Shown piece after piece: positions 1-60,805 of a stretch of DNA of 60,805 nt. Both the position numbers and the translations under genes were made by a program. The DNA comes from Lachnospiraceae bacterium (GTDB taxonomy: Bacteria > Bacillota > Clostridia > Lachnospirales > Lachnospiraceae): assembly GCA_017427775.1 (NCBI GenBank), contig JAFRSD010000048.1:1-60805 (forward strand). The letters are read 5' to 3'. The notes under the pieces were generated by a model. It ran no database searches and was not told the origin of the DNA. It saw only the letters and a program-made list of their open reading frames with translations. How positions within the stretch are numbered: the stretch's first letter is position 1; each line of letters starts with the position of its first letter.

Positions 1-562
1 GAAGGCGCACCCGGACGTGTTCAACATTCTTCTGCAGGTACTGGATGACGGCCGTATTACCGATTCCACGGGTCGCGTTGTGAACTTTAAGAATACCGTC
101 ATCATCATGACAAGTAACGCGGGCGCGCAGTCCATTATCGAACCGAAGAAGCTCGGTTTCGGCGCGGAGGACAATCCGAATGCGGATTACAGGCGCATGA
201 AGGACCTCGTAATGGAAGAGGTAAAGCGCGTATTCCGTCCGGAATTTCTGAACCGTATCGACGAGATCGTCGTATTCCATACGCTGAGCGACGCCGAGCT
301 GCGCCAGATCGTGAACCTGCTTTCGGGCATTCTCGTGAAACGCTGCAAGGAGCAGTATCAGATCACGCTGACGCTTGATGAGTCCGTGCTCGCGCATATC
401 GCCGTCCGCGGACATGATCCGAAGTACGGAGCCCGCCCGATCAAGCGTGCCATCCAGGAGGACCTTGAGGACATGCTTGCAGACGCCATCCTCTCGGGTA
501 AGATCCGTCAGGGGCAGAAGGTAACGGTTTCGTATAACGACAAAGGATATACCTATGGCTAA
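1..562 (+). CDS. clpC: ATP-dependent Clp protease ATP-binding subunit ClpC, C-terminal part (5' end outside window)
   Basis: This is the tail of a class I HSP100 AAA+ unfoldase, which feeds proteins to ClpP in the cytoplasm. The reading frame is already open at base 2 and reads KAHPDVFNILLQVLDDGRIT, the typical second AAA+ domain stretch, followed by TNAGA-like sensor sequence (MTSNAGA), FRPEFLNRIDE with its arginine finger region, and the C-terminal D2 small domain with the GARPIKRAIQ sensor-2 motif. About 187 residues are visible. The GTG at 17 is internal, not a start. The stop overlaps the radA start by 8 bases, so the two genes are probably translationally coupled; clpC-radA is a common order in Firmicutes. 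ClpB is less likely because of the neighbour and the end of the protein. Confidence 0.93.
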   Translation, partial: KAHPDVFNILLQVLDDGRITDSTGRVVNFKNTVIIMTSNAGAQSIIEPKKLGFGAEDNPNADYRRMKDLVMEEVKRVFRPEFLNRIDEIVVFHTLSDAELRQIVNLLSGILVKRCKEQYQITLTLDESVLAHIAVRGHDPKYGARPIKRAIQEDLEDMLADAILSGKIRQGQKVTVSYNDKGYTYG

Positions 563-1934
563 AGAGAAAACAGTTTTCTTTTGTAAAGAATGCGGCAACG
601 AGACCGCCAAATGGTTCGGGCAGTGTCCGGCCTGCAAGGCCTGGGACTCGCTTGTGGAGGCGCCGAAGGACCGGAAACGGCCCGCGAGCGCAGTTTCTTC
701 GTTCCGCCGCAACGCGCCGGTTCCCCTCGGAACGGTTACCGCGGAGGATGAGAAGCGCACCGGTTCCGGCATGAAGGAACTCGACCGCGTACTCGGGGGA
801 GGCATTGTCGCAGGTTCCCTCGTTCTCGCGTCAGGTGACCCCGGTATCGGCAAGTCAACGCTATTACTGCAGATGTGCCGCAATCTCAGTAACGACGGCG
901 TGCGCGTGCTTTATGTTTCGGGAGAGGAATCCCTCCGCCAGGTAAAGCTTCGCGCCAACCGGATCGGAGAATTCAATGACAATATGCTTTTCCTTGCCGA
1001 GAACAACATGGATACGGTACGGGAGAGCATGATGGAGGTTAAGCCTTCGGTAGTCGTTGTCGACTCAATCCAGACAATGGTACTGCCGCAGCTTGATTCA
1101 CCTGCGGGGAGCGTAACGCAGATCAAAGAAATTACGTCTTTTCTTCTTCGCACGGCCAAAGAAGAGGAGATCAGCATATTTGTTGTCGGTCATGTGACCA
1201 AGGAAGGTTCGGTTGCAGGTCCCCGTATGTTAGAGCATATGGTGGATACCGTGCTGTATTTCGAGGGCGATACGACGACGCCTTACCGGATACTCCGTGC
1301 CGTGAAGAACCGTTTCGGTTCAACCAACGAGATCGGCGTATTTTCCATGGAACGGAACGGCCTCATCGAGGTACTGAATCCTTCGGAGCACATGCTTGCC
1401 GGCATGCCGCTTGACGAGCCGGGTTCGATCGTGACCGTAACGATGGAGGGAACGAGACCGATCCTTGTGGAAGTGCAGGCGCTTGTCTGCAGAACGAACT
1501 TCAACCTTCCGAGACGGTCGGCAACCGGTACCGACTTTAACCGGCTGAACCTGATCTTAGCGGTACTTGAGAAACGCCTCGGCATCGGGCTTTCGGGCTG
1601 CGATGTATATCTGAATATCGCCGGCGGCATGCGGGTTACCGAGCCTGCACTTGACCTCGGAATCGCGATCTCGGTCCTTTCCGGATATACGAATTCGCCG
1701 CTTCCCGAAGGAACGGCTGCATTCGGAGAGATCGGTCTGATCGGCGAGATCCGTTCGGTTTCACAGGCTGCCGCACGTGTCCGTGAGGCGGCAAAGCTCG
1801 GTTATAAGCGTTGCTTTGTACCGAAGACCGACGCAGACCGGATGAAGGGACAGACCCCGGACGGCGTGCAGGTGATCGGCGTGGCAAATGTAAGGGAGTT
1901 GAAGAAATATCTGTCCGGAAACGGCCAATCCTAA
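555..1934 (+). CDS. radA: DNA repair protein RadA
   Basis: RadA (Sms) is a RecA-like ATPase and branch-migration helicase that acts in homologous recombination and repair. The 459-residue protein has every family landmark: an N-terminal C4 zinc finger (C10, C13, C24, C27), a Walker A motif GDPGIGKST at 94-102, the RadA-specific KNRFG motif at 251-255, and a C-terminal Lon-protease-like domain from about residue 280 (NIAGGMRVTEPALDLGIA). Length is normal for the family. The ATG lies inside the end of clpC, so it is probably expressed from the clpC operon. No promoter is visible in between. Nothing is unusual about the protein. Confidence 0.97.
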   Translation: MAKEKTVFFCKECGNETAKWFGQCPACKAWDSLVEAPKDRKRPASAVSSFRRNAPVPLGTVTAEDEKRTGSGMKELDRVLGGGIVAGSLVLASGDPGIGKSTLLLQMCRNLSNDGVRVLYVSGEESLRQVKLRANRIGEFNDNMLFLAENNMDTVRESMMEVKPSVVVVDSIQTMVLPQLDSPAGSVTQIKEITSFLLRTAKEEEISIFVVGHVTKEGSVAGPRMLEHMVDTVLYFEGDTTTPYRILRAVKNRFGSTNEIGVFSMERNGLIEVLNPSEHMLAGMPLDEPGSIVTVTMEGTRPILVEVQALVCRTNFNLPRRSATGTDFNRLNLILAVLEKRLGIGLSGCDVYLNIAGGMRVTEPALDLGIAISVLSGYTNSPLPEGTAAFGEIGLIGEIRSVSQAAARVREAAKLGYKRCFVPKTDADRMKGQTPDGVQVIGVANVRELKKYLSGNGQS

Positions 1935-1950
1935 AGGGAGGAAGGGTTGT

Positions 1951-3339
1951 ATGAATGTATTGAGATTTCGTAAGGCGGTGGCAATGGCCCTGATAGCGGT
2001 CCTGCTCACCGGCTGTACGTCCTCAAAAAAGAAGAAAGAAGACGCGCGTGCCGATTACGCGCTCTGCGAGCATATCGTATCCATCGATCCGAGCAGCGGT
2101 TCCATCGCGGACAATGCTGTGCTTGACGTGGACGGGTTTTACGTGGTGAAGGACAACGTGTATGTGAACACCGATTCCCTGAATATCCGTCTCGCGCCCA
2201 ACACCGAATCAAAGCTTGTGACGATCGCTCCTTACGGAACGGGCCTGCAGCGGACAGGCATCGGACAGGACGGCTGGGACAGGGTGGAATATGAAGGCGA
2301 TATATGCTATGTGAACCATTCGCTCGTAACGGTCGTGCCGATCCAAAGCACGAAATCTTTCGAATTTTCCTCCGCGGCTTTGAAGATCGTGGAGACGAAA
2401 CGTCAGCAATACACATATGATGACTTGTGTCTGGACCTTGAGGAACTCCGTAAGACCTACGGCGACAAGATGAAGCTTCGAAGCATCGGTTTCTCGTCGG
2501 ATAACCGCTGTATCTTCGAGGTTGTGATCGGAACGGATCACGCGCGAAAGGACATCTACCTTGTTGCGGGAATCTGCGGCTCCGAATACATGACGTCGCT
2601 GGTGATCATGAAGCAGGTGGAGTATTACCTGCATTATTATGACGCCGGATACTATGACGGCTACGCGTTTTCCGACCTGTTCGACAATGTGCGGCTGCAT
2701 ATCGTTCCGATGTTGAATCCGGACAGCGCGCAGATCAGCCAACTGTATCTGCAGGGCGTATCGCAGGATGCGATGAAGAAGCAGCTTCGCGAGTGGTTCG
2801 ACCGAGACCAGGCTTCGCTCGGCATTAACCAGAATCTGGAGACCTATCTGCAGACATTTTATGCCAATGCGGAAGGCACCGACCTTCGGAAGAACTTCCC
2901 GTATCAGTGGGATCTGGTGGCTTCGTCTGCGGAACCCGGTTCGTCCGGCTACCGCGGCAGTTCGGAAGGCAGCAGCGCGGAAGTCAAATCCATTCTGAAC
3001 GCGGTTCTTCAGACAAAGCCGGCTCTTGTGATCGCTTATCATACGACCGGCAGTAAGATTTTCTATCAGTACGGGCAGCGCGAGGAGGTTCTCGCAAAGG
3101 CACGCGATTACGGCGCGGCGCTTGCGAAGAAGATGACCTACGAACTTGCGGACAAGAAACTCGTGGAAGACGGCTACGGAACACTGGCCGGTTACTGCAA
3201 TGACGTGGCAATGATTCCGGCGCTTACGGTGCATCTCGGAAACGGTTCCGCACCGCTTTTCTTAAGTGAATTCAGCGCGATCTGGAACGCCATCCGCGAT
3301 TCGTGGGCGGAACTGCTGGTAGAAACGATAGAGTGGTAA
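1951..3339 (+). CDS. Lipoprotein with SH3-like domain and M14 carboxypeptidase-like domain, altered active site
   Basis: 462 residues with an N-terminal signal peptide and lipobox (LLTGC, lipid cysteine C22), so it should be anchored on the outer face of the membrane. Residues about 67-130 look like a bacterial SH3 domain (VNTDSLNIRLAPNTESKLV). Residues about 155-460 follow the zinc carboxypeptidase (M14) fold, including the NPDSAQ segment and an RKNFPYQWD segment. The usual HxxE zinc motif reads C209-G-S-E212, the third zinc ligand position keeps H364 (IAYHTTG), and the usual catalytic Glu near the C-terminus is replaced by H428 (TVHLGNG). It may have altered metal chemistry or bind peptidoglycan peptides without cutting. 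The RBS GGAGG at 1938 supports this start. It follows radA by 16 bases and may be co-transcribed. Confidence 0.75.
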   Translation: MNVLRFRKAVAMALIAVLLTGCTSSKKKKEDARADYALCEHIVSIDPSSGSIADNAVLDVDGFYVVKDNVYVNTDSLNIRLAPNTESKLVTIAPYGTGLQRTGIGQDGWDRVEYEGDICYVNHSLVTVVPIQSTKSFEFSSAALKIVETKRQQYTYDDLCLDLEELRKTYGDKMKLRSIGFSSDNRCIFEVVIGTDHARKDIYLVAGICGSEYMTSLVIMKQVEYYLHYYDAGYYDGYAFSDLFDNVRLHIVPMLNPDSAQISQLYLQGVSQDAMKKQLREWFDRDQASLGINQNLETYLQTFYANAEGTDLRKNFPYQWDLVASSAEPGSSGYRGSSEGSSAEVKSILNAVLQTKPALVIAYHTTGSKIFYQYGQREEVLAKARDYGAALAKKMTYELADKKLVEDGYGTLAGYCNDVAMIPALTVHLGNGSAPLFLSEFSAIWNAIRDSWAELLVETIEW

Positions 3340-3348
3340 GATATTTCA

Positions 3349-3385
3349 CATTTTCCGGCTGTAAAACAATGGTTTACGGAAAATG
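3349..3385. repeat. Inverted repeat CATTTTCCG / CGGAAAATG
   Basis: Two exact 9-base arms (3349-3357 and 3377-3385) flank a 19-base centre that itself contains GTAAA and TTTAC arms, so RNA could fold a long hairpin. No T-run follows, so it is a poor terminator for the upstream lipoprotein gene. It lies about 30 bases upstream of the T-box promoter. The same arms recur in other gaps of this window. Confidence 0.6.
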
Positions 3386-3413
3386 GCAAAAGGAATGGAG
3401 TAAAAAATTTCCG

Positions 3414-3442
3414 TTGACATAAAACGCATTCTGTTGTAGTAT
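3414..3442 (+). promoter_or_regulatory. Sigma-A promoter of the T-box leader
   Basis: TTGACA at 3414-3419, a 17-base spacer, and TAGTAT at 3437-3442. It starts transcription about 20-30 bases before the T-box stem I. Confidence 0.8.
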
Positions 3443-3469
3443 GTGTTTCAGTCAATTTCATATATGCGT

Positions 3470-3724
3470 TGAAGAGGAATAGTACCGAATCATTTCGGAT
3501 TCAGAAAGCTGCCGGTTGATGCGAGGCAGTCGAGGAGTGTTCGGGAACTCGCCTTGGAGCAGCGGGTTGAAGGCCTTCGGGTTGCGTAGATACCGCCGGA
3601 ATCCCACCGTTACAGGGGAAGAGCATCGACTTTGTCCGTGCTTACTGAGTGCATGTTTATCATGAAATAGAGTGGTACCACGCGATTAGCGCCTCTATCC
3701 TGACAAGGGATAGAGGCTTTTTTG
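3470..3724 (+). ncRNA. T-box riboswitch, probable leucine specifier (CTC)
   Basis: A transcription-attenuation leader that reads uncharged tRNA. Visible elements are the AGTA specifier-loop motif (3481-3484), the stem CCGAA/TTCGG (3485-3489 with 3540-3544), the distal loop GGTTGATGCGAG, the specifier-loop 3' side GAACTCGCC with CTC at 3548-3550 preceded by AA and followed by a purine, the T-box AGAGTGGTACCACGCG (3669-3684), and a terminator hairpin (3691-3700 with 3708-3717) ending in seven T. CTC reads leucine. The TGGT bulge fits a tRNA with discriminator A, as tRNA-Leu has. The amino acid assignment is inference. The downstream gene is neither a synthetase nor a classical leucine biosynthesis gene. 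Confidence 0.88.
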
Positions 3725-3755
3725 TTTCCATCGATTGATTAACGGAGGTTAAGTA

Positions 3756-6281
3756 ATGAAAATCAGTTTTTCCACCATCGGCTGTCCTGATTATTCCTGG
3801 TCCGACATTTATACCATGGCGAAGGACCTCGGATATCACGGCATTGAGATCCGGGGACTCGGAGAGCACATCAGCGCCTATAAGGCAAAGCCTTTCTCTG
3901 AGGCCAATGCGGCCGCTACCGCGAAGAAATTGCAGGACATCGGTCTTGAGATTTCCTGTTTCTCTTCGGGCTGCCCGCTTAAGTATCAGGACCGCCTGGA
4001 TAAATCCATTGAAGAACTTACGGCGTACGCAAAGCTTGCCAATCAGTTCGGAACGGCGTATATCCGTGTCCTGGCCGATGAGAATCCGAAGCCCGAAGGT
4101 GATGTGGATGACAACGCGATCATCGAGGCATTGAAGCGCCTCGAGCCGATTGCCGAGCAGTACAACGTAACGATGTGCGTGGAAACGAACGGCGTCTATT
4201 CCGATACGGCCAGACTTCGCAAAGTATTGGATGCTGTCGGAAGCAGAAAAATAGCCGCTTTGTGGGATATTCATCATCCGTACCGTAACTGCGGTGAGAC
4301 TCCCGAACAGACGGTTTCGAATCTCGGCGAATACATCAAGTATGTTCATGTGAAGGATTCCGTTGAGGTTAACGGCGTTGTTTCCTACCGTATGATGGGA
4401 CAGGGTGACATGCCGATCAGGGAGGCATTTGACGCGCTTTCGAGCATGCATTATACCGGTTATGTTTCGCTTGAGTGGGTGAAGAGATGGAGTAAGGAAC
4501 TGGCGGACGCTTGGGTTGTATTCCCGCAGTTCGCGCATTTCATGGAGCCCTACAAGACCGTTCATAAGAACCCGCTGCAGACCGATAACCGCGGAACCGG
4601 CTACTATATCTGGCCGAAGAACCATCTGATCCCTTATACGTTCCCGGACATTCTGGACCGTATCTGTGAAGTATTCCCGACGCAGTATGCGTTCCGCTAT
4701 ACCGAGCTCGACTATACGAGAACTTATCCGGAATTCCGCGATGATGTGGACAATTTCGCCCGTTCTTTGATCGCTATGGGCGTTAAGAAGGGCGACCATG
4801 TTGCCATCTGGGCGACAAATGTGCCCGCCTGGTATATCACTTTCTGGGCAACGACCAAGATCGGTGCCGTACTTGTTACGGTCAATACCGCATATAAGAT
4901 CCACGAGATCGAGTACCTGCTCCGTCAGTCCGACACGCATACGCTTGTCATGATTGACCGCTACAAGGACAGTGATTACGTGGAGATCATGAAGGAACTC
5001 TGTCCTGAGCTTGAGACGAGCGTTCCCGGCACACTGCAGTCGAAACGCCTCCCCTGCCTGAAGAATATCATTACGGTCGAGAGTAAGCAGAACGGCTGCT
5101 TTACCTGGGATGAGGCACTGGAACTCGGCGCGGATGTTCCGTATACCGAGGTGGAGAACCGCCGTAAGATGATCGATAAGGACGACGTCTGCAATATGCA
5201 GTATACGTCAGGCACGACCGGTTTCCCGAAGGGCGTTATGCTTACCCATTACAATGTCGTTAACAACGGTAAGGCAATCGGTGACTGCATGGATCTGTCG
5301 ACCGCGGACCGCATGATGATTCAGGTTCCGATGTTCCATTGCTTCGGCATGGTTCTCGCAATGACCGCATCCATGACGCACGGCGTTACCATGAGCCCGA
5401 TCACCGCATTTTCCCCGAGAAAGGGTCTGCACTGTATCAACCAGGAGAAGATCACGTGCTTCCATGGCGTACCGACGATGTTTATCGCGATGCTCGGACA
5501 CGAGAATTTCCCGAAGACGGACTTCTCGCATATGAGAACCGGTATCATGGCAGGATCCCCCTGTCCGATCAAAACGATGGAAGAAGTCATCGAGAAGATG
5601 CATATGCCTGAGATCGTTATCACCTACGGTCAGACTGAGGCGTCTCCTGCAACTACCATGAGCAAAACAAGCGATACCATTGAGCAGCGTGTTAATACTG
5701 TTGGCCCCGCCATCTATGGCGTTGAGACCAAAATTGTCGATCCTGAGACCGGCGAGGAGCTTCCGGACGGTGTACCGGGCGAGTTCTGTGCCCGCGGTTA
5801 CAACATCATGAAGGGTTACTACAAGATGCCTGAGGCGACGGCAGCGGCCATCGATGAGGACGGCTGGCTCCATTCGGGAGACCTTGCTCTGCGCCGCCCA
5901 GAGGACCACTACTACAAGATTACCGGCCGAATCAAGGATATGATCATCCGCGGCGGTGAGAATATCTACCCGAAGGAGATCGAGGACTTCCTCTACACCT
6001 ATCCGAAGATCCGCGACGTACAGGTTATCGGCGTACCGGATGCGGATTACGGTGAGGAGATTATGGCCTGCATCATCCTGAATGACGGCGAGACCACTAC
6101 CGAGGATGAAATCAAGGATTATGTGCGCACCCATATGGCGAAGCACAAGGTACCGCGCTACGTGGATTTCGTGACGGAGTTCCCGATGAACGCGGCCGGA
6201 AAGATTTTAAAGTACAAGATGCGTGAGGAAGCCGTGGAGCGCCACGACCTTCATAAAGCAAATAAGATCGAAACAGCATAG
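3756..6281 (+). CDS. Fusion: xylose-isomerase-like TIM barrel + AMP-forming acyl-CoA ligase
   Basis: 841 residues. The first about 265 residues match the sugar phosphate isomerase/epimerase (AP endonuclease 2-like) TIM barrel, with start MKISFSTIGCP and acidic/His residues such as ETNGVY and WDIHHP that would bind a divalent metal. From about residue 285 to the end it is an AMP-forming acyl-CoA synthetase: YTSGTTGFPKG (about 482-492), FHCFGM, YGQTEASP, GWLHSGD, RGGENIYPKEIE (about 732) and the C-terminal lysine motif GKILKYKM (about 816). The ligase would adenylate a carboxylic acid and pass it to CoA; the acid cannot be read from sequence. Start is the ATG after GGAGG at 3743-3747. Expression is controlled by the T-box just upstream, so induction is expected when the cognate tRNA is uncharged. 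Confidence 0.85.
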   Translation: MKISFSTIGCPDYSWSDIYTMAKDLGYHGIEIRGLGEHISAYKAKPFSEANAAATAKKLQDIGLEISCFSSGCPLKYQDRLDKSIEELTAYAKLANQFGTAYIRVLADENPKPEGDVDDNAIIEALKRLEPIAEQYNVTMCVETNGVYSDTARLRKVLDAVGSRKIAALWDIHHPYRNCGETPEQTVSNLGEYIKYVHVKDSVEVNGVVSYRMMGQGDMPIREAFDALSSMHYTGYVSLEWVKRWSKELADAWVVFPQFAHFMEPYKTVHKNPLQTDNRGTGYYIWPKNHLIPYTFPDILDRICEVFPTQYAFRYTELDYTRTYPEFRDDVDNFARSLIAMGVKKGDHVAIWATNVPAWYITFWATTKIGAVLVTVNTAYKIHEIEYLLRQSDTHTLVMIDRYKDSDYVEIMKELCPELETSVPGTLQSKRLPCLKNIITVESKQNGCFTWDEALELGADVPYTEVENRRKMIDKDDVCNMQYTSGTTGFPKGVMLTHYNVVNNGKAIGDCMDLSTADRMMIQVPMFHCFGMVLAMTASMTHGVTMSPITAFSPRKGLHCINQEKITCFHGVPTMFIAMLGHENFPKTDFSHMRTGIMAGSPCPIKTMEEVIEKMHMPEIVITYGQTEASPATTMSKTSDTIEQRVNTVGPAIYGVETKIVDPETGEELPDGVPGEFCARGYNIMKGYYKMPEATAAAIDEDGWLHSGDLALRRPEDHYYKITGRIKDMIIRGGENIYPKEIEDFLYTYPKIRDVQVIGVPDADYGEEIMACIILNDGETTTEDEIKDYVRTHMAKHKVPRYVDFVTEFPMNAAGKILKYKMREEAVERHDLHKANKIETA

Positions 6282-6298
6282 AACTTTCTGAAAAGATT

Positions 6299-6417
6299 GA
6301 TGCGCGCAGTTTCAGTTGCAGACAGCAGGCACGCCCGGTGGGAGACATGCGAAGGATGAGCCTCCTGAGGCTGTCTCCCGCCGAGGCAGCCTGCAAATTG
6401 CCGGAGACGCGCGCATC
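6299..6417. repeat. Large imperfect inverted repeat between the fusion gene and tRNA-Trp
   Basis: Nested arms are GATGCGCGC (6299-6307) with GCGCGCATC (6409-6417), GCAGGC (6325-6330) with GCCTGC (6389-6394), and GGGAGACA (6340-6347) with TGTCTCCC (6372-6379), around an inner AGCCTC/GAGGCT. The arms are nested in order, so one long GC-rich hairpin can form. There is no following T-run. It could be a structured RNA, a read-through barrier or a dispersed palindromic element. I do not recognise it. Confidence 0.55.
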
Positions 6418-6438
6418 AGCCTTTATGGTATTTTACTG

Positions 6439-6467
6439 TTGACAATTTAAAGTATCTGTTGTAAGAT
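6439..6467 (+). promoter_or_regulatory. Promoter of tRNA-Trp
   Basis: TTGACA at 6439-6444, 17-base spacer, TAAGAT at 6462-6467, about 30 bases before the tRNA. Confidence 0.8.
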
Positions 6468-6496
6468 GTGAAAGCGGTTGTGAAAACCGCACCGAT

Positions 6497-6569
6497 AGGG
6501 GTATAGTTCAGCTGGTAGAATAACGGTCTCCAAAACCGCAGGTCGTGGGTTCGAATCCTACTGCCCCTG
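6497..6569 (+). tRNA. tRNA-Trp (anticodon CCA)
   Basis: The acceptor stem AGGGGTA (6497-6503) pairs with TGCCCCT (6562-6568) and discriminator G at 6569, as expected for tRNA-Trp. The D-arm AGTTCAGCTGGTAGAA, anticodon CCA at 6530-6532 in loop CTCCAAA, and T-loop GGGTTCGAATCCT are all present. The 3' CCA is not encoded. The outermost pair of the anticodon stem is an A-C mismatch. It is a stand-alone gene with its own promoter and terminator. Confidence 0.97.
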
Positions 6570-6573
6570 TAAG

Positions 6574-6602
6574 AGCGATCACTTTATGTGGTCGCTTTTT
6601 TC
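6574..6602 (+). terminator. Terminator after tRNA-Trp
   Basis: A 9-bp stem AGCGATCAC (6574-6582) with GTGGTCGCT (6588-6596), followed by a run of T. Confidence 0.9.
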
Positions 6603-6683
6603 ATGCCCGTAAGCACATGGCGTATTCCGTTAAAACCACTTCGACATATCTTATGAAAAGAAAGTGAACAGAAGCGGTTATCG

Positions 6684-6712
6684 TTGTATTTTCCCCTGAT
6701 AAGTGATATAAT
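6684..6712 (+). promoter_or_regulatory. Promoter of the DUF3048 lipoprotein gene
   Basis: TTGTAT at 6684-6689, 17-base spacer, TATAAT at 6707-6712. The about 100-base leader to the ATG shows no riboswitch I recognise. Confidence 0.7.
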
Positions 6713-6812
6713 TAAACAGATTTTGAAAGAGAGAAAGCAGCCGCTGAAGAAGAAACGGCTGTTACGCCGGATGTCCCGGGGAGATGCCGGCGTATCAAAG
6801 GAGGAACATAAA

Positions 6813-7982
6813 ATGCACCGTAAGCTTTTAACACGTTTCACGGCAATTTTGCTGATCATAATGATGGCTGTCCTGACCGCTTCCTGCGGAAAGGAAGCGC
6901 AGCGCCCGATCGGAGCCGATCCGACGCAGACGCCTGCAGAGACCAAGGCAACCGATACGCCTACACCGACGCAGGAACCGACCGAGACCCCTACGCCGAC
7001 CGAGGAGCCGACACCGACCAACACGCCGACGCCGACACCCGATCCGCATGCGGGAATGACGAGAAGCCCGCTTACCAACGAGTGGATCCCGAACGAGATC
7101 GCGGCTCAGCGTCCGATCGCCGTTATGATGAACAATATTCTGCAGGGTACGCCGCAGACTTCGATCAGTAAGGCAGGCGTTATCTATGAGTGCAAGGTTG
7201 AGGGTAACATTACCCGTCTTCTTGCCGTGATCGAGGACTGGGAGGGACTTGACAAGATCGGTTCCGTACGAAGCGTCCGCAAATACTATGTATTCTGGGC
7301 TCTCGAGTGGGATGCGATCCTGCTTCACTACGGCGGTCCCGTCATTTACGTAAATGAGACATTGGCCCGTAAGGATGTAAACAATCTCGACGGCCAGTTC
7401 CTTGAGGGAAAGGTTTTCTACCGTTCAAAGGACCGCGTGGCACCGCATAATGCATACGGTTCCGGATCCGGCGTTATAGCAGGACTTGAATATAAGGGCT
7501 ACAGCAGAGAGCATACCGACCGTTATGTAAAGCAGCATTTCCGTTTTGCAACAGACGGCGTTGAGAATAAACTCCTTGACGGAATGACGGCCAATACGGT
7601 CCGCCCCGGCTATGAGGAAGAGAAGCCATGGTTCGAGTATAACGAGACGGACGGACTTTATTACCGCTTCCAGTACGGCAAGAAGCAGATCGACGATATG
7701 ACCGGCGAACAGCTTGCAGTAAAGAACATCATCATCCAGTTCGCAAAGTCCGAAACCCTTGACCAGAACGGTTACAAGGCGTTTACGACCAACGACAAAG
7801 GACGCGGCGGCTACTATATTACGAACGGAAAGGCCGTTAAGATCACCTGGAGCAAGAGCGGCGATTATCAGCCGACCAAATACTATTACGAGAACGGAGA
7901 AGAGATCGTTCTGAACAGCGGAAAGACCTGGATCTGCGTTGTCCGCGAGCAGGACAAGGGCACGGTCAAGATCGAAGAGTAA
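6813..7982 (+). CDS. DUF3048 (YerB-like) lipoprotein
   Basis: 389 residues from the ATG that follows AAAGGAGGAAC. An in-frame upstream extension to 6684 overlaps the promoter and has no RBS. The signal peptide ends in a lipobox (LTASC), so the protein is membrane-anchored outside. A linker of Thr/Pro repeats (TPTPTEEPTPT type, residues about 35-72) leads to the DUF3048 domain: RPIAVMMNN, YECKVEGNITRLLAV, VGSVRSVRKYYV-like and HYGGP segments. The function of this family is not established; B. subtilis YerB is a cell-envelope lipoprotein. It probably starts the operon continuing into the small membrane protein and the DHH gene. Confidence 0.85.
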   Translation: MHRKLLTRFTAILLIIMMAVLTASCGKEAQRPIGADPTQTPAETKATDTPTPTQEPTETPTPTEEPTPTNTPTPTPDPHAGMTRSPLTNEWIPNEIAAQRPIAVMMNNILQGTPQTSISKAGVIYECKVEGNITRLLAVIEDWEGLDKIGSVRSVRKYYVFWALEWDAILLHYGGPVIYVNETLARKDVNNLDGQFLEGKVFYRSKDRVAPHNAYGSGSGVIAGLEYKGYSREHTDRYVKQHFRFATDGVENKLLDGMTANTVRPGYEEEKPWFEYNETDGLYYRFQYGKKQIDDMTGEQLAVKNIIIQFAKSETLDQNGYKAFTTNDKGRGGYYITNGKAVKITWSKSGDYQPTKYYYENGEEIVLNSGKTWICVVREQDKGTVKIEE

Positions 7983-8051
7983 CGGGAATTGCGAATCGTT
8001 ACAGGAAACTATCACAGAAACAGTAATGTCATGACAAAGGAGGGCTGCAGC

Positions 8052-8366
8052 ATGAGAGAAGAAATGAAGGACGCGCTTGACGTCGAAGAGAAGAAAGAGG
8101 AAGTAGTTGATGAATCCGTTCGGATTCTCCGTGAAACCGCCGCATCGGATGTTGATGAGGCATCCCATTTTTCCCAGGATGATATCAAAAAAGGCGACGG
8201 CATATTCCGGCTGATCCTGATCGGCGGACTGATTGTTGCAGGTCTCGTCATGATCCTGCTTGCAACATTCTCAAAGGAGAAGGCCGGGTTATTCATCGGC
8301 GGCGTTCTTTTCGCCGGCTTCGGCGTATTGCTTGAATTCCTTTCGACGCATATCAAGAAAGATTGA
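8052..8366 (+). CDS. Small two-helix membrane protein
   Basis: 104 residues from the ATG after AAAGGAGGGCTGC; the open frame begins earlier but has no RBS there. The N-terminal half is acidic and rich in Glu/Lys (possible coiled coil, residues 1-45). Two hydrophobic segments follow (about 58-78 and 82-99). The end IKKD overlaps the RBS of the DHH gene, so the two are probably coupled. I do not recognise the family. Confidence 0.7.
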   Translation: MREEMKDALDVEEKKEEVVDESVRILRETAASDVDEASHFSQDDIKKGDGIFRLILIGGLIVAGLVMILLATFSKEKAGLFIGGVLFAGFGVLLEFLSTHIKKD

Positions 8367-8374
8367 GGTGTGAT

Positions 8375-9364
8375 TTGGACGATCGTTTTGACTCTTTGAC
8401 GGAACTGGTAAAAGGACACCGCGTGATCATTCAGACGCATGATTTCCCCGATCCGGATGCCATTGCGACCGCATGCGGACTTCATGAGCTGTTAAAGTGG
8501 CGCGGCATTGATTCGCAGATCTGTTATTACGGACGGATTGAGAAGACCAATACGAAGATGGCGGCCGGAATCCTGGACATTCCGATCTACAATGCGGATG
8601 AGCTGACGGATGTTACGGCGGACGATTACGTTATTACCGTCGACGGCCAGAAGGACAATTCCAATTTTACCGATCTGAAGGGAACGGAAGTGGCCTGTAT
8701 CGATCATCATCCGTATGTGACGACGTACCGGTACAATTTCCTGAAACACCGCATTGTCGGTGCGTGCGCGTCCCTGATCACGGAATGGATCATGGAAAAT
8801 GAGATGCCCGTTTCGACGGAACTCGCGACGCTTCTTTTATACGGGATCAAGATGGATACCCGTAACTTCAGCGCGGGTGTTACCCATTGCGATATCAAGG
8901 CATTTGATTTTTTGATCGAGAAGGCTGACATGAGCCAGATCCACCGGCTTGAGAACTCCTCCCTCGATCTTTCCGATCTGCGCGCTTACGGCGCAGCGAT
9001 CGAGAATATAGCAATTTACGATTCGGTCGGATTTGCCAACATTCCGTTCGAATGCCCGGACGGTCTGATCGCCGCGGTATCGGAGTTTATACTTTCGCTT
9101 GCTTCCGTACGCGTATCAATCGTATATGCGAACCGGAGCGGCGGGCTTAAGTTCTCCGTGCGTTCCGAGAGCAGCCGCATCAATGCGGGAAGGCTGCTCC
9201 ACAATGCCTTAAAAGATATCGGAAACGGCGGCGGTCACGCTACGATGGCCGGCGGCATCGTGTATCCGGAGTTCTTAAGACAGTTCAACGATCGTCACCA
9301 GCGGGAGACGATCATCCGTAACCGGCTTATGCAGGCATACCGCGTGATGATGGAGGATGAGTAA
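8375..9364 (+). CDS. DHH/DHHA1 family phosphoesterase (NrnA-like)
   Basis: 329 residues starting at a TTG that lies 4 bases after the SD-like GAGGTG at 8365-8370. The TTG at 8363, slightly upstream, is an alternative but would remove the RBS. Motifs are THDFPDPDAIA (DHH motif I with its Asp residues), DGQKD, CIDHHP (DHH motif III) and the DHHA1 end GGGHATMAGG. The family includes oligoribonuclease/pAp phosphatase NrnA and cyclic dinucleotide phosphodiesterases. No membrane segments or sensor domains are present, so an oligoribonuclease or pAp phosphatase role is more likely than a GdpP type. Its stop shares a base with the tgt ATG. Confidence 0.88.
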   Translation: MDDRFDSLTELVKGHRVIIQTHDFPDPDAIATACGLHELLKWRGIDSQICYYGRIEKTNTKMAAGILDIPIYNADELTDVTADDYVITVDGQKDNSNFTDLKGTEVACIDHHPYVTTYRYNFLKHRIVGACASLITEWIMENEMPVSTELATLLLYGIKMDTRNFSAGVTHCDIKAFDFLIEKADMSQIHRLENSSLDLSDLRAYGAAIENIAIYDSVGFANIPFECPDGLIAAVSEFILSLASVRVSIVYANRSGGLKFSVRSESSRINAGRLLHNALKDIGNGGGHATMAGGIVYPEFLRQFNDRHQRETIIRNRLMQAYRVMMEDE

Positions 9365-10509
9365 TGTATCGGCTGATTAAGAAGGACGGCAAAGCAAAAC
9401 GCGGCGAGCTGACCACGGTTCACGGAACCGTTCAGACGCCCGTTTTTATGAATGTCGGAACCGTAGCTGCAATTAAAGGAGCCGTATCCTCGATCGATCT
9501 TGCAGGTATCGGAACGCAGATCGAGCTGTGCAATACCTATCATCTGCATGTACGTCCCGGCGATGAGATCGTTGCGCAGATGGGCGGTTTAAACCCGTTC
9601 ATGGGCTGGAACGGCCCGACGCTTACCGATTCGGGCGGATTCCAGGTATTCTCTCTTGCGAAGCTTCGTAAGATCAAAGAAGAGGGCGTAACGTTCCATT
9701 CGCATGTGGACGGAAGGCTCATCTTCATGGGACCGGAGCAGAGCATGCAGATCCAGTCGCACCTTGCTTCGACGATCGCAATGGCATTTGACGAATGTCC
9801 GTCGAGTGTTGCGGAGAGAGCCTATATACAGCAGTCCGTAGACAGGACCACGAGATGGCTCGAACGGTGTAAAACGGAGATGAAGCGGCTTAATTCGCTG
9901 ACGGAGACGATCAATAAGCAGCAGATGCTGTTCGGTATCAACCAGGGCGGCGTTTTCGACGATATCCGTATGGAGCACGCCAAAGTAATCCGTGAGATGG
10001 ACCTTGACGGGTACGCGATCGGCGGACTTGCCGTCGGGGAGACGCATGAGGAAATGTACCGCATCCTCGACTGTACGGTGCCCCTCCTTCCGGACGATAA
10101 GCCGGTATACCTGATGGGCGTCGGAACGCCCGCGAACATTCTCGAAGCCGTAGACCGCGGCGTGGATTTCTTCGACTGCGTATATCCCTCGAGAAACGGC
10201 CGCCACGGACATGCCTATACAAATTTCGGAAAGATCAACCTTCGGAATGAGAAATATAAAACCGACGACCGGCCGATCGAACCGGGTTGTGACTGTCCGG
10301 CCTGCAGAAACCATTCGAGAGCGTACATCCGTCATCTTCTTGTTTCCGGGGAAATGCTCGGCCTTCGATTAATGGTATTGCATAATTTAAGGTTTTATAA
10401 TAGAATGATGGAGGAAATTCGGGAGGCGATCGAACAGGACCGCTACCAGGAATATAAAAAGATGAGACTTGCAGGTTTCGCGGCAGGCGAAGCACAGGCA
10501 GGGGATTGA
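9364..10509 (+). CDS. tgt: tRNA-guanine transglycosylase (queuine tRNA-ribosyltransferase)
   Basis: 381 residues. The enzyme exchanges G34 for the queuosine precursor preQ1 in GUN-anticodon tRNAs. Clear motifs are CNTYHLHVRPG, DSGGFQVFSL with the catalytic Asp, GINQGGVFDDIR, GGLAVGE, and the C-terminal zinc site CDCPAC...H (CDCPACRNHSRAYI), ending LRFYNRMM. Length is normal. It overlaps the DHH gene by one base and is followed 14 bases later by yajC; tgt-yajC is a classic pairing. Confidence 0.97.
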   Translation: MYRLIKKDGKAKRGELTTVHGTVQTPVFMNVGTVAAIKGAVSSIDLAGIGTQIELCNTYHLHVRPGDEIVAQMGGLNPFMGWNGPTLTDSGGFQVFSLAKLRKIKEEGVTFHSHVDGRLIFMGPEQSMQIQSHLASTIAMAFDECPSSVAERAYIQQSVDRTTRWLERCKTEMKRLNSLTETINKQQMLFGINQGGVFDDIRMEHAKVIREMDLDGYAIGGLAVGETHEEMYRILDCTVPLLPDDKPVYLMGVGTPANILEAVDRGVDFFDCVYPSRNGRHGHAYTNFGKINLRNEKYKTDDRPIEPGCDCPACRNHSRAYIRHLLVSGEMLGLRLMVLHNLRFYNRMMEEIREAIEQDRYQEYKKMRLAGFAAGEAQAGD

Positions 10510-10523
10510 AAGGAGTTTAACCT

Positions 10524-10856
10524 ATGAACCCGTTTATTTTCGGAGAGGCTGCTGCGAACAATAACGGCAGCTGGCTCGGAACATTGATCTATGTGGTATT
10601 TTTCGCAGTACTGATCCTTGTTTTCTATTTTATGGTGATCCGTCCGCAGAAGAACGAAGAGAAGAAGCGTAAAGCCCTTCTTGAAACGATCGCGGTAGGC
10701 GACAGCGTTGTTACGACGGCCGGTTTCTACGGCGTTTTGATCGACATGATCGACGAGCAGAACATCGTAGTCGTTGAGTTCGGCAACAATAAGAACTGCC
10801 GTATCCCGATGAAGAAAGCAGCGATCACCGAGGTTGAGAAAGCAACCATTATGTAA
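10524..10856 (+). CDS. yajC: Preprotein translocase subunit YajC
   Basis: 110 residues with one N-terminal membrane helix (LIYVVFFAVLILVFYFMVIRP) followed by the family signature RPQKNEEKKRK and a small cytoplasmic domain (VGDSVVTTAGFYGVL). YajC associates with SecDF and the translocon. The RBS AAAGGAG at 10509-10515 supports the start. In many bacteria secDF follows directly; here secDF is 39 kb away. Confidence 0.96.
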   Translation: MNPFIFGEAAANNNGSWLGTLIYVVFFAVLILVFYFMVIRPQKNEEKKRKALLETIAVGDSVVTTAGFYGVLIDMIDEQNIVVVEFGNNKNCRIPMKKAAITEVEKATIM

Positions 10857-10866
10857 GAACATGAAG

Positions 10867-10892
10867 GAGACTTCTTCGGAAGTCTCTTTTTT
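10867..10892 (+). terminator. Terminator after yajC
   Basis: 8-bp stem GAGACTTC/GAAGTCTC around a TTCG tetraloop, followed by six T. Confidence 0.95.
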
Positions 10893-10921
10893 ATGCCGTA
10901 AGGAAATTCCGTGTATTCCGT

Positions 10922-10943
10922 CATTTTCCTTTAAAGGAAAATG
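10922..10943. promoter_or_regulatory. Perfect 22-bp palindrome upstream of the 6S RNA promoter
   Basis: CATTTTCCTTT followed by its exact reverse complement AAAGGAAAATG. The right end is 14 bases upstream of the 6S -35 box, a position suited to a regulator binding site. The CATTTTCC arm recurs in several other gaps of this window. Confidence 0.6.
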
Positions 10944-10957
10944 CGATAAGGTTTTCG

Positions 10958-10986
10958 TTGCAGAAGGGCTCGTTTTAGGGTATAAT
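10958..10986 (+). promoter_or_regulatory. Promoter of 6S RNA
   Basis: TTGCAG at 10958-10963, 17-base spacer, TATAAT at 10981-10986. Predicted start is near 10993. Confidence 0.85.
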
Positions 10987-10992
10987 AATGAC

Positions 10993-11187
10993 AGGAATCA
11001 TTCCTGGGGTGTACGACAACTCCTGTGTTTTTGAACCTACAACTTTAAAAAGGGATTCCTATATCGCTGAGTGGATGTCAGGCCTCCTTCGAGTGGAAGG
11101 CAGCAAGCTCAGTTGCGGTCACCCACCTAGCTTGTGCTAGGAGTCAAGAAGCAGGAAACGGCATTCCGGGAATAAGTTGGATTCGAT
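10993..11187 (+). ncRNA. ssrS: 6S RNA
   Basis: 6S RNA mimics an open promoter and sequesters sigma-A RNA polymerase in stationary phase. The transcript carries features I know from Clostridial 6S RNAs: GGGGTGT near the 5' end, TTTTTGAACCTACAACTTTA and AAAAGGGATTCCT in the central bubble, GTCAGGCCTCCTTCGAGTGG, GCGGTCACCCACCTAGC, AGGAGTCAAG, and AGCAGGAAACGGCATTCC at the 3' side. The closing stem pairs GGAAT (10994-10998) and TTCCTG (11001-11006) with CAGGAA (11152-11157) and ATTCC (11163-11167). The mature 3' end is not certain; the primary transcript runs to the terminator at 11217. Confidence 0.92.
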
Positions 11188-11217
11188 GGACTTCGCATGA
11201 ACTGCGAAGTCCTTTTT
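11188..11217 (+). terminator. Terminator of 6S RNA
   Basis: 10-bp stem GGACTTCGCA (11188-11197) with TGCGAAGTCC (11203-11212), then five T. Confidence 0.93.
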
Positions 11218-11265
11218 GTATTACATTTGTCGGCGGTGAGAAGCCGTCAGGCAGGAAAGGAAACC

Positions 11266-14200
11266 ATGGCGATACGGTTTGTAATCGGCAGCGTAGGAAG
11301 CGGCAAGACGGAGTGGATGCATCAGGAGATGCTGCGCCTCAGCGAGGAACCGGGGCGTTCCGTATACTGCATTGTTCCCGATCAGGCGACTTTGCAGGCG
11401 CAGAAGGATCTTGTCGCAAAGCAGAAGAACGGCTGCGTCATGAACATCGATATTTTGAGTTTCGGGCGTTTGAAATACCGGCTCGCCGAGGAACTCGGAG
11501 ACTGCTTCCCGCCGGTGCTTGATGATATCGGCAAGAACATGCTCCTTAAAAAAGTGCTTGTTTCCGCTGACGGGAAACTTCAGATTTACCGCGGAAAGCA
11601 TAAGAAAACAGGCTTTTTGGGGGAACTGAAATCGATGATCTCGGAACTCCGGCGGTATCTTGTCGATGCGGGACGGTTAAAGGAACTGAGCGATTCGGAA
11701 GAGGACCCGATCTTACGGGACAAGCTTTCGGATCTTTCGGTCGTGCTTTCGGATTTCCGCGCGCTCCTCGGGGACCGTTACCTGACTGAGGAGGACGTCT
11801 ATTCCGCCATGTGCGTTCCTGTCGAGCGTTCGGTAAAACTCCGCGGGGCAGACCTGTTTTTATACGGTTTCACCGGGTTTACGCCTTCCCAGTTCCTGCT
11901 TCTTCGCAGTCTGATGCGGGTGAGTGGCTCGATGACGATCGCGCTCAGTATGGACCGGAACATGATCGGAGACCGGAACGTTTATGATTCCATATTCCGG
12001 ATGACGGAGAAGACGATCGACGCCGTACGGAAGGTTGCGGACGAGGAACGCATCCCGGAGCTTCCGCCTGTCATCTTTGATAACGAGGAATCAGCAGACG
12101 CTTTGACATTTCTTAAGAATAATCTGTTTCGAAGAAACGGAAAGCATTTCGACGGTAATGTATCCGGCGTATCCGTTCATTCCCTTCCCGCAAGAGCCGA
12201 TGAGATTCGCTTCCTGTTAACTGAGATCGAGCGGCTTGTCCGCTTTGAAGGATACCGCTACCGTGAGATTGCCGTGATCTGCGGTGACGTGCAGGCGTAC
12301 GCGCAGGAGATTGAAGAGGCCGCCGAGACGAGCGGTATCCCGTGCTTTATTGATTATAAGTCCGATCTGATGAACGATCCGCTTGTGGACCTGTTACGGA
12401 GTATCTTTCGCGTTTTTGAGACCGATTTTCGTGCCGATGCGGTTACGCACTATATGAAAAACGTGCTTTCAGGATATCAGTTCGAGGATGCGTGCCTCAT
12501 GGAGAACTATCTGATCGCGAAAGGGATCCGCGGCGCGTCCGCCTATAAGAAGCCGTTCCGCTACACCTATAAGACGCGGCATCAGAATCCGCTCGAGGCC
12601 GCAAACCGCGTGCGGGAGCAGATTGCCGCCGATTTGATCCCGCTTCTTACGGAACTGAAGAGCGCGGACGATGTATCCGCATCCGTCCGTGTATTATATG
12701 AATTTCTGCTGCGCCACGGCTGCGCCGAGAAACTGAACGCGCTGGCCGATGAACTTGAGACCATCCCGGGCCGCAAGGCAGAAGCAAGAAGCTACGAGTA
12801 CCGTAAGATCTATGAGACCGTTCTTACATTCCTCGATCAGATGAATGATCTGATGGGAGATATGAAACTGTCGATGTGGGAGCTTGCGGAAGTGATGGAG
12901 GCAGGCTTTGCCGAACTTAAGCTCGGACGCATTCCGCCCGACCAGGATTCGGTTACCGTCGGCGATGTCAAGCGTTCGCGTCTTGACGGTGTTCGTTGCC
13001 TGTTTCTGCTCGGCGTGAACGAAGGTTCCCTTCCGGGCTGTTCGCAGGGCTCCGGAATCCTTTCGGACAAGGAACGGGAACTGCTTGCCGCGAAGAAAGT
13101 GGAACTCGGCGAACTTCCGAAGGAAAGCCTTCCAACCGAGGAGTTTTATATCTATCTGGCAAGCGCGAAACCGGCCGAGAGGCTTTATGTAAGCTATCAC
13201 AGAACCGGGGATTCAGGCAGGGAAAGTAAGCCGTCGTATGTCATTTACCGTCTAATGGGGCTGCTTCCGAAGCTGGAAATCTGCAATGAGCATACCGACC
13301 GCTCGCTGTTCGGGCAGATCGCGGCGGATCATGCCGGCAAAGCATATCGTAACGCCTGCTCGGACGAGGGAGAGCATACCCTGTTCGATGAGGCGTTAAA
13401 GGAATGGTTTGCGTCTGCGGAAGGAGAGCCATACGCGCCCGAGGAAAAGGAAGAGATGGAAAAGGCCAAGGCAGGCGAACCGTCTCCTCGTGAGATCCCT
13501 GCGGAGCTTGCGCGCCAACTGTACGGAAGCCGTCTTTCGGGCGGCGTTACGATGATGGAACGGTACGCAGGTTGCGCGTTCCGGACCTTCTTAGAGCGCG
13601 GACTCGGACTCGAAGACCGTCAGGTATATGAGGCCGATGCCGCCGATATCGGAAGCTTTATGCACGAGGCTCTGCGCCGGTACAGCGAAGAGGTTAAGGC
13701 GAGCGGGACGACATTCCGCCTCATTTCGGAAGAGGACGCGGCAAAGCTGATGGAGCGTACGGTTGACAGCCTGTTAGCCGAAGAGAAGAACGAAATCTTT
13801 CAGTCCGACAACCGGAATGCCTATACGGCCTACCGGATCCGCGAACTTCTTCTGCATATGACGAAGATGATCCGCGAGCAGCTGAAGGCGGGCCGTTTCG
13901 AACCCGAGGAATTCGAGAAGAAGTATTCGTTCAGCTCGGAATACATGGACCTTTACGGAAGCATCGACCGTGTGGACACCTGCACCGAGGACGGCCGTAA
14001 GCTGATCAAGGTTTCCGATTACAAATCGTCCGTGAAGGATCTTGATTACGGAGAGGTTTATGCCGGAACGAAGGCGCAGCTGCCGGTTTACATGAAGGCG
14101 GTGCTTCGCGAGAATCCCACGGAGAATGTTCCCGCGGCAATGCTTTACGCCTGTCTCGACGATCCGTACGTGAACGCCGATGACGAAGAAAAGGCTGAAG

Positions 14201-14592
14201 CGGCACGAAAGGATGCCATCCGTCCGAAGGGCGTGATCCTTTCCGATACGAAGGTGCTGCAGGCGATTGACAACACGCTGACCGGAGAAGCGAAAGAAAA
14301 ATCCGACGTCGTGATCCTTTCGGACGACAAGATGCTTTCCGTCGACGAAATGAACGCGCTTTCCGATTACGCGGAGCAGCTTCTTACGAAGGAAGCAAAG
14401 GAGATCCTTTCAGGTAACATCATTCAGAATCCGGTGAGGGGCGGTCAGAATCCCGAATGTTTCTACTGCTCGTATTCGGATTTCTGCACGAAGAAGATCA
14501 GGGAAGAGAAGAATTTCCGCGCCATTCCCAAAATGTCCAAGGCGGATTTCTTTCTCAAGCTGGAAGAAGATAAAGGGAACGGAAAATGTTAA
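11266..14592 (+). CDS. addB: ATP-dependent helicase/nuclease subunit AddB
   Basis: 1108 residues from the ATG after AGGAAAGG; the open frame extends upstream to 11197 but without an RBS and into the 6S terminator. AddB with AddA resects double-strand breaks for recombination. Visible are the Walker A motif GSVGSGKTEW near the N-terminus, a degenerate helicase body, the C-terminal RecB-type nuclease motif (KVSDYKSS, about residue 920), and the four iron-sulfur cysteines: one in YAGCAF (about residue 770) and three in CFYCSYSDFC (about 1065-1074). The stop overlaps the addA start by 7 bases. Confidence 0.96.
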   Translation: MAIRFVIGSVGSGKTEWMHQEMLRLSEEPGRSVYCIVPDQATLQAQKDLVAKQKNGCVMNIDILSFGRLKYRLAEELGDCFPPVLDDIGKNMLLKKVLVSADGKLQIYRGKHKKTGFLGELKSMISELRRYLVDAGRLKELSDSEEDPILRDKLSDLSVVLSDFRALLGDRYLTEEDVYSAMCVPVERSVKLRGADLFLYGFTGFTPSQFLLLRSLMRVSGSMTIALSMDRNMIGDRNVYDSIFRMTEKTIDAVRKVADEERIPELPPVIFDNEESADALTFLKNNLFRRNGKHFDGNVSGVSVHSLPARADEIRFLLTEIERLVRFEGYRYREIAVICGDVQAYAQEIEEAAETSGIPCFIDYKSDLMNDPLVDLLRSIFRVFETDFRADAVTHYMKNVLSGYQFEDACLMENYLIAKGIRGASAYKKPFRYTYKTRHQNPLEAANRVREQIAADLIPLLTELKSADDVSASVRVLYEFLLRHGCAEKLNALADELETIPGRKAEARSYEYRKIYETVLTFLDQMNDLMGDMKLSMWELAEVMEAGFAELKLGRIPPDQDSVTVGDVKRSRLDGVRCLFLLGVNEGSLPGCSQGSGILSDKERELLAAKKVELGELPKESLPTEEFYIYLASAKPAERLYVSYHRTGDSGRESKPSYVIYRLMGLLPKLEICNEHTDRSLFGQIAADHAGKAYRNACSDEGEHTLFDEALKEWFASAEGEPYAPEEKEEMEKAKAGEPSPREIPAELARQLYGSRLSGGVTMMERYAGCAFRTFLERGLGLEDRQVYEADAADIGSFMHEALRRYSEEVKASGTTFRLISEEDAAKLMERTVDSLLAEEKNEIFQSDNRNAYTAYRIRELLLHMTKMIREQLKAGRFEPEEFEKKYSFSSEYMDLYGSIDRVDTCTEDGRKLIKVSDYKSSVKDLDYGEVYAGTKAQLPVYMKAVLRENPTENVPAAMLYACLDDPYVNADDEEKAEAARKDAIRPKGVILSDTKVLQAIDNTLTGEAKEKSDVVILSDDKMLSVDEMNALSDYAEQLLTKEAKEILSGNIIQNPVRGGQNPECFYCSYSDFCTKKIREEKNFRAIPKMSKADFFLKLEEDKGNGKC

Positions 14593-17500
14593 AGCTGACG
14601 GATGAACAAAGAAGCGTCGTTGACGCAAAAACTTCAAACATACTGGTTTCGGCTGCTGCAGGTTCCGGCAAGACGGCGGTACTGGTCGAGCGGATCTTAA
14701 AGAAGATACTGTCCGAGTCTGACCCGGTGGATATCGACGAGATTCTGATCGTTACCTTTACGAACGATGCAGCGGCGCAGATGCGCGACCGTATCCGCCG
14801 CGCGATTGACGACCGGCTTTTGAAGGACCCTTACAACAAGCGGCTGCAACGGGAGAGCGACCGGCTGAGCTTCGCAAATATCATGACATTGGACAGTTTC
14901 TGCCAGCATGTCGTAAAGCGGTATTTTCATCAGCTCGATATCGATCCCGGATTCGGAATCCTCGATGATACCGATAAGAATCTCTTACTGAACCGCGCGA
15001 TCACCGAAACGATCGAAGCAAAGCATGAAGACGGAGATGCGGCGTTCTTCCAAATGTTAGATGCCTATTCGGGCAGCAAGGACGACGCACGCATCATAGA
15101 GCTGATCGCAAAGGTCGATGATTTCGCGCAAAGCCATCCTTTTCCGGAAGAATGGATCCGTGACTCGGTAGCGAAGATTGAGAAGATCAAGACGGAAGAG
15201 GACCTTCTTATCTCGGATTTCGCGCAGTCGGAATATGCAATCTTAAAGACGCTTTATGAGTCGCTTTATGCGTCTTCAAGCGCCCTTTTAGAAGAATGCG
15301 ATCGTCCCGGAGGGCCGTTTTACTATAAAGACGCGATTGTAAGGGATACGGCGTTTTGCGAATCCGTTTCTCACGCAAAAAGTCTTCGCGAGATGATTCT
15401 TTACGCGCAGGATTATTATGCGGGCAATACGGGGATCGGCCGCCCGAGAAAGGGCCCCGAGGTATATCCGGAACTGAAAGATTATGTAAAAGGCGTCCGT
15501 GACCGGATCAAACATGCATTTGACGACACCGTCAAATGCTATGCCGACGAGAATTATGTTTCGAAGATGACGGCAAATGTGCGTCAGTGCGCCGACCAGC
15601 TCCGCGAATTATGCGAGCTGACGATTGCCTGCCGCAAAACATACCGTGCGCTGATGGACGATCAGAATGCGTATGATTTTCAGGAGATCGCCCATATGAC
15701 GCTTGCGGTTCTCCTCAAAAAAGAGGACGGTAACATCGTTTACACGGATGCGGCGAGACAGTACCGCCGGTCCTTCCGCGAGATCATGGTCGACGAATAC
15801 CAGGATTCGAACCTTGTGCAGGAGATGTTTTTAAAGGCAATCTCCCGGGAAGACGAAGGGCAGCCGAACATTTTCATGGTCGGCGACATCAAGCAGAGCA
15901 TTTACAAGTTCCGTATGGCGAAGCCCGAACTTTTCATGGAAAAATACGACACCTATTCGGCCGATCCCGACAGTCTTAACCGGCTGATCATCTTAAATAA
16001 AAACTTCCGAAGCCGCGAGACAATCCTGAACGGCGTTAACCGCATTTTTAAAAAGATCATGCAGAAGCCGGTCGGCGGCGTCGTTTATGATGAACAGGCC
16101 GAACTGAAGACCGGAGCGGACTATAAGATCAAGTTGAGCGACGAGTCGGCTGCGAACGAGTATATTCTTGTCGACCGGAACGCCGTTAACGATGAACAGG
16201 CAGCGATGACGGGCGCCCTTGTGAAACGCGTGAAGGAACTGACCGACCCGATCTGCGGCTTTCAGGTGCAGGACGATAACGGTTTTCATATTGCGGGATA
16301 CCGTGACATCGCGGTCCTCTTTAAGAAGTCTACCGGATTGATGCAGCCTTCGATCGAGGCGCTTCTTGCTGCCGGAATCCCCGCGTATGCGGCGGATATG
16401 AAGGGGTACTTCGACTGTACGGAAGTCCGTAACGTATTGAATTTCCTGAAGATTTTAGATAATCCGTATTCGGATATCCCGTTCCACGCGGTATTGAAGA
16501 GCCCGATGGGCGGTTTTACTTACGAAGAGCTGGCGCTTCTTTCGATTTACGCGAAGGAGCAGGCAAAGGGCGGGCACACCGAGTATGCGATGACGCTCCT
16601 TCGTAAGCTGTGCGGGCAGGAATTTGTCACGGAGGCGATGAAACCGGTCCGCGACAAAGGAGAAGCATTCCTCATGCTGTACGATTCGCTGAAGGAGAAG
16701 TGCGCCTATCTGTCGGTGCCGGAGCTGCTGACCGAACTGTACCGTGAAAGCGGGTACCTTTCCTATGTTTCGATGATGCCCGCCGGTTCCATCAGGGAAC
16801 GAAATCTCAACGTGCTTGTGGAGAAAGCCAAGGCATTTTCCGCGGGTATCTATACCGAACTGAACGACTTCGTCCGCTACATCGATGACATGAAAAAATA
16901 CGACGTCAAAGCGGACGGCACGACGAGCGACGCCGGCAACGCGATCCGTTTCATGACGATCCATAAGAGCAAGGGACTCGAGTATCCGATCGTATTTGTC
17001 ATCGATATGGAAAAGGATCTCGCGGGACGGCAGGATAACGCGCCGCTAAAACTCCATGCGGAGCTGGGAATCGGACCGATGGCGATCTACCCGCAGTACC
17101 GGTACCGGACGAAGAGTTTTCCGTTCGAGGCGGTTGTTAACCGCAATAAGATTGACGAACAGGGCGAAGCATTAAGGCTTTTATACGTTGCGATGACGAG
17201 AGCTAAGGAGAAGCTGATCCTTCTCGGCGGGTTCCTTGAAAAAGACTGGGATAAGCTCACGGATGCAATCCCGAAGGCGGGAGAACCGCTTTCATTCGGC
17301 CGGATCAAGGGCGCGGCATCTTATCAGAAACTGCTTCTGCCTGCGATTCTGGCAGAGGCGGACGACCCCGCAAGTATCAAGAAGTGTGATCTGATGAAGC
17401 AGTGCACGGAGACTCCTTCAGAGGATCCTGACGGAGACGGAAACGCACTGCAGAGCGGTGACGGAGAGGTCGGGGCGCAGACCACGGACGGTAAAACAGG

Positions 17501-18380
17501 AGCACAGAATTCGGATGGAAGCGAGGCTTTATTCGTTCCCCATGAGATCAGGGCAAAGGAGTGGACGGTCCGTCTGATCGGAGAGGAGACCGTCGGTGAA
17601 AGCGCGCAGGAAGGCGCGGAAAAGCCGAAAGAACCGGTTCCTGCGGAAATGATTTCGGAACTTCGCGAATTCTTTGCGTTCCGGTATCCGTATAGGACCG
17701 TTACACCGCCCGTGAAGGTTTCGGTTTCGGACCTTAAAAAGAGTGCCATGGAGGAATACCAGACCAACGCGAACCGTGTGATCGTTTCCTGGGACGAGAC
17801 GCAGGAGGAGATTCCCGTCCCGAAGTTTGCTTCGAAAGCGCAGGACGGCGGCGTCAATCCCGGAGCCATGCGCGGAACCTATTATCACCGCTTTTTAGAG
17901 TTGCATGATTATGCACTTGGGGACAGCGAGGAGGAGCTTCGCGCCGAAGCGGAGAAACTCGCGGCTGAGGGGTATATACCGAAAGAGCTTTTGGAAGCCG
18001 TTTCCTTTGCGAAGGTTTCCGCATTTGTCAGCTCGGAGATTGGGTGCCGCATGAAGAAGGCGTCTGCGGCCGGAAAGCTGAAACGCGAGCAGGCATTTGT
18101 CATGAGTGTGCCCGCCGATTCGGTCAGCAGGGAATACAGTGCTCAGGAAAGCGTTCTGCTGCAGGGAATCATCGATGCCATGTTTGAAGAAGAGGACGGC
18201 ATCGTGCTGCTTGATTATAAGACCGACCGTGTCGGACAGGAGGACGGCGAGGAACTGCTGAAAGCCCGTTACACGACGCAGCTCAGGTATTATGCCGAGG
18301 CAATCGCGCGCGGAACCGGAAAGAATGTGAAAGAATCATGTATTTACAGTTTTGCTCTTCAAAAAACAATCCGTTTGTAG
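14586..18380 (+). CDS. addA: ATP-dependent helicase/nuclease subunit AddA
   Basis: 1264 residues. This UvrD/RecB-type helicase-nuclease is the motor of the AddAB complex. Motifs are TDEQRSVVDA (Q motif), AAAGSGKTA (motif I), TFTNDAAAQMRDR (Ia), VDEYQDSN (II), GDIKQSIYKFR (III), TIHKSKGLEYPIV (V), LLYVAMTRAKE (VI), and the C-terminal nuclease GTYYHRFLELHD plus LLDYKTDRV. A low-complexity stretch rich in Gly, Asp, Ser and Thr (about residues 935-985) lies between the helicase and nuclease parts and is not part of either domain. It is co-transcribed with addB. Confidence 0.97.
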   Translation: MLKLTDEQRSVVDAKTSNILVSAAAGSGKTAVLVERILKKILSESDPVDIDEILIVTFTNDAAAQMRDRIRRAIDDRLLKDPYNKRLQRESDRLSFANIMTLDSFCQHVVKRYFHQLDIDPGFGILDDTDKNLLLNRAITETIEAKHEDGDAAFFQMLDAYSGSKDDARIIELIAKVDDFAQSHPFPEEWIRDSVAKIEKIKTEEDLLISDFAQSEYAILKTLYESLYASSSALLEECDRPGGPFYYKDAIVRDTAFCESVSHAKSLREMILYAQDYYAGNTGIGRPRKGPEVYPELKDYVKGVRDRIKHAFDDTVKCYADENYVSKMTANVRQCADQLRELCELTIACRKTYRALMDDQNAYDFQEIAHMTLAVLLKKEDGNIVYTDAARQYRRSFREIMVDEYQDSNLVQEMFLKAISREDEGQPNIFMVGDIKQSIYKFRMAKPELFMEKYDTYSADPDSLNRLIILNKNFRSRETILNGVNRIFKKIMQKPVGGVVYDEQAELKTGADYKIKLSDESAANEYILVDRNAVNDEQAAMTGALVKRVKELTDPICGFQVQDDNGFHIAGYRDIAVLFKKSTGLMQPSIEALLAAGIPAYAADMKGYFDCTEVRNVLNFLKILDNPYSDIPFHAVLKSPMGGFTYEELALLSIYAKEQAKGGHTEYAMTLLRKLCGQEFVTEAMKPVRDKGEAFLMLYDSLKEKCAYLSVPELLTELYRESGYLSYVSMMPAGSIRERNLNVLVEKAKAFSAGIYTELNDFVRYIDDMKKYDVKADGTTSDAGNAIRFMTIHKSKGLEYPIVFVIDMEKDLAGRQDNAPLKLHAELGIGPMAIYPQYRYRTKSFPFEAVVNRNKIDEQGEALRLLYVAMTRAKEKLILLGGFLEKDWDKLTDAIPKAGEPLSFGRIKGAASYQKLLLPAILAEADDPASIKKCDLMKQCTETPSEDPDGDGNALQSGDGEVGAQTTDGKTGAQNSDGSEALFVPHEIRAKEWTVRLIGEETVGESAQEGAEKPKEPVPAEMISELREFFAFRYPYRTVTPPVKVSVSDLKKSAMEEYQTNANRVIVSWDETQEEIPVPKFASKAQDGGVNPGAMRGTYYHRFLELHDYALGDSEEELRAEAEKLAAEGYIPKELLEAVSFAKVSAFVSSEIGCRMKKASAAGKLKREQAFVMSVPADSVSREYSAQESVLLQGIIDAMFEEEDGIVLLDYKTDRVGQEDGEELLKARYTTQLRYYAEAIARGTGKNVKESCIYSFALQKTIRL

Positions 18381-18438
18381 TATAATAATTCTGTATGGCT
18401 TTTGAGTCCCCGGAAGGGGATTCCGTGTGGAGGACGAA

Positions 18439-19374
18439 ATGCGGGAAAAGGTTTTATTTGTTTACAACCCAAATGCCGGCAAGAAGAAGATACGGATCAA
18501 ACTGAACGATGTTGTGAAGGAACTGGTCGAAGAGGACTGTGACCTTGTACTCAGTCCGACGAAGAAGCACGGCGACGCGAAGGATACGGTAATGTCGTAT
18601 CTCCGGGAAGGTGTGTGCAGAAAGATCATCTGCTCCGGCGGTGACGGCACGCTTCATGAAGTCGTAAACGGCATGCTCAGTGCGGAGTCGACGGACGGAC
18701 CGAGGGTCCCTCTTGTTTATATTCCTGCCGGCAGCACGAACGATTTCGGAAATTCCCTGAATCTGCCGAAGGACATGGTTGAAGGCGCCCGTCTCGGTAA
18801 GGAGGGCATGCGCTTCCCGTGCGATATGGCGGTTTTCAACTCGGAATATTTTGTTTATACCGCTGCATTCGGTCTGTTTACCGAAGTTTCCTATTCGACC
18901 AAGCAGAGCATGAAGAACGTGCTCGGACATCTCGCTTACATTCTGAAAGGTGCGGCGTCGTTAACCAATATCAAGAAATATAACCTGAAGGTTTCCTACG
19001 ACGACCGTTATACGGAAGGCCGTTTCGTTTACGGAATGGTCGTGAATTCGGTTTCAATCGGCGGATTCCGCGGCATTACCGGTAAGAACGTTCTTCTGAA
19101 CGACGGCTATTACGAGATGCTTCTCGTGAAGGACTTTAAGCCGTATGAGCTTCCGGATATCGTAAACTGCCTGATGCATTCGGATTATTCGAATCCGAAC
19201 CTCATTTATGCCCGCGTTAAGCATGTGCGTTTTGAGTCCGATACCGAGATCCCGTACACGCTCGACGGAGAGTTCGGAGGCGATTACAAGGTGGCTGAGA
19301 TCAGCATCCGTTACCGTGCAATCGACATCATGACGCCGAAGTCGCTGATAGGGCTTTGGGAAGGCTACGAATAA
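18439..19374 (+). CDS. Diacylglycerol/lipid kinase family protein (DagK catalytic domain)
   Basis: 311 residues from the ATG 5 bases after GTGGAGG; the in-frame GTG at 18427 would overlap that RBS. The protein starts with the family signature VLFVYNPNAGKKK, then CSGGDGTLHEVVNG (ATP-binding GGDGT) and PAGSTNDFGNSL, and ends with the small C-terminal domain containing IPYTLDGEFGG. It should phosphorylate a lipid such as diacylglycerol at the inner membrane face; YegS/BmrU-type kinases with other lipid substrates are alternatives. A TATAAT at 18381-18386 directly after the addA stop is a candidate -10 box, with no good -35. Confidence 0.9.
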   Translation: MREKVLFVYNPNAGKKKIRIKLNDVVKELVEEDCDLVLSPTKKHGDAKDTVMSYLREGVCRKIICSGGDGTLHEVVNGMLSAESTDGPRVPLVYIPAGSTNDFGNSLNLPKDMVEGARLGKEGMRFPCDMAVFNSEYFVYTAAFGLFTEVSYSTKQSMKNVLGHLAYILKGAASLTNIKKYNLKVSYDDRYTEGRFVYGMVVNSVSIGGFRGITGKNVLLNDGYYEMLLVKDFKPYELPDIVNCLMHSDYSNPNLIYARVKHVRFESDTEIPYTLDGEFGGDYKVAEISIRYRAIDIMTPKSLIGLWEGYE

Positions 19375-19396
19375 GCGTTTCAAAGGGGGCGCGCCC

Positions 19397-19425
19397 TTGA
19401 CGAAAGGGCATGAAATTGTTATCAT
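19397..19425 (+). promoter_or_regulatory. Promoter of xylB
   Basis: TTGACG at 19397-19402, 17-base spacer, TATCAT at 19420-19425. No clear operator or catabolite-response site is visible in the short leader. Confidence 0.75.
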
Positions 19426-19480
19426 AGAGGCTGGGTTTTCCCGGACGTTTTGATAAATATATTACGCATGGAGGTTACCT

Positions 19481-20962
19481 ATGTATTACATCGGTGTAGA
19501 TCTGGGGACATCGTCCGTAAAGCTCTTGATGATGGACGAGAAGGGTGAGATCAAAAATATCGTTTCAAAGGAGTATCCTTTGTATTTTCCGAAGACCGGA
19601 TGGTCAGAGCAGAAGCCGGAGGACTGGTGGACGCAGATGAAGGCCGGCGTGAAGGAACTGGTCAGCGGATTTGACGCGAGCAAGGTTGCCGGCATCAGCT
19701 TCGGCGGACAGATGCACGGCCTTGTAATTCTTGATAAAGACGATAACGTACTTCGTCCCGCGATCCTGTGGAATGACGGACGTACGCAGGAAGAGTGCGA
19801 TTACCTTAACAACGTGATCGGACGCGAGAAAGTATCTTCCTATACGGCCAATATGGCTTTGACCGGATTTACCGCTCCGAAGCTTCTGTGGGTGAAGAAG
19901 CACGAGCCCGAAATCTTCGCAAAGATCGAGAAGATCATGCTTCCGAAAGACTACATTGCATACCTGCTTTCGGGCGTGCACTGCACCGACGTATCGGATG
20001 CTTCCGGAATGCTTCTCTTTGATGTTAAGAACAAATGCTGGTCGAAGGAGATGTGCGAGATCGTCGGCGTAAAGGAAAGCCAGCTCGCCAAGATCTTCGA
20101 GAGCTACGAAGTAGTCGGAACGATCCTTCCTTCCGTAGCTGAGGAACTCGGACTTCCGAAGACCGTTAAGATCATCGCAGGCGCAGGCGACAATGCTGCA
20201 GGCGCTGTCGGAACCGGAACGCTTGAGCACGGCATGTGCAGCGTATCCCTCGGAACGAGCGGTACCGTATTTATCGCGACCGACGAGTTCGCGGTTGACG
20301 ACAAGAACGCAATGCATTCCTTCGCGCATGCGAACGGACGCTATCATTTCCTCGGCTGCATGCTTTCCGCAGCTTCCTCCAACAAATGGTGGATGGATGA
20401 CATCATCGGAACGAAGGATTACGCGGCAGAGCAGAAGAACATCAAGGAGATCGGCAAGAACAACGTTTACTACCTGCCTTACCTGATGGGCGAGCGTACC
20501 CCGCACAACAACCCCGATGCAAGAGGCTGCTTCATCGGTCTTTCGATGGACACGAAGCGCGAGGACATGACGCTTGCGGTTATGGAAGGCGTTACCTACG
20601 CACTCCGCGACGCCCTTGAGATCGCCCGTTCCTTCGGCGTAAAGATCGAGCGAATCCGTGCGATCGGCGGCGGCGCGAAGAGCCCGCTCTGGTGCAAGGT
20701 TCTTGCCAACATCATGAACGTGAAGGTTGACAAGATCAACTGCGAAGAAGGTCCCGGATACGGCGCGGCAATCCTTGCGGCTGTAGGCTGCGGCGAATAT
20801 GCTTCCGTTGAGGAGGCTGCAGGCAAGCTGATCCGTGTGGTTGATACGATCGACCAGGATCCCGCGATTGTTGCGGAGTATGAGAAGCGGTATCAGATTT
20901 TCCGCGGACTCTACCCGGCACTTGTACCTTCGTTCAAGGCTATGGCCGAACTGAACAAATAA
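19481..20962 (+). CDS. xylB: Xylulokinase (FGGY family)
   Basis: 493 residues. It would phosphorylate D-xylulose to xylulose 5-phosphate for the pentose phosphate pathway. N-terminal phosphate-binding loop GVDLGTSSVKLLMMD, SFGGQMHGLVILD (FGGY N domain typical of XylB), WNDGRTQEECDY, GAGDNAAGAVGTG with the catalytic Asp, SLGTSGTVF, and GGGAKSPLWCKVLANI in the C domain. Length is typical. RBS GGAGGTT at 19470-19476. It stands alone between its own promoter and terminator, with no xylA or transporter next to it. Another FGGY sugar is possible but less likely. Confidence 0.92.
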   Translation: MYYIGVDLGTSSVKLLMMDEKGEIKNIVSKEYPLYFPKTGWSEQKPEDWWTQMKAGVKELVSGFDASKVAGISFGGQMHGLVILDKDDNVLRPAILWNDGRTQEECDYLNNVIGREKVSSYTANMALTGFTAPKLLWVKKHEPEIFAKIEKIMLPKDYIAYLLSGVHCTDVSDASGMLLFDVKNKCWSKEMCEIVGVKESQLAKIFESYEVVGTILPSVAEELGLPKTVKIIAGAGDNAAGAVGTGTLEHGMCSVSLGTSGTVFIATDEFAVDDKNAMHSFAHANGRYHFLGCMLSAASSNKWWMDDIIGTKDYAAEQKNIKEIGKNNVYYLPYLMGERTPHNNPDARGCFIGLSMDTKREDMTLAVMEGVTYALRDALEIARSFGVKIERIRAIGGGAKSPLWCKVLANIMNVKVDKINCEEGPGYGAAILAAVGCGEYASVEEAAGKLIRVVDTIDQDPAIVAEYEKRYQIFRGLYPALVPSFKAMAELNK

Positions 20963-20974
20963 GACTGTATTACG

Positions 20975-21003
20975 GCGAACCCCGTTTTCGGGGTTCGCTT
21001 TCT
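20975..21003 (+). terminator. Terminator after xylB
   Basis: 10-bp stem GCGAACCCCG (20975-20984) and CGGGGTTCGC (20989-20998) with a TTTT loop, followed by a short imperfect T-run. Confidence 0.85.
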
Positions 21004-21037
21004 GGCGTTTTATGGAACGATAGAAAGGACGGATTTT

Positions 21038-21838
21038 TTGGAAGCCTATACCGGATTTGCCGAAATCTACGACCGATGCATGGACAACATTCCCTATGAC
21101 GAATGGGCGGCCAATCTGCACCGGATTTTGCTGCAGCACGGGATCAGCGACGGGATTGTCTGTGAGCTCGGATGCGGCACCGGCGAGATGACGGAACGCC
21201 TGTCGGGGTTCGGGTATGACATGATCGGCATCGATTCGTCCGAGGATATGCTCATGGAAGCGCGTGAGAAGCTCTATGCGCGCACGGAAACCGGCGAGCC
21301 CGGGATTCTCTATCTGCAGCAGGATATGCGCGAATTGGAGCTTTACGGGACCGTGGCGGCATTTGTCAGCGTATGCGACAGCATGAATTATCTGCTGACG
21401 AAGGATGACCTTCTGACCGTATTCCGTCTCGTGAACAACTATCTCGACCGGAACGGGCTGTTCCTGTTCGACATGAAGACACAGGCCTGCTTTGCGGCAC
21501 TCGGCGACGAGACACGGGTGGAGCAGTTTCGCGACGCGACGGTCATCTGGGAGAACGCTTATCGGAAACGTAAGAAACAGAACTGTTACCGGATCACGAT
21601 GTTTTTGAAGGATCACGGCAGCCTGTATGAGAAATTGCAGGAGGTTCACGTGCAGCAGGCCTATTCCGTTGCTGCGGTGAAGGAACTGCTGGCGGAAGCC
21701 GGAATGGTATTTCTCGACGCGCTTGACGCAGAGACCCTGAAACCGGCTGACGAATCGTCCGAACGGATCCTTTTCCTTGCGAAGGAAGGATTCCAGGCGG
21801 GCAAATGCTACGACGCGCCCGAAGAAGCAGGCGCGTGA
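21038..21838 (+). CDS. Class I SAM-dependent methyltransferase
   Basis: 266 residues starting at a TTG. The family N-terminus (YTGFAEIYDRCMDNIPYDEWA) begins right after it, so a later ATG would cut conserved sequence. The SAM-binding motif I VCELGCGTGEMTERL is at about 42-56, followed by GIDSSEDMLMEA and the acidic motif QQDMREL. Such proteins are common in Clostridia and are often annotated as generic methyltransferases; the substrate cannot be read from sequence. The RBS GAAAGGA lies at 21023-21029. It runs into hslO with a 16-base gap. Confidence 0.88.
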   Translation: MEAYTGFAEIYDRCMDNIPYDEWAANLHRILLQHGISDGIVCELGCGTGEMTERLSGFGYDMIGIDSSEDMLMEAREKLYARTETGEPGILYLQQDMRELELYGTVAAFVSVCDSMNYLLTKDDLLTVFRLVNNYLDRNGLFLFDMKTQACFAALGDETRVEQFRDATVIWENAYRKRKKQNCYRITMFLKDHGSLYEKLQEVHVQQAYSVAAVKELLAEAGMVFLDALDAETLKPADESSERILFLAKEGFQAGKCYDAPEEAGA

Positions 21839-21854
21839 AAGAAGAGAGAACCAT

Positions 21855-22733
21855 ATGAGTGATACATTAGTCAGGGCTTATGCGGCGGACGGATTTGTCC
21901 GGGCATTTGCCGTATCGGCAAAGGAAATCGTTGCTTTCGCGAAAGAGGCGCACGGAACAAGCCCCGTCTGTACGGCGGCCCTCGGAAGACTTCTTTCGGC
22001 GGGAGCCATGATGGGGTCGATGATGAAGGGACAGGCCGACGTGCTGACGCTTCTTGTAAGATGTGACGGCCCGATCGGCGGACTTTGCGTGACCGCCGAT
22101 TCGCGGGGAAACGTCAAAGGCTATGTAAACGAGCCTCTCGTGATGCTTCCCGCGAAGGAAAACCATCATTTTGACGTGGGCGGCGCGCTCGGAAACGGAA
22201 TCCTTTCCGTGATTCGCGACCTCGGGCTCAAAGAGCCGTATGTCGGCGAAGTGGAACTGCAGACCGGAGAGATTGCCGAGGACCTGACCTATTATTTCGC
22301 TTCTTCCGAACAGACGCCTTCGGTTGTCGGACTCGGCGTTCTGATGAATAAGGATAACACCGTGGCACAGGCGGGCGGATTTATCATCCAGCTCATGCCG
22401 GACTGCCCGGAGGACGTCATTTCGACACTGGAAGAGAATATCAAAAGCATTCCGAGCGTAACCGAAATGCTTGCCGGCGGGATGAGCCCGCAGGATATTT
22501 TATCCCGGACGCTTACGGGGCTTAATCCGGAGATAACCGATACGCTCAGCCCGAAATACCTTTGCAACTGCTCGAGAGAGCGTTATGCGAAAGGACTCAT
22601 GAGTCTTGGAAAGAAAGACCTGGATTCGTTGATTCAGGGCGAAGAGGATATTGAAGTCGTATGCCGTTTCTGCGGAAAGAAATACACATTTTCCGCGGAG
22701 GACCTGCGCGAGATGCGGGACGGTAACGCGTAA
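21855..22733 (+). CDS. hslO: Hsp33 family redox-regulated chaperone
   Basis: 292 residues from the ATG at 21855; the frame is open from 21777, but that part overlaps the methyltransferase and has no RBS. The N-terminal domain (ALGRLLSAGAMMG, GPIGGL, VMLPAKENHHFDVGGALG) and the C-terminal zinc switch with cysteines CNC (YLCNCSRERY) and CRFC (VVCRFCGKKYTF) are complete, so oxidation-triggered activation should be retained. The protein is cytoplasmic and prevents aggregation under oxidative stress. Confidence 0.96.
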   Translation: MSDTLVRAYAADGFVRAFAVSAKEIVAFAKEAHGTSPVCTAALGRLLSAGAMMGSMMKGQADVLTLLVRCDGPIGGLCVTADSRGNVKGYVNEPLVMLPAKENHHFDVGGALGNGILSVIRDLGLKEPYVGEVELQTGEIAEDLTYYFASSEQTPSVVGLGVLMNKDNTVAQAGGFIIQLMPDCPEDVISTLEENIKSIPSVTEMLAGGMSPQDILSRTLTGLNPEITDTLSPKYLCNCSRERYAKGLMSLGKKDLDSLIQGEEDIEVVCRFCGKKYTFSAEDLREMRDGNA

Positions 22734-22775
22734 TAGAAAAGGCCGGCGGAAGGAAGCCGGCGGATGGAGGTTTTT

Positions 22776-24179
22776 ATGGCAGTCGCAACCGATAACAGTG
22801 CCAATGCGTGGCTGAAATATGACCGCAAGACACAAAACGAAGTAATGGCATTTGCCGAAGAGTACCGGCAGTTTATTTCCGCGAACAAGACGGAGCGGGA
22901 ATGTGCCGAGAGCATCATCAAGAAGGCAAAGGCACTCGGCTTTAAGGATGTCGCAGGCGTGAAGAAGGTCAAGGCCGGCGACCGTTTGTATGCCTCGCTG
23001 ATGGGCAAGACCGTGGCCTTGTTCCTGGTAGGAACCGAGCCGCTTGAGAAAGGCATGAAGATTCTCGGAGCGCATATTGATTCCCCGAGACTTGATTTAA
23101 AGCAGCAGCCGCTTTACGAGGGCAAGGACAACGCGGGCCGCGACGCGGATATTGCGTATCTCGATACCCATTATTACGGCGGCATTAAGAAGTATCAGTG
23201 GGTAACGCTTCCGATGGCAATGCACGGCGTGATCTGCAAGAAGGACGGAACGGTTGTGAAGGTTTCCGTCGGTGACGAGCCGGGCAATCCCGTATTCGGC
23301 ATCAGCGACCTGCTCCCGCATCTGGCCGCCGAGCAGATGACGAAGACCGGTGCCAAGATCGTGGAAGGCGAGAACCTGGATGTGACATTTGCCTCCATGC
23401 CGATTACCGGCGAGAAGAAAGAATCCGTTAAAGCCAACGCGCTGAAGCTTCTCTCGAAGAAATACAAGGTGGAAGAGGAAGACTTCATTTCCGCGGAGAT
23501 TGAGATCGTTCCTGCCGGGGAAGCAAGAAACATGGGAATCGATTCCTCGATGATCATGGGCTACGGACACGATGACCGCGTCTGTGCATTCCCTTCCGCG
23601 GAAGCTTTGTTCAGCCTTACGAAGACCGACCGCACGGCGGTATGCCTTTTGGTCGACAAGGAGGAGATCGGCAGCGTCGGAGCAACCGGCATGCAATCCC
23701 GTTTCTTTGAAAACACCGTTGCGGAGATCCTGGAGCGCATGGGCAATTACAGCGATCTGAACGTCCGCCGTGCCCTGCAGAATTCCGTGATGCTTTCGTC
23801 GGATGTCAGCGCGGCATTCGATCCGATCTATCCGGACGTTAGCCAGACAAGGAATACCGCATTCCTCGGACGCGGCGTGGTATTCAATAAATACACCGGT
23901 TCCCGCGGCAAATACGACTCCAACGATTCTTCTCCGGAGTTCTTCGCGAAGATCCGCAAGGTATTCGACGATGCCGGCGTTTCGTATCAGACGGCCGAAC
24001 TCGGCAAGGTAGACGCGGGCGGCGGCGGAACGATCGCCTATATTATGGCCAACTACGGCATGAACGTGATCGACAGCGGCGTAGCCGTTCAGAATATGCA
24101 TGCGCCCTGGGAAGTTATCAGCAAGGCCGATCTGTTTGAGGCTTTGAAAGGATATATGGCATTTTTACGCGAGATGTAA
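22776..24179 (+). CDS. M18 family aminopeptidase (aspartyl aminopeptidase type)
   Basis: 467 residues. The ATG at 22776 lies 5 bases after GGAGG; the ATG at 22764 overlaps that RBS. Metal and catalytic motifs of the M18 zinc family are clear: GAHIDSPRLDLK, YGHDDRVCAF, VDKEEIGSVGATG, and GKVDAGGGGTIAYIMANYGM with VAVQNMHAPWE at the end. It is a cytoplasmic dinuclear-metal enzyme that trims N-terminal residues, often acidic ones, from peptides. It is followed 12 bases later by dut, probably in the same transcript. Confidence 0.93.
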   Translation: MAVATDNSANAWLKYDRKTQNEVMAFAEEYRQFISANKTERECAESIIKKAKALGFKDVAGVKKVKAGDRLYASLMGKTVALFLVGTEPLEKGMKILGAHIDSPRLDLKQQPLYEGKDNAGRDADIAYLDTHYYGGIKKYQWVTLPMAMHGVICKKDGTVVKVSVGDEPGNPVFGISDLLPHLAAEQMTKTGAKIVEGENLDVTFASMPITGEKKESVKANALKLLSKKYKVEEEDFISAEIEIVPAGEARNMGIDSSMIMGYGHDDRVCAFPSAEALFSLTKTDRTAVCLLVDKEEIGSVGATGMQSRFFENTVAEILERMGNYSDLNVRRALQNSVMLSSDVSAAFDPIYPDVSQTRNTAFLGRGVVFNKYTGSRGKYDSNDSSPEFFAKIRKVFDDAGVSYQTAELGKVDAGGGGTIAYIMANYGMNVIDSGVAVQNMHAPWEVISKADLFEALKGYMAFLREM

Positions 24180-24191
24180 GGAGCCGTTATT

Positions 24192-24626
24192 ATGGTAACG
24201 CTAAGAATTCGTTATATCAGTGATAAAATCGAGAAACTCCGCTATATCGACGGCAAATCGGACTGGGTTGACCTCAGAAGCGCCGAAGACGTTGATCTGA
24301 AAGCCGGAGAGAGCCGGCTGGTCCGCCTCGGCATCGCGGTGGAACTGCCCGTCGGATATGAGGCGCACATCGTGCCGAGAAGTTCGACCTTCCGGAATTT
24401 CGGAATCATCCAGACCAACCATATGGGCGTTGTGGATCACAGTTATTGCGGCGATTCGGATGAATGGATGTATCCGGTATACGCCGTCAGGGACACGCAT
24501 ATTTCGGTCAATGACCGGATATGCCAGTTCCGTATCATGGAGAACCAGCCCGCACTCTGCTTCGAAGAAGTTGAGCATCTGACCGGTAAGGACCGCGGCG
24601 GATTCGGAACGACCGGCGTGCAGTAA
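24192..24626 (+). CDS. dut: dUTPase family protein (deoxyuridine triphosphatase-like)
   Basis: 144 residues. Trimeric dUTPase motifs are present but some are loose: motif 1 WVDLRSAEDVDL (usually SAGxDL), motif 2 PRSSTF, motif 3 GVVDHSYCGD with the catalytic Asp, motif 4 ICQFRI, and motif 5 RGGFGTTG at the C-terminus. The enzyme would hydrolyse dUTP to dUMP and keep uracil out of DNA. The motif 1 change makes an altered nucleotide preference (dCTP deaminase/dUTPase superfamily) conceivable. Confidence 0.85.
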   Translation: MVTLRIRYISDKIEKLRYIDGKSDWVDLRSAEDVDLKAGESRLVRLGIAVELPVGYEAHIVPRSSTFRNFGIIQTNHMGVVDHSYCGDSDEWMYPVYAVRDTHISVNDRICQFRIMENQPALCFEEVEHLTGKDRGGFGTTGVQ

Positions 24627-24661
24627 ACTGCAGATTCTGCCGAAAGGCACATCGTATAAAA

Positions 24662-24721
24662 GGTTCGGCCTGTAAGCTCAGACCGGCCGGAGGCGTTACA
24701 GGCGCGTTTCCGGTATGAACC
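24662..24721 (+). promoter_or_regulatory. Possible pseudoknotted leader ahead of the GTPase genes
   Basis: GGTTC (24662-24666) closes with GAACC (24717-24721). Inside, GCCTGTAA (24668-24675) pairs with TTACAGGC (24696-24703), while CCGGA (24687-24691) pairs with TCCGG (24709-24713). The last two pairings interleave, which is pseudoknot topology. The element ends about 20 bases before the ATG. It matches no riboswitch that I can name, and the pairing could be chance. Confidence 0.4.
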
Positions 24722-24742
24722 AGCCTGCGAAAAGGATATGTT

Positions 24743-25924
24743 ATGATTAAGATTGATATTTTCTCCGGCTTTTTGGGAGCCGGAAAGACGACCCTCATTA
24801 AAAAGCTTCTTGCCGACGGTTATAAGGGCGAGAAGGTTGTTCTGATTGAGAACGAGTTCGGCGAGATCGGTATCGACGGCGGCTTTCTGAAGGAAGCCGG
24901 CATTGAGATCACCGAGATGAACTCCGGATGTATCTGCTGTTCACTTGTCGGCGACTTCGGTGAAGCGCTTGTCAAGGTAAAGGAGCAGTTCCATCCGGAC
25001 CGCATCATTATCGAGCCCTCCGGCGTCGGCAAGCTTTCCGACGTGGAGAAGGCGGTACTCGACATTAATGACCCCGATTTCGTTGTAACCGGCCTGATCA
25101 CGGTAGTGGATGCAGGCAAATGCCGGATCTACATGAAGAACTTCGGCGAGTTTTTTAACAATCAGGTTGAATATGCGCATACAATCCTTCTGAGCCGTTC
25201 CCAGAACGTGAGCGAAGAGAAGCTGCAGGCGTGCGTTGCGATGCTTCGTGAGAAGAACGCCGATGCGGTTATCGTTACGACGCCTTGGGACCAGCTGACC
25301 GGAGCACAGATCCTCGAAGCAATGGCAACCAAGAAGGACCTGGCGAAGGAACTGCTTGAGGAAGAGGATATCTGTCCTTGCTGCGGCCATCACCATGAGG
25401 AGGGCGAGGAGTGCGACCATGAGCATCATCACCACCATCATGATGACGATGACGAGCATGAGCACCATCACCACCATCATGATGACGATGACGACGGTGA
25501 TCACGAGTGCTGCCACCACCATCACGACGATGATGACGACGATGACGAGCATGAGCATCATCATCATCACCATCATGAGGACGGCGAGGAATGCCACTGC
25601 CATGACCATCATCATGATCATGAAGGACATCATTACCATCATCACGCGGATGAAGTATTCACGAGCTGGGGTCGTGAGACACCCAAGAAGTTCGATCACG
25701 ACGTACTTCAGGATATTCTTGAAAAGCTTTCTGAGTCCGAGGATTACGGTATCATCCTTCGTGCCAAGGGCATCGTTCCCGGTACGGACGGCAAATGGTA
25801 TCACTTCGACCTGACTCCCGGCGAGTATGAGATCCGCGAGGGCGCGTCGGATATTACGGGACGTCTGTGCGTCATCGGCAGCAAGCTGAAAGAGGACGAT
25901 ATCGCGAAATTATTTGAGGTATGA
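24743..25924 (+). CDS. COG0523 (CobW/ZigA-like) metal GTPase with large His/Asp-rich insert
   Basis: 393 residues. P-loop GFLGAGKTT (9-17) and the metal-binding CxCC motif (C63, C65, C66 in GCICCSLVGD) define the G3E family, which delivers zinc, cobalt or another metal to target proteins with GTP hydrolysis. Residues about 211-303 form an extreme low-complexity block of roughly 40 histidines mixed with Asp, Glu and several Cys (opening CPCCGHHH), far longer than the short His loops usual for the family. The block sits between the GTPase domain and the CobW C-terminal domain (from about 308, ending LFEV). The stop overlaps the RBS of the next gene. Zinc storage or chaperoning is the best guess. 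Confidence 0.88.
   Translation: MIKIDIFSGFLGAGKTTLIKKLLADGYKGEKVVLIENEFGEIGIDGGFLKEAGIEITEMNSGCICCSLVGDFGEALVKVKEQFHPDRIIIEPSGVGKLSDVEKAVLDINDPDFVVTGLITVVDAGKCRIYMKNFGEFFNNQVEYAHTILLSRSQNVSEEKLQACVAMLREKNADAVIVTTPWDQLTGAQILEAMATKKDLAKELLEEEDICPCCGHHHEEGEECDHEHHHHHHDDDDEHEHHHHHHDDDDDGDHECCHHHHDDDDDDDEHEHHHHHHHEDGEECHCHDHHHDHEGHHYHHHADEVFTSWGRETPKKFDHDVLQDILEKLSESEDYGIILRAKGIVPGTDGKWYHFDLTPGEYEIREGASDITGRLCVIGSKLKEDDIAKLFEV
25421..25498 (+). repeat. Tandem 39-base repeat in the His-rich coding segment
   Basis: Two nearly identical 39-base units (25421-25459 and 25460-25498) encode His-run/Asp-run blocks. Degenerate copies follow to about 25600. They probably arose by replication slippage, and copy number may vary between strains. 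Confidence 0.7.
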
Positions 25925-25925
25925 T

Positions 25926-26876
25926 ATGGAGAAGCCGGTATTTATCGTAAACGGTTTTTTGGACAGCGGTAAGACAACGTTTATCAAAGAAACGCTTGCC
26001 GACCCGCAGTTCCTTTCGGGCGGCAAATTACTGATCATCCTTTGCGAAGAGGGCGAAGAAGAACTCGATGAAGTGGCTCTTTCCGCAAAGGGCGTTTCGA
26101 TCATTACCGTCGAAGAACAGTCACAACTGACGGGAGAATTCTTAAACGGTCTCGAGCTTTATTACAATCCGAACATGATCCTCATCGAGATGAACGGCAT
26201 GTGGAACATGGATGAGATGATGGAACTTGATTATCCGGAAAGCTGGGTCCCTTCGCAGGTTATTTCCCTGATTGACGGAACGACTGTCGAGAACTATCTG
26301 AACAACATGAAGAAGATGATTTTGGATCTTGTCCGTTACTCGGATATCATTATCATCAACCGCTGTGACGATAACACGAACAGAACGCTGATCCGCAGAA
26401 GCATCAAGCCCGTCAACCGAAAAGCACAGATCATCTATGACCGCGCGGACGGCAAGGAATCCGATCCCGATGAGATTGAGGTTCCGTACGATCTGAACGC
26501 GGATTATCTCGACATCACCGATGACGATTACGGCATCTGGTATATGGACTGCATGGACCGCCCGAAGGAGTATCGCGGCAAGACCGTGCATTTTCTCGGA
26601 ATGCTGTATTTCTCGCCGAAATTCCCGAAAGGCTACTGCGTGCCGGGGCGTATGGCGATGACATGCTGCGCTGCCGATATCGCATTTATCGGCATGCTTT
26701 GCAAGGTACCCGCGGTGGTTGACGCCTCGCTTCTTAAGAACCGCGCGTGGGTCTTTGTTACCGCAGAGATCAAGATCGAATACCAGAGGGAATATAAAGG
26801 CATGGGACCGGTCCTGTACGCGACCAGGTTCGAGCCCGCGCAGGAACCCGAAGAGAAGACCGTTTATTTCACGTAA
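25926..26876 (+). CDS. COG0523-like GTPase with TIGR03943-like C-terminus
   Basis: 316 residues from the ATG one base after the previous stop, with TTGAGG as RBS. The P-loop is VNGFLDSGKTTF. The family CxCC metal motif is absent: the equivalent region reads MILIEMNGMWNMDEM. The C-terminal part contains GRMAMTCCAADIAFIG and a strand-rich end, resembling the TIGR03943/YcgQ family that is often encoded beside COG0523 GTPases. It forms a two-gene unit with the His-rich GTPase, so a joint role in metal delivery is likely. The C-terminal assignment is from motif memory only. Confidence 0.75.
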   Translation: MEKPVFIVNGFLDSGKTTFIKETLADPQFLSGGKLLIILCEEGEEELDEVALSAKGVSIITVEEQSQLTGEFLNGLELYYNPNMILIEMNGMWNMDEMMELDYPESWVPSQVISLIDGTTVENYLNNMKKMILDLVRYSDIIIINRCDDNTNRTLIRRSIKPVNRKAQIIYDRADGKESDPDEIEVPYDLNADYLDITDDDYGIWYMDCMDRPKEYRGKTVHFLGMLYFSPKFPKGYCVPGRMAMTCCAADIAFIGMLCKVPAVVDASLLKNRAWVFVTAEIKIEYQREYKGMGPVLYATRFEPAQEPEEKTVYFT

Positions 26877-26952
26877 CAGGTAAATGCAGGGTATTCCTGC
26901 AGCCGTTATCCCGTATAAAGCGGGGACTTACGCCACCATAAAGAGGAATCTG

Positions 26953-28062
26953 ATGAACAGTATCAAATCCGCGGCAATGCCGCTTGTCAAAGTGCTCGGC
27001 CGTACCTCGAAAGAGGCTCCGTATGTGCTTTTTTGGACCGGAAGCCGTTATGAAATGGATGTCAAAGCGGCCAATCTGAGCGTTGTCATCAAGGCATCCT
27101 ACGAATTCCATGAACAGTGGATCGTTGTTCTCTGTGACGGCGCGCCGATGATCCGGATGCCCCTGCAAAAAGGGGACAATGTGATCCCGATCTTAAGAAA
27201 CCGCAACCCCGAGACACTGCATCATATCCGTATCGTGAAGGATACGCCGGTCATGCCGGGTGACGGGGATCACTATATTGAACTGACCGATATCCTTTCG
27301 GACGGAGCGCTTTATCCCGTAGCGGAGAGAAGCCGCAAACTTTTATTCGTCGGCGACTCGATCACGAGCGGCGAAGGCGGATCCGGAGCACAGGGAGAAG
27401 CAGACTGGGTTCCCGCCGTGTTTTCGGCAGTGGACAACTACGCCTATATGCTTTGCGACGCGCTTGACGCCGATTACCAGGTGTTGAGCCAGAGCGGCTG
27501 GGGCGTCGTATGCGGTTATGATAACGATGTGCGGCACAATATGCCGAAGGCATGGCATAAGGTGTGCGCGATCGCGCACGGTGATGGTCCGGAAAGACCG
27601 GTTCGCGGAGCGGAAGAGGAATATGAATTCCGTTCGTTTGAACCCGAAGCCGTTATCATCAATCTGGCGACCAACGACGGAAACGGGGTCGGCATGCCGC
27701 CGTTCACCGATCCGGAAACGGGCGTCGCATTTGCCATGACAAAGGATGCGGACGGACAGCTTTCGAAGGAAAGCACGGCAGTCTTCGCGGAGAAGGCAGT
27801 CACGTTTCTCTCGGACATCCGCTGCACGTATCCGAAAGCGAAGATCATATGGTGCTACGGCATGCTCGGCTATTACATGAAGCCGGCAATTCTGACCGCG
27901 TTAAGGCTTTATGCGGACTGCACCGGTGATGAGATGCCGTTTTACGTTGACCTTCCGGAGGCTTCGGGCGATTCGTTCGGCTCGAGATGGCATCCCGGAA
28001 AGCCGTGCCATAAGCGTGCGGCCGAAGTTCTTGCGGGGATTCTTCGGAAAGAAAAGGAATGA
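26953..28062 (+). CDS. SGNH/GDSL esterase, carbohydrate esterase family 2-like
   Basis: 369 residues from the ATG 5 bases after AGAGGAA. The frame opens at an ATG at 26884 (392 residues) with a weaker RBS, so the start is not certain. The first about 110 residues look like a beta-rich domain (VLFWTGSRYEMDVKAANLSV). The hydrolase domain begins with LLFVGDSITSGEG (catalytic Ser about 135), has LATNDGNG (block III Asn) and ends with SRWHPGKPCHK (catalytic His about 345). That two-domain order fits CE2 deacetylases acting on plant polysaccharides. No signal peptide is seen, so a cytoplasmic substrate is implied. Confidence 0.8.
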   Translation: MNSIKSAAMPLVKVLGRTSKEAPYVLFWTGSRYEMDVKAANLSVVIKASYEFHEQWIVVLCDGAPMIRMPLQKGDNVIPILRNRNPETLHHIRIVKDTPVMPGDGDHYIELTDILSDGALYPVAERSRKLLFVGDSITSGEGGSGAQGEADWVPAVFSAVDNYAYMLCDALDADYQVLSQSGWGVVCGYDNDVRHNMPKAWHKVCAIAHGDGPERPVRGAEEEYEFRSFEPEAVIINLATNDGNGVGMPPFTDPETGVAFAMTKDADGQLSKESTAVFAEKAVTFLSDIRCTYPKAKIIWCYGMLGYYMKPAILTALRLYADCTGDEMPFYVDLPEASGDSFGSRWHPGKPCHKRAAEVLAGILRKEKE

Positions 28063-28114
28063 AAATGTCACGGGCAGCCGTGCGTTTCAATAAATGGGGA
28101 GAAAAGGAGATTTT

Positions 28115-28705
28115 ATGAAGAAAAGACATGACAGAAAGACCGTCAGGATTGTATGTCTGCTCTTTGCGCTCGCGCTGATATTCTGTGTCGCAACGGCATG
28201 TCAGCATCGAAAGAAGGGTAGCAGCAATCCGACAGGGGAAGCGGAGACGGAGACGCCGATCATTACGCCTTCCGAAGAGGCATCGCCGATTCCGACGCCG
28301 ACGCCCACGCCGGTTCCGACCAAGGAAGTGTCGGATCCCGAGATCATTGACGTAACGCCTTCGAAAGAGGTTTCGCCTTCGCCGGATCCCGCGCTTACGC
28401 CGACCGGAGAAGTGAGCGTTACGCCCGAACCGTCGGAGGAACCGACCGTAACACCGACCGAAGAGCCTACTGAGGAACCGACCGTTACACCTACCGGGGA
28501 GCCGAGCGTTACGCCGACTGACGAACCGACCGTAACGCCGACCGAAGAGCCTGCGAAGGAACCTTCAAAGGAACCGACAAAGCAGCCTACGACGGCACCG
28601 ACCGATAAGCCTACCGTAACACCTACGGAAGATCCGGAAGGCGGTGACATTGAAATGCCCTGGGTACCGATCACGGCGGGCACAATAAATCGAGGGGAGA
28701 TTTGA
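28115..28705 (+). CDS. PT-repeat lipoprotein of unknown function
   Basis: 196 residues from the ATG after AAGGAGATTTT. A basic N-terminus and hydrophobic stretch end in a lipobox (VATAC), so it should be lipid-anchored outside. Almost all of the mature protein is low complexity, with imperfect repeats of the TEEPTVTPT and PSVTPTDEP kind, a likely extended, flexible, acidic stalk. Only the last about 20 residues (DIEMPWVPITAGTINRGEI) are non-repetitive. It lies 4 bases before the first ABC fusion gene, so it is probably part of that system. No family recognised. Confidence 0.7.
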   Translation: MKKRHDRKTVRIVCLLFALALIFCVATACQHRKKGSSNPTGEAETETPIITPSEEASPIPTPTPTPVPTKEVSDPEIIDVTPSKEVSPSPDPALTPTGEVSVTPEPSEEPTVTPTEEPTEEPTVTPTGEPSVTPTDEPTVTPTEEPAKEPSKEPTKQPTTAPTDKPTVTPTEDPEGGDIEMPWVPITAGTINRGEI

Positions 28706-28709
28706 ACCA

Positions 28710-30734
28710 ATGGCTTTCTTAGAACTGAAAAACATCGGAAAGATTTATGTTTCCGAGGGTACCGTTGCAGTCGGTATCCGCGGCGTGAATCTGTCCTTTG
28801 AAAGAGGAGAGTTTGTCGCCATTACCGGTGCTTCCGGTTCCGGTAAATCGACACTCCTAAACGTCATCAGCGGTATGGACACTTATGAGGAAGGCGAAAT
28901 GCTCGTAGAGGGCAAGCCTACCTCACATTATATCCAGTCTGACTGGGAGGAATACCGCGAGAAGTATATTTCGTTTATTTTCCAGGATTACAACATCATC
29001 GAGAGTTTTACGGTATTACAGAACGTGGAACTTGCTCTGATGAATATCCGCAATCCGATCGAGCGCCGTCGCCGCGCGATCGAACTGCTTGAAAGAGTCG
29101 GCCTGAAGAGCCATTTGAAGCAGAAGGGCAGCCGTCTTTCCGGCGGACAGAAGCAGCGCTGCGTTATCGCCCGTGCGCTTGCAAAGGACAGCCCGATCAT
29201 TCTTGCCGATGAGCCGACCGGTAACCTCGATGCACAGTCCTCTAAGGAAATCGTCGAACTTTTGAGAGAAGTATCAAAGGACAAGCTTCTGATCGTCGTA
29301 ACGCATGATTTCGACGAAGTGGAAGCGCACGCGACGAGACATATCCGTGTCTTTGACGGCGCCGTGGAGTCCGATCAGAAGATTTCCGAGACCGCGCAGC
29401 CGGTTATGGATGTTCCCGTGGAGGATACCGGAAAGAAGAGCAGAGACCACGTGTATGACATCCGCAACGGACTCCGTCTCGGCTGGGCATCGTATCTTGC
29501 GAAGCCGAAGCTGACGTTCTTCATCTGCTTTATCCTGTTTCTCGGCATTATCGGATCGACATACATCACCGGAGCGCTTGACGACGCATTTGCCCTGTTC
29601 GGAAGGTTCTATATGTTCACGCCGTCCAAAGGACGTGTCATTATTTCCAAATATGAGACTGCGGATTTCACCGAGAGCGAACTCAGTGAACTTATGAAGA
29701 AGTACGGCGCGGAGTCGTATTTCCAGAATGACGCGATCTTAGATGCGCCCGCTGTTCTCAGCAAGTCCGTTGAATTTGACCGTAAGCGCATCGGCGATAC
29801 CGAAAGAGTGTATGAAAATGTTTATTTCGGTGCCACGACGAAGCATTTCGGAAAGCCGGATGCCGGCCGTTATCCCGAATCGGACGACGATGAAGTGCTC
29901 CTTTATGTGCCGCTGTGCTATAAAGGGTATTTCGACGGTTATCTCGACGGAAGCGTGAGCAAACTTGAGATGCAGGACCGCATCATCAAGATCGGAACGG
30001 CTGTTTATGATGTTGTCGGCGTCAAATACTATATCGACAACACGAAGCAGGCGCAGATCGTCATGACGGATAAGGCTTACCGAAAGCTTTCCGCTTATGT
30101 TTCCGCAAACTGGAACACCTTTAAGGATCTGAAGGAAAATACGAGCATTTTCTATTCTTCCACGTCCATGATCGACAGCATCCTTCACGGAAACGATAAG
30201 ATCTACAACCAGGCTTCCCTGTTCTTTAAGAATGACAGGGCCGCCAGGAAGGCGGCCAAGACCATCCGTGAGGACGGCTATCTGGCATGCTACTCAAAGC
30301 AGACCTATAATCCCGATATTCTGTCCGTTGTCGAGCGTGTCATGGTCGGTGGACTGAGCTTCCTGCTGTGGATCGGCGCGATTGCGTTCCTCGTGTTTTT
30401 CGTTAACCTGTGTACGCACCGTTCCCTCGATGTGATCAAGAGTGACCTGACGATATTCCGTTCCATGGGTATCTCGGTCCGCGTCATCAAGCTGAGCATG
30501 TTCTTCAGGATGTACATTTCGATCATCCCGGGTATGCTCATCACGCTGATCGGGATGTTCGTGATCTATCATTTGCCCGATTACAATAATATGATCCGCT
30601 ATCTGCATTGGTATGAGTACCTGTTCGTGATCATCGGTATTCTGATCATTACGACATGGGTAACGAGAAAGCAGATCCACCGTCTCTTCGAGGAAAGTGT
30701 CAAGAAGACTCTGAAGGGAGGTGCCGAAGCATGA
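28710..30734 (+). CDS. ABC transporter, ATPase fused to FtsX-like permease (I)
   Basis: 674 residues. The N-terminal ATPase (about 1-225) is of the LolD/MacB group: GASGSGKST (Walker A), IFQDYNIIESFTVLQNV, LSGGQKQR (signature), [10 protein letters not shown] (Walker B). From about residue 270 the permease part has one helix (FFICFILFLGIIGSTYI), an extracytoplasmic domain of about 250 residues, and then three helices near the C-terminus. That is the MacB/FtsX plan for mechanotransmission or for export of peptides and lipoproteins. It overlaps the second fusion gene by 4 bases (ATGA). Confidence 0.88.
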   Translation: MAFLELKNIGKIYVSEGTVAVGIRGVNLSFERGEFVAITGASGSGKSTLLNVISGMDTYEEGEMLVEGKPTSHYIQSDWEEYREKYISFIFQDYNIIESFTVLQNVELALMNIRNPIERRRRAIELLERVGLKSHLKQKGSRLSGGQKQRCVIARALAKDSPIILADEPTGNLDAQSSKEIVELLREVSKDKLLIVVTHDFDEVEAHATRHIRVFDGAVESDQKISETAQPVMDVPVEDTGKKSRDHVYDIRNGLRLGWASYLAKPKLTFFICFILFLGIIGSTYITGALDDAFALFGRFYMFTPSKGRVIISKYETADFTESELSELMKKYGAESYFQNDAILDAPAVLSKSVEFDRKRIGDTERVYENVYFGATTKHFGKPDAGRYPESDDDEVLLYVPLCYKGYFDGYLDGSVSKLEMQDRIIKIGTAVYDVVGVKYYIDNTKQAQIVMTDKAYRKLSAYVSANWNTFKDLKENTSIFYSSTSMIDSILHGNDKIYNQASLFFKNDRAARKAAKTIREDGYLACYSKQTYNPDILSVVERVMVGGLSFLLWIGAIAFLVFFVNLCTHRSLDVIKSDLTIFRSMGISVRVIKLSMFFRMYISIIPGMLITLIGMFVIYHLPDYNNMIRYLHWYEYLFVIIGILIITTWVTRKQIHRLFEESVKKTLKGGAEA

Positions 30735-33151
30735 TCAAGCTGGAAGGACTTCATAAGTTTTTTAACAAAGGCAAATCCAACGAGATTCACGTAATTAACG
30801 ATATTTCGTTTGATTTTCCGGAACACGGCATGGTTGCCATATTCGGCCGGAGCGGCTGCGGTAAGACGACACTCTTAAATGTCATCGGCGGCCTCGATAA
30901 GGTGCAGAAGGGTTCCGTCTTCATCGAAGGACAGGAGATGAGTGCCTCCAAAGATGAGCTGCGGAACCGCTATATCGGTTATATTTTCCAGAATTACTGC
31001 CTGAACGGAAATGAAAGCTGTTTCGACAATGTTGCGACGGCACTCCGACTGTGCGGCATGGACGACGAGGAAGAGATTTCGAAGCGCGTGCATACGGCCC
31101 TTGCTGCGGTCGGCATGGATACGTTCTATAAGCGTACGCCGAATTCGCTCTCCGGCGGCCAGCAGCAGCGTATCGCCATAGCTCGCGCCATTGTAAAGAA
31201 CGCGCCGGTGATCCTTGCCGATGAGCCTACCGGAAACCTTGATGAAGAGAATACGCTCGTCATCATGGATATTCTGAAGCAGATTTCGAAGACACACCTT
31301 GTTCTTCTCGTAACGCATGAAGAAAAGCTTGTAGATTACTATTGTGATTCGGTCATCGAACTGTCCGACGGCCGGGTTGTCAACGTGCGTAACAACGATG
31401 ACGCCAGCGGTTATGTGGCAAAGAGCAAGAACGTGATCTATCTCGGCGATTTCGAGAAGACGACGCTTTCGAACGATGCGGTTACGACGGAGTACTACGG
31501 AGATCTTCCCGAGACACCGGTTAAGGTTCGCCTGATCAACCGTAACGGCGTGTTGTTCGTTAAAGTGGATACGCCGAGCGTCCGCGTTCTGGACGAATCG
31601 AGTGAGATCCGTCTTGAGGAAGGCAAGTTTGAGACGGAGAAGAAGGAGTTTTCCGATGAAAACGCCCTCAATCTCGCAGGACTTGAGGACTTTAAAATGA
31701 AACGGCTCGGACACCTGTTCTCCTTCATGGACGGGGTCAAATCCGGTTTCTCCATGGTATTCAATAAAGCAGGCAGCAAGAAGAGCTCAAAGAGACTTCG
31801 TAAGGTCATGACGTTCTTCGCCATCGTGCTTGTGTTCGTGGTTGCCCGTTTCGGTGTCGGAATCCGTCAGTATAAGGATGCCAAAGCCAACGCCAACCCG
31901 AAAGCACTTCGCGTGAGCATGAACAGAGGGTCTCAAAATACGGATCCCGTCGTATTCCAGAATTACCTGCTGTCGTTGAAGAACGATTCCCAATATGGGA
32001 TTGATGAAGTAATCTTTGACGGATGGGGATTATTCCAGGACGGCGGATTCGTAACCTTCACATACGGCCTCGGCGCGTTTGAGACTTATAGCGGGAGCCT
32101 TCTTGACATGTTCTCGTCTTCCGACGATGATTTTGAAAGTCCGATCCTTCCGCGTTCCGACATGAAGAACATGCGTGTGATCGCAGGAAGCGATAAGGTT
32201 GTTGAGATGAAGGATATCGTGGTCACCAGAAATATTGCTGACAAGATCCTGAAGAGCAAGACATTTCCCTTCATCCGTTCCTATGATGACCTGATGGGAA
32301 TGTACTGTACTTCTACGCTCGGCCTTTCCCAGCGTCTGTATGAGCAGAAGAAGAAAAACAGGGAGAAGGAAAAGGAAGAGGAACAGAATTATAATGTGAC
32401 GCCGAATGACGAATACAATCCCGACGACGAATACTATGAGGATGAGTATTACGATGACGGCCGCGATAACTATGCCGAGGAGGAAAGGGATACAGCCAAA
32501 TATGAACTGTATATGCTCCGAATTGTTGGAGTCGTAGATTCCGACGAACTGGTGGTTTACGTGAATGATGATCTTTTCGTGAATTCGATCATATCCCTTA
32601 CGTTGCCTGATTCGGAGTTCGCGGAAGACTATTATCAGGCGATGATCTACACAACCGATGTCGACAAGTTGACAAAGCGGCTGAAGGATGACGGCCATCT
32701 TATAAGCTCCTCAAAGGAAGTGATGGAGCGTGATATCAATGAAGCCAAGGTCAATATGTACAGCACCCTTTCCACGATGGCGGTTTTGATCGGTCTTTTG
32801 AGTGTCTGCATGTACCTGATCATGCGTTCCATTTACATGAACCGCATGAAGGAAATCGGTATCTACCGCGCGATCGGTGTTTCGAAGAAGAATATGATGT
32901 ACCGTTCGCTTGTCGAAACCGGCGTGGTAACGACGCTGTCCGCATTTATCGGATACCTGCTTTCCTCGGCGTTCTGCTGGTACATTAAGGGCGTTTCCGC
33001 GAAAGCAGTGGAATTCCTGTACTATCCCTGGTGGCTCGCAATCATCGTTCTTGTGTTGATCTATGTGATCTGTCTCTTCAGCGGAACCCTTTCCGTAAGA
33101 GGCGTACTGAAGAGAACGCCTGCCGAGATCATGGCCAAATACGACATTTAA
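30731..33151 (+). CDS. ABC transporter, ATPase fused to FtsX-like permease (II)
   Basis: 806 residues from the ATG overlapping the previous stop; the longer open frame upstream lies inside the previous gene. ATPase at about 1-225: [28 protein letters not shown] membrane helix follows ([19 protein letters not shown]), then a long outer domain including a very charged, Tyr/Glu/Asp-rich patch (about 535-595), and three C-terminal helices with the FtsX signature [18 protein letters not shown]. It probably forms a heterodimer with the first fusion. The substrate is unknown; defence against antimicrobial peptides or envelope maintenance are options. Confidence 0.87.
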
Positions 33152-33172
33152 ACCGTTTTTTGAAATGCTGAA

Positions 33173-33204
33173 AAGGCGTTCCGTTCCGTCGGGACGCCTT
33201 TTTT
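33173..33204 (+). terminator. Terminator of the ABC operon
   Basis: 10-bp stem AAGGCGTTCC (33173-33182) with GGGACGCCTT (33191-33200), followed by a run of T. Confidence 0.92.
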
Positions 33205-33225
33205 CACGAATGTCGTATTTTCCTG

Positions 33226-33254
33226 TTGACAAAAGAGTTTTCCGGTAGTATAGT
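33226..33254 (+). promoter_or_regulatory. Promoter of the NAD salvage operon
   Basis: TTGACA at 33226-33231, 17-base spacer, TATAGT at 33249-33254. Predicted start is about 33261, at the edge of the palindromic operator. Confidence 0.85.
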
Positions 33255-33260
33255 TGTGAC

Positions 33261-33277
33261 AGTAGTAAATTACTACT
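33261..33277. promoter_or_regulatory. Operator palindrome AGTAGTAA-A-TTACTACT
   Basis: A perfect inverted repeat with 8-base arms around one A, placed at the predicted transcription start between promoter and first gene. The position suits repression by the NrtR-like product encoded directly downstream (autoregulation plus control of pncA-pncB). The link is inference. Confidence 0.7.
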
Positions 33278-33299
33278 ATAAAACACGGGAGAAAGACAG

Positions 33300-34127
33300 A
33301 TGGCACAGAAGAGAAATGCAGACGGCCTGACCGAGGAGGAATTCTTAAAGGCTTACCGCCCCGGAGATTTTGACCGGCCGTCCGTGACAGTAGATGTTCT
33401 GCTGCTTCGCATGAAGAAGAATCTGTCCTGTCTGCAGACACTGCTCATCCGGAGGAAGAATCATCCGTTTATCGGCTGCTGGGCGCTGCCCGGAGGGTTC
33501 CTTGAGATGAATGAATCGGCTTATGAGTCGGCGTGCAGGGAACTGAAAGAGGAAACCGGTATTGACGGGATTTACCTGGAACAGCTGTACACGATGAATC
33601 AGCCGGACCGGGATCCGCGGATGCGCGTCGTGGATGTGGCTTACACGGGACTTATTCCGTATGACGAGCAGAAGGAAGCGGAGGCCGGCGATGACGCGGA
33701 GGACGCGGGATGGTTCGACATCTCCTTTACGAAGGAGAAGATCAGCCTATCCAGTGAGGAGAAGAATGTGCGGATCGAATACGCACTGACCGAGAAGGTA
33801 TTCCGGAACGGCATTATCGTAGTGAGAAACTACGTGCCGGATTCCGTCAGTGAGGAGCGGCTCGCATTTGACCACTCCGAGATCGTGCTCGAGGGACTTA
33901 TGAAACTTCGGAACAAAGTACTTCTTTCCGATTGCGCGTTCAACCTTGTGCCGAAGGAATTCACACTGCCGGATCTGCAGAAGGTATATGAGATCATTCT
34001 CGGAACGGACCTTTATAAGGCCAACTTCCGGGACAAGATGGCCAGCAAAGTAGAAGCGTTACACTATGTGGCAAAGCCGATTTCCGGAAATCGTGTCGCC
34101 AATGTGTATAAGTATAAAGAGCAGTAG
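33300..34127 (+). CDS. NrtR-like regulator (NUDIX domain + winged helix)
   Basis: 275 residues. The NUDIX domain is at about 25-165 with an intact Nudix box (GGFLEMNES...RELKEETGI), so pyrophosphatase chemistry may be retained. The C-terminal about 70 residues (FTLPDLQKVYEIILGTDLYKANFRDKM) match the winged helix of NrtR, the ADP-ribose-responsive repressor of NAD metabolism. Context agrees: it is first in an operon with pncA and pncB and has a palindrome at the start site. The alternative is a plain ADP-ribose pyrophosphatase. Start: ATG 8 bases after GGGAGAAAGA. Confidence 0.85.
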   Translation: MAQKRNADGLTEEEFLKAYRPGDFDRPSVTVDVLLLRMKKNLSCLQTLLIRRKNHPFIGCWALPGGFLEMNESAYESACRELKEETGIDGIYLEQLYTMNQPDRDPRMRVVDVAYTGLIPYDEQKEAEAGDDAEDAGWFDISFTKEKISLSSEEKNVRIEYALTEKVFRNGIIVVRNYVPDSVSEERLAFDHSEIVLEGLMKLRNKVLLSDCAFNLVPKEFTLPDLQKVYEIILGTDLYKANFRDKMASKVEALHYVAKPISGNRVANVYKYKEQ

Positions 34128-34157
34128 ACCGCTGAATCAATCAGGGAGGATATGACG

Positions 34158-34661
34158 ATGAAGAAACTGTTGATCGTAGTAGATATGCAGAAGGACTTCG
34201 TGGACGGCGCGCTTGCCAATCCGAACGCACAGGCGATCGTTCCCGCAGTCACGGAATTCGTTAAAAACTGGAAAGACGACGTGCTTTTTACAAGAGATAC
34301 GCATACCGAAGCGTATATGGATACTTTGGAAGGAAAGAAGCTGCCGGTTATCCACTGCGTAAAGGGTACGCCCGGCTGGGAGATCATCGATGAACTGAAG
34401 CCTTTTGTGAAGGATGTCATCGACAAGCCGGTGTTCGGTTCGTGGGAGCTCGGCGAGCGGATCCGCGAGGACGGCTATGATGACGTGACGCTGATCGGCG
34501 TCTGCACCGGGATCTGCGTGATCAGCAACGCTGCGATCGTCCGGGCCGCCAATCCCGAGACCAATGTGAAAGTAATGAAGGACCTGTGCGCCTGCATTAC
34601 CCCTGAAACGCACCGGATTGCGTTAGATGCGATGAAAACGTTCCAGGTGGACGTTCTATAA
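34158..34661 (+). CDS. pncA: Nicotinamidase (isochorismatase-like)
   Basis: 167 residues from the ATG 7 bases after GGGAGGA; the ATG at 34152 is too close to that RBS. It deamidates nicotinamide to nicotinate for NAD salvage. The cysteine-hydrolase triad is visible: the Asp in VVDMQKDF, the Lys of the HCVKGTPGW segment, and the nucleophile in GVCTGICV. FTRDTHTEAY supplies part of the metal site. It lies between the regulator and pncB, whose enzyme uses its product. Confidence 0.92.
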   Translation: MKKLLIVVDMQKDFVDGALANPNAQAIVPAVTEFVKNWKDDVLFTRDTHTEAYMDTLEGKKLPVIHCVKGTPGWEIIDELKPFVKDVIDKPVFGSWELGERIREDGYDDVTLIGVCTGICVISNAAIVRAANPETNVKVMKDLCACITPETHRIALDAMKTFQVDVL

Positions 34662-34698
34662 GTATTTGCCGGAAAATATCATTTAGGAGGATTTCACG

Positions 34699-35943
34699 AT
34701 GAAACTCGACAGAATTATCAATTCCCTTTTGGAGACCGACCTTTACAAGTTTTCCATGGGACAGGCGATCTACCATCAGTTCAGCGACTATAAGACGACC
34801 TGGTCTTTCAAATGCCGGAATACGGATGTGCATTTTTCGCCCGAGATGGTTCAGGAGATCAAGGAACAGATCCTTGCTTACTGCGACCTTCGGTTTAACG
34901 AGGAGGAACTTGAGTACCTGCATAATATCCGCTGGCTGAAAGGCTCCTATGTGGATTTTTTAAGACTGTGGAAGCCCAGATTTCTTGATTTCGACATCAC
35001 GACCGATGCGGAATGCGGTCTTTCCATCGAAACGCGCGGCACATGGCTCAATACGTCCATGTATGAGATCCCGACGCTTGCCATCGTGAATGAAGTATAC
35101 TTCCGGATGCAGTATGATTATCCGAAGCTGATGAAGAGCTTCAACGAGCGGCTTGAGGCAAAGGCAAAGGCCGTTGAGGACGGCACATTTATCCTCGGCA
35201 ATTATTCCGAGTTCGGCCTTCGAAGAAGACTCTCCGCAGAAGCGCAGGAAGCTGCCGTTAAGCGTCTTGCAGAGGTGAAGGCCGCGAAGTCCCATTTTGT
35301 CGGAACTTCCAACGTATATCTTGCGAAAAAATACGGCTTGATGCCCGTCGGTACGATGGCACATGAGTGGATCATGTGCGTCGGACAAGGCACGCATCGC
35401 CATAATCCCGCATACTCCAATTATTATGCGCTTGACGCGTGGGTAAAGGAATACGGCGTATTGAACGGATCCGCTTTGACGGATGCGATCACGACCGACT
35501 GCTTCCTTCGCGACTTCGACCTTACTTATGCAACGCTTTTCAGCGGCGTGCGTCATGACAGCGGAGATCCGTTCGAGTGGGGCGACAAGATGCTTGAGCA
35601 TTACGCGAAACTCGGCATCGACGGTTCCCAGAAGACGCTTCTCTTCAGCGACAGCCTGGATTTCGCACGTGCGGACAAGCTGTTCCGCTACTTTAACGGC
35701 AAGGCAAAAGTTGCGTTCGGTATCGGTACCTATATTGCCAATGATACCGAGGTTCCGCCGCTCAATATCGTTATGAAAACAACCGCCTGCAATGGTAACG
35801 ATGTCGCCAAGATATCCGATTCCGAGGGCAAAGGCCTTTGCAAGAATCCGGAATATGTCGATTACCTGCAGCGTAGCATTAACTGGCGTATGACGCACGA
35901 AAGCAAACCGATCACGGACTGGGAAGTACCCGGTAAAGGGTGA
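34699..35943 (+). CDS. pncB: Nicotinate phosphoribosyltransferase
   Basis: 414 residues. It converts nicotinate and PRPP to nicotinate mononucleotide. It starts with the family-typical LLETDLYKFSMGQAIYHQF, and contains GTSNVYLAKKYGLMPVGTMAHEW, SGVRHDSGDPFEWGDK, LFSDSLDFARADKLFRYF and FGIGTYIANDT, covering the active-site and phosphate-binding regions. Length is typical of bacterial PncB. The RBS AGGAGGA is at 34685-34691. Last gene of the NAD salvage operon. Confidence 0.95.
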   Translation: MKLDRIINSLLETDLYKFSMGQAIYHQFSDYKTTWSFKCRNTDVHFSPEMVQEIKEQILAYCDLRFNEEELEYLHNIRWLKGSYVDFLRLWKPRFLDFDITTDAECGLSIETRGTWLNTSMYEIPTLAIVNEVYFRMQYDYPKLMKSFNERLEAKAKAVEDGTFILGNYSEFGLRRRLSAEAQEAAVKRLAEVKAAKSHFVGTSNVYLAKKYGLMPVGTMAHEWIMCVGQGTHRHNPAYSNYYALDAWVKEYGVLNGSALTDAITTDCFLRDFDLTYATLFSGVRHDSGDPFEWGDKMLEHYAKLGIDGSQKTLLFSDSLDFARADKLFRYFNGKAKVAFGIGTYIANDTEVPPLNIVMKTTACNGNDVAKISDSEGKGLCKNPEYVDYLQRSINWRMTHESKPITDWEVPGKG

Positions 35944-35996
35944 TGCGAAATGCGGTCGATGTGCGCCGGAGATATGTAAGAAATAGATGAGATTTT

Positions 35997-36039
35997 CCGC
36001 CCGAAGAATGACATATCACATTTTTCGGGCGGTATTTTT
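35997..36039 (+). terminator. Terminator after pncB
   Basis: 9-bp stem CCGCCCGAA (35997-36005) with TTCGGGCGG (36024-36032), a long loop, then TATTTTTA. Confidence 0.85.
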
Positions 36040-36103
36040 ATGTTAGAATCGAGATAACCGAATGGGTTTACATTGTATTTCGGAGAAAGGACGGGGACAG
36101 CAT

Positions 36104-36234
36104 ATGAAGAATGAAAAAGATACTTACCGGCTTTTGAACGGCGTGGAGATTCCTTGCATCGGATTCGGAACCTGGCAGACGCCGGACGGCGATGTGGCGG
36201 ACTGTCCGGCGACCCGGATAAGATGCCGTTCTGA
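36104..36234 (+). pseudogene. Aldo-keto reductase remnant with internal deletion
   Basis: The ATG at 36104 starts LLNGVEIPCIGFGTWQTPDGDVA, the clear N-terminus of an aldo-keto reductase. It then breaks off after about 30 residues. In another frame the next bases (36199-36234) read GLSGDPDKMPF followed by TGA, which resembles an AKR C-terminus (DPDxxxF). The whole middle of the gene, with the catalytic Tyr, Lys and His, is missing, and the two remnants are joined out of frame. An RBS GAGAAAGGACGG precedes the ATG. The C-terminal match is short and less certain than the N-terminal one. Confidence 0.75.
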
Positions 36235-36295
36235 TAGTTACGAGAACCGGAGACAATCCGGTTTGCGGCTATAAATATATGAGGAGGACTTTGAG

Positions 36296-36724
36296 ATGGT
36301 TAAAGGAATTGCCCATGCGGCATTTAACGTAAAAGATATGGATACGACCGTTGCGTTCTATGAGAATACGCTCGGTTTTAAGAAGGCTTTCGATATTCCG
36401 AGACCGGAGAACGGAGAGCCCTGGATCGTCTATTTGTACGGCGGCGGTGGACAGTTTATCGAACTGTTCTACGGCGCGACCAAGGACAACCCGTATAAGG
36501 ATGAAAATATCGGATTCTTCCACATCTGCATAGCGGTGGACGATATCCATGAAATCTGGGACCGGATCGTAAAGACCGGCGCGCCGCAGGATGATGCGCC
36601 GAAGCAGGGCGCCGATTTCAACTGGCAGTGCTGGACGCACGACCCCGACGGCATCAAGATCGAACTGATGCAGCTTGACGAGAAGAGCCCGCAGATGCAG
36701 TTTATCAAAGCGCATGGAGAATAA
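36296..36724 (+). CDS. VOC family protein (glyoxalase/dioxygenase superfamily)
   Basis: 142 residues. It starts with KGIAHAAFNVKDMDTTVAFYENTLGF, the classic vicinal oxygen chelate pattern, and has the second beta-alpha-beta-beta-beta unit with HICIAVDDIHEIWDRI. Metal-ligand candidates are H7, E57 (FIELFYG), H76 and E121 (KIELMQL). Lactoylglutathione lyase-like or epimerase activity is possible; the substrate is not readable. The RBS GAGGAGG lies at 36281-36287. Confidence 0.85.
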   Translation: MVKGIAHAAFNVKDMDTTVAFYENTLGFKKAFDIPRPENGEPWIVYLYGGGGQFIELFYGATKDNPYKDENIGFFHICIAVDDIHEIWDRIVKTGAPQDDAPKQGADFNWQCWTHDPDGIKIELMQLDEKSPQMQFIKAHGE

Positions 36725-36768
36725 ATGATTTCCGAATCCGGCGTACCGGAATAATAACAGTCAATAAC

Positions 36769-36843
36769 AAAGCGGCTTGCCCGCGTATAGGCACGAAACG
36801 GGAACGAAATCCCTCTCGTGCCTGCACGTGGCTCGGCCGCTTT
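36769..36843. terminator. Bidirectional terminator between the VOC gene and icd
   Basis: AAAGCGGC (36769-36776) pairs with GCCGCTTT (36836-36843), and inside it AGGCACGA (36789-36796) pairs with TCGTGCCT (36816-36823). It lies between convergent genes and can serve both, although the T-runs are short. Confidence 0.7.
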
Positions 36844-36873
36844 CTAAGTTTATCCGATACGCCGGATAATAAA

Positions 36874-38082
36874 TTACATGTTCTCGAGTCTCTCCCGAAT
36901 CGCCTTGATGAAATCAAGCGAGTTCACCGGCGTACTCTTGTAGCCTTCGCTTACAAGGCCGGAGAGGTCCTTTGTCATGATGCCGTCGTCGAGCGTCTTG
37001 ATCACGGCTGCTTCGAGCTTGTCGGCAAATGCCACAAGGTCGTCAAGGCCGTCCTTCTCGCCACGCTTACGAAGAGCACCGGACCATGCGAAGATCGTTG
37101 CAACCGGGTTCGTGGAGGTTTCCTCACCCTTCAGGTAGCGGTAGTAGTGACGGGTTACGGTGCCGTGTGCGGCCTCGTACTCGTAGTTTCCGTCGGGGCT
37201 TACGAGAACGCTGGTCATCATGGCAAGAGAACCGAATGCGGTCGAAACCATGTCGCTCATAACGTCGCCGTCGTAGTTCTTGCAGGCCCAGATAAAACCG
37301 CCCTTAGAACGGATCACGCGGGCAACGGCGTCATCGATCAAAGTGTAGAAGTAGGTGATGCCTGCAGCCTCGAAACGATCCTTATACTCGTTATCGTAAA
37401 TCTCCTGGAAGATATCCTTGAAGCGGTGATCATACTTCTTGCTGATCGTGTCCTTCGTGGAGAACCAGAGATCCTGCTTTACGGAGAGAGCATACTCAAA
37501 GCAGCTTTTCGCAAAGGAATCAATGGAAGTGTCCTTGTTGTACATACCCTGCAGAACGCCGGGGCACTCGAAATCGTAAACGGTCTCGCGAAGCTCGGTT
37601 CCGTCCTCGCCGGTGAAGAGAAGCTCAGCCTTACCGGGGCAGGGAATACGGAACTCGGTATTCTTATATACGTCACCGTAAGCGTGACGGGCGATCGTGA
37701 TCGGCTTCTCCCAGGTGCGAACGTTGGGTTTGATGGAATCTATCATGATCGGGGCACGGAATACGGTACCGTCGAGAATGGAACGGATCGTGCCGTTCGG
37801 GCTCTTCCACATCTCACTGAGGTTATATTCGGTAACACGCTGTGCGTTCGGGGTGATCGTAGCACATTTGACGGCAACGCCGTACTTCTTGGCAGCGTAG
37901 CTTGCGTCAAGCGTAACCTGGTCCTTCGTGCGCTCACGCTCCGGAAGGCCGAGGTCGTAATATTCCGCCTTGAGGTCTACGAAAGGAAGGATCAGTTCGT
38001 CTTTAATCATCTTCCAAAGGATGCGGGTCATTTCGTCGCCGTCCATCTCCACGAGGGGAGTGGTCATCTGAATCTTAGCCAT
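36874..38082 (-). CDS. icd: Isocitrate dehydrogenase (NADP-dependent, homodimeric type)
   Basis: 402 residues. Oxidative decarboxylation of isocitrate to 2-oxoglutarate. The sequence [56 protein letters not shown] and [30 protein letters not shown] is that of the 400-residue homodimeric subfamily also found in eukaryotes. RBS AAAGGAG precedes the ATG at 38082. It follows the aconitase gene by 61 bases on the same strand, so the pair runs from the promoter at 40430-40458. No citrate synthase gene is in the window. Confidence 0.96.
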
Positions 38083-38143
38083 AGGTGAACTCCTTTATTC
38101 TTCGTCAAGCCGCCCGGATTCCGGACGGCTGACGTGATTTCTC

Positions 38144-40384
38144 TTACTTATTCTGTTCTGCGTAGTAGTTGATCAGGCAGCCGTCGAGGATGATCGTCTT
38201 CTCATCGGGGGTAAGGCCCTTGATGTTAAGCGTGATGTCGTCGATCGAACCGTCTTTCTTAAGTACTTTTGCGGCAAATGTCTCGTTTCCGTTCTTGATT
38301 CCCTCGCGAACATTCGGAATGAATACGTAGTCGCCTTCCTCGTAAGGGAAGTCAGCGCCTTCGGGAAGCGTGAACGGAAGGATACCCCAGTTGATGCAGT
38401 TGCTGCGGTAACGCTTGGTAGCGTACTCATAACAAATGTTTGCGTAGCCGCCGAGCACCTTCTGGCAGGATGCAGCCTGTTCACGGGCGGAACCGTCGCC
38501 GGGCTTGTTGGCAAATACGCACGAGCCGTACTGCGTCGTCTTAAGCAGTGCAGAAGCATCGCCGAAGCGGGAGAGTACGTTTACTAGCTCTTCGGGAGCG
38601 CCGCCGTCGCGTCTTTCGAGGTCAAGCTTATGAATCGCCTTGCTGCGTCCCACATACTCGGGAACGCGGCGGGAAAGGGCAAATTCGGAAAGACGGAGCG
38701 GATTCGAACGATAAGAACTCGTTTCACCGGAAGGAATCAGCTCATCGGTCGTCGTAACCGGATCGCGGATCACGGCCGCAAGCTTTACAAGCATATTATC
38801 GGTGAGGGCTTCCATCTTGGGCCAGTCGGTGATGTTCGGTCCGAGAATGAGCTCCGCGTTCGGATCGGCTTTGCCGAAACCGTAGTAGAGACGGTTTCTG
38901 TATACGGTCTTATCAAAATGGTACTCGTGAGCGGGTACTTCGTAATCGATATCGGTTGCAGCGGTAATGATGCCGCCGTTCGCAGCGGTTGCGGCAATGC
39001 TTCTTGCATCCATCAATGCTACGCCGCAGAGCTGTCCGTCGCCGGGCTTGCTGCCTTCACGGTTCGGGAAGTTACGGGTTGTATGACGAAGCGAGAGACC
39101 GTCGTTCGCGGGAACATCGCCTGCGCCGAAGCAGGGGCCGCAGAAGCTGGGCTTAATTACGGCGCCGGCCTTTAAGAGTTCGCTCGTTGCGCCGACTTTG
39201 GTGAGTTCCAGGCTTACCGGAACGCTGGTCGGATATACGTTCAGCGAGAAATAGCCGTTGCCGCAGCTCTTGCCCTTCAGGATTGCCGCAGCCTCGTCGA
39301 TGTTATCGAACAGACCGCCTGCGCAGCCCGCGATAACACCCTGGTCCGCGTAAACTTTGCCGTCCTTAACCTTATCGGTCAGATGATAGGAAACGCCCTT
39401 GAACTTCGCAGCGGCTTCCTTCTCAACGGAAGCAAGAATCTCTTTCGCATTGGCCGTAAACTCATGAATCGTGTAAGCATTGCTCGGATGGAACGGAAGC
39501 GCGATCATGGACTCGGCCTTCGAAAGGTCGATCGTGATCAGGCGGTCATAGTAAGCACCGTTTTCGGGAGCAAGCTTCTTGTAGCACTCGCCGCGCTCGT
39601 GCGTCTTGTAGAAGCCTTCCGTGATCTCATCGGTTTCCCAGATAGAGCTGAGACAGGTTGTCTCGGTCGTCATAACGTCGATGCCGTTACGGAAATCAAT
39701 CGGAAGATTCTTGATGCCGGGGCCGGCAAATTCGAGCACGCGGTTCTTTACGAAGCCGTTCGCGAACGTTGCCTTCACGAGTGCGAGAGCAATGTCGTGA
39801 GGACCGATGCCGCGCTTCGGCTTACCGGTTACATATACGAGAACGACCTCGGGCATATCGAGATCCCAGGTGTTCTTAAGAAGCTGTTTTACAAGCTCAG
39901 GACCGCCTTCGCCGACACCCATCGTGCCGAGGGCACCGTAACGGGTATGGGAATCGGAGCCGAGGATCATATTGCCGCATGCCGCAAGCTCTTCCCGTGC
40001 ATAAGAGTGAATAACGCTCTGGTTCGCGGGAACATAGATACCGCCGAATTTCTTCGCTGCGGAAAGGCCGAATACATGGTCATCCTCGTTGATCGTTCCG
40101 CCGACTGCGCAAAGAGAGTTGTGGCAGTTGGTCATCGCGTAAGGAAGCGGGAACTCGGTAAGTCCGCTGGCACGCGCGGTCTGGATGATGCCGACATAGG
40201 TGATGTCATGGCTTACCATGGCATCAAAACGAATCTTTAACTTCGCGGGATTGCCGGAAGTATTATGCTTTTGTAAAATGGAATAGGCGATCGTTTTCTT
40301 ACGACCTTCCTCGCGGTCGAGGGAACAGTCGGAAACCGGAACGCCGTTTTTCAGGAACACGCCGTTGTCGCGTACTGTAATCAT
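38144..40384 (-). CDS. Aconitase-family hydratase (aconitate hydratase, YbhJ-like)
   Basis: 746 residues from the ATG preceded by AAGGAGG; the 12 extra codons upstream lack an RBS. The [4Fe-4S] cysteines are in AGCAGG (about 352) and FCGPCFG (about 414 and 417). Other family segments are GSDSHTRYGALGTMGVGEGG, FHPSNAYTIHEF and GDGSAREQAA in the C-terminal swivel domain. It lies directly upstream of icd, which supports a citrate-to-isocitrate role. It seems closer to the YbhJ-like hydratase subgroup than to classical AcnA/AcnB, so the exact substrate is not certain. Confidence 0.88.
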   Translation of the reverse strand: MITVRDNGVFLKNGVPVSDCSLDREEGRKKTIAYSILQKHNTSGNPAKLKIRFDAMVSHDITYVGIIQTARASGLTEFPLPYAMTNCHNSLCAVGGTINEDDHVFGLSAAKKFGGIYVPANQSVIHSYAREELAACGNMILGSDSHTRYGALGTMGVGEGGPELVKQLLKNTWDLDMPEVVLVYVTGKPKRGIGPHDIALALVKATFANGFVKNRVLEFAGPGIKNLPIDFRNGIDVMTTETTCLSSIWETDEITEGFYKTHERGECYKKLAPENGAYYDRLITIDLSKAESMIALPFHPSNAYTIHEFTANAKEILASVEKEAAAKFKGVSYHLTDKVKDGKVYADQGVIAGCAGGLFDNIDEAAAILKGKSCGNGYFSLNVYPTSVPVSLELTKVGATSELLKAGAVIKPSFCGPCFGAGDVPANDGLSLRHTTRNFPNREGSKPGDGQLCGVALMDARSIAATAANGGIITAATDIDYEVPAHEYHFDKTVYRNRLYYGFGKADPNAELILGPNITDWPKMEALTDNMLVKLAAVIRDPVTTTDELIPSGETSSYRSNPLRLSEFALSRRVPEYVGRSKAIHKLDLERRDGGAPEELVNVLSRFGDASALLKTTQYGSCVFANKPGDGSAREQAASCQKVLGGYANICYEYATKRYRSNCINWGILPFTLPEGADFPYEEGDYVFIPNVREGIKNGNETFAAKVLKKDGSIDDITLNIKGLTPDEKTIILDGCLINYYAEQNK

Positions 40385-40429
40385 GGGGAGTCCTCCTTGT
40401 GAAATGGCTTCTGTTTGCATACAGAGTTT

Positions 40430-40458
40430 ATTATAGAAAATACCGCCGTTTCTGTCAA
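40430..40458 (-). promoter_or_regulatory. Consensus promoter of the aconitase-icd operon
   Basis: On the minus strand: TTGACA (40458-40453), exactly 17 bases, TATAAT (40435-40430). A perfect consensus match suggests strong expression unless repressed. An ATTTTC-GAC-GGAAAAT element lies about 30 bases upstream of the -35 box. Confidence 0.9.
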
Positions 40459-40483
40459 CTGAAAAGCACCCCGGCGGGTGGGG

Positions 40484-40500
40484 ATTTTCGACGGAAAATG
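40484..40500. promoter_or_regulatory. Palindromic element ATTTTC-GAC-GGAAAAT between divergent promoters
   Basis: Between the aconitase promoter (minus) and the promoter at 40554 (plus). It carries the CATTTTCCG arm on the minus strand (40500-40492) and resembles the CodY-type AATTTTCWGAAAATT box only loosely. Candidate regulator site; the remainder of this 300-base gap shows only the two promoters and a small inverted repeat AAAATAC/GTATTTT near 40595-40619. Confidence 0.45.
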
Positions 40501-40553
40501 TGACTTCATTTTTGGTTAAAATGCACAGTTTTTCATTTTTCGATAAAAACCAA

Positions 40554-40582
40554 ATGACAAAGCACGGAAAGTATGATATAGT
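40554..40582 (+). promoter_or_regulatory. Promoter of the 40693 gene
   Basis: ATGACA at 40554-40559, 17-base spacer, TATAGT at 40577-40582. Confidence 0.65.
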
Positions 40583-40692
40583 CTATTTATCGGCAAAATA
40601 CTACAAAATATGGTATTTTCCGCCGCCGGTCCGAAATGGGCGGACAGGGGCTTGCCGAAGAGGAGACAGTATATGATTCGGGAGGGTTTGCC

Positions 40693-41490
40693 ATGAGCGT
40701 GAACTCGGTTGTAAAGCATTGTGTAATGCCTAAGGATATGTACCTTGCCAAGATGTGGAAGAGTGAGAATGTGGTGATCGGTACCTCTACCTACCAGATT
40801 GTTGTTTCACCTGCTTCGAAGAAGAACGGAGCCGTTCAGTTTCATGTTGCCGCTCTGAAGGACGGCGAAGTGGTAACTTTTAAGGATCTTAATTCGAATC
40901 TTTACGATATCACGATCCGGAAGTATATCGATGAGCTGACGGAACGGCTGTCTAACGTTATGGAGTCGCAGGTCCGCTGGATCCACACCGGAAACCATGA
41001 TATTTATATTTCCTATGGCGGAATCGAGCAGTGGACGGAGGAGGATTCCCCCGCTGATACCGGTATCCGCTTAATCCTTATGGTTAAGAATGTTGAGAAT
41101 ATGGATGCCCAGGAGGAGACGACGCTTCGTAAGATCCTGAAGGGTGATCTTGTTGAATGGATGGAGACCGTTATCATGGATAAGCCGGCCATTCAGAAGA
41201 CGAAGGAGGACTATGCGAACGACCTCGTCAGAGTTGCCGACATCTCGATGATCCCGCATGAGAAGAGCAGCTTTGATTCGGTTCCGATCATGACCGTGCT
41301 GGCACTTCTTTTCTCCACACTCGGCGTGTTCTTCTCGCAGTACCTGGTATTCCAGGTTATCGGTATGGTTGTTGCGGCTTATACCGCTTACCGCGCTTAT
41401 CAGAAGGGCGCACGCGAGATTGCCATCATCAACGGCATATGCTGCCTCATTTCCATCTATTTCGTTTACTACGGATATGTGAATGCATAA
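40693..41490 (+). CDS. Membrane protein of unknown function
   Basis: 265 residues from the ATG after GGGAGGGTTTGCC; the frame is open earlier but without an RBS. Residues 1-190 are soluble and mixed alpha/beta, starting MSVNSVVKHCVMPKDMY, with a predicted helical acidic segment around 140-170. The last about 70 residues form two or three hydrophobic helices (VLALLFSTLGVFFSQYLVFQ and following; ISIYFVYYGYVNA at the end). No motif I recognise. It is followed 9 bases later by the WYL-HAD gene, so the two are probably co-expressed. Confidence 0.75.
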   Translation: MSVNSVVKHCVMPKDMYLAKMWKSENVVIGTSTYQIVVSPASKKNGAVQFHVAALKDGEVVTFKDLNSNLYDITIRKYIDELTERLSNVMESQVRWIHTGNHDIYISYGGIEQWTEEDSPADTGIRLILMVKNVENMDAQEETTLRKILKGDLVEWMETVIMDKPAIQKTKEDYANDLVRVADISMIPHEKSSFDSVPIMTVLALLFSTLGVFFSQYLVFQVIGMVVAAYTAYRAYQKGAREIAIINGICCLISIYFVYYGYVNA

Positions 41491-41499
41491 CGGCGGAGT

Positions 41500-43134
41500 A
41501 TGGCTAAGTCTATCTATCAGAAACTGAAAATATTATACCTGTTAAAGATTCTCTGGGAGGAAACCGACGACAGTCACAGCCTGTCGATGGAGGAGATCAT
41601 CCGGAAACTCGGGGCGTTCGGGATTGAAGCCGAACGGAAGAGCATCTATGATGATCTCGCCATGTTAGAAGAGTTCGGATACGACATCTGCAAGGAGCGG
41701 GACGGACGCACCACCGGTTATTCCCTCAGTAATCGCGACTTTTCGGTCGGGGAGCTGAAACTGCTTGTAGATGCGGTACAGTCTTCCCGATTTTTAACGA
41801 AGAAAAGGTCCGAAGAACTGTCCGGAAAGCTCGAGAAACTACTGAGCCGTCACGAAGCGTCGCTTTTAAAACGGCAGGTGCAGGTCGCAGGACGCGTGAA
41901 GATGATGAACGAGAACATTTTCATCAATATCGACGTCATCTATTCGGCAATCGCGTCGGATCGTGCGATTTCTTTTGAATATCTCGAGTGGGATATGAAC
42001 CGCAGGCTCGTCTTACGAAAGGACGGAAAGAAGGAGCGGATCAGCCCCTGGGCGCTCGTCTGGGACAATGAGTTTTATTATCTGGTCGCATTTGACCCTG
42101 AGCGGAACGGTTTACGGCATTACCGCGTCGATAAGATGCGGAGCATCTGTGTCCTTGAGGAATCCAGGGAAGGCCGCCCGGTATTCGAGGAATCCGAAGC
42201 GGAAACCTATGTGGAGCAGCGTTTTTCGATGTTTGCAGGCGAGAAAAGCGTTGTTGTCGCGGAATGCGGACATAAAAATCTCGGTCCGTTTATTGACCGG
42301 TTCGGCGAGGACATTTCAATCCGGCGTACCGGAGAGCGTTACCGCCTGCGGTTTCATGTTGCGGTGACCGACGTATTTTTCGGCTGGATCGCCGGACTCG
42401 GCGAGGACGTTAAGCTGATCGAGCCGAGAGAAGTGAGGGAAGACATGGCGATGTTTGCTGCCGGTTTACTAAAGAGACATGCGAAGAAAAATGTGCGCGC
42501 GGTCGTATTTGACCTCGGAAACGTTCTTGTCGATTTCCGTTATGACGCGTATATGAAAGAAATCGGATTTGATGAGGAGACAGCGCAGTTCTTCCGGGCA
42601 AATATCATTCTTTCGAAGCTCTGGCAACAGATGGACCGTGGCGTGATCACGATGGGCGAGGCCTGTGAAAGAATGGTTTCCGACTATCCGGATTACGCGG
42701 GTTCAATCCGTCTGTTCTTTGAGAAGATCGAGGGAATCATCAAGCCGTTTGAGGACTCGGAGGGACTTGTAAAAGAGCTGCGGAATGCAGGCTATGAGGT
42801 TTACATTCTGTCGAATTATCCCGATGAGCTTTATGAGATGCATCGGGATTCGTTCGCTTTTTTGAAGGATGTGAACGGCGCGGTGATCTCGGCATACGAA
42901 AAGACCGCTAAACCCGACGAGGAGATGTATCGGATCCTCCTCACGAGATACGGTCTTAATGCTTGGGAATGTGTATTTTTGGATGACCGGAACGACAATA
43001 TCGAAGCGGCGGAAAGCTTAGGCATCCGCGGAATTATCGTAAATCATCGTGAAGAAGCCTTCCGGTCGCTTTTCCGGTATCTTGCTGTTTGCGGGAAGTA
43101 CGGTGAACCCGCAGGCTTTGGCGAGGGCAACTGA
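41500..43134 (+). CDS. WYL-domain transcriptional regulator fused to HAD-family hydrolase
   Basis: 544 residues. Residues about 1-75 are a DeoR/HTH_11-like winged helix (LKILYLLKILWEETDDSHSL, SIYDDLAMLEEFGY). A WYL domain (ISFEYLEWD, SPWALVWDNEFYYLVAFD, HYRVDKM) and a WCX-like C-terminal part run to about 330. From about 333 a complete HAD hydrolase follows: VVFDLGNVLVDF (motif I), YILSNYPDE (motif II), KPDEEMY (motif III Lys) and FLDDRNDNIEAAESLG (motif IV), ending VNHREEAF. Each half alone matches the length of an independent protein. The regulator may sense a phosphorylated ligand. Its 3' end overlaps the converging GNAT gene by 117 bases. Confidence 0.88.
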   Translation: MAKSIYQKLKILYLLKILWEETDDSHSLSMEEIIRKLGAFGIEAERKSIYDDLAMLEEFGYDICKERDGRTTGYSLSNRDFSVGELKLLVDAVQSSRFLTKKRSEELSGKLEKLLSRHEASLLKRQVQVAGRVKMMNENIFINIDVIYSAIASDRAISFEYLEWDMNRRLVLRKDGKKERISPWALVWDNEFYYLVAFDPERNGLRHYRVDKMRSICVLEESREGRPVFEESEAETYVEQRFSMFAGEKSVVVAECGHKNLGPFIDRFGEDISIRRTGERYRLRFHVAVTDVFFGWIAGLGEDVKLIEPREVREDMAMFAAGLLKRHAKKNVRAVVFDLGNVLVDFRYDAYMKEIGFDEETAQFFRANIILSKLWQQMDRGVITMGEACERMVSDYPDYAGSIRLFFEKIEGIIKPFEDSEGLVKELRNAGYEVYILSNYPDELYEMHRDSFAFLKDVNGAVISAYEKTAKPDEEMYRILLTRYGLNAWECVFLDDRNDNIEAAESLGIRGIIVNHREEAFRSLFRYLAVCGKYGEPAGFGEGN

Positions 43135-43848
43135 GGCCGTGTTGGAGCGGTGGATGACCGCAAGAAGCGGAACATCGCCGATCCGCGGAAGCATTCTTGC
43201 AAGGAAGGCCTTTACGGCTGCCGTGCCGGTTCCTTTGCCGCGCTGTTCGGGAAGAATATAGTAGGAGAGATTGAGCGCCCGGTCCGTCAGTTCGGACGGT
43301 TCAACGGCGATGCGTCCCAGGACCTCGTCCGAATCCTTTGCGGTAAATGCAACGAGTGACAGGTTCGCGTTCAGACGCTGTGAAAGAATCTCATGACGGT
43401 AATCCGCATGGAGGTCCTCTTCACTAAGATTCTTAAGCCGTTCCGGGAGAAGATGAGGTTCTTTCTTCATGACTTCATAAAGGTGCGCAAAGTCCTGATA
43501 GCCCGGAATATAATAATCGAAATCACCCGAGAAGAAGGCAAGATGCCTCTGCTCCGTCAGATAATCGGCAATCTCCTCGAGATCTTCCGCATAGACGTCC
43601 GCAAGGTCGGAGATGCATTCCTCCGTGCCGGGACGGATCCCGTCATGCTCGTAACCGATCGTAAGTCCGCCGTCTGCTTTCCAGCGGTATAGCAGTTCCG
43701 TATCGTCTGAAATCAGGATCTCATCTTTCTGAGGCTTCTTCGAAGCGTCATAAGGATACATTAAAATCTCGCCGTCCGCAGCGTTTTCGAGAAACATTTC
43801 AATATCTTCGTTTTGCGGATCGATAAATGAATAATAAAAATGCAGCAT
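43018..43848 (-). CDS. GNAT family N-acetyltransferase
   Basis: 276 residues from the ATG after AGGAGGTTTTAGC on the minus strand. The first about 140 residues form an unassigned acidic N-terminal domain (MLHFYYSFIDPQNEDIEMF). The last about 125 form the acetyltransferase: VAFTAKDSDEVLGRIAVEP, LSYYILPEQRGKGTGTAAVKAFL (acetyl-CoA motif A, Q-x-x-G-x-G/A pattern) and NTASVALAKACGFTVL. The acceptor is unknown. It converges on the WYL-HAD gene, and its last 39 codons are antisense to that gene's end. Confidence 0.82.
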   Translation of the reverse strand: MLHFYYSFIDPQNEDIEMFLENAADGEILMYPYDASKKPQKDEILISDDTELLYRWKADGGLTIGYEHDGIRPGTEECISDLADVYAEDLEEIADYLTEQRHLAFFSGDFDYYIPGYQDFAHLYEVMKKEPHLLPERLKNLSEEDLHADYRHEILSQRLNANLSLVAFTAKDSDEVLGRIAVEPSELTDRALNLSYYILPEQRGKGTGTAAVKAFLARMLPRIGDVPLLAVIHRSNTASVALAKACGFTVLPANSKIPEKRPEGFFTMIYDNSADA

Positions 43849-43941
43849 GCTAAAACCTCCTGAGGGGACCGTTACCGCACAATAGCGTAGCACATTTTCC
43901 GTGATCGGACAAGGAGCAACGGCTGCTAAGGAAGGATTTAT

Positions 43942-44466
43942 ATGGAAATTGAGAAGAAATTCCTGCTGTCAGGGCTTCCGGAGTATTATGACCGTTATGA
44001 AAAACTGGAGATGGAGCAGGGCTACCTGATCACCCACGGCTGTACGCTTCGCATACGCCGTGCCAATGACAGCTGTTACCTTACCTTAAAGCAGAAAGAC
44101 CCTTCGCAGGCGGTCGCCGGGATCATCATTAACGAAGAGTTTGAGACCGAGATTCCGCGGGCGTCCTACGAGGCTCTGAGACAGCTCGTGAAAGGCGGAT
44201 TTATCAGTAAAACACGTACGTTGATCCCTTACCTCGGCCATACGATCGAAGTGGACGAGTTCCATGAAGACCTGGAGGGATTGATCTTTGCAGAGATTGA
44301 GTATACCGACGCCGAGGATGCCCTGAAGCTTCCGATTCCGACCTGGTTCTCTAAGGACGTATCGAACGACCGCCGGTTCCGGAATACCCATCTTTTAGAG
44401 ATGGACGAAGACGAGATTGCAGCGCTTTTAGAGGAAATCGGGAAGTTTGCATTGGTAATAAATTAG
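43942..44466 (+). CDS. CYTH domain protein (triphosphate tunnel metalloenzyme)
   Basis: 174 residues. N-terminal ExExK signature EIEKKFLL, basic tunnel residues CTLRIRR and CYLTLKQK, then EVDEFHEDLEGLIFAEIEY, the acidic metal-binding strands of the CYTH fold. Members hydrolyse thiamine triphosphate, inorganic triphosphate or nucleoside triphosphates; which one is not readable. An SD-like GAAGGA lies at 43930-43935. The AT-rich exporter cassette follows with only 19 bases between, and may be read from the same transcript. Confidence 0.88.
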   Translation: MEIEKKFLLSGLPEYYDRYEKLEMEQGYLITHGCTLRIRRANDSCYLTLKQKDPSQAVAGIIINEEFETEIPRASYEALRQLVKGGFISKTRTLIPYLGHTIEVDEFHEDLEGLIFAEIEYTDAEDALKLPIPTWFSKDVSNDRRFRNTHLLEMDEDEIAALLEEIGKFALVIN

Positions 44467-44485
44467 AAATTTTTTGGAGACAACA

Positions 44486-45004
44486 ATGAGCGGAAAAATG
44501 AAGAGAAAGAAGTGGTTTCGGATAGCAACATATGTTGCGTTAATTCTTTGTGCAGTTTTCGTTATTTATGTTATTGTACATTTTATTTGTTCTGAAACTA
44601 CAATGGGGCCTTTTTTGCGAGGAGAAAAGAAGGGCAAATGGTTTGTGACCGAAGAGGATGGCTATACGATTACAGCTAAACGGTTTAAGCTGTTCCGCTT
44701 TTATGGGGAGGTACATGTCGAAAAAACAGGCAGCAACAGGGTCGTTCTTGGAACGGATCAGAAACCTACATGTTGCTTGTTTGCCTGGAGGTTTATGTCT
44801 TCCACGGATTATGGGTTGATGATTACAACTGTTCCGGAAGGACAGGGAATAGTTGCTTATTTGATAAGGCTTTCTGAAGAGGGAGAGTATATTTCCGAGG
44901 GTATTCTTTCGATTGAAGAGGAAACATTCGTTAAATCTTTTCTTGAGGAAAATAAGCAGGATGTATTAGCGTTAATCCGGAAATACAAAGCTATCGGAGG
45001 ATGA
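44486..45004 (+). CDS. Membrane-anchored protein of unknown function, first gene of the AT-rich exporter cassette
   Basis: 172 residues from the ATG 5 bases after TTGGAGA; an in-frame TTG at 44474 would overlap that RBS. A basic N-terminus (KMKRKKWFR) is followed by one membrane helix (about 12-34, ATYVALILCAVFVIYVIVHF) and a roughly 135-residue outer or periplasm-side domain, strand-rich, without recognised motifs. Codon use is AT-rich (TTA, ATA, AGA frequent), unlike the genes on either side. It is neither lactococcin-like nor a double-glycine leader peptide. It may be an immunity or accessory protein for the exporter genes that follow. Confidence 0.65.
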   Translation: MSGKMKRKKWFRIATYVALILCAVFVIYVIVHFICSETTMGPFLRGEKKGKWFVTEEDGYTITAKRFKLFRFYGEVHVEKTGSNRVVLGTDQKPTCCLFAWRFMSSTDYGLMITTVPEGQGIVAYLIRLSEEGEYISEGILSIEEETFVKSFLEENKQDVLALIRKYKAIGG

Positions 45005-45008
45005 TTTC

Positions 45009-46961
45009 TTGAAGGCGGCCAGATTTGTTATTCTATTTTTGGGAATATGTATCATTTTTATCTTTTGTGGCGAGGAAAGCCATTACTATGCCTACGGATT
45101 CTTAGAAGAGAATCCGTTTTTCTTAGTTGATTCGAAAAACAGGGAAATGTATAGTGACGGGTTTTCTCAGCAACTGATGGATATGGCAAAGGAATACAAT
45201 GTCGGACTATTCGCGGAAACGGAGATCACCGGAGATGATGGTCTGATTGAATTGCATGTTTATTTCAACTCGTTTTTAACAGATGAACTGAAGCATAAAA
45301 AACTGTATAGAGAGGGCAAATGGAATTCAATTCTTTCCGATCCCGTAAGAGTCATTATTCATGATTTCTCTGCATTTAATAAAGGCAAAACAGAAATGCC
45401 GGATCGAATTTATATTGTAGGAGAGATTGAAACAGCAAGAATTATCAGGGCAAGAATTGTTGATGAGTATAATGCGTCTGATGTCGGAATGGGGTCTTTT
45501 CCTGTTGAAACGGATATTATTGTTTTCTTGTGGATCGTTGTCGGATTGGTATTCTTATTTCTGACATTAATTGATGTTGTAATCTCCCGAAAGAGGGGAT
45601 TGATCAGAGCAGTTATAGGCGGCGGGCGTTATCGCCATTTCCTGAACGGTGCAGCGGTAGATGTTTTAGGCGCTGTGTGTTCATTTCTTGTCGCCAGGCT
45701 TTTAGTAGGACACTTTTATATTTTGTACAATAATGGGATTCATTATTGCTTTCTTGTCGCATTGCTGATATTATGTAACTTTTTACGGTTTGTATTTGGA
45801 AAGTGTGATGTAAAGAAAGCTCTTCGGCAAGTCCAAATCGATAAAAACACGTTGGTGGTGCTTTCCATTGTCAAGATAGTGATAACAGTGTGCAGTTTGT
45901 TTGTTATTGCCATTTTACTGAACGAAATCCATAAAACGGCAAATGTGAGGAAGACATTTACCTCGCTTGAGAAACTTGACGATTATTATTTCGTCAGTTG
46001 TATCGGAGATTCGGAAGAAGATGAAGAGGAGTATTTGCAATATACAGCAACTCTTTTTGAACAGAAGGTGGATAAATACCGGCCGTTGTATATTTCTGAA
46101 CGAGGATATGGAAGTATCGGAACAGGTGATTCACAGGTTGTTGAAGTGAGTTACCATGCCCGTGATATGTTGGAACTTACATCCGGATATAGGGAAGAGG
46201 ATTATGAAGCGGCTTATATAGTATTGATTCCGGACGGAGCCGAATGGGATGAAGATAGTTTGCAGGATGATGATTCGTTAAAGTCCGCATGTGGCAATGA
46301 ATCAAGAGTTATTCTGAGATATTCGGGTAACCATGAGATCGTATGCACTACAGGGGGAGAAGGAAGGCTTAATCTGACAATATGTGAGAATCCTATTGTA
46401 TTGCTTCGAAATCATAAGGAAACCGGGGAGTCTGTTGCAAGAGTGATGGCAGACTTCTCTGTGAGCGCAATGAAGGTAATGGTTCATTTGGAGTCGGAGC
46501 AGGATATTTCGGAATTACAAGCCTACAGCAATAAAACATATAATATAACTATGGGGAAAGTGATTGACCTTATGAAAGAACAAAAGCGCAAGCAGGATAC
46601 GCTCGTGATGTCGGAGGGTATTCTGTGTGCTTTGATTCTGTTATATAATGTGCTACTGTCTTGCCAATTGACTCAAGTGGATTATTTGGTGAACAAAAGG
46701 AAAAATGCCATCGGCTTTATTCTCGGCCTGACTGTGGCAGAACGATACCGGAAGACGATTATTCGCTATTCTGTTACAATGGCTTTAAGCCTGGCAGTAA
46801 CGATTATTCTGAGTGTGAAACTTCGGTTTTCGCTTATCGGATTGTTGATTCTGTTCGGTGTGGCTTTATATGCGGTTGATATTATGCTGTATTTGTTCCG
46901 CATGCGATATATGGAAAAGAAAGGCATTAAAAGTTCAATAGTCGGAGGCGTCTATGCTTGA
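45009..46961 (+). CDS. Bacteriocin-associated-type integral membrane protein (DUF1430-like)
   Basis: 650 residues starting at a TTG after GGAGGATGATT; no nearby ATG fits the RBS. Topology by eye: an N-terminal helix, an outer domain to about 165, four helices between about 168 and 310, a second outer domain (about 315-520), then three or four C-terminal helices. That two-part plan fits the integral membrane partner of small export ABC ATPases of the lactococcin 972 group. The overlap with the ATPase gene (8 bases) supports a functional pair. Composition is AT-rich, suggesting transfer. The family call is from architecture and context. Confidence 0.7.
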   Translation: MKAARFVILFLGICIIFIFCGEESHYYAYGFLEENPFFLVDSKNREMYSDGFSQQLMDMAKEYNVGLFAETEITGDDGLIELHVYFNSFLTDELKHKKLYREGKWNSILSDPVRVIIHDFSAFNKGKTEMPDRIYIVGEIETARIIRARIVDEYNASDVGMGSFPVETDIIVFLWIVVGLVFLFLTLIDVVISRKRGLIRAVIGGGRYRHFLNGAAVDVLGAVCSFLVARLLVGHFYILYNNGIHYCFLVALLILCNFLRFVFGKCDVKKALRQVQIDKNTLVVLSIVKIVITVCSLFVIAILLNEIHKTANVRKTFTSLEKLDDYYFVSCIGDSEEDEEEYLQYTATLFEQKVDKYRPLYISERGYGSIGTGDSQVVEVSYHARDMLELTSGYREEDYEAAYIVLIPDGAEWDEDSLQDDDSLKSACGNESRVILRYSGNHEIVCTTGGEGRLNLTICENPIVLLRNHKETGESVARVMADFSVSAMKVMVHLESEQDISELQAYSNKTYNITMGKVIDLMKEQKRKQDTLVMSEGILCALILLYNVLLSCQLTQVDYLVNKRKNAIGFILGLTVAERYRKTIIRYSVTMALSLAVTIILSVKLRFSLIGLLILFGVALYAVDIMLYLFRMRYMEKKGIKSSIVGGVYA

Positions 46962-47571
46962 GATAAAAAATTTGAATAAAAGCTTCGGAGAACGGGTGCT
47001 TTTTGAAGATTATAATCTAACGATCGGCGATGGAGAATTCGTAATCATTCTCGGAACAAGCGGTGCCGGGAAAACAACCTTGCTGAATATGATCGGAGGA
47101 TTGGAGGAGGTCACTTCCGGAACCATCAGATTTGATGATGTGGAAATAACCGGGAAGCGAAATGATAAGATTCTCTACGGTAAGACAATAGGCTTTTTAT
47201 TTCAAAGCTTCGGCCTTTTGGAAGAGGAGACGGTATATAAAAACCTTGCAATGGTTCCGAAACGTTATAGAAGTGATATCAGCATAGATGCAGCAATGGA
47301 GAAAACAGGAATTGCCGCTTTGCGCGACAGTAAGGTCTATCGACTTTCAGGCGGTGAGCAACAACGCGTGGCATTATGCAGACTGATGGTTAAGAAATGC
47401 AAGCTTATATTGGCAGATGAACCAACCGGAAATCTTGATGAGGCAAATGCGAAAAAAGTCATGTCTATATTGCGGGATATTTGTAAAGAGGGGCGTACGG
47501 TTTTGGTTGTAACTCATGATACGCGGTTGATAGAAGAAGGCGATCGTGTAGTTAAGCTTAATAGAGAGTAA
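46954..47571 (+). CDS. Export ABC transporter ATPase (bacteriocin-export type)
   Basis: 205 residues, a single ATPase domain with nothing extra: GTSGAGKTT (Walker A), FLFQSFGLLEEETVYKNL (Q loop), LSGGEQQRVAL (signature), [12 protein letters not shown] (Walker B) and VVTHD (switch His). The short length fits the putative bacteriocin export ATPase group. It overlaps the membrane partner by 8 bases. It ends the AT-rich cassette, followed by a hairpin terminator. Confidence 0.88.
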   Translation: MLEIKNLNKSFGERVLFEDYNLTIGDGEFVIILGTSGAGKTTLLNMIGGLEEVTSGTIRFDDVEITGKRNDKILYGKTIGFLFQSFGLLEEETVYKNLAMVPKRYRSDISIDAAMEKTGIAALRDSKVYRLSGGEQQRVALCRLMVKKCKLILADEPTGNLDEANAKKVMSILRDICKEGRTVLVVTHDTRLIEEGDRVVKLNRE

Positions 47572-47650
47572 AAGCGGAACTGCTATTGAATAGTCAAATT
47601 ACTGTTTCATGCGGTTATTATCTTCACATTTTCCGCAGAAAGAATAAAAT

Positions 47651-47690
47651 GCGTCGTTTGTGACAAAGCATGTCACAGACGGCGCTTTAC
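47651..47690 (+). terminator. Hairpin after the exporter cassette
   Basis: 15-base arms GCGTCGTTTGTGACA (47651-47665) and TGTCACAGACGGCGC (47671-47685), paired with G-T wobbles, followed by TTTACTGTTTA. Probable terminator with a weak T-run. Confidence 0.7.
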
Positions 47691-47713
47691 TGTTTATATG
47701 GAGGTCTGTTACT

Positions 47714-47728
47714 ATGGGTACCTATTAA
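47714..47728 (+). CDS. Possible 4-codon leader ORF (Met-Gly-Thr-Tyr)
   Basis: ATG GGT ACC TAT TAA has its own GGAGGT 8 bases upstream (47700-47705) and ends 22 bases before the next ATG, which has a second GGAGGT. It could couple or tune translation of the gene at 47751. It may be chance. Confidence 0.25.
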   Translation: MGTY

Positions 47729-47750
47729 CCTTTGGAGGTGAGTTGGGGAA

Positions 47751-48668
47751 ATGATAACAGCATTTTGGTCACCCGTAAGGAATGAATACATCAGCAGTCT
47801 CGGGGTATTGACTGCGATGACGGGGTGTAAGAACTTTCTCTGTAAAGTGGTCATGGCAGAGAATTACATAGGGCTGGATAATATCGGGCACTGTCTGTTC
47901 GGGAATGCCTACAGCCGGATGCGGCGCGAACATGACAGGTACCGTTCCGGGTATTACGAGCGGGGCGATACGTTTTTAAAATACCTGCGGAATCAGACGG
48001 GGATGACGATTTACCTGAACCGATCGCTTGAGATCGTGGAGGACCATCTGTATTACCTTCCGCTTAACCAATGTCTTCGAAGCGACATTTACGAATACAG
48101 CTTCGAGCGCGAATTCGCGGATATCGCGGAATACTGCAGCGCGCATTTTGATTTTCTGTTTCTGAACACGGCCAGTCAGGGCAATCTGAGTACGAAGACG
48201 ATTCTTTCGGTCTGTGATCTTGTTGTCGTATGTCTTCCCGCCGACGAGTGGTTTTTCAATACTCTTTTAGAGCGATATTCTTCGCTGTTATCCAAATCTA
48301 TACTCGTATTCTATGGGGATCCGGACTCCGGATTTCTCAGGCGCATGAAAAAGAAGCATTACAAATACCGGGACCGGATGTTTTATATCCCGATCACGGA
48401 CGAACTGAAGGAAGCGGTCCGGATCGGCCGTATTTCGGATTTCTTTTATGCGGAGCAGGACAGTCAGAAAGAAAGCAGCCGTAAGCTGCTGCAACAGATC
48501 GGATACCTTGCATTTTCCGTAATGAGAACGAAGAAGAACGAGGAAAAGCTCCGTTACGAAGACATGAGGGCGCTGTTTCTTTCAAGAAATACGGATCCGT
48601 ATACAAAACAATACAGCCTCCCGGTTGCGCAGGCTTGTGTTGCGGAGCGGGAGACTGTACATATGTAA
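47751..48668 (+). CDS. ParA/MinD-like protein lacking the Walker A loop
   Basis: 305 residues. The start MITAFWSPV is the one seen in Clostridial ParA-like ATPases, where a glycine-rich P-loop then follows. Here the sequence reads RNEYISSLGVLTAM, with no GKGG or GxxGKT. Later segments keep the fold pattern: FDFLFLNTAS (Walker B-like strand) and SVCDLVVVCLPADEW. ATP binding is therefore doubtful. It stands alone, with the exporter cassette upstream and the opposite-strand DegV gene downstream; no partner is recognised. The fold call rests on partial motifs. Confidence 0.55.
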   Translation: MITAFWSPVRNEYISSLGVLTAMTGCKNFLCKVVMAENYIGLDNIGHCLFGNAYSRMRREHDRYRSGYYERGDTFLKYLRNQTGMTIYLNRSLEIVEDHLYYLPLNQCLRSDIYEYSFEREFADIAEYCSAHFDFLFLNTASQGNLSTKTILSVCDLVVVCLPADEWFFNTLLERYSSLLSKSILVFYGDPDSGFLRRMKKKHYKYRDRMFYIPITDELKEAVRIGRISDFFYAEQDSQKESSRKLLQQIGYLAFSVMRTKKNEEKLRYEDMRALFLSRNTDPYTKQYSLPVAQACVAERETVHM

Positions 48669-48679
48669 CAGAAAGGATA

Positions 48680-49546
48680 TTATCGTTTTTCACCGAAGAA
48701 GAAAAGCGCGATGGTTCCGGGACCTGCATGGGAACCGATGACCGGACCGATGTCGCCGTACATGATATCGCTGATGCCGAAGCGCTTCGTTACGAGATCG
48801 CCGACGAATTTCGCGTCCTCAATGCTGTCCGCATGAGAGATGAATACGTGGTCGTTCTTGTAGCTGCCGACATTCTCCTCCATCTTGTCAACAAGTCCGG
48901 TGAGCGCCTTCTTACGGCCGCGGACGTTGTACAGAGAAACGAGATGTCCTTCGTCGTCGGTATGAAGCACCGGCTTTACATTCAGAAGTGTACCTACAAT
49001 AGCAGTCGTACGGCTGATACGTCCGCCGTTTTTCAGATATTTCAGATCGTCTACCGTAAAAATATGGCAGATATGAAGCTTATTCTCTTCAAGCCAGGTT
49101 ACGAGTTCGTCAAATCCGACGCCTTCATCGCGCTTACGGACAGCCGCGTCAACGAAGAAGCCCTGACCGAGGGAAGCGCAGAGCGAATCGACAACCGCGA
49201 TCTTACGGTCCGGATATTCGTCCTTCAGCATTCCGGCGGCGATCTGCGCGTTATTGCATGAACTGCTGAGGCCGGAGGAAAATGCGATGTGCAGTAAGTC
49301 CTTTCCCTGATCGAGTATGCTGCGGAACTTGGAAAGCAACGTGTCCAGGTTGCTGGCCATCGTCTTCGGAAGGGCGTTCGCGCGCATCCGGTCATAAAAT
49401 TCTTTTAAATCGACCGCTTCCTTTTCACCGAGGATCGTCACGCCGTCAAATGTGAATGTCAATGGGATGACTTCCACGTCATGGTTGGCGGTGTATTCGG
49501 CAGGAAGGTCGCTTGTGGATTCGGTTGAAATGACGTAATCAGACAT
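48680..49546 (-). CDS. DegV family fatty acid-binding protein
   Basis: 288 residues from the ATG preceded by GGAGGTTTTC; the 4 codons upstream overlap the RBS. The N-terminus YVISTESTSDLPAEY, SGLSSSCNNAQIA and FTVDDLKYLKNGGRIS are family hallmarks, and the end GPVIGSHAGPGTIALFF is complete. DegV proteins (FakB-like) bind a fatty acid and present it to the kinase FakA for phospholipid synthesis. No fakA is in the window. It is convergent with the ParA-like gene, with an 11-base gap. Confidence 0.93.
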   Translation of the reverse strand: MSDYVISTESTSDLPAEYTANHDVEVIPLTFTFDGVTILGEKEAVDLKEFYDRMRANALPKTMASNLDTLLSKFRSILDQGKDLLHIAFSSGLSSSCNNAQIAAGMLKDEYPDRKIAVVDSLCASLGQGFFVDAAVRKRDEGVGFDELVTWLEENKLHICHIFTVDDLKYLKNGGRISRTTAIVGTLLNVKPVLHTDDEGHLVSLYNVRGRKKALTGLVDKMEENVGSYKNDHVFISHADSIEDAKFVGDLVTKRFGISDIMYGDIGPVIGSHAGPGTIALFFFGEKR

Positions 49547-49626
49547 GAAAACCTCCAAAAGAAGAAATAATAAACTTCAAAGATAGACTTGCAATAACTT
49601 TGCATGTGGTTTTCAAAACCGTATAC

Positions 49627-49655
49627 ATAATAGCATATGATAACTAATTCTTCAA
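49627..49655 (-). promoter_or_regulatory. Promoter of the degV gene
   Basis: On the minus strand: TTGAAG (49655-49650), 17 bases, TATTAT (49632-49627). Confidence 0.7.
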
Positions 49656-49695
49656 GAAGTATTTTCATTTTAACCGTTATCTATGGATTTCCTTG

Positions 49696-49710
49696 CATTT
49701 TCCGAAAATA
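49696..49710. promoter_or_regulatory. CATTTTCCGAAAATA element ahead of secDF
   Basis: By eye 12 of 15 positions match the CodY consensus AATTTTCWGAAAATT. It lies 4 bases before the -35 box of secDF and belongs to the recurring CATTTTCC family in this window. Confidence 0.45.
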
Positions 49711-49714
49711 ATTC

Positions 49715-49743
49715 TTTTCACATAGGGCTTTCTGTGATATAAT
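49715..49743 (+). promoter_or_regulatory. Promoter of secDF
   Basis: TTTTCA at 49715-49720, 17-base spacer, TATAAT at 49738-49743. Confidence 0.75.
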
Positions 49744-49807
49744 GCTTGTCAGTCAGTGCATTTTTATGACTGTCATGAGATGCACATGTTAAGAGAGGGA
49801 TGTGAAC

Positions 49808-52063
49808 ATGAAAGCAAGTAGTTCGAAAAAGCACGGATTCCTCGGCCTCGCGGCAATTGTTTTGCTGCTTGCCGGCCTTGGCGTCTGGATGTACTTCAGC
49901 TTAAATTACGAGATTGGTTTCAGTCCGAGAAACATCAAGAGAGGTCTCGATTTAAGCGGAGGCGTCAGCATCACTTATGAAGCCGTGGACAAGACGGATA
50001 CCACGGAACAGCAGATGAAAGACGCTCTTTCGAAATTCCAGCAGAGAGCGGAAGCGTTCTCTACGGAGAGTAACGTTTATTTGGAAGGTAACTACCGTAT
50101 TAACGTAGATATCCCCGGAGCCAAGAACGCACAGGAAGTTCTTGAGTCGCTCGGTTCCGCAGGAACAATCTATTTCATCTATGCGGTTGATAAGAAAGGC
50201 ACGACCAACGTGACCACCGACAGTGAAGGTCATTATGTTCTTGCCAGAGATCTGAAAGACATCATCGCGGACGGCGATGCCCCGGTTGACGGAAGCATGG
50301 TTGCCCGTGCGGTTGGCGAAACGATCAAGACCGAGAGCGGAAGCCTCAGTAACATCGTATCGCTTGAGTTTAACACGACCGGTGCAGGCGCATTTGCCGA
50401 TGCAACCGCTTGGTGCGCTACGCAGAGCGGTATGGCGAACTGCCTCGCGATTGTTTATGACAATGCGATCGTTAGCTGCCCGATGGTTCGTTCCGCGATC
50501 ACCGCAGGTAAGGCACAGATCGAAGGTATGGATAACCTTGAGGAAGCACAGAGACTTGCAACCTTTATCCGTATCGGTGCGCTTCCCGTTGAGATGACGC
50601 CTATCCGTTCCAATATCGTAGGCGCAACGCTCGGCAGCAGAGCACTTGAGACCAGCTTGTTCGCAGGCCTGATCGGATTTGCTCTGGTTTGCCTGTTCAT
50701 GATCATCATTTATCGTCTTCCCGGTTTTGCGGCAACGCTCAGCCTGATTTTCTATCTCGGCATCATGATCGTTCTGCTGCTTGCATTTGACGTAACGCTG
50801 ACCCTGCCCGGTATCGCAGGTATCATCCTTTCCGTCGGTATGGCGGTAGACGCGAACGTCATCATCTTCACGCGTATCCGTGAAGAGCTTGCCACCGGAA
50901 AGACCGTTCGTTCTTCGATCCAGCTCGGTTTCAGTAAGGCTACATCCGCGATCGTCGACGGTAACGTTACGACCCTTATCGCGGCTCTGGTGCTTTACTT
51001 CCTCGGTTCCGGCGTGATCAAGGGCTTTGCCATCACGCTTGGTATCGGTATTGTCGTATCCATGTTCAGCGGACTGGTTGTTACCCGTCTTATCCTGAAC
51101 TGCTATTATAACCTCGGCGCAACGAATGTTGGTCTTTACGGTGTTGCAAAGAAGACGCGCACGCTTCGTGTTGTGGAGAACTGGGTTAAGTACTGTGTTC
51201 TTTCCGGCGCAATGATCATCGTTTGCTTCGTAATGCTTTTCGTAAACAAGGACAAGCTCGGCAACATCTTAAATTACGGTCTTGATTTCGTCGGCGGTTC
51301 CTCGGTTCAGGTAACCTTCGAGAACTCCGTACCGGAGCGCAGCGAAGTGGAGATGCTCGTACAGACGACCATCAGCGAGACCTGTTCCGTTTCCGAAGTA
51401 AAGGGCGAGAATGCCATCATCATTAAGACGAAGGCATTCCTTGAGGACGAAGGAAAGCTGAATGACCTGAAGAAGGCGTTCGTAGACAAATACGGCGTAT
51501 CCGAGAACGATATCACGACCGAGACCATCAGCGGAAGCATTTCCGACGAGATGAAGAGCGATGCGGTGAAGGCCGTTGTGATCGCCACCATCTGCATGTT
51601 GCTTTATATCTGGATCCGTTTCCGGAACCTTGCATTTGCCTCCAGTGCGGTACTTGCCCTGGTACATGACGTTCTCGTCGTGCTCGGCGTATATGCGCTG
51701 TTCCGTATTACCGTGGATACCTCGTTCATCGCTTGTATGCTTACCCTTGTGGGTTACAGTATCAACGCGACGATCGTTATTTTCGACCGTATCCGTGAGA
51801 ACCTCGGCACGATGGGCAAGAAGGATTCCCTGAAGGATGTTGTAAACCGCAGTATTTCCGAAACGTTTACGAGAAGTATCAATACTTCCTTTACAACGCT
51901 CATTACGGTTGTTGTTCTGATCATCCTCGGCGTTGAGTCGATCAGAATCTTTGCGATCCCGCTTGCGGTAGGTCTTGTTTGCGGTACGTATTCATCCATT
52001 TGCATTACCGGTTCCCTCTGGTATTTCTTTAAGACGAAGGTAGCAAATAAGAAGAAGGCGTGA
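49808..52063 (+). CDS. secDF: Protein translocase subunit SecDF (fused)
   Basis: 751 residues from the ATG 8 bases after GAGAGGGA; an in-frame GTG at 49802 is less well spaced. SecD half: first helix, GLDLSGGVSITYEA, an outer domain, and helices with VGMAVDANVIIFTRIREEL. SecF half from about residue 460: NYGLDFVGGSSVQVTFE, then VGYSINATIVIFDRIRENLG. About 12 helices in total. It uses the proton-motive force to complete Sec-dependent export. Single-chain SecDF is common in Firmicutes. It has its own promoter and lies well away from its partner gene yajC. Confidence 0.96.
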   Translation: MKASSSKKHGFLGLAAIVLLLAGLGVWMYFSLNYEIGFSPRNIKRGLDLSGGVSITYEAVDKTDTTEQQMKDALSKFQQRAEAFSTESNVYLEGNYRINVDIPGAKNAQEVLESLGSAGTIYFIYAVDKKGTTNVTTDSEGHYVLARDLKDIIADGDAPVDGSMVARAVGETIKTESGSLSNIVSLEFNTTGAGAFADATAWCATQSGMANCLAIVYDNAIVSCPMVRSAITAGKAQIEGMDNLEEAQRLATFIRIGALPVEMTPIRSNIVGATLGSRALETSLFAGLIGFALVCLFMIIIYRLPGFAATLSLIFYLGIMIVLLLAFDVTLTLPGIAGIILSVGMAVDANVIIFTRIREELATGKTVRSSIQLGFSKATSAIVDGNVTTLIAALVLYFLGSGVIKGFAITLGIGIVVSMFSGLVVTRLILNCYYNLGATNVGLYGVAKKTRTLRVVENWVKYCVLSGAMIIVCFVMLFVNKDKLGNILNYGLDFVGGSSVQVTFENSVPERSEVEMLVQTTISETCSVSEVKGENAIIIKTKAFLEDEGKLNDLKKAFVDKYGVSENDITTETISGSISDEMKSDAVKAVVIATICMLLYIWIRFRNLAFASSAVLALVHDVLVVLGVYALFRITVDTSFIACMLTLVGYSINATIVIFDRIRENLGTMGKKDSLKDVVNRSISETFTRSINTSFTTLITVVVLIILGVESIRIFAIPLAVGLVCGTYSSICITGSLWYFFKTKVANKKKA

Positions 52064-52090
52064 TCCGCGGATCGCGATTCGGAATAAGGA

Positions 52091-53845
52091 ATGAAAATCA
52101 AGAAAGAAAAATGGGTTATCAAAAGACGGGGCGGGGCCATGGAAGACATGGTCTCGCGGCTCGGCATCACGCCGGCATTTGCCAGAATTCTCTGCGGAAG
52201 AGGTTATGATTCCGCGGAGAAGGCAGCCGCCTTTCTGTACCCGGACGGCGCGGAACTGAAAACTGCGGAGGCTTTGCCGGACGCAGACAGGTTTTGCGCT
52301 TTTTTGTTTCAGGCGAAAGAACGCGGGCAGAAGGTCCGCGTGATCGGCGATTATGATGCCGACGGCGTAACGGCGACATTCCTGATGACGGAAGGCCTTA
52401 GAAGGTTCGGCATAGAGGCTGATTACCGTATCCCGGACCGCGTATCGGACGGTTACGGCATCAGTATCGGGATGGTCGAGGAAGCCGTATCGGACGGCAT
52501 CGGCGTCATTATTACTGTGGATAACGGCATAGCCGCGGTCGAGCAGGTCCGTTACGCGAAGGAGAAAGGACTTATCGTTCTCATTACGGATCATCATGAA
52601 CCGCAGGAGGAACTACCCGCCGCAGACGCGGTAGTGGATTTCAAGGTTAATCCCGATTATCCCGGGACGCCCGTTTCAGGTGCCGTTGTGGCAGCCAAGC
52701 TGATGGACTGTCTTTTGGGAAAATGCGGTCAGGAAGGCTTCCTGTATGAGCATATGGAGATCCTTGCGCTTTCCACAGTCGCCGATGTGATGGAACTTAC
52801 CGGCGAGAACCGTGTGATCGTTAAAACCGGACTTGCGAAGCCGATGGACCGCTGGAACCCGGGCCTTCGGGCGCTTGCGGCAGCAAACGGACTGAAGACC
52901 GAACCGAAGGCGTATTCGCTCGGATTTGTCTTAGCGCCGTGCATCAACGCGCTCGGAAGGTTGAAAAAGGCCGATCCCGGAGTGGCGCTTCTTGCGGAGC
53001 AGGACGAAACCGAAGCCATGAAGCTTGCGGAATCGCTTGTTGCGGCCAATTCGGTTCGAAAAGAGATGACGGCAAAGGCAATCGAAGATGCCTGCCGTGA
53101 GATAGATGCGCGCGGCGAGGAGGAAGCCCTGCCGATTGTATATGTGTCGGTGGACTGCCATGAGAGCATAGCCGGAATCGTTGCCGGAAAGCTGCGAGAA
53201 CGTTATTATGTGCCCGCGATTGTTCTTTGTAAGAGTGAAGACAGTCCGGAATACCTGAAGGGGTCCGGCCGAAGCATAGAAGAGTATAACATTTTCGAAG
53301 GACTGCAGTCCTGCTCGCAGTATCTGACCAAGTACGGCGGTCATGCGCAGGCTTGCGGACTGACGCTTCCCGCGGAATCCGTTGACGCTTTCCGTGAGGC
53401 ATTTATAAAGCATTTCCGCTCCGTAGGGGAAGGCGGTACCGAGAAACTCGTGATCGATCTTGTGATGCATTTTTCGGATCTCAGCGAGCAGTTTATCACG
53501 GAAATGGGACGAATGGAGCCTTTCGGTAAAGGAAACGCCCGCCCGGTGCTTGCGTCGCGGAATGTGATCGTAAGAAGGATCAGCCATTTCGGCCGTTCCA
53601 TACGGTATACGAGGCTTTTGCTTGAGGATGACATGGGTTCGGGAATTTCGGCCGTGTATTTCGGCTCGTCGGATGAATTCGTCAGGGAAATGAAAGAACA
53701 GAACGGCAAGGACGCGGTTGACGAAGCGTATGCGGGGCGCGGACGAGTTCCGATGCACATTCTTTACTCCGCGCAGAAGAGTTCCTACAGCGGAGAGATT
53801 GAGCTGACGGTTGAGCATTATCAGTTTCCGGGCATTTCCCGTTAA
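52091..53845 (+). CDS. recJ: Single-stranded-DNA-specific exonuclease RecJ
   Basis: 584 residues. A 5'-3' exonuclease acting in mismatch and recombination repair. The N-terminus carries the GITPAFARILCGRGYDS region. The DHH motifs are GDYDADGVTAT, DNGIA and TDHHEP, and DHHA1 has GRSIEEYNIFEGL and GGHAQACGLTL. The OB-like C-terminal domain is present (PFGKGNARPVL). It is compact compared with longer Bacillus RecJ. The RBS is weak (ATAAGGA), and it follows secDF by 27 bases, so read-through from the secDF promoter is likely. Confidence 0.94.
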   Translation: MKIKKEKWVIKRRGGAMEDMVSRLGITPAFARILCGRGYDSAEKAAAFLYPDGAELKTAEALPDADRFCAFLFQAKERGQKVRVIGDYDADGVTATFLMTEGLRRFGIEADYRIPDRVSDGYGISIGMVEEAVSDGIGVIITVDNGIAAVEQVRYAKEKGLIVLITDHHEPQEELPAADAVVDFKVNPDYPGTPVSGAVVAAKLMDCLLGKCGQEGFLYEHMEILALSTVADVMELTGENRVIVKTGLAKPMDRWNPGLRALAAANGLKTEPKAYSLGFVLAPCINALGRLKKADPGVALLAEQDETEAMKLAESLVAANSVRKEMTAKAIEDACREIDARGEEEALPIVYVSVDCHESIAGIVAGKLRERYYVPAIVLCKSEDSPEYLKGSGRSIEEYNIFEGLQSCSQYLTKYGGHAQACGLTLPAESVDAFREAFIKHFRSVGEGGTEKLVIDLVMHFSDLSEQFITEMGRMEPFGKGNARPVLASRNVIVRRISHFGRSIRYTRLLLEDDMGSGISAVYFGSSDEFVREMKEQNGKDAVDEAYAGRGRVPMHILYSAQKSSYSGEIELTVEHYQFPGISR

Positions 53846-53852
53846 CCCGTTG

Positions 53853-53881
53853 TTGCGGGATAACCTGCCGTGTGGTAAGAT
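53853..53881 (+). promoter_or_regulatory. Promoter of pyrC-pyrF
   Basis: TTGCGG at 53853-53858, 17-base spacer, TAAGAT at 53876-53881. I see no PyrR-type attenuator in the short leader. Confidence 0.65.
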
Positions 53882-53920
53882 ATTTGTGACCTTTAGGAAG
53901 AATCGGAAAGGAGTATGGTT

Positions 53921-55228
53921 ATGTTATTCGAAGGACGTATCGTATTAAAAGGCGGTCATGTGGTCGATCCGGAAACCGGACTCGATGAAGTGCGGGATAT
54001 CCGCATGGATGACGGAATCGTCTTAGATATCGCGAAAGATATCACACCTCATCCCGAGGATAAGGTCATTCAATGTGATGGGCATTACATTTTCCCGGGT
54101 TTCGTGGATCTGCATGTGCATTTCCGGGATCCCGGCCAGACCTATAAAGAAACGCTGATGACCGGAACGAAGGCAGCTGCGGCAGGCGGTTATACCGCGG
54201 TATGCCCGATGCCCAACACGCTTCCCGCCACCGACAATATCGAGAAGATCTCGACACTCATGAAGCGCTGCACGGAGGAGGCCGCGGTTAACGTATTCCC
54301 GATTTCCGCGATTACCAAAGACCAGGCGGGGCAGGAGCTCGTAAACATTCCTGCCGTGAAGCTTGCCGGCGCGGTAGCCATCTCCGAAGACGGCAAATCC
54401 GTCATGGACATCAAACTTTACGAGAAAGCAATGAAGATTGCCGCGAAGGAGCATATTCCGGTATTTGCCCATTGCGAAGAAAAGAACCTTGTGGCAGGCG
54501 GCGTCATTAACGCAGGCGAGAAGGCGGAGTCGCTCGGACTTCCCGGAATCAGCAACGCCGTTGAGAATATCATTACCGCAAGAGACATCTTCCTTGCGGG
54601 AGAGACCGGCGCGAAGCTGCATCTGTGCCATTGCTCGACCAAGGAGAGCATTGCTCTCGTCATGCTCGCGAAGAAGCTCGGCTATCATGTAACGGCCGAA
54701 GCCTGTCCGCATCATTTTGCGCTCTGCGACGAGGATATTCCGTGTGATGACGCAAATTACAAGATGAACCCGCCGCTTCGCAGTAAAGCCGATATGTATG
54801 CGGTTCGCGAGGGCTTGAAGAAGGGTATCATCGACTGCATTTCGACCGATCACGCGCCGCATGCCGAGGAAGAGAAGGCAGAGGGCTTCTTCAAGGCTCC
54901 GTTCGGAATTACCGGACTGGAGACCGCATTTGCCTTAAGCTATACGACGCTTGTTCTGGAAAGCGGCATGAAGCTGATCGACCTGATCCGTCTCATGAGC
55001 ACCAATCCCGCGAAGCTGATCGGTTACCAGGGCGGACGGATCGCTGTAGGAAAGCCCGCCGATCTTACGATCTGCTCGCTTGAAGAGTGGAAGGTGGATA
55101 AGAACGCTTTCATCTCGAAAGGCAAGAATACGCCGTTCCACGGAAAGAAAGTGTTCGGAAGAGTGCTCCGCACATTTGTCAAGGGACATATGGTTTACCA
55201 GAACCCGGACTGCGACATGCTGTTTTAA
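53921..55228 (+). CDS. pyrC: Dihydroorotase
   Basis: 435 residues from the ATG 7 bases after AAAGGAG; the ATG at 53915 is too close to the RBS. Third step of pyrimidine synthesis: carbamoyl-aspartate to dihydroorotate. The zinc site DLHVHFRDPGQTYKETL, AGGYTAVCPMPNTLP, CEEKNL (FAHCEEK), LCHCSTKES and STDHAPHAEEEK are intact, as in type I dihydroorotases. It is followed 24 bases later by pyrF. Confidence 0.96.
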   Translation: MLFEGRIVLKGGHVVDPETGLDEVRDIRMDDGIVLDIAKDITPHPEDKVIQCDGHYIFPGFVDLHVHFRDPGQTYKETLMTGTKAAAAGGYTAVCPMPNTLPATDNIEKISTLMKRCTEEAAVNVFPISAITKDQAGQELVNIPAVKLAGAVAISEDGKSVMDIKLYEKAMKIAAKEHIPVFAHCEEKNLVAGGVINAGEKAESLGLPGISNAVENIITARDIFLAGETGAKLHLCHCSTKESIALVMLAKKLGYHVTAEACPHHFALCDEDIPCDDANYKMNPPLRSKADMYAVREGLKKGIIDCISTDHAPHAEEEKAEGFFKAPFGITGLETAFALSYTTLVLESGMKLIDLIRLMSTNPAKLIGYQGGRIAVGKPADLTICSLEEWKVDKNAFISKGKNTPFHGKKVFGRVLRTFVKGHMVYQNPDCDMLF

Positions 55229-55252
55229 AAATTCCCGAAAGGATTCATACCT

Positions 55253-56182
55253 ATGATTTCGAAACTGATCAATGAGATTGTTAAGAAGGATGCACCGATC
55301 GTTGTCGGACTTGACCCGATGCTTTCGTATATCCCTGATTTCGTTAAGGCGGACGCGTTCGCAAAGTACGGCGAGACGCTCGAGGGCGCTGCCGCAGCGG
55401 TATGGGAGTACAATAAGGCAATTGTGGATGCCGTATATGACCTGATTCCGTGCGTAAAGCCGCAGATCGCGATGTATGAGCAGTTCGGCATCCCCGGTTT
55501 GCTTGTTTACAAGAATACGGTAGATTATTGTAAGAAGAAAGGTCTCGTCGTGATCGGCGACGTAAAGCGCGGCGACATCGGTTCGACTTCCGCTGCCTAC
55601 GCAACGGCGCATCTCGGAACCATCACCGTCGGCGCGAACACATTTGCCCCCTTTGACGAGGATTTCGCGACGGTTAACCCTTACCTCGGTTCCGACGGCG
55701 TGAAGCCGTTCATCGATGTCTGTAATGCTAATGACCGCGGCATATTCCTTCTCGTTAAGACGTCCAATCCCAGTAGCGGCGAGTTCCAGGACCGCCTGAT
55801 TGACGGATGCCCGCTTTACGAGAGAGTAGCCGAGAAGGTCTGTGAGTGGGGCAGTCTCAGCATGGACGGCGACTACAGTAACGTCGGCTGCGTAGTCGGT
55901 GCAACCTATCCCGAGATGGGACGCGTGCTCCGTGAAGTGATGCCGAAGGCATACATCCTTGTGCCCGGTTACGGCGCGCAGGGCGGTACCGCGGATGGAC
56001 TGAAGCCTTACTTCAACGAGGACGGTCTCGGCGCGATCGTCAATTCGTCGCGCGGTATCATTGCCGCATACAAGAAAGAGCCTTATTTGAGCCGTTTCGG
56101 TGAGAAGGGCTTTGCGGATGCCGCAAGACAGGCCGTGATCGATATGAAGAACGACATCAACGGAGCCGTTTTCGGTCGATAG
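55253..56182 (+). CDS. pyrF: Orotidine 5'-phosphate decarboxylase (long type)
   Basis: 309 residues. Final step to UMP. The active-site motif is VIGDVKRGDIGSTSAAYA, with Asp and Lys residues in place. Other family segments are VVGLDPMLSYIPDF at the N-terminus, VKTSNPSSGEFQ, GYGAQGGTADGL and VNSSRGI. The length fits the second PyrF group (about 300 residues) rather than the 230-240-residue Bacillus type. It is co-transcribed with pyrC. Confidence 0.96.
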   Translation: MISKLINEIVKKDAPIVVGLDPMLSYIPDFVKADAFAKYGETLEGAAAAVWEYNKAIVDAVYDLIPCVKPQIAMYEQFGIPGLLVYKNTVDYCKKKGLVVIGDVKRGDIGSTSAAYATAHLGTITVGANTFAPFDEDFATVNPYLGSDGVKPFIDVCNANDRGIFLLVKTSNPSSGEFQDRLIDGCPLYERVAEKVCEWGSLSMDGDYSNVGCVVGATYPEMGRVLREVMPKAYILVPGYGAQGGTADGLKPYFNEDGLGAIVNSSRGIIAAYKKEPYLSRFGEKGFADAARQAVIDMKNDINGAVFGR

Positions 56183-56195
56183 AAGCCGATTGGTG

Positions 56196-56224
56196 TTGCA
56201 TTTTCCGTAAGATTGTTATATATT
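56196..56224 (+). promoter_or_regulatory. Promoter of leuS
   Basis: TTGCAT at 56196-56201, 17-base spacer, TATATT at 56219-56224. A CATTTTCCG element (56199-56207) overlaps the -35 box. There is no room for a T-box before the ATG. Confidence 0.7.
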
Positions 56225-56264
56225 TTGATACAAATTTCGTGTGGTTCTAAAGGAGTTACGAGTT

Positions 56265-58700
56265 ATGGCTGCTTATGATTATTCCGCCATCGAAAAGAAA
56301 TGGCAGAAGTACTGGGAGGAGCACGAGACGTTTAAGACGGACGTGTGGGACTTCTCAAAACCGAAATACTATGTGCTCGATATGTTTCCGTATCCGTCGG
56401 GCGTAGGCCTTCATGCAGGTCATCCCGAAGGTTATACCGCAACGGATATCATGTCCCGTATGAAGAGAATGCAGGGCTATAATGTCCTTCATCCGATGGG
56501 ATATGACTCCTTCGGTCTTCCGGCGGAGCAGTATGCCGTAACGACCGGACATCATCCGAACGGCTTTACGCAGGAGAATATCAAAACATTCGGAAAGCAG
56601 CTTCGTGAACTCGGATTTGACTATGACTGGTCGAAGATGATCGCGACCTCGGATCCGGAGTACTATAAGTGGACGCAGTGGATCTTTAAGCAGCTGTATC
56701 TTGCCGGCTACGCAAAGTATATTGACATGCCGGTTAACTGGTGTGAAGAGCTCGGAACCGTTCTTAGCAATGACGAGGTTATCGACGGTAAGAGTGAGCG
56801 CGGCGGCTATCCTGTAGTTCGTAAGAACATGAAGCAGTGGGTTATTGACCAGCCCGCATTTGCCGAGCAGCTTCTTCAGGGACTTGAGGAGATTGACTGG
56901 CCCGAATCCACGAAGCTCATGCAGCAGAACTGGATCGGCAAATCCACCGGTGTTGAAGTGAAATTCCAGATCGTCGGAGGCGGGGAGTTCTCTATCTTCA
57001 CGACCTGTATCGAGACGATTTACGGTATTACCTTTATGGTACTTGCTCCCGACGGAGAGATTGTAAAGACGCTTCTTGACCGCGTACAGAACCGCGCGGA
57101 GGTTGACGCTTATATTGCGGAAACGCTTAAGAAGAACGACATGGACCGTACCGAACTTAATAAGACGAAGTCCGGCTGCGAGCTGAAGGGCGTTACTTGT
57201 ATCAACCCCGTAAACGGCCGCGAAGTTCGTATGTTCATCGGCGATTTCGTACTTGCCAATTACGGAACCGGTGCCGTTATGGCGGTTCCTTCCCACGACC
57301 AGAGAGACTTTGAGTACGCAATCGCGCACAATATCGATATGCTTCAGGTAATCGACGGCGATGAGAAACTCGGCCATGTTGACGTAAGCGGCCAGGCGTT
57401 CGAAAAAGGCGATTATCTCGGAAAAGGCTACCGCCTGATCAATTCCGAGGAGTTCACCGGCCTTACCGTTGAAGAGGCTAAGGAAGCCATCACCTCAAAG
57501 CTTGAGAAGATGGGCGTAGCAAAGCGTACCGTTAATTATCACTTCCGTGAGTGGATTTTCGCCCGTCAGCGTTACTGGGGCGAGCCCGTACCGGTTGTAC
57601 ATACCGAGGACGGCGGCATCCATGTACTTGACGATGACGAGCTTCCGCTTATACTTCCGGAACTTGACGACTACAAGGGCCACAACGGCAAGGCTCCGCT
57701 TGAAAATGCGACCGAATGGAAGAAATACGACCATAACGGAATCAAGGGTACCCGCGAGACTTCTACGATGCCCGGTTCCGCAGGTTCTTCCTGGTATTTC
57801 CTTCGTTATATCGATCCGCACAACGATAAGCAGCTTGCGGATCCCGAGCTTTTGAAGCACTGGATGCCGGTTGACCTTTACATAGGCGGACCGGAGCATG
57901 CGGTAGGACATCTGATGTACAGCCGTATCTGGAACCGTTTTCTGTATGACAAAGGCATCGCGCCGACCAAGGAACCGTTCAAGAAGCTGATCCACCAGGG
58001 TATGATCCTCGGTTCGAACGGCATCAAGATGGGCAAGCGTTTCCCTGAGTATGTAGTAAACCCGAGCGATATCGTTCGTGATTTCGGCGCCGACACGCTT
58101 CGTCTGTATCTGATGTTCATGGGACCGCTCGAGGTCAGCAAGCCGTGGAGCAACACCGGTGTAGAGGGAGCCAAGAAGTTTCTGAACCGTGTATGGACGT
58201 TCTTCACGGAGCCGGCAAATATCAAAGATGACGCCGCTAAGGACCTTGAAAAGGTTTACCATCAGACCATTAAGAAGGTTACGAACGACTTTGAAAAGAT
58301 CGCGTTTAATACCGCGATCAGTCAGATGATGATCTTCGTAAACGCCTGTTACAAGACCGGAAGCTGCCCGAAGGAATATGCAGAAGGCTTCATCAAGATG
58401 CTTTCCTGCATCAGCCCGCATATCTGTGAGGAAATCTGGAGCATCCTCGGTCACGAGGGCACCATTGCTTACGAGGCATGGCCCGCATACGACGAAGCCA
58501 AGACCAAGGAAGATACGATTGAGATCGCCGTTCAGGTAAACGGCAAAGTCCGTGCAAAGGTTAATGTAACCCTTGAAGAGGACGAAGACGCCGTATGGGC
58601 GAAGATTCTCGACTCCGACGCAAACCGCTTCATTGACGGCTTCAACGTAGTGAAGAAGATCTACGTAAAGGGCAAGATCTTCAATATCGTAGTAAAGTAA
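56265..58700 (+). CDS. leuS: Leucyl-tRNA synthetase
   Basis: 811 residues from the ATG after AAAGGAGTTACG; an in-frame GTG at 56241 lies before that RBS. Class I signature MFPYPSGVGLHAGHPEGY (HAGH) and GYDSFGLPAEQYA are present. The CP1 editing domain keeps GTGAVMAVPSHDQRD with its Asp, but the usual TTRPDT reads TTCIET. The second signature, usually KMSKS, reads KMGKR (NGIKMGKRFPEYVVNP). The remaining catalytic core and the anticodon-binding domain look normal, so it should charge tRNA-Leu. It is not preceded by a T-box, although a leucine-type T-box occurs elsewhere in the window. Confidence 0.96.
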   Translation: MAAYDYSAIEKKWQKYWEEHETFKTDVWDFSKPKYYVLDMFPYPSGVGLHAGHPEGYTATDIMSRMKRMQGYNVLHPMGYDSFGLPAEQYAVTTGHHPNGFTQENIKTFGKQLRELGFDYDWSKMIATSDPEYYKWTQWIFKQLYLAGYAKYIDMPVNWCEELGTVLSNDEVIDGKSERGGYPVVRKNMKQWVIDQPAFAEQLLQGLEEIDWPESTKLMQQNWIGKSTGVEVKFQIVGGGEFSIFTTCIETIYGITFMVLAPDGEIVKTLLDRVQNRAEVDAYIAETLKKNDMDRTELNKTKSGCELKGVTCINPVNGREVRMFIGDFVLANYGTGAVMAVPSHDQRDFEYAIAHNIDMLQVIDGDEKLGHVDVSGQAFEKGDYLGKGYRLINSEEFTGLTVEEAKEAITSKLEKMGVAKRTVNYHFREWIFARQRYWGEPVPVVHTEDGGIHVLDDDELPLILPELDDYKGHNGKAPLENATEWKKYDHNGIKGTRETSTMPGSAGSSWYFLRYIDPHNDKQLADPELLKHWMPVDLYIGGPEHAVGHLMYSRIWNRFLYDKGIAPTKEPFKKLIHQGMILGSNGIKMGKRFPEYVVNPSDIVRDFGADTLRLYLMFMGPLEVSKPWSNTGVEGAKKFLNRVWTFFTEPANIKDDAAKDLEKVYHQTIKKVTNDFEKIAFNTAISQMMIFVNACYKTGSCPKEYAEGFIKMLSCISPHICEEIWSILGHEGTIAYEAWPAYDEAKTKEDTIEIAVQVNGKVRAKVNVTLEEDEDAVWAKILDSDANRFIDGFNVVKKIYVKGKIFNIVVK

Positions 58701-58710
58701 TTAATTGAAA

Positions 58711-58738
58711 AGGACATCCTTCGGGGTGTCCTTTTTTT
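58711..58738 (+). terminator. Terminator after leuS
   Basis: 9-bp stem AGGACATCC/GGGTGTCCT around TTCG, followed by seven T. Confidence 0.95.
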
Positions 58739-58751
58739 CTCTTCCGCGGGC

Positions 58752-58798
58752 ATGATCCCGATAAGAATTGTATTCAGTTACAATTCGTTCGGGATCAT
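58752..58798. repeat. Long hairpin between leuS and luxS
   Basis: ATGATCCCG (58752-58760) pairs with CGGGATCAT (58790-58798), and GAATTGTA (58765-58772) pairs with TACAATTC (58779-58786). No T-run follows. I see nothing else in the gap up to the luxS terminator at 58896. Confidence 0.55.
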
Positions 58799-58895
58799 AG
58801 CCCAGGCAAAGCGTTCGTCCAAACACACGGATTAGGGAGACTCTAACTTACTCTATCTTTCTGACAGATTAACCATCCTTTTAAACAAAAAAATA

Positions 58896-58939
58896 GGGGG
58901 GCTCTCCGCCGCGGGCGTGTCCGCGGCGGAGAGCCCCCC
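58896..58939. terminator. Very strong bidirectional terminator of luxS
   Basis: 19-bp perfect stem (58896-58914 with 58921-58939), GC-rich, with a 6-base loop. On the minus strand it is followed by TATTTTTTT, so it chiefly ends luxS. Confidence 0.93.
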
Positions 58940-58947
58940 CAACCGGA

Positions 58948-59427
58948 TTAAGCCGGATAGGTGTAATGTTCGGGTGTGAAGTTATCCAGCACCTCACGTG
59001 TGAACTTCTCCGCAAAATAACTTGCCATCGGCAGGTTGAAGTCGAGGTAGTTACCGCAGCAATCAGGGGTAGCACCCGGGATATCGGAGTCGTAGTTGCG
59101 GATAAACGTGAACATATTCTTGATAAGATCATAGATATCCGTAGACTTGAGGTCACCCGTCAGGATGAGATAGAAGCCGGTGCGGCATCCCATCGGTCCG
59201 AAATAGATGACTTTGGACTGCCATTCGGGATCATTCCGAACGAAGGTGGCGCCGAGATGCTCGATTGCGTGAATCTCAGCGGTATTCATGGCAGGCTCGT
59301 AATTCGGACGGGTTACACGGATGTCAAATGTGGTAACAACGTTGCCGTTAACATCGTCCTTTCTGGAAACGTAAATACCCGGCAGAAGGCGGGTGTGATC
59401 AACTTTAAAACTTTCTATGAGTTTCAT
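58948..59427 (-). CDS. luxS: S-ribosylhomocysteine lyase (AI-2 synthesis)
   Basis: 159 residues from the ATG after AGGAGGTCTTCCT on the minus strand. The open frame extends far upstream, but without an RBS and across the promoter. It cleaves S-ribosylhomocysteine to homocysteine and DPD, the AI-2 precursor. Metal ligands are H53 and H57 (EIHAIEHLGATF) and the Cys in PDCCGNY; the catalytic Cys is in GPMGCRTGFY. It is stand-alone with its own promoter; no pfs gene is adjacent. Confidence 0.97.
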   Translation of the reverse strand: MKLIESFKVDHTRLLPGIYVSRKDDVNGNVVTTFDIRVTRPNYEPAMNTAEIHAIEHLGATFVRNDPEWQSKVIYFGPMGCRTGFYLILTGDLKSTDIYDLIKNMFTFIRNYDSDIPGATPDCCGNYLDFNLPMASYFAEKFTREVLDNFTPEHYTYPA

Positions 59428-59463
59428 AGGAAGACCTCCTAAAATGAATTCTTTAATATATCT

Positions 59464-59492
59464 ATTATAGTCCCAAAGAAGGATTATTTCAA
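59464..59492 (-). promoter_or_regulatory. Promoter of luxS
   Basis: On the minus strand: TTGAAA (59492-59487), 17 bases, TATAAT (59469-59464). Confidence 0.85.
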
Positions 59493-59623
59493 ACAAAAAC
59501 TTGTATGTTTCGGTCGTTTTCATAGAGTTTTCACGAATGACAAATAATACATCATGACGGTTCCCTTTTCCGCCCGAAGTGTTGTATAATAAGTGTTGAT
59601 AAAGAAAAAGAGAGGAATCCGCC

Positions 59624-60583
59624 ATGAAAATCGTTTTTTTGGAAGTCAATACGCTCGGTAAAGACGTAACGCTTGAGAAGTTCCGCGAACTCGGCGACGT
59701 GGTCACGTATCCGCTTTCGGATCCGGCGGAAAATGCGAACCGTATCAAGGATGCCGATATCGTTGTCGTAAACAAGATTCCGGTCAACGAATCGCTTCTT
59801 AAGGATGCTCCTAATGTAAAGCTTGTGTGCCTTACCGCGACCGGAACGAACAATGTCGATTTTGCATATACGAACAGAAGCGGAATTGCCGTTGCCAATG
59901 TAAAGGGCTACTCGACGGAAAGCGTTGTGCAGCATACGTTTGCGATGCTTTTCTATCTGTATGAGAAGCTCGCCTATTATGATAATTTCGTCAAATCGGA
60001 GGAATATGTCCGAAATGACGTGTTCAGCCATTTTACGGTTCCGTTCCGGGAACTTGCGGGCAAGAACTGGGGCATTATCGGACTCGGTACGATCGGCATG
60101 CGCGTAGCGGAAACAGCGAAGGCTTTCGGATGCAAGGTAATCTATTACAGTACGAGCGGAAAGCACGACTGCGATACCTACGAAAGAAAGAGCCTCGAAG
60201 ATCTGCTTAAGGAATCGGATATTGTCTCGATTCATGCGCCGTTAAATTCGAATACCTTCCAATTGATGAATAAAGAGCGCTTTGCCCTGATGAAGAAGGA
60301 CGCCATCCTGCTGAATCTCGGCCGGGGACCGATCATAAAGGAGGATGATCTTGCGGAAGCACTGCAGAACGGAACGATTGCAGCCGCGGGACTTGACGTT
60401 CTCTGTGTGGAGCCGATGGCAAAGGACAATCCGCTGCTTCCGATCAAGGACTCGACGAAGCTTCTGATCACGCCGCATATCGCCTGGGCGACCATAGAAG
60501 CAAGGCAGCGCTGCGCCGATGAAGTATATGAGAACATGAAAGCCTATTTCCGCGGCGAGAAGCGGAACATCGTGACCGGCTGA
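59624..60583 (+). CDS. D-2-hydroxyacid dehydrogenase (glycerate dehydrogenase-like)
   Basis: 319 residues. NAD-binding motif GIIGLGTIGMRVAETAKAFG (about 145-164), catalytic Arg in LNLGRGPI, Glu in GLDVLCVEPM, and His in ITPHIAWAT. The closest group by memory is hydroxypyruvate reductase/glycerate dehydrogenase; D-lactate dehydrogenase-like activity is an alternative. The RBS GAGAGGAA is at 59610-59617. A TATAAT at 59585-59590 is a likely -10 box with no good -35. Divergent from luxS. Confidence 0.9.
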   Translation: MKIVFLEVNTLGKDVTLEKFRELGDVVTYPLSDPAENANRIKDADIVVVNKIPVNESLLKDAPNVKLVCLTATGTNNVDFAYTNRSGIAVANVKGYSTESVVQHTFAMLFYLYEKLAYYDNFVKSEEYVRNDVFSHFTVPFRELAGKNWGIIGLGTIGMRVAETAKAFGCKVIYYSTSGKHDCDTYERKSLEDLLKESDIVSIHAPLNSNTFQLMNKERFALMKKDAILLNLGRGPIIKEDDLAEALQNGTIAAAGLDVLCVEPMAKDNPLLPIKDSTKLLITPHIAWATIEARQRCADEVYENMKAYFRGEKRNIVTG

Positions 60584-60669
60584 TAAACGAAGCCGGCTGC
60601 CCCGGTGGAAAAAGGCAGGAGAATCATTAAAAAATCAGCAATTTTACTAAAAAACACCCCGATTTGATA

Positions 60670-60805
60670 TGTACCCTCTTTACTGGACAACCAGTAAGGA
60701 GGGTATTTTCATGCGTTATAGCTACGAGTTTAAAAGAAAATGTGTTGAGTTGTATCGTCAAGGTCAGTGGCTTGAGACGCCGGAAGGGATTAAGGATCCC
60801 GAGAA
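60670..60805 (+). mobile_element. Left end of an IS3-family-like insertion sequence (continues beyond window)
   Basis: TGTACCCTCTTTACTGG begins near 60670 and is followed by ACAA and its near-inverse CCAGTAAGGAGGGTA (to 60705), so the terminal sequence can fold as a hairpin that also contains the RBS GGAGGG. The transposase gene follows. The exact boundary is uncertain because the right end is outside. Confidence 0.65.
60711..60805 (+). CDS. Transposase OrfA-like protein, N-terminal fragment
   Basis: 31 complete codons to the window edge, starting MRYSYEFKRKCVELYRQG, the helix-turn-helix start of IS3/IS150-type OrfA. The ATG follows GGAGGGTATTTTC. The rest lies outside the window, so intactness cannot be judged. 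Confidence 0.75.
   Translation, partial: MRYSYEFKRKCVELYRQGQWLETPEGIKDPE

Follow-up and report, generated by a model that had tools for sequence, protein, structure and literature searches.

We analysed a 60,805-nt stretch of DNA (the window) from the genome of a gut bacterium of the Lachnospiraceae, in which a T-box leader precedes a single gene encoding a TIM barrel fused to an acyl-CoA ligase. The features of the locus are as follows.

1951–3339, forward strand: Peptidase_M14 gene upstream of the locus, with a homologue upstream in a sister species (locus comparison)
3414–3442, forward strand: sigma-70-like promoter TTGACA-N17-TAGTAT, by consensus only (10 of 12 positions matching)
3460–3699, forward strand: T-box leader, Leu type (RF00230, Rfam, full model, 105.6 bits)
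3548–3550, forward strand: specifier codon CTC (Leu), from covariance-model alignment columns and a specifier rule
3667–3698, forward strand: outer arms of the antiterminator, ATAGAG/CTCTAT (sequence; pairing of the 6-mer kept among relatives)
3673–3679, forward strand: T-box bulge TGGTACC (covariance model; sequence)
3691–3717, forward strand: intrinsic terminator, hairpin plus T tract (folding; sequence)
3756–6281, forward strand: TIM barrel–acyl-CoA ligase fusion, 841 aa (domain and family profile matches)
3756–4595, forward strand: N-terminal Xylose isomerase-like TIM barrel, residues 1–280, boundary approximate (profile, alignment, model)
4626–6242, forward strand: AMP-forming acyl-CoA ligase domain, residues 291–829 (profiles, alignment of 28 homologues, Foldseek)
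6496–6570, forward strand: tRNA-Trp (CCA), 3' of the exchanged payload (tRNA search; locus comparison with the sister species)

The initial annotation had described a T-box leader directly before the gene, ending in a terminator and carrying CTC as its specifier together with a TGGT bulge, and our analysis bears this out. The covariance-model match, which begins 10 nt ahead of the start at 3470 given there, spans model positions 1–219 of RF00230 and scores above the gathering score of 93 bits, placing the element in the T-box family. CTC falls in the specifier columns, with no different codon placed there; the same columns hold GUA of valS, AUG of metG, AUC of ileS, UGG of trpE and trpB2, and UUC of pheS from the same genome, the identities of these reference genes having been checked by family models. 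Specifiers AAC or ACT, in another frame, were rejected because they would break the register fixed by valS, metG, ileS and trpE. The CTC specifier occurs together with a UGGN bulge (TGGT), the pairing partner of which would be tRNA ACCA. The terminator hairpin folds at -20.1 kcal/mol (z = -5.0 versus shuffles), and its strand CTCTAT (3693–3698) doubles as the 3' arm of the antiterminator, the 5' arm of which, ATAGAG, lies at 3667–3672, so that by sequence the two structures share a strand and are mutually exclusive. Folded alone, the antiterminator stretch was not better than shuffles (z = -0.29); of 42 related leaders, 35 retain pairing of its 6-mer, the corresponding figure for arms exchanged among leaders being 674 of 1466 combinations. 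We propose that the leader is a putative transcriptional T-box reading uncharged tRNA-Leu, the only one with a Leu reading among the 12 T-boxes detected in the source genome. We assign it to the fusion gene because the 57-nt gap between the T-box match and the fusion start holds only the terminator, which led us to reject control of another gene, and because a CTC T-box lies 5' of the fusion in all 19 carriers of the source genus with the gene's 5' end.

The claimed fusion of an isomerase-like TIM barrel with an AMP-forming ligase is likewise real: the 841-aa protein has three domain matches, AP_endonuc_2 (residues 22–245), AMP-binding (302–689) and AMP-binding_C (741–816). The barrel belongs to PF01261 (104.6 bits, cut-off 31.1), and across 28 homologues E143, D171 and E240 are invariant, with His or Gln at position 198; we take these four residues to be likely metal ligands. 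In a sequence comparison with solved structures, the best match of this half is AsbF (E 1.6e-5). The other half is identified as an AMP-forming acyl-CoA ligase by PF00501 and PF13193, the catalytic lysine and the core motifs, with 29 checked positions, K816 among them, invariant in 28 homologues; K816 is presumably the catalytic lysine, and the roles of the 28 further core positions are similarly assumed. All 50 Foldseek matches listed for the fusion are ligase or luciferase folds, and the whole-chain structure model is of moderate quality (mean pLDDT 79.6, pTM 0.60). The ligase matches generic fatty-acid CoA ligase models, at scores below the cut-offs of those models. It shares domain architecture and motifs with PRK12583-type acyl-CoA ligases, but scores below the family cut-off (NF009233, 694.7 bits versus the curated 832) and differs in carrying the N-terminal TIM barrel.

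Comparison with the sister species (G006), which has no fusion in its genome, showed that the payload was swapped while the sensor was kept: the ligase gene stands where the sister species has its leuA-ilv-leuCDB operon, which lies behind a homologous leucine T-box. The order there, with gene names checked, is radA-M14-...-(CTC T-box)-leuA-ilvBNCD-leuCDB-AAA-ilvA-tRNA-Trp-...-tgt-yajC. Fusion leaders of the genus average 68.6% identity to the two leu-operon leaders; with fusion leaders from beyond the genus, the average is 52.1% and the best value 62.3%. The window leader thus has the RNA family, the CTC specifier and, in the sister species, the locus in common with T-box leaders of leucine biosynthesis operons, whereas its payload is a single ligase fusion, not a pathway. 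In Geobacter, leuA is reported to have a T-box specific for tRNA-Leu(GAG) (PMC2700814). The exchange presumably ran from the operon to the fusion. One genome (G015) that looks like an intermediate retains leuA-ilvBNCD, with leuCDB missing there, and carries the T-box and fusion at another place.

The distribution of pathway genes in the genus points the same way. IlvD is absent in 17 of 19 carriers and LeuC in 18 of 19, whereas both are present in 3/3 non-carriers; 7 of the 19 carrier genomes are <90% complete, and among the remaining 12 each protein is absent in 11. A genome-wide search of the source genome found no leuC and no ilvD match; of the leuCDB products, the genome-wide search covered LeuC, and the absence of leuCDB as a set was judged at the locus. 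At the class level, IlvD is absent in 51 of 91 carriers versus 66 of 200 others, a trend only, with relatedness ignored and with an IlvD model that also takes in related dehydratases. The leucine link put forward in the initial annotation is therefore strongly supported, by CTC in every associated T-box read, the locus exchange with leu-ilv and the loss of ilvD and leuC in most carriers of the genus.

We consider it probable that the gene encodes an isovalerate-CoA ligase under a Leu T-box, feeding reductive carboxylation to leucine at the place of the leu-ilv operon. Uncharged tRNA-Leu, read by the T-box, would switch on the fusion gene by transcriptional antitermination; the ligase would convert exogenous isovalerate to isovaleryl-CoA, this would be carboxylated by a VorB-type 2-oxoacid:ferredoxin oxidoreductase, giving 4-methyl-2-oxopentanoate as the substrate for a class IV aminotransferase that would complete leucine. 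The computed parts of this scheme are the leader, specifier, terminator and their conservation, the locus exchange, the lack of leuC and ilvD matches, and the two enzymes: a VorB-type oxidoreductase is encoded elsewhere in the source genome, away from the fusion, and a class IV aminotransferase was found in G000. The substrate and the reductive carboxylation step are those that we infer: isovalerate is suggested by elimination and by the known rumen pathway, since the product must enter after isopropylmalate when leuCDB is missing. Co-occurrence with the oxidoreductase, proposed earlier as a check, does not discriminate, and we rejected it as a test, because VorB-type genes also occur in genomes without the fusion. 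Several further points count against the scheme, among them that G000 retains an orphan isopropylmalate synthase that would be superfluous, that G004 carries the fusion alongside a complete leuACDB-ilvBNCD cluster, and that the proposed reactions have no need of the TIM barrel.

An alternative is that the ligase activates another leucine-feeding acid, for example isobutyrate, by way of 2-oxoisovalerate and LeuABCD. A LeuA_dimer protein is retained in 22/22 genomes of the genus, and a LeuA-like gene comes first in one related operon; however, LeuC is absent from the 18 carriers noted above, the locus lacks leuCDB, and the old locus of G015 lacks leuCDB even though ilvBNCD is kept. We regard this alternative as very improbable, and isobutyrate itself was dropped as a substrate, as it would need LeuCDB and the source genome has no LeuC match. 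Ruminococci also use isovalerate for lipids, and the ligase models matched are fatty-acid CoA ligases, both in keeping with a ligase that mainly primes iso-branched fatty acids from isovalerate, leucine being sensed because isovaleryl-CoA otherwise derives from it. This reading is improbable, given that the fusion gene occupies the place of the leu-ilv operon, that most genus carriers are without leuC or ilvD, and that other acid-CoA ligases are also under T-boxes.

Isovalerate conversion to leucine, our preferred reading, has a precedent. A carboxylation route from isovalerate to leucine in ruminococci was reportedly described by Allison in 1962 and 1966, with labelling since 1962. The proposed start and end products are those of this route, and a fusion homologue is present in records named R. 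flavefaciens. Our searches of open-access papers turned up neither a named gene for isovalerate activation nor any T-box control of the route. Carboxylation of isovalerate to leucine in the rumen is itself described (PMC7356843).

The fusion had been thought unusual, which is not borne out: we found it in 91 of 291 sampled Clostridia genomes. Outside the genus, all T-boxes found read CTC, 23 before the fusion and 5 before related operons (ligase-only or LeuA-like). The 23 comprise 10/10 judged in a scan of 80 loci (protein identity 71–76%; 14 motif matches, 4 of them from the source genus and already in the 19) and 13/13 in a class-level scan of 29 loci (14 matches, L189 being left out as it lies in coding sequence). 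Against the proposed scheme, most carriers outside the genus have no T-box motif: it was not found at 66 of the 80 loci (4 with <400 nt of upstream sequence) or at 16 of the 29. Upstream RNA searches gave no Rfam match up to E 0.01 at L035 and L051, two loci of R. flavefaciens, a species that uses isovalerate, or at L017 and L019. A mechanical specifier rule, which usually gives several candidate codons per leader, lists CTC in 45 of 47 associated T-boxes (L089 and L162 were read by eye) but in none of the 10 that precede other genes in the source genome; on 8 leaders of known amino acid it includes the correct codon for 6, missing those of thrS and pheS. One counted T-box precedes a gene (L056, ligase-only in the tree) that may be broken or misassembled, given an in-frame stop at codon 97. 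Neighbours of the fusion at 76 loci outside the genus revealed no common partner, the largest families occurring in 9 loci and looking unrelated by eye. At a single locus (L088), an Ile-type ligase adjoins the fusion. A LeuC-size protein is kept in 16 of 20 hand-picked carriers outside the genus, so the exchange is special to the source genus, and we rejected a universal rule that the fusion replaces the leu pathway.

Conserved likely metal ligands, separate adjacent TIM and ligase genes plus an Amidohydro_2 gene at L213 and L216, and a second TIM domain (about 28–29% identical) before the ligase in another clade are what would be expected if the TIM barrel, acting together with its neighbours in relatives (an amidohydrolase and a LeuA-like gene), made or modified the acid, a new leucine module rather than simple uptake. 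At L211, L212 and L214, however, a CTC T-box precedes the ligase and the 5–7 kb examined contain no TIM match, and we hold this reading to be unlikely. Slightly less doubtful, and offered tentatively, is a Clostridia leucine-T-box module of the ligase and a TIM barrel performing a chemical step, in some lineages with an amidohydrolase and a LeuA-like protein, which in one genus would have taken the place of de novo synthesis while the tRNA-Leu sensor was inherited.

Isovalerate activation under a Leu T-box would have counterparts for other amino acids. In the source genome, a further ligase gene, adjacent to one for a VorB-type oxidoreductase, is under the control of an Ile T-box, and the Ile T-box, ligase and VorB alpha/beta occur together in 13/13 genomes inspected. 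A T-box read as Phe (TTC) precedes a PaaK phenylacetate-CoA ligase with an ACT protein, this specifier being less secure, as it was read by analogy with tyrS and is not settled by the mechanical rule. Both this PaaK and the window protein are acid-CoA ligases with amino-acid-linked control, but the two differ in ligase subfamily, with a score below the PaaK cut-off (541.7 versus 646.3 bits). For Geobacter, the pertinent listing of regulated biosynthetic operons places iorAB-paaK under tryptophan (PMC2700814).

Thus, the fusion is a widespread, cloneable candidate for the activating step of the rumen route, with an RNA switch reading leucine starvation as a built-in functional label, and the locus is a natural experiment in which the sensor kept its place while the regulated pathway was exchanged. 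The leaders of Ile and Phe type before further acid-CoA ligases suggest a general logic of amino acid salvage from fermentation acids, which is relevant to isoacid feeding of ruminants.

The T-box leader described in the initial annotation is real: a full-length Rfam match covers window positions 3460-3699 (105.6 bits; gathering score 93). Two further elements belong to this region:

3414-3442, promoter-like pair
3691-3717, intrinsic terminator

In folding, the terminator gave a z of -5.0 against shuffles, and the antiterminator stretch folded alone gave only -0.29. CTCTAT at 3693-3698 serves in both structures: it is a strand of the terminator and also pairs with ATAGAG (3667-3672) in the antiterminator. 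A leader's own six-base arm was still able to pair downstream in 35 of 42 related leaders; when arms were swapped between leaders, 674 of 1466 combinations could pair. No two of the 42 fusion leaders are identical, yet they are related and do not represent independent events. Further along the window, a 6S RNA lies at 10998-11176 on the forward strand (RF00013, 74.3 bits).

At E values up to 0.001, the own genome (G000) contains 12 T-boxes, six above the gathering score, whose payloads are valS, tyrS, pheST, ileS, metG, thrS, a trpE operon, a trpB-like gene, three ligases and one unclear case; the first genes of the synthetase and trp payloads were confirmed above curated cut-offs. The Rfam alignment columns preceding the 'aCC' element hold GUA for valS, AUG for metG, AUC for ileS, UGG for trpE and trpB-like, UUC for pheS and, in the same register as valS, CUC for the window leader, bearing out the earlier reading of CTC as the specifier. 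The tyrS and paaK leaders sit one column off, and the model leaves thrS undecided. Only the window leader among the 12 is read as Leu; according to Table 1 of TBDB (PMC7778990), Leu T-boxes usually carry CUC (0.77). A mechanical specifier rule placed CTC among the candidates in 45 of the 47 leaders that precede the fusion or the related ligase operons, the other two reading CTC by eye, and in none of 10 other leaders from the own genome. Judged from sequence, the identity of the window leader as a leucine T-box is as good as certain. Another T-box of this genome (L097 973-1184, contig 13), with a TGGA bulge and the specifier ACC or ATT, has an unusual payload, a GNAT/2'-5' ligase-like gene (by eye; no NCBIfam match found) and a methyltransferase-like gene.

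The window order is clpC-radA-M14-[CTC T-box]-fusion-tRNA-Trp-...-tgt-yajC, M14 being a Peptidase_M14 gene. The genus also includes a species that lacks the fusion, G006, in which clpC-radA-M14, a small gene, tRNA-Ala and tmRNA precede a CTC T-box, behind which lies leuA-ilvB-ilvN-ilvC-ilvD-leuC-leuD-leuB-AAA-ilvA-tRNA-Trp (enzymes confirmed by Pfam), with tgt-yajC-addB further on. The same neighbourhood was found on at least one side in 16 of the 17 other genus carriers fetched with flanks (upstream side cut off in one of the 16), the exception being G015. M14 ends ~350-420 nt from the fusion in five of these carriers, as in the window, and 2.7-6.7 kb from it, with intervening genes, in ten. 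The payload has a tRNA-Trp on its 3' side in the window, G006, G015 and each of the four further fusion loci scanned. In G017, which also lacks the fusion, a similar T-box stands ahead of the same leu-ilv operon at a contig end. The mean identity of genus fusion leaders is 68.6% to the pair of leu-operon leaders and, to fusion leaders outside the genus, 52.1%, with a best value of 62.3%; in the four cases listed, no other T-box of the genome exceeds 56.7%. Because the neighbourhood is shared and the leader is closest to the leu-operon leaders, the T-box sensor was most likely resident while the coding part was exchanged, and we infer that the leu-ilv operon was the earlier payload at this locus. 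Several further genera of the family likewise have T-boxes (specifiers unread) a short way ahead of leuA.

Within the genus, IlvD was missing from 17 of 19 carriers and LeuC, separated from aconitase by frame length, from 18 of 19, and each was present in all three non-carriers (Fisher values 0.0065 and 0.0026, respectively, with relatedness ignored). Seven of the 19 carriers and the non-carrier G011 are less than 90% complete; among the 12 better-complete carriers, IlvD and LeuC were each missing from 11, and the own genome is 99.9% complete. In G015 (80% complete), the old locus (L134 3677-11646) keeps leuA-ilvBNCD without T-box and without leuCDB, and T-box and fusion lie at a different place; here the fusion is accompanied by loss of the genes specific to leucine, and G015 looks like an intermediate. 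G004 is a counter-example: besides the fusion it has a complete, more distant leu-ilv cluster. Outside the genus, a LeuC-size protein is kept in 16 of 20 hand-picked carriers; in a set of 291 Clostridia, 51 of 91 carriers lack IlvD versus 66 of 200 others, carrier status there being a manual reading of matches, including partial ones spanning the domain border. A LeuA_dimer protein is kept in all 22 genus genomes searched. The own genome encodes an orphan 2-isopropylmalate synthase of the PRK03739 type, above cut-off (L128 7528-9222, contig 9), with no leuC or ilvD found in this genome, and also, without ilvD, an acetolactate synthase small subunit-like protein (by eye; L130 1602-2165, reverse strand).

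The fusion had been thought unusual, yet it is common, as the 91 clostridial carriers attest. It was present in 19 of the 22 genus genomes searched, own genome counted, and in 0 of 15 other genomes of the family covered by the same search. Its co-occurrence with a T-box was complete in the genus (GAA-CTC-[GA]CC in 19/19 carriers) but partial more widely. Among the best 80 of 591 genome_contigs relatives, whose matches span residues 1-841 in 79 cases and 1-834 in one, 14 have a T-box motif within 700 nt upstream, four in this genus and 10 outside; all 10 outside read CTC, and six of these exceed the Rfam gathering score. At class level, 13 of 29 loci have a T-box, CTC in 13/13, and none was seen at the other 16. 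Five further CTC T-boxes occurred among 12 additional loci (upstream stretch too short at L205, L206 and L208): a CTC T-box stands ahead of a stand-alone ligase at L211, L212, L214 and L216, and at L207 it is followed by a LeuA-like gene and then the fusion. This LeuA-like gene (L207 3744-5147, reverse strand; also at L205, L206 and L208) has a LeuA_dimer domain and a weaker, partial HMGL match, and its product perhaps senses leucine instead of catalysing a reaction.

The gene at 3756-6281 specifies an 841-residue protein in which a Xylose isomerase-like TIM barrel precedes an AMP-forming ligase. Since E143, D171 and E240 are invariant in 28 homologues and position 198 holds His (24 sequences) or Gln (four), the barrel probably keeps a metal site. 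At L213 and L216, ligase and TIM barrel are separate adjacent genes with an Amidohydro_2 gene nearby, and in the clade L205-L208 a TIM domain ~28-29% identical stands ahead of a ligase 65-66% identical. Residue conservation and recurrence beside the ligase suggest that the TIM barrel matters. The stand-alone ligases L211-L216 form their own side of the ligase tree (38 sequences, midpoint-rooted), so that the CTC T-box association is present on both sides of the midpoint root. A fusion gene from a metagenome assembly (L056 3435-5957) has a single in-frame stop at codon 97.

Other ligases of the own genome also stand behind T-boxes:

L095 661-898 and L129 3519-9490 (contig 5), Ile T-box operon
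L094 787-1031 and L130 6105-7906 (contig 41), TTC T-box/PaaK stretch

An Ile T-box (ATC, by eye) followed by an XRE-cupin-ligase protein, a P-loop NTPase and VorB-type alpha/beta was found in 13/13 genus genomes inspected, carriers and non-carriers alike. The alpha subunit scores 537 versus 399 bits, above the VorB cut-off, and in the own genome, the one inspected for them, the operon also includes a ferredoxin and a gamma subunit. At L088, a gene of the XRE-cupin-ligase type with an ATC T-box is divergent from a fusion with a CTC T-box. A T-box read as TTC (Phe) precedes a PaaK-like phenylacetate-CoA ligase and an ACT-domain-pair protein, although the genome also encodes prephenate dehydratase, and a second PaaK-like stretch adjoins an indolepyruvate:ferredoxin oxidoreductase alpha gene.

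As leuC is absent from the genome and leuCDB from the locus, the product of the ligase must join the route beyond isopropylmalate. The ligase would form isovaleryl-CoA, a VOR-kind oxidoreductase would carboxylate it, and a class IV aminotransferase, one of which the own genome encodes, would aminate the product to leucine. VOR enzymes accept the leucine keto acid. Isovalerate is our best guess for the substrate, and we think it likely that the ligase supplies leucine. An account of the rumen describes isovalerate as carboxylated directly, then aminated (PMC7356843). A Geobacter study reports a leuA T-box for tRNA-Leu(GAG) and lists, among regulated operons, iorAB-paaK under tryptophan, a partial precedent for an acid-CoA ligase under amino-acid-linked control (PMC2700814). 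None of the terms 'CoA ligase', 'acyl-CoA', 'AMP-binding', 'phenylacet' and 'ferredoxin' occurs in the main text of Wels 2008 (PMC2494555) or of a 2013 regulon survey (PMC3766115); in the open literature we found nothing linking T-boxes with CoA ligase, phenylacetate-CoA ligase or reductive carboxylation, and, by title, nothing on such leaders with acyl-CoA or isovalerate. Leaders like that of the window may be listed in databases such as TBDB. The surprise lies in the probable exchange of payload beneath a retained sensor, and the fusion offers a specific candidate gene for a reaction that biochemists have recognised for sixty years.
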